A stretch of 6,858 nucleotides of DNA. Source: an uncultured Treponema sp. Its GTDB lineage: Bacteria > Spirochaetota > Spirochaetia > Treponematales > Treponemataceae. A model generated the notes under the pieces. The model was not told the origin of the DNA and ran no database searches. It saw only the letters and a program-made list of their open reading frames with translations. Every line of letters begins with the position of its first letter. Position 1 is the stretch's first letter. Positions 1-6,858 of the stretch are shown in pieces. The stretch is from NCBI GenBank assembly GCA_947165795.1, contig CAMVBP010000110.1, positions 1 to 6,858 on the forward strand, in the 5' to 3' direction. Both the position numbers and the translations under genes were made by a program.

Positions 1-523
1 TGATGTTGTTGTCACCTGGGTCACCTGTGAAGAATTCCATGTAAACTGGATCATCAGCTGTACGTGTCTTAAGTCCGAGTTTGTCTACGAGGTAATCACC
101 CTGGATTGTACCTACTTTGTAGTTATCGAATGTAGCATAGTAAGAAACTGCTTTTGAGTTCATGATAAGACGGTCATAAGCAATAACTTTAATGTCCTTC
201 TTTTTAGCTGTTTCAAGAACGTTTGAAAGAGCTGTACCATCGATAGATGCAATTACAAGTACTTTACATCCACTTGTAATCATGTTTTCAAGCTGAGAAA
301 CCTGTGTTGGGATATCATTAGCTGCATACTGAAGGTCTACTGTGTAGCCAGCTTTTTCGAGCTGAGCCTTCATGTTTGCACCGTCCTGATTCCAGCGCTG
401 TAAATCTTTTGTAGGCATAGAAACACCAACTTTTGTTGATGAACTTGCGCCACCACAACTTACCAAGCTCAATGAAAATGCAGCGAGTACTACTGAGCAG
501 AGAATAGCAATAAATTTTTTCAT
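1..523 (-). CDS. chvE: ChvE-type multiple sugar-binding lipoprotein, 5' part only
   Basis: This is the extracytoplasmic substrate-binding component of a monosaccharide ABC transporter; 174 codons are present and the C-terminal half lies beyond the left edge. Residues 1-22 are a lipoprotein signal peptide (MKK, hydrophobic core, LVSC with Cys23 as the lipidation site), so the mature protein should be membrane-anchored. The rest follows ChvE closely: VGVSMPTK near residue 32, QRWNQDG at 42-48, LQYAAND at 64-70, VLVIASIDGT at 88-97, VIAYDRLI at 113-120, SYYATFDN at 127-134 and a GDPGDNN segment near 167-173. These belong to the N-terminal lobe of the type 1 periplasmic-binding fold. ATG at 523 is supported by AGGAG 11 bases upstream. 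It follows the sensor operon after 236 bases in the same direction, and in relatives gguA/gguB-type ATPase and permease genes come next. ChvE proteins bind several aldoses, so the exact sugar is not predictable. The family call is firm; the symbol rests on motif similarity. Confidence 0.93.
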   Translation of the reverse strand, partial: MKKFIAILCSVVLAAFSLSLVSCGGASSSTKVGVSMPTKDLQRWNQDGANMKAQLEKAGYTVDLQYAANDIPTQVSQLENMITSGCKVLVIASIDGTALSNVLETAKKKDIKVIAYDRLIMNSKAVSYYATFDNYKVGTIQGDYLVDKLGLKTRTADDPVYMEFFTGDPGDNNI

Positions 524-534
524 AAGAAAAAACA

Positions 535-539
535 CTCCT
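535..539 (-). promoter_or_regulatory. Ribosome binding site of the ChvE-like gene
   Basis: AGGAG on the minus strand lies 11 bases before the ATG at 523. The spacing is slightly long but the match is good, and it fixes the start at the Met that opens a complete lipoprotein signal peptide. Confidence 0.75.
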
Positions 540-556
540 AAAATTTTTTTTATACA

Positions 557-569
557 AGGTCAACGACCT
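557..569. repeat. Perfect 13-base inverted repeat in the chvE leader
   Basis: AGGTC-AAC-GACCT forms two perfect 5-base arms around a 3-base centre. It lies between the candidate -10 box and the chvE ribosome binding site, hence in the probable 5' leader. It could be an operator half-pair or a small RNA hairpin. No T-tract follows directly on the minus strand in the form of a terminator. Confidence 0.4.
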
Positions 570-581
570 CTTTCTCTTACG

Positions 582-610
582 AGTATATAGCGAAAGACAT
601 TCAAAAATTC
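582..610 (-). promoter_or_regulatory. Candidate promoter of chvE (weak -35)
   Basis: On the minus strand TATACT (582-587) matches the -10 consensus at 5 of 6 positions. At a 17-base spacing the -35 position (605-610) reads GAATTT, a poor match to TTGACA. A good -10 with a poor -35 is typical of promoters that need an activator, which fits control by the AraC-type regulator encoded upstream. The implied leader would be about 50 bases. This is a visual assignment in AT-rich DNA and remains tentative. Confidence 0.4.
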
Positions 611-619
611 ATCAAAAAT
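601..619. repeat. 11-base-period direct repeat over the chvE -35 area
   Basis: TCAAAAAT occurs at 601-608 and again at 612-619 (ATTTTTGA read toward chvE), offset by 11 bases, about one helical turn. AraC-family proteins commonly bind direct half-sites on one face of the helix next to or overlapping the -35, so this is a candidate site for the YesN-type regulator. The repeat is A/T-rich and short, so chance is a real alternative. Confidence 0.35.
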
Positions 620-655
620 CTAAAAAAAATTGTTATTTTATTATTCTAAGAGGAA

Positions 656-667
656 TTCCCGAGGGAA
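656..667. repeat. 12-base palindrome upstream of the chvE promoter
   Basis: TTCCC-GA-GGGAA has 5-base perfect arms around GA and stands out as a G/C-containing island in very AT-rich DNA, roughly 70-80 bases upstream of the candidate -10. The position suits an upstream operator, but no known regulator motif is recognised. Confidence 0.3.
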
Positions 668-759
668 AAATTTGTGGAAAATCTAGAATTTTTTGTGATT
701 TAAATTGTGCTAATTTCTGAAATTGAGGAATAAATCAGGAAAAAACTGTGCTTGACGGC

Positions 760-1812
760 TTATTTATAAATAGAAGCGGCGCTGTGAAATCCAGATTCAA
801 TAATAACTTTGTCGATATTATATTTATCTACATAAACAGGCTGCAGCCAGATAGACGAAACATCATCAAAACCATTATAAATTGAACGGATTTTATAGTT
901 TCTGACTTCTATAGCCTCATTTCTTGCAAGATGAACGGCGCATTCTGCCGCATATTCAGCAAGGCTTATAATTGGTTTATAAATTGTAAAGTCCTGTTTT
1001 CCCTGCACAATATACTGGCATGCGGCAATGTCTGCATCCTGACCGCATATATGAACCTTTTCTTCCGGTGCGTAAAGGTCCAGCGCCTGAATAATACTTG
1101 CAGCAACTGCATCATTTCCGCAGATAATCGCATCGGGAATTGTGTCTTCTTTAATTATTCTGACCATTTCCTGGTAAGATAAATCGTAGTTCCAGCCTTC
1201 TGTATAAAAAATGTGATTTATGGAAACATCTGTATTTCTTAAAATTCTATCCAGTCCCTGCTGAATCAAAGTCATATTATAATCTTCTTCGGCGCCAAGA
1301 ATGCAGTACCAGTTTTTGCCGGTTGTAAACCTGAGCATTTCAGAAGCCATGTATTCTCCAACAGTTTCGCTGTCGATTGTAAGATACAAATTAACGTCTG
1401 CATTTAAAACAAGGCGGTCATAAGAAATAATTGGAATTCCTTTTGCACGTATTTTTTGAACGCTGTCTGTAAGTGTAGACGCGTCTTTTGGTAAAACAAC
1501 AATGGCATCGCAATTTCTTTCCAGCAGATACATTAACTGGCGGTTTTGTTCTTCAACACTGTTTCCGGCATTTTGAACGATTACTTCTCCGCCCATCTCG
1601 CGGACTTTATTTATAAAAATATCAAGGTCGCGCTGCCAGCGTTCAATTGCAAGTGTATCTATAGAAAATCCTATTGTAAGCTTATGCTCCTGAACTGATT
1701 TTGAATTTGTATTCTGCAGGCTTCCGTTATTTTTTTTACAGGAAAAAAATAAAAGCGAAAAAATAAGCGTAAACAAAATAGGGCATTTTTTAAATTTACA
1801 TTTTAAAATCAT
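760..1812 (-). CDS. xylF: XylF-like sugar-binding lipoprotein
   Basis: This 350-residue protein is a type 1 periplasmic sugar-binding protein that resembles E. coli D-xylose-binding XylF along its whole length. Residues 1-24 form a lipoprotein signal with Cys25 as the modified residue; Phe at -3 and -2 departs from the enterobacterial lipobox but is tolerated in spirochaetes. Family landmarks in order: IGFSIDTL..ERWQRD at 47-62, YDR at 131-133, EGW at 205-207, CGNDAVAA at 231-238, GQDAD at 257-261, TIYKP at 276-280 and a XylF-like C-terminus (IIESGFH near 337-343). The Trp, Asn, Asp and Lys in these motifs fall in segments lining the xylose pocket of XylF. ATG at 1812 has AGGAGA just upstream. 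It is the last gene of the sensor operon, 19 bases after the response regulator, with no ATPase or permease of its own directly following. It may therefore serve in sensing, or feed a transporter encoded elsewhere. Ligand xylose or a similar pentose is inferred. Confidence 0.92.
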   Translation of the reverse strand: MILKCKFKKCPILFTLIFSLLFFSCKKNNGSLQNTNSKSVQEHKLTIGFSIDTLAIERWQRDLDIFINKVREMGGEVIVQNAGNSVEEQNRQLMYLLERNCDAIVVLPKDASTLTDSVQKIRAKGIPIISYDRLVLNADVNLYLTIDSETVGEYMASEMLRFTTGKNWYCILGAEEDYNMTLIQQGLDRILRNTDVSINHIFYTEGWNYDLSYQEMVRIIKEDTIPDAIICGNDAVAASIIQALDLYAPEEKVHICGQDADIAACQYIVQGKQDFTIYKPIISLAEYAAECAVHLARNEAIEVRNYKIRSIYNGFDDVSSIWLQPVYVDKYNIDKVIIESGFHSAASIYK

Positions 1813-1817
1813 CTGTT

Positions 1818-1823
1818 TCTCCT
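1818..1823 (-). promoter_or_regulatory. Ribosome binding site of the XylF-like gene
   Basis: AGGAGA lies 5 bases before the ATG at 1812, inside the 19-base gap after the response-regulator stop codon. It is the strongest Shine-Dalgarno sequence of the operon and suggests that this gene is translated independently of the coupled genes upstream. Confidence 0.8.
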
Positions 1824-1831
1824 GAATCCTT

Positions 1832-3487
1832 TTAATTTCCTGCAGTATTTACTGTTGATTGATTAGACTTTCTGTATTCTTTTGGAGAAAGTCCGTATTT
1901 ATTTTTAAAGATTCTGCTGAAATAATTCTGATCATTATAACCGGTGCTTGCAGTAATTTCTTTAATGGAAAGTTCAGTTTCTTCAAGCATGAGCCTTGCT
2001 TTTTCCAGGCGCTTTTCTGAAACAAAATTGATAAAGGTTTCTCCTTTTTCTTCCCTGAATAATTTGCTTAAGTAAAATGAACTTACTCCAACGGAATCGG
2101 CAGCCATTTCCAGAGAAAATTCCTGCGAGATATTTTCTTCTATATATGTAAGCACTTTTTTTATTATAGGATTTTCCTGCTGCTGCTTTATGTTAAGAAT
2201 TGAATCTGCACATTCAGACAAAAATTTGAGGGTAAATTCCTTTATCATCTTAATATCATTTTCTGAGCTTAAAATTGAAAAAGCATTGTCGAACATTTCA
2301 CTTCTAAAATCTTTGCATATCTGCTTTGTCGTATTGTTAGCGGTAACTATCAGTTCAAAAAATGAATTCTTAATTTTGTTGAGATAATTATTCTGGCTCG
2401 TAATTTTTTCCGAAGTCTGAGAATCCTGTATGGAATCAGATAAGCTTGATGCTAGCTCTGTGGTAAAAATTTCGAGGAATGTTTTAATTCCGTTTTTATC
2501 GCCGGAACACAGTTTGTTGATTATCTGATTAAAGATAGAAGTTGCCGAAGATGAATCTTTTTCTTTTTGAACATTCTGAGGCTCTTCTGCCTGTTCATCT
2601 ATTTTGGAAGCAAAAATTAAATCGCCTGCGTTGTTACATCTCGATAAAGCATCAAGTGCTTCTTTATATGAACTCTGTAATTTCTTCTTGTTATTTTCTA
2701 TTGAACTTACTCCGCCTCTAATTCCGGACCCGATGTTATAACTTAAGATTGTATAGATCTTTTTTATCTGTTCATGAATTTCATCCTGATTAGGATTTTC
2801 AGAAAAAATCGGAAAGAAAACGGCAATGCGGTTAAGCATAAATGAACTTACGAGACAACGGTGTTCTGTATTTAATAATTCGTGAATTTTTAAATAAGTA
2901 TCATATTGATTTTTTGAATTAATATTCGGAAATTCAAAGCAGCAGAAAACCCATGGATTTTCCGAAAGATTAAAATATTCAAGATAGGAATCAAGTTCAG
3001 GCGCTGTTTCGTTATTGAAAATACATGCATAAATAAAATCGTTTTCAATCATCGGCGAAACTAAATCAAGTTTCTTATGAAGCTCAAGATCTGCGCTTAA
3101 TTTTCCTTTTTTTTCTTCAACAAGTTTTATGGCACCCTGAATTGTTTCTATAACTACATTTCTGTTTACAGGTTTAGTAATATATTTATATGCTCCAAGA
3201 GTAATTGCTTCCTGCGCATACTGAAAGCGGTCAAAGGCGCTTAAGATTACAAAAACAATATTCGGTTTTAATTTTGTAATTACACTTACAGTTTCAAGTC
3301 CGCTTAAACCTGGCATATTGATATCCATAAAAATAATATCAATGTTTTCTTTCATTACAATTTCTATGGCTTCGGTTCCGGAAAGGGCAGTAAAAATTTT
3401 TGTGTTGTCTGCAAAGTTTTTGCTTATGATATAAGATAGAGAATCAATTACAATCTGTTCATCATCTGTTACTAAAATATTAAACAT
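1832..3487 (-). CDS. YesN-type response regulator, receiver plus AraC DNA-binding domain
   Basis: This 551-residue cytoplasmic transcription factor is the partner of the kinase encoded just upstream. Residues 1-120 are a CheY-like receiver: acidic pocket D8-D9, phospho-acceptor D55 in FMDINMPG, Ser83 in ILSAFD and Lys105 in ITKPV are all present, so it should accept phosphate. About residues 145-290 form a middle domain with features of the degenerate GGDEF-like domains of YesN/CdaR proteins (IGSGIRGG, then SYKEALDAL), without catalytic GGDEF. A low-complexity linker (E/Q/S-rich, about 295-315) and a helical region follow. The last 110 residues are an AraC/XylS double helix-turn-helix: SLEMAADSVGVSSFYLSKLF and the second helix pair with GYNDQNYFSRIFKNKYGLSP. 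ATG at 3487 overlaps the kinase stop by 8 bases and has AGGA 9 bases upstream. It probably activates sugar-uptake genes such as the adjacent chvE; the target is inferred. Confidence 0.95.
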   Translation of the reverse strand: MFNILVTDDEQIVIDSLSYIISKNFADNTKIFTALSGTEAIEIVMKENIDIIFMDINMPGLSGLETVSVITKLKPNIVFVILSAFDRFQYAQEAITLGAYKYITKPVNRNVVIETIQGAIKLVEEKKGKLSADLELHKKLDLVSPMIENDFIYACIFNNETAPELDSYLEYFNLSENPWVFCCFEFPNINSKNQYDTYLKIHELLNTEHRCLVSSFMLNRIAVFFPIFSENPNQDEIHEQIKKIYTILSYNIGSGIRGGVSSIENNKKKLQSSYKEALDALSRCNNAGDLIFASKIDEQAEEPQNVQKEKDSSSATSIFNQIINKLCSGDKNGIKTFLEIFTTELASSLSDSIQDSQTSEKITSQNNYLNKIKNSFFELIVTANNTTKQICKDFRSEMFDNAFSILSSENDIKMIKEFTLKFLSECADSILNIKQQQENPIIKKVLTYIEENISQEFSLEMAADSVGVSSFYLSKLFREEKGETFINFVSEKRLEKARLMLEETELSIKEITASTGYNDQNYFSRIFKNKYGLSPKEYRKSNQSTVNTAGN

Positions 3488-4991
3488 GATTTGGAATCCT
3501 AATTATAAATTTTGTACCTTTTCCGTTTTCGCCGTTACGGATATCAAATAAATCATCACAATGAAACTGAAGCTGAAGCCTTAAAAATACGCTTATTAAT
3601 CCGGTTCCGTTATGAGAAGAATCTTTTTTATTTTTATAAAGTTCCTGCGGAAGCTGAGGGTTTTCATGAGCAACGGCATAAAAAACTGCTTCTTTAATTT
3701 CATCACTCATTCCTTCTCCGTTATCAGAAATACTTATTACAATGAATTTTTCTTCATGCTCAACCTGCAGATGAACTTTTCCTTTTGATCTTTTTAATCC
3801 GTGTTTAATACAGTTTTCTACTAACGGCTGAAGAGTCATTGCAGGTATTTGCTGAGAGAATTTTTCCTGGGGAATATCTTTAGTAAATTCCAGACGGTTC
3901 CCAAAGCGAACTTTCATTATATAAACAAAATTATCTACTAATCCAAGTTCTTCGTCAATTGAGACAGTTCTGCTTTGCTGCTGAATATTGTAGCGGAAGA
4001 AATCGGCAACCTGTTCAATAAAGTAGCAGGTCTTGTCCGCGTTTTCCATCATTGCAAGCTGTGCGCCGGTATTCAATGTGTTAAAAAGGAAATGCGGATT
4101 TACCTGATTTTGAAGAGCCCTTAATTGAGCGTCTGTATAAAGCGCCTGCATTTCAATTTCTTTTTCCTTTAATTCTGCTTCGGTGCGGGCTTTTTCCCAA
4201 ATAGTATCAATGTATTCGCGGATGCTTATAATCATTCTGTCAAAGGCTGTACAGATTGTTCCAATTTCGTTATTTGAATTTTTATTAAACAGAGGAACAT
4301 CAAAATTTCTTCGTGCAACCTTATGTGCTACTTCGGAAATTTCTGCAAGCGGTTCCATAATGGAAGTAATGGTAAAATAGAGAATGAAGAAAATTAATAT
4401 AGCAAACACAAGGAAGAAGATAATACTGATAACATTAATAAAAATAATTTTGTGCCGGCTTTCGCTGTATTGAAGCCCGTTTTCCTGAAGGCGGAGGTTA
4501 TTCAATTCCAGAATCTGCGACTGAAGATAGTTATAGCAGGTAAGCGTGTAAGTGTAATAATCATTAAGCTCATCAATAGCATTTGCACGGCGCGCCTGAA
4601 TTGCATTTGAGCTGTAAAATAAAAAGGCTTCCGTAAGCTGGTGAACAATATATTCTTTATGTAAAACTTCATTCTTAGAAGGGAAATTCTGTAATGTATT
4701 ATAGAAGTCTTCAACTTTATTTTTAGAATTATAATAGGCATCTATACTTTCGAAGGTTCTGTAGTTTACGTAGTTTTCCATGGAATTTTCCGTATCTATA
4801 AGCAGCTTAGAAAATTCGGTCAGTTCAGAATTTGATTTATAAGAGTTTCCGAGATTGCGTGTAGAAATGTTTGTAAGGCGCATAGTAATTGTAACGCTTG
4901 AAGCAAGCATAATAATTGCTATTCCAATACAGAACATTATTCGCCAGCGGAGAGTTTTATTTCTAAAATAATTTATAAGTTTAATTTTCAT
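3480..4991 (-). CDS. YesM/LytS-type sensor histidine kinase
   Basis: This is a 503-residue membrane sensor kinase. Transmembrane helix 1 spans about 19-37 and helix 2 about 182-208. Between them lies an outer domain of about 140 residues that appears mainly helical and has no recognisable ligand-binding fold, as expected when a separate binding protein supplies ligand recognition. A HAMP domain (about 209-262) and a coiled-coil linker (about 263-292) lead to the His_kinase module: H300 in QNQVNPHFLFNTLN is the phospho-accepting His. The ATP-binding part has the N box LQPLVENCIKHGL (388-399, N393), the G1 box SDNGEGM (422-428) and the G2 box NGTGL (461-465), so it looks active. The start overlaps the preceding gene's stop by 11 bases and lacks a clear Shine-Dalgarno sequence (only AAAAGAATCCG precedes ATG), which points to translational coupling. 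Partners are the response regulator overlapping its 3' end and probably the binding protein upstream. Confidence 0.95.
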   Translation of the reverse strand: MKIKLINYFRNKTLRWRIMFCIGIAIIMLASSVTITMRLTNISTRNLGNSYKSNSELTEFSKLLIDTENSMENYVNYRTFESIDAYYNSKNKVEDFYNTLQNFPSKNEVLHKEYIVHQLTEAFLFYSSNAIQARRANAIDELNDYYTYTLTCYNYLQSQILELNNLRLQENGLQYSESRHKIIFINVISIIFFLVFAILIFFILYFTITSIMEPLAEISEVAHKVARRNFDVPLFNKNSNNEIGTICTAFDRMIISIREYIDTIWEKARTEAELKEKEIEMQALYTDAQLRALQNQVNPHFLFNTLNTGAQLAMMENADKTCYFIEQVADFFRYNIQQQSRTVSIDEELGLVDNFVYIMKVRFGNRLEFTKDIPQEKFSQQIPAMTLQPLVENCIKHGLKRSKGKVHLQVEHEEKFIVISISDNGEGMSDEIKEAVFYAVAHENPQLPQELYKNKKDSSHNGTGLISVFLRLQLQFHCDDLFDIRNGENGKGTKFIIRIPNHV

Positions 4992-5973
4992 CGGATTCTT
5001 TTATACTCTTTGTGATTTTTACATCCGCTGTAACATAACTGTTTGCATATCCTTTGTTTCTATATTCAAACAGTTCCTTTAAAGCCGCACTTCCAATTTT
5101 TTCAGGATCAAGAGAAATTAATTCTGCAATAAATCCTTTCTGCAGATAAAGCTGGCAAACTTCACTGCTTCCAAAACCAATTATTTTAATCTGTTTTTCC
5201 AGACCAAATTCCGAGACAATTTGCGCTGTAGAAATTGTGTCTTCTTCGTTAAGACAAATAAGAACGTATGGAGGAGTTTTTGAAGTATTTGTAAGTTCAT
5301 AATCAAAAACGGCTGTCGACGTAAATTTTTCTATAACTTTAATATTAAGCGAAGGATCCTGCTGCAAGGATAATTGAAGGCTGTTTATAAGGTTGCTGGA
5401 ATTTATGGTTACCTGACCGCTTATAATCATTACGTTTTTTGTATGATTTTCAAGCATTGCCAGACGTGCTTCATCAGAAATCTTTTTACCCATTTCCCAA
5501 AAGTTACTTCCGATATAAGAAACCTGCGGAAGCTCCGAAGCAAATTGTCCTATTGTTACAAGTGGAATTTCTGCTTCATCATTTCTTGTAAGGAAAACCG
5601 GAAGTTCATCTGTTGAATCTATATAGGCAATAATTCCGTCTACGTTTAAAAATGAACAGTAATCAAAAAGTGTCTGAAGTGAATTGCTCTGGGCTTCTGA
5701 CTGCGGTACATGAAGTTCAATTACAGCGTTGTAATCTTTGGAAAGATTATCTGCACCTGTAAAAACCTGTTCCAGAAAATCCTTGTTTTCATAAGTTCCC
5801 GTTATAATTATATGGTACAGATAAGTATCGTCTTTGTTCTGATTATCTGAGGAGCCTGCCTTGTTTGTGGACTGAAGGATCTGAATAATAAAAATTGCAA
5901 AAAAGACAAAGAAAATAAAAACGGAAAAAATTAAGAGAATCCATTTTATTTTTCTTGCCAGCTTTTTTTCCAT
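4981..5973 (-). CDS. Membrane-anchored periplasmic-binding-protein-like sensor subunit (XylFII-like)
   Basis: This is a 330-residue protein with a short basic N-terminus (MEKKLARKIK), one hydrophobic helix at about 11-32 and an extracytoplasmic type 1 periplasmic-binding/LacI-like domain (about 51-320). There is no lipobox Cys and no obvious cleavage site, so the helix is probably an uncleaved anchor. Fold landmarks: VDGIIAYID at 111-119, IPLVTIG at 136-142, SYIGSNFWEMGKKISDEA near 152-169, VMIISG at 181-186, VLICLNEEDT at 237-246 and IIGFGSSE at 264-271. The segment where sugar-binding relatives often carry an Asn-Asp pair reads NEED here, so the ligand set may differ. It is the first gene of the operon and overlaps the histidine kinase by 11 bases. 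Anchor, fold and position match XylFII-type proteins, which bind sugar and signal through the kinase's outer domain instead of delivering it to a transporter. The role is inferred by analogy; sequence similarity to any one characterised member is low by eye. The ATG at 5973 is the only plausible start: an in-frame TAG lies about 30 bases upstream. Confidence 0.85.
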   Translation of the reverse strand: MEKKLARKIKWILLIFSVFIFFVFFAIFIIQILQSTNKAGSSDNQNKDDTYLYHIIITGTYENKDFLEQVFTGADNLSKDYNAVIELHVPQSEAQSNSLQTLFDYCSFLNVDGIIAYIDSTDELPVFLTRNDEAEIPLVTIGQFASELPQVSYIGSNFWEMGKKISDEARLAMLENHTKNVMIISGQVTINSSNLINSLQLSLQQDPSLNIKVIEKFTSTAVFDYELTNTSKTPPYVLICLNEEDTISTAQIVSEFGLEKQIKIIGFGSSEVCQLYLQKGFIAELISLDPEKIGSAALKELFEYRNKGYANSYVTADVKITKSIKESDEN

Positions 5974-5980
5974 AAAAAAA

Positions 5981-6009
5981 ATTATATCACAAAAATTGCC
6001 GGGTGTCTA
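5981..6009 (-). promoter_or_regulatory. Promoter of the sensor operon, predicted leaderless
   Basis: On the minus strand TAGACA (6004-6009, 5 of 6 to consensus) and a perfect TATAAT (5981-5986) are separated by exactly 17 bases. Only seven T residues lie between the -10 box and the ATG at 5973, so transcription should begin at or within a base or two of the start codon. No Shine-Dalgarno sequence can fit. It is the best promoter-like sequence in the window. Confidence 0.75.
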
Positions 6010-6069
6010 AAGGCGGAAATAATATATGATTGTGAATAGTAAAATGGGCGTCAATTATAAAAACGCGGC

Positions 6070-6098
6070 TTGCAAATATTCAGCATACAAGAGATAAT
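6070..6098 (+). promoter_or_regulatory. Candidate promoter of the nitroreductase gene
   Basis: TTGCAA (6070-6075, 4 of 6) and GATAAT (6093-6098, 5 of 6) are 17 bases apart, giving a likely start near 6105 and a leader of about 16 bases that contains the ribosome binding site. It sits back to back with the sensor-operon promoter, with about 60 bases between the two -35 boxes. Confidence 0.5.
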
Positions 6099-6110
6099 AA
6101 ATTTAATAAA

Positions 6111-6116
6111 AGGGGA
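6111..6116 (+). promoter_or_regulatory. Ribosome binding site of the nitroreductase gene
   Basis: AGGGGA lies 4 bases before the ATG at 6121 and supports that start. Confidence 0.75.
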
Positions 6117-6120
6117 TTGA

Positions 6121-6651
6121 ATGAATACATTAGAAGCAATTAAAAATCGTCATAGTTATAGAGGAAAATATAAAGCAATTAAGGTTCCGCGTGAAGATTT
6201 AAATACCATTATGGAAGCCGGACTTGCCGCGCCTTCGGGTTGTAATAAACAGACAACAAGTTTGATTTGTGTTGATGACCCGGAAATTCTAAAAAAGATT
6301 AATGCGGTAATTGAACCGCCAGTTTGCGAAACAGCGCCTGCTCTTATTTGTGTGCTTGGACAAAAAATTAATGCTTATCGGGACAGATGCTTTTACATTC
6401 AGGATTATTCTGCGGCTATTGAAAATATGCTCCTGGCAATTGTTGATCTGGGATATCAAAGCTGCTGGTATGAAGGCCATATTACGGACACAGACAGAAT
6501 TTGTGATAGAATTGCAGAGATTTTAAATGTTCCTTCAGATTATGAACTTGTTTGTATTTTGCCGGTTGGAGTTGCAGAAGCAGACCTGGTTCTTCCAAAG
6601 AAAAAGACTTTCCAGGAAAGAGCCTGGTTTAACGGCTTTAAACAGGCATAG
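6121..6651 (+). CDS. Nitroreductase-family flavoprotein
   Basis: This 176-residue protein belongs to the FMN-dependent nitroreductase family, cytoplasmic enzymes that use NAD(P)H to reduce nitro groups, quinones or related acceptors, usually as dimers. Visible landmarks: the N-terminal phosphate-binding RHSYRGKY (10-17; relatives commonly have RRSxR), LAAPSGCNKQ (35-44), the dimer and FMN segment YIQDYSAAIENMLLAIVDLG (92-111), SCWYEG (114-119) and PVGVAEAD (148-155). At 176 residues it is at the compact end of the family and seems complete, ending in an ERAWFNGF tail. Its natural substrate cannot be read from the sequence. It is transcribed away from the sensor operon from its own promoter and converges on serA, so a functional tie to sugar sensing is unlikely. 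Confidence 0.92.
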   Translation: MNTLEAIKNRHSYRGKYKAIKVPREDLNTIMEAGLAAPSGCNKQTTSLICVDDPEILKKINAVIEPPVCETAPALICVLGQKINAYRDRCFYIQDYSAAIENMLLAIVDLGYQSCWYEGHITDTDRICDRIAEILNVPSDYELVCILPVGVAEADLVLPKKKTFQERAWFNGFKQA

Positions 6652-6653
6652 AT

Positions 6654-6705
6654 AAAAAACGGCGAAGTCAAGGCACGCTTTTGCTAAAAGCCTTAACTTC
6701 GCCGT
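6654..6705 (-). terminator. Strong hairpin terminator, mainly for serA
   Basis: A perfect 10-base stem (6659-6668 with 6696-6705, ACGGCGAAGT and its complement) continues after one C/A mismatch into a 5-base stem (AAGGC 6670-6674 with GCCTT 6690-6694). The loop can fold further as TTTT-GCT-AAAA. Read on the minus strand the stem is followed by six T residues (6654-6659), a canonical intrinsic terminator for the gene ending at 6728. On the plus strand only ATTAGGTTTAC follows, so termination of the nitroreductase transcript there would be weaker, though the hairpin could still stabilise its 3' end. Confidence 0.88.
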
Positions 6706-6727
6706 ATTAGGTTTACTATTTTAAGAA

Positions 6728-6858
6728 TTATCCAAAAATCGGACGAACTCTGTTTACAGTATCACATGCAGCAAGCTTTGCGATGATGTCGTCTGTTACA
6801 ACTCCGTCTACGTCGATGATGTTGTAAGCTACGTCGCCGCGTGCCTGGTTGATGAATG
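6728..6858 (-). CDS. serA: D-3-phosphoglycerate dehydrogenase, C-terminal ACT domain (5' part outside window)
   Basis: Forty-two codons plus a stop are visible; the rest lies beyond the right edge. The reading FINQARGDVAYNIIDVDG, followed by a short helix (DDIIAKLAAC) and a closing strand VNRVRPIFG, matches the C-terminal regulatory ACT domain of SerA. SerA oxidises 3-phosphoglycerate as the first step of serine synthesis, and its ACT domain usually carries serine feedback control. Codons are strongly C-ending (ATC, GAC, AAC), suggesting a well-expressed gene, unlike the sensor genes. A strong terminator follows the stop. Other ACT-domain proteins cannot be fully excluded from so short a piece. 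Confidence 0.75.
   Translation of the reverse strand, partial: FINQARGDVAYNIIDVDGVVTDDIIAKLAACDTVNRVRPIFG

What the first reader, a model, noticed from the sequence alone, without database searches (positions are those of the whole stretch)
760..5973. Probable three-component sugar-sensing operon: anchored binding protein, kinase, regulator, plus an extra XylF-like lipoprotein
Four co-directional, overlapping or closely spaced genes encode an anchored type 1 binding protein, a YesM/LytS kinase with a featureless helical outer domain, a YesN regulator and a XylF-like lipoprotein. The first three match the layout of the XylFII-LytS-YesN xylose-sensing system known from Clostridium. Finding it in a likely spirochaete, with a second full-length sugar-binding lipoprotein inside the same operon, would be a variant in which two binding proteins could feed one kinase.
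Basis: partly seen in the sequence, partly recalled or inferred. Interest (0 to 1): 0.72.

Follow-up and report, generated by a model that had tools for sequence, protein, structure and literature searches.

The report
Sugar-sensing operon with paired binding proteins
A Treponema-like spirochaete carries a four-gene sugar-sensing switch in which the membrane-anchored sensor protein seems to have lost its sugar pocket while a second, intact sugar-binding protein is encoded beside it, which suggests a known kind of sensor rebuilt with a division of labour.

Summary
Four minus-strand genes lie end to end: anchored type-1 binding protein (P), LytS-type kinase (S), YesN regulator (T) and XylF-like lipoprotein (X). 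P's nearest solved structures by Foldseek are XylFII and GanP, and the modelled kinase outer domain matches that of LytS, so this is the XylFII-LytS-YesN kind of system. P-S-T-X stands in 18 of 18 relatives whose contig reaches X, in 41 of 43 further spirochaete loci, and in one Clostridia record. First, P has lost four polar pocket positions kept in XylFII and GanP (Asp at the XylFII D103 column in 0 of 73 relatives), whereas X keeps its pocket in 75 relatives with two small exceptions. Second, X goes with the sensor, not the transporter: median gap to T is 1 nt, and its divergence follows S and P rather than the neighbouring transporter. A pair of direct repeats 63 nt apart lies just upstream of the transporter gene chvE in the window and in 9 of 14 near genomes, so ChvE-GguAB is the likely target. 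Best reading: X is the sugar-binding input, P a pocket-less coupling subunit. Contacts of X, P and S were not tested. New variant of a known kind.

The parts
4981..5973 (-). P: anchored type-1 (Peripla_BP_4) binding protein of the XylFII/GanP/AraP kind, pocket positions replaced (G142, L195, G268, L288)
   Evidence: ORF; Pfam; PDB sequence matches; AF2 model pLDDT 81.5; Foldseek/VIA; pocket
3480..4991 (-). S: LytS/YesM-type sensor kinase; outer four-helix bundle about residues 49-170, HAMP 207-259, His_kinase 288-367, HATPase 386-501
1832..3487 (-). T: YesN-type response regulator (receiver + AraC-type HTH)
760..1812 (-). X: XylF-like lipoprotein with intact monosaccharide-type pocket (R58, W59, D132, R133, D177, N179, W207, N233, D259, K279)
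616..695 (-). candidate operator: direct repeats at 695-679 and 632-616, start to start 63 nt
2..535 (-). C: ChvE-like transporter binding protein, cut by the window edge; ORF start GTG 535, likelier start ATG 523
   Evidence: full-length homologue in L016 passes the ChvE cut-off and is followed by GguA and GguB

Best explanation
P-S-T-X is one signalling operon: a LytS/YesN sugar-response system with a pair of binding proteins. X, the lipoprotein with the intact pocket, binds a monosaccharide (which one is not known). P, anchored in the membrane and probably seated on the four-helix outer domain of S as XylFII is on LytS, no longer binds sugar in the usual way and acts as the coupling subunit. 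Sugar-loaded X docks on P and/or S and switches the kinase; S phosphorylates T; T binds two direct repeats 63 nt apart in front of chvE and raises the ChvE-GguA-GguB transporter. Shown by computation: gene order, family of each part, loss of the pocket positions in P and their retention in X, X's linkage and shared divergence with S, P and T, the conserved repeat pair in front of chvE. Inferred: every physical contact, the direction of control, T as the protein that binds the repeats, the ligand.
Against: No complex was modelled; nothing shows X touching P or S. Two genomes (G154, G156) carry a paralogous P'-S'-T' beside C-A-M with no X next to it, and P' has also lost the pocket, so pocket loss in P does not require an adjacent X. 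P of A. noterae keeps the Asp at the D103 column while losing the other three. P could bind another ligand: 62 columns are invariant among 41 close P, some of them polar and near the cleft by alignment. The strict repeat pair is absent from 5 of 14 near genomes and from the first 600,000 of 784,887 bases of L053-L111; with up to 3 mismatches paired sites remain in some of these. G005 and G114 have identical sites, so the nine are not all independent. Block inheritance of P-S-T-X could give the distance correlations without contact. Start codons of X were chosen by a rule of mine.
Confidence: 0.55

Rival explanations
1. Ordinary three-component sensor: P senses by itself, with a non-sugar ligand or a non-canonical sugar site; X is a passenger that supplies sugar to ChvE-GguAB as a second transport binding protein.
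For: X belongs to the XylF/ChvE family of transport binding proteins; a ChvE-like gene follows X on the same strand within 3 kb in 36 of 60 loci with a close X; P keeps conserved residues in close relatives; P'-S'-T' exists without an adjacent X.
Against: X stays with T when C-A-M is elsewhere or on the other strand with its own binding protein; X divergence does not follow C or A once S and T are accounted for; X is short-coupled to T and 95 nt or more from C; in A. noterae X starts with a hydrophobic segment and has no lipobox, as P does.
Confidence: 0.25
2. Dual input: P and X each bind a different ligand and both feed S.
For: Both are kept over long divergence; P is under constraint although its sugar residues are gone.
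Against: The four tested sugar-contact positions of P are replaced, mostly by Gly or hydrophobic residues, in nearly all relatives. No candidate ligand for P.
Confidence: 0.15
3. X is a co-operonic binding protein for a chemoreceptor or another partner, with no part in this kinase.
For: Binding proteins can serve chemoreceptors (general knowledge); no contact data here. Neighbours of X other than C, A and M were not annotated, so a receptor gene nearby was not looked for.
Against: X-S partial correlation 0.46 even given P, T, C and A; tight coupling to T.
Confidence: 0.05

Closest known systems
XylFII-LytS-YesN with XylFGH, Clostridium beijerinckii
   Same: Order of binding protein, LytS kinase, YesN regulator (order recalled; [quoted passage not shown] fold of P and of the kinase outer domain; a sugar ABC transporter downstream in relatives
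   Different: P lacks the Asp of D103 and three other checked pocket residues; extra binding protein X between YesN and the transporter, so seven proteins where the passage names six; transporter is ChvE-GguAB, not XylFGH
GanPST and AraPST, Geobacillus stearothermophilus (system names recalled; structures GanP 6gq0, AraP 6sw4, GanS kinase 6swk)
   Different: GanP keeps D/R/D/Q in the pocket, AraP reads so by eye; I recall no X there
CuaDSR, Ruminiclostridium cellulolyticum (abstract and passages of PMC10384115)
   Same: Separate binding proteins for sensing and for uptake
   Different: The sensing protein CuaD is itself the high-affinity binder; one sensing protein, not two
ChvE-VirA, Agrobacterium (passages of PMC9149312)
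   Same: A sugar-loaded protein of the ChvE/XylF kind acts on a kinase outer domain
   Different: No P-like anchored partner (recalled); ChvE also serves transport

Membership tests
XylFII/GanP/AraP-LytS-YesN three-component sugar sensors | Anchored Peripla_BP_4 protein of the XylFII fold encoded first | tested here: met
XylFII/GanP/AraP-LytS-YesN three-component sugar sensors | Kinase with LytSN-like four-helix outer domain and His_kinase/HATPase core | tested here: met
XylFII/GanP/AraP-LytS-YesN three-component sugar sensors | YesN-type regulator (receiver + AraC HTH) | tested here: met
XylFII/GanP/AraP-LytS-YesN three-component sugar sensors | First-gene binding protein has the sugar pocket (D103 and three further positions) | tested here: not met
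   window P has G142, L195, G268, L288; 0 of 73 relatives have D at the D103 column
XylFII/GanP/AraP-LytS-YesN three-component sugar sensors | Binding protein contacts the kinase outer domain | not testable with these tools
   no complex prediction offered
XylF transport binding protein (for X) | Passes the NCBIfam XylF equivalog cut-off | tested here: not met
   225.1 bits against 389.55
XylF transport binding protein (for X) | Ligand-contact residues of E. coli XylF | tested here: met
   (which residues contact xylose is recalled; the residue types at those numbers match the chain)
XylF transport binding protein (for X) | Encoded with its own XylG/XylH | tested here: not met
   the neighbouring transporter in L016 is ChvE-GguA-GguB with its own binding protein; the window itself ends inside C
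ChvE-GguAB transporter (for C-A-M) | NCBIfam ChvE, GguA, GguB cut-offs | tested here: met
   L016: 472.1/460, 823.2/810, 457.8/450; the window holds only the first 178 aa of C (219.3 bits), and C of A. noterae stays below the cut-off (263.2)

The most novel reading that the evidence does not exclude
A four-component sensor in which the anchored binding protein has become a pseudo-binding protein: it keeps the fold and the kinase seat but not the ligand, and signals only when a second, sugar-loaded binding protein (X) pairs with it. The pair of XylFII molecules in the known complex would be replaced by P and X together, and the P-S-T-X arrangement is old enough to be shared by spirochaetes and Clostridia.
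Probability: 0.35. Interest if true: 0.72.

Novelty: new variant of a known kind. Interest (0 to 1): 0.52.

Why it matters
Few binding-protein-assisted kinases have been worked out. A natural system that separates 'binds the sugar' from 'sits on the kinase' would let the two jobs be studied apart, and would show how a three-component sensor gains a replaceable input. The P-S-T-X unit recurs across Treponema (8 of the 22 record titles name a rumen, reticulum or omasum), and I found no paper on sugar sensing there in the held library. If P is ligand-blind, naming such genes as sugar sensors would be wrong in many genomes.

Tried and rejected
X as the binding protein of a XylG/XylH transporter: not supported for this locus. 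Xylose as the settled ligand: not supported (15 of 50 genomes with a close X have xylA; six of the 131 xylA matches are below the family cut-off). The repeat in front of P (autoregulation): none in the window's 157 nt upstream of P with up to 3 mismatches; not scanned in relatives. A look at the window's own genome: not held. The PNAS paper on the XylFII-LytS structure is not held, so the weight of D103 rests on the PDB title of 5xsd and its sequence; the mutated letter is position 107 of that chain as numbered by HMMER, which equals 103 only with an offset of four. Foldseek for the kinase did not list LytSN among its 50 rows; VIA did. Paper searches that showed me no account of this operon in Treponema: listings only; they cover the held open-access library alone. 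Rows dropped: I entered the P hits down to 82.9 bits and left out weaker ones, so '39 of 86 weaker X hits have P upstream' is a lower bound; P and X hits cut by contig ends were not set apart. L099 and L100 gave no X in my ORF call and are in no pocket count. Lipobox: my pattern found one in 58 of 75 X; at least L011 (PLSCKK) is missed by the pattern's strictness; for P it found 1 of 73.
Full report
1. What is there. The window holds, on the minus strand, P (4981-5973), S (3480-4991), T (1832-3487) and X (760-1812), with overlaps of 11 and 8 nt and a 19-nt gap. Pfam gives Peripla_BP_4 for P and X, HAMP/His_kinase/HATPase_c for S and receiver plus AraC HTH for T. A fifth gene, C, starts at 535 (GTG) or, more likely, 523 (ATG after AGGAG), and leaves the window; it is ChvE-like. 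The closest relative found, L016 (Spirochaetales MAG, JAQXNX010000012.1; P 94%, S 97%, T 94%, X 96%, C 98% over the part in the window), continues C with an ATPase and a permease that pass the GguA and GguB cut-offs; its C passes the ChvE cut-off.

3. Conservation of the operon. A scan of genome contigs with the P alignment gave 22 loci, all titled Treponema, Spirochaetaceae or Spirochaetales; 18 reach X and all 18 read P-S-T-X (L012's X is cut by the contig end); 4 end earlier. In 291 genomes drawn from the order of T. bryantii B25 (G005; some of the 22 are among them), 50 have an X at 260 bits or more; 49 have a P hit 3-5.5 kb upstream on the same strand, and in the 50th (G195) P-S-X stand together without T. 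I read 43 of these loci in full (L053-L095): 41 show P-S-T-X, L086 lacks T, and in L094 my ORF filter did not call P and S. Of 52 P hits at 240 bits or more, 49 have such an X; the others are G195 and two P' copies. Among 86 weaker X hits (150-260 bits), at least 39 have P upstream; of 17 such loci read (L096-L112), 8 show P-S-T-X by my labels, 15 have an X called. One Clostridia record, Acetoanaerobium noterae, has P-S-T-X-C-A-M in the same order; there X starts with a hydrophobic segment and shows no lipobox.

4. The pocket contrast. In XylFII and GanP four polar positions agree: the Asp of VTID, an Arg in the next domain, the Asp of the FD motif and a Gln; AraP reads D, R, D, Q by eye. 5xsd is titled XylFII D103A, and its chain has Ala where 5xsj has Asp, in the VTID column. 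The window's P has G142, L195, G268, L288. Over 73 P from loci (21 of L001-L021, 42 of L053-L095, 10 of L098-L112): Asp 0 of 73, Arg 0 of 73, Asp of FD 7 of 73, Gln 3 of 73; over the 41 rows of A1 (window included): 0, 0, 0 and 2 of 41. In X, of twelve positions checked against E. coli XylF, ten are kept in 75 of 75, one in 68 (others Glu) and one in 74. C keeps ten of ten in 43 of 43. So the intact pocket is shared by X and C and does not tell the sugar; P is the odd one out. Many of these sequences are close kin, so the counts are not independent events.

5. X goes with the sensor. The T-X gap has a median of 1 nt (53 of 59 loci at most 40 nt, overlaps included; start of X chosen by a lipobox rule), while X-C is 95 nt or more with median 185.5 (36 loci). 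In other genomes different genes follow X and C-A-M lies elsewhere or on the other strand with its own C: ten such transporter loci were fetched and all ten hold C-A-M, L115 only as a 53-56% paralogue. In 20 genomes searched with GguA, 19 have one at 79% identity or more and G122 only one at 58%. Across 35 loci with all six genes, rank correlations of distance matrices are X-S 0.93, X-P 0.91, X-C 0.71, X-A 0.76; given C and A, X-S is 0.82 (0 of 500 label permutations reach it); given S and T, X-C is -0.07. The pattern holds for 28 loci up to L095 (0.68 and -0.07), for 21 non-redundant loci (0.79 and 0.00) and for the medians over 300 random subsets of 20 (0.80 and -0.05). Joint inheritance of P-S-T-X as a block could give the same numbers without contact.

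6. The likely target. Between X and C an alignable block carries two direct repeats (CAAAAAAT..AGATTT-like) 63 nt apart, ahead of a TATACT-like element; in the window they are 695-679 and 632-616. The strict pair was sought in 14 genomes: nine have one exact hit, and in 9 of 9 it ends 20-84 nt before a ChvE ORF, including G010 where chvE is unlinked from X; G011 has one more with a mismatch elsewhere; five have none; the reversed pattern gives none. G005 and G114 have identical sites. In more distant loci the pair is degenerate or not seen, and the strict form is absent from the first 600,000 of 784,887 bases of L053-L111. That T binds it is inference from T's class.

7. Sugar. Xylose isomerase is present in 15 of 50 genomes with a close X, 45 of 71 with a weaker X and 71 of 170 with neither. 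Xylose as the signal is therefore doubtful for the close-X group.

8. Against my reading. P'-S'-T' in G154 and G156 sit beside C-A-M with no X adjacent, and P' is pocket-less too. They do have an intact binding-protein gene next door (C) and an X elsewhere, but this shows that X is not the only possible partner. P in A. noterae keeps the D103 Asp. No contact was computed or measured.

9. Known and new. Three-component LytS-YesN sensors are known; the C. beijerinckii module is called a hexa-protein module (passage in PMC7017829), and separate sensing and uptake binding proteins are described for CuaDSR and others (abstract and passages in PMC10384115). XylFII is said to bind helices H3 and H4 of the LytS four-helix module (passage in PMC9769921) and to bind in both ligand states (passage in PMC6321045). 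A lipoproteome paper notes a YesM-YesN pair beside both a ChvE-like protein and a second binding protein in Parageobacillus and leaves open which one signals (passage in PMC13068155); that is the nearest printed hint I saw. What I did not find described, in the searches named under Tried and rejected, is the fixed P-S-T-X unit with a pocket-less P. I call it a new variant of a known kind.

Noticed in passing
L113 6995-11064 (+) and L114 3947-8019 (-): A second, diverged P'-S'-T' set (P' 32%, S' 41%, T' 37% to the window) follows ChvE-GguA-GguB, with no X beside it; the genomes also have the P-S-T-X set.
   Followed up: partly
L086 4946-8614: P-S-X without a T gene between S and X (genome G195).
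   Followed up: no
window 5981-6009 (-): An 11-of-12 promoter-like match with TG before the second hexamer ends 7 nt before the ATG of P, so P's mRNA may be leaderless; a similar layout is seen in L016.
   Followed up: no
L003, L010, L011, L021 just upstream of P: P's start overlaps the last 20 nt of an ORF of about 800 aa preceded by a small ORF; it looks like clpS-clpA (recalled, not searched). L016 has other genes there, and the window a nitroreductase gene.
   Followed up: no
window 6121-6651 (+): Nitroreductase-family gene divergent from P; L016 has a different ORF next to P, so the flank varies between close relatives.
   Followed up: no
L021 15392-16495: The ChvE gene of Treponema bryantii NK4A124 reads as two ORFs, with a TAG inside.
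   Followed up: no
L133 (NZ_CP154629.1): The Acetoanaerobium noterae record of 2.6 Mb is filed as a plasmid; its size suggests a chromosome.
   Followed up: no
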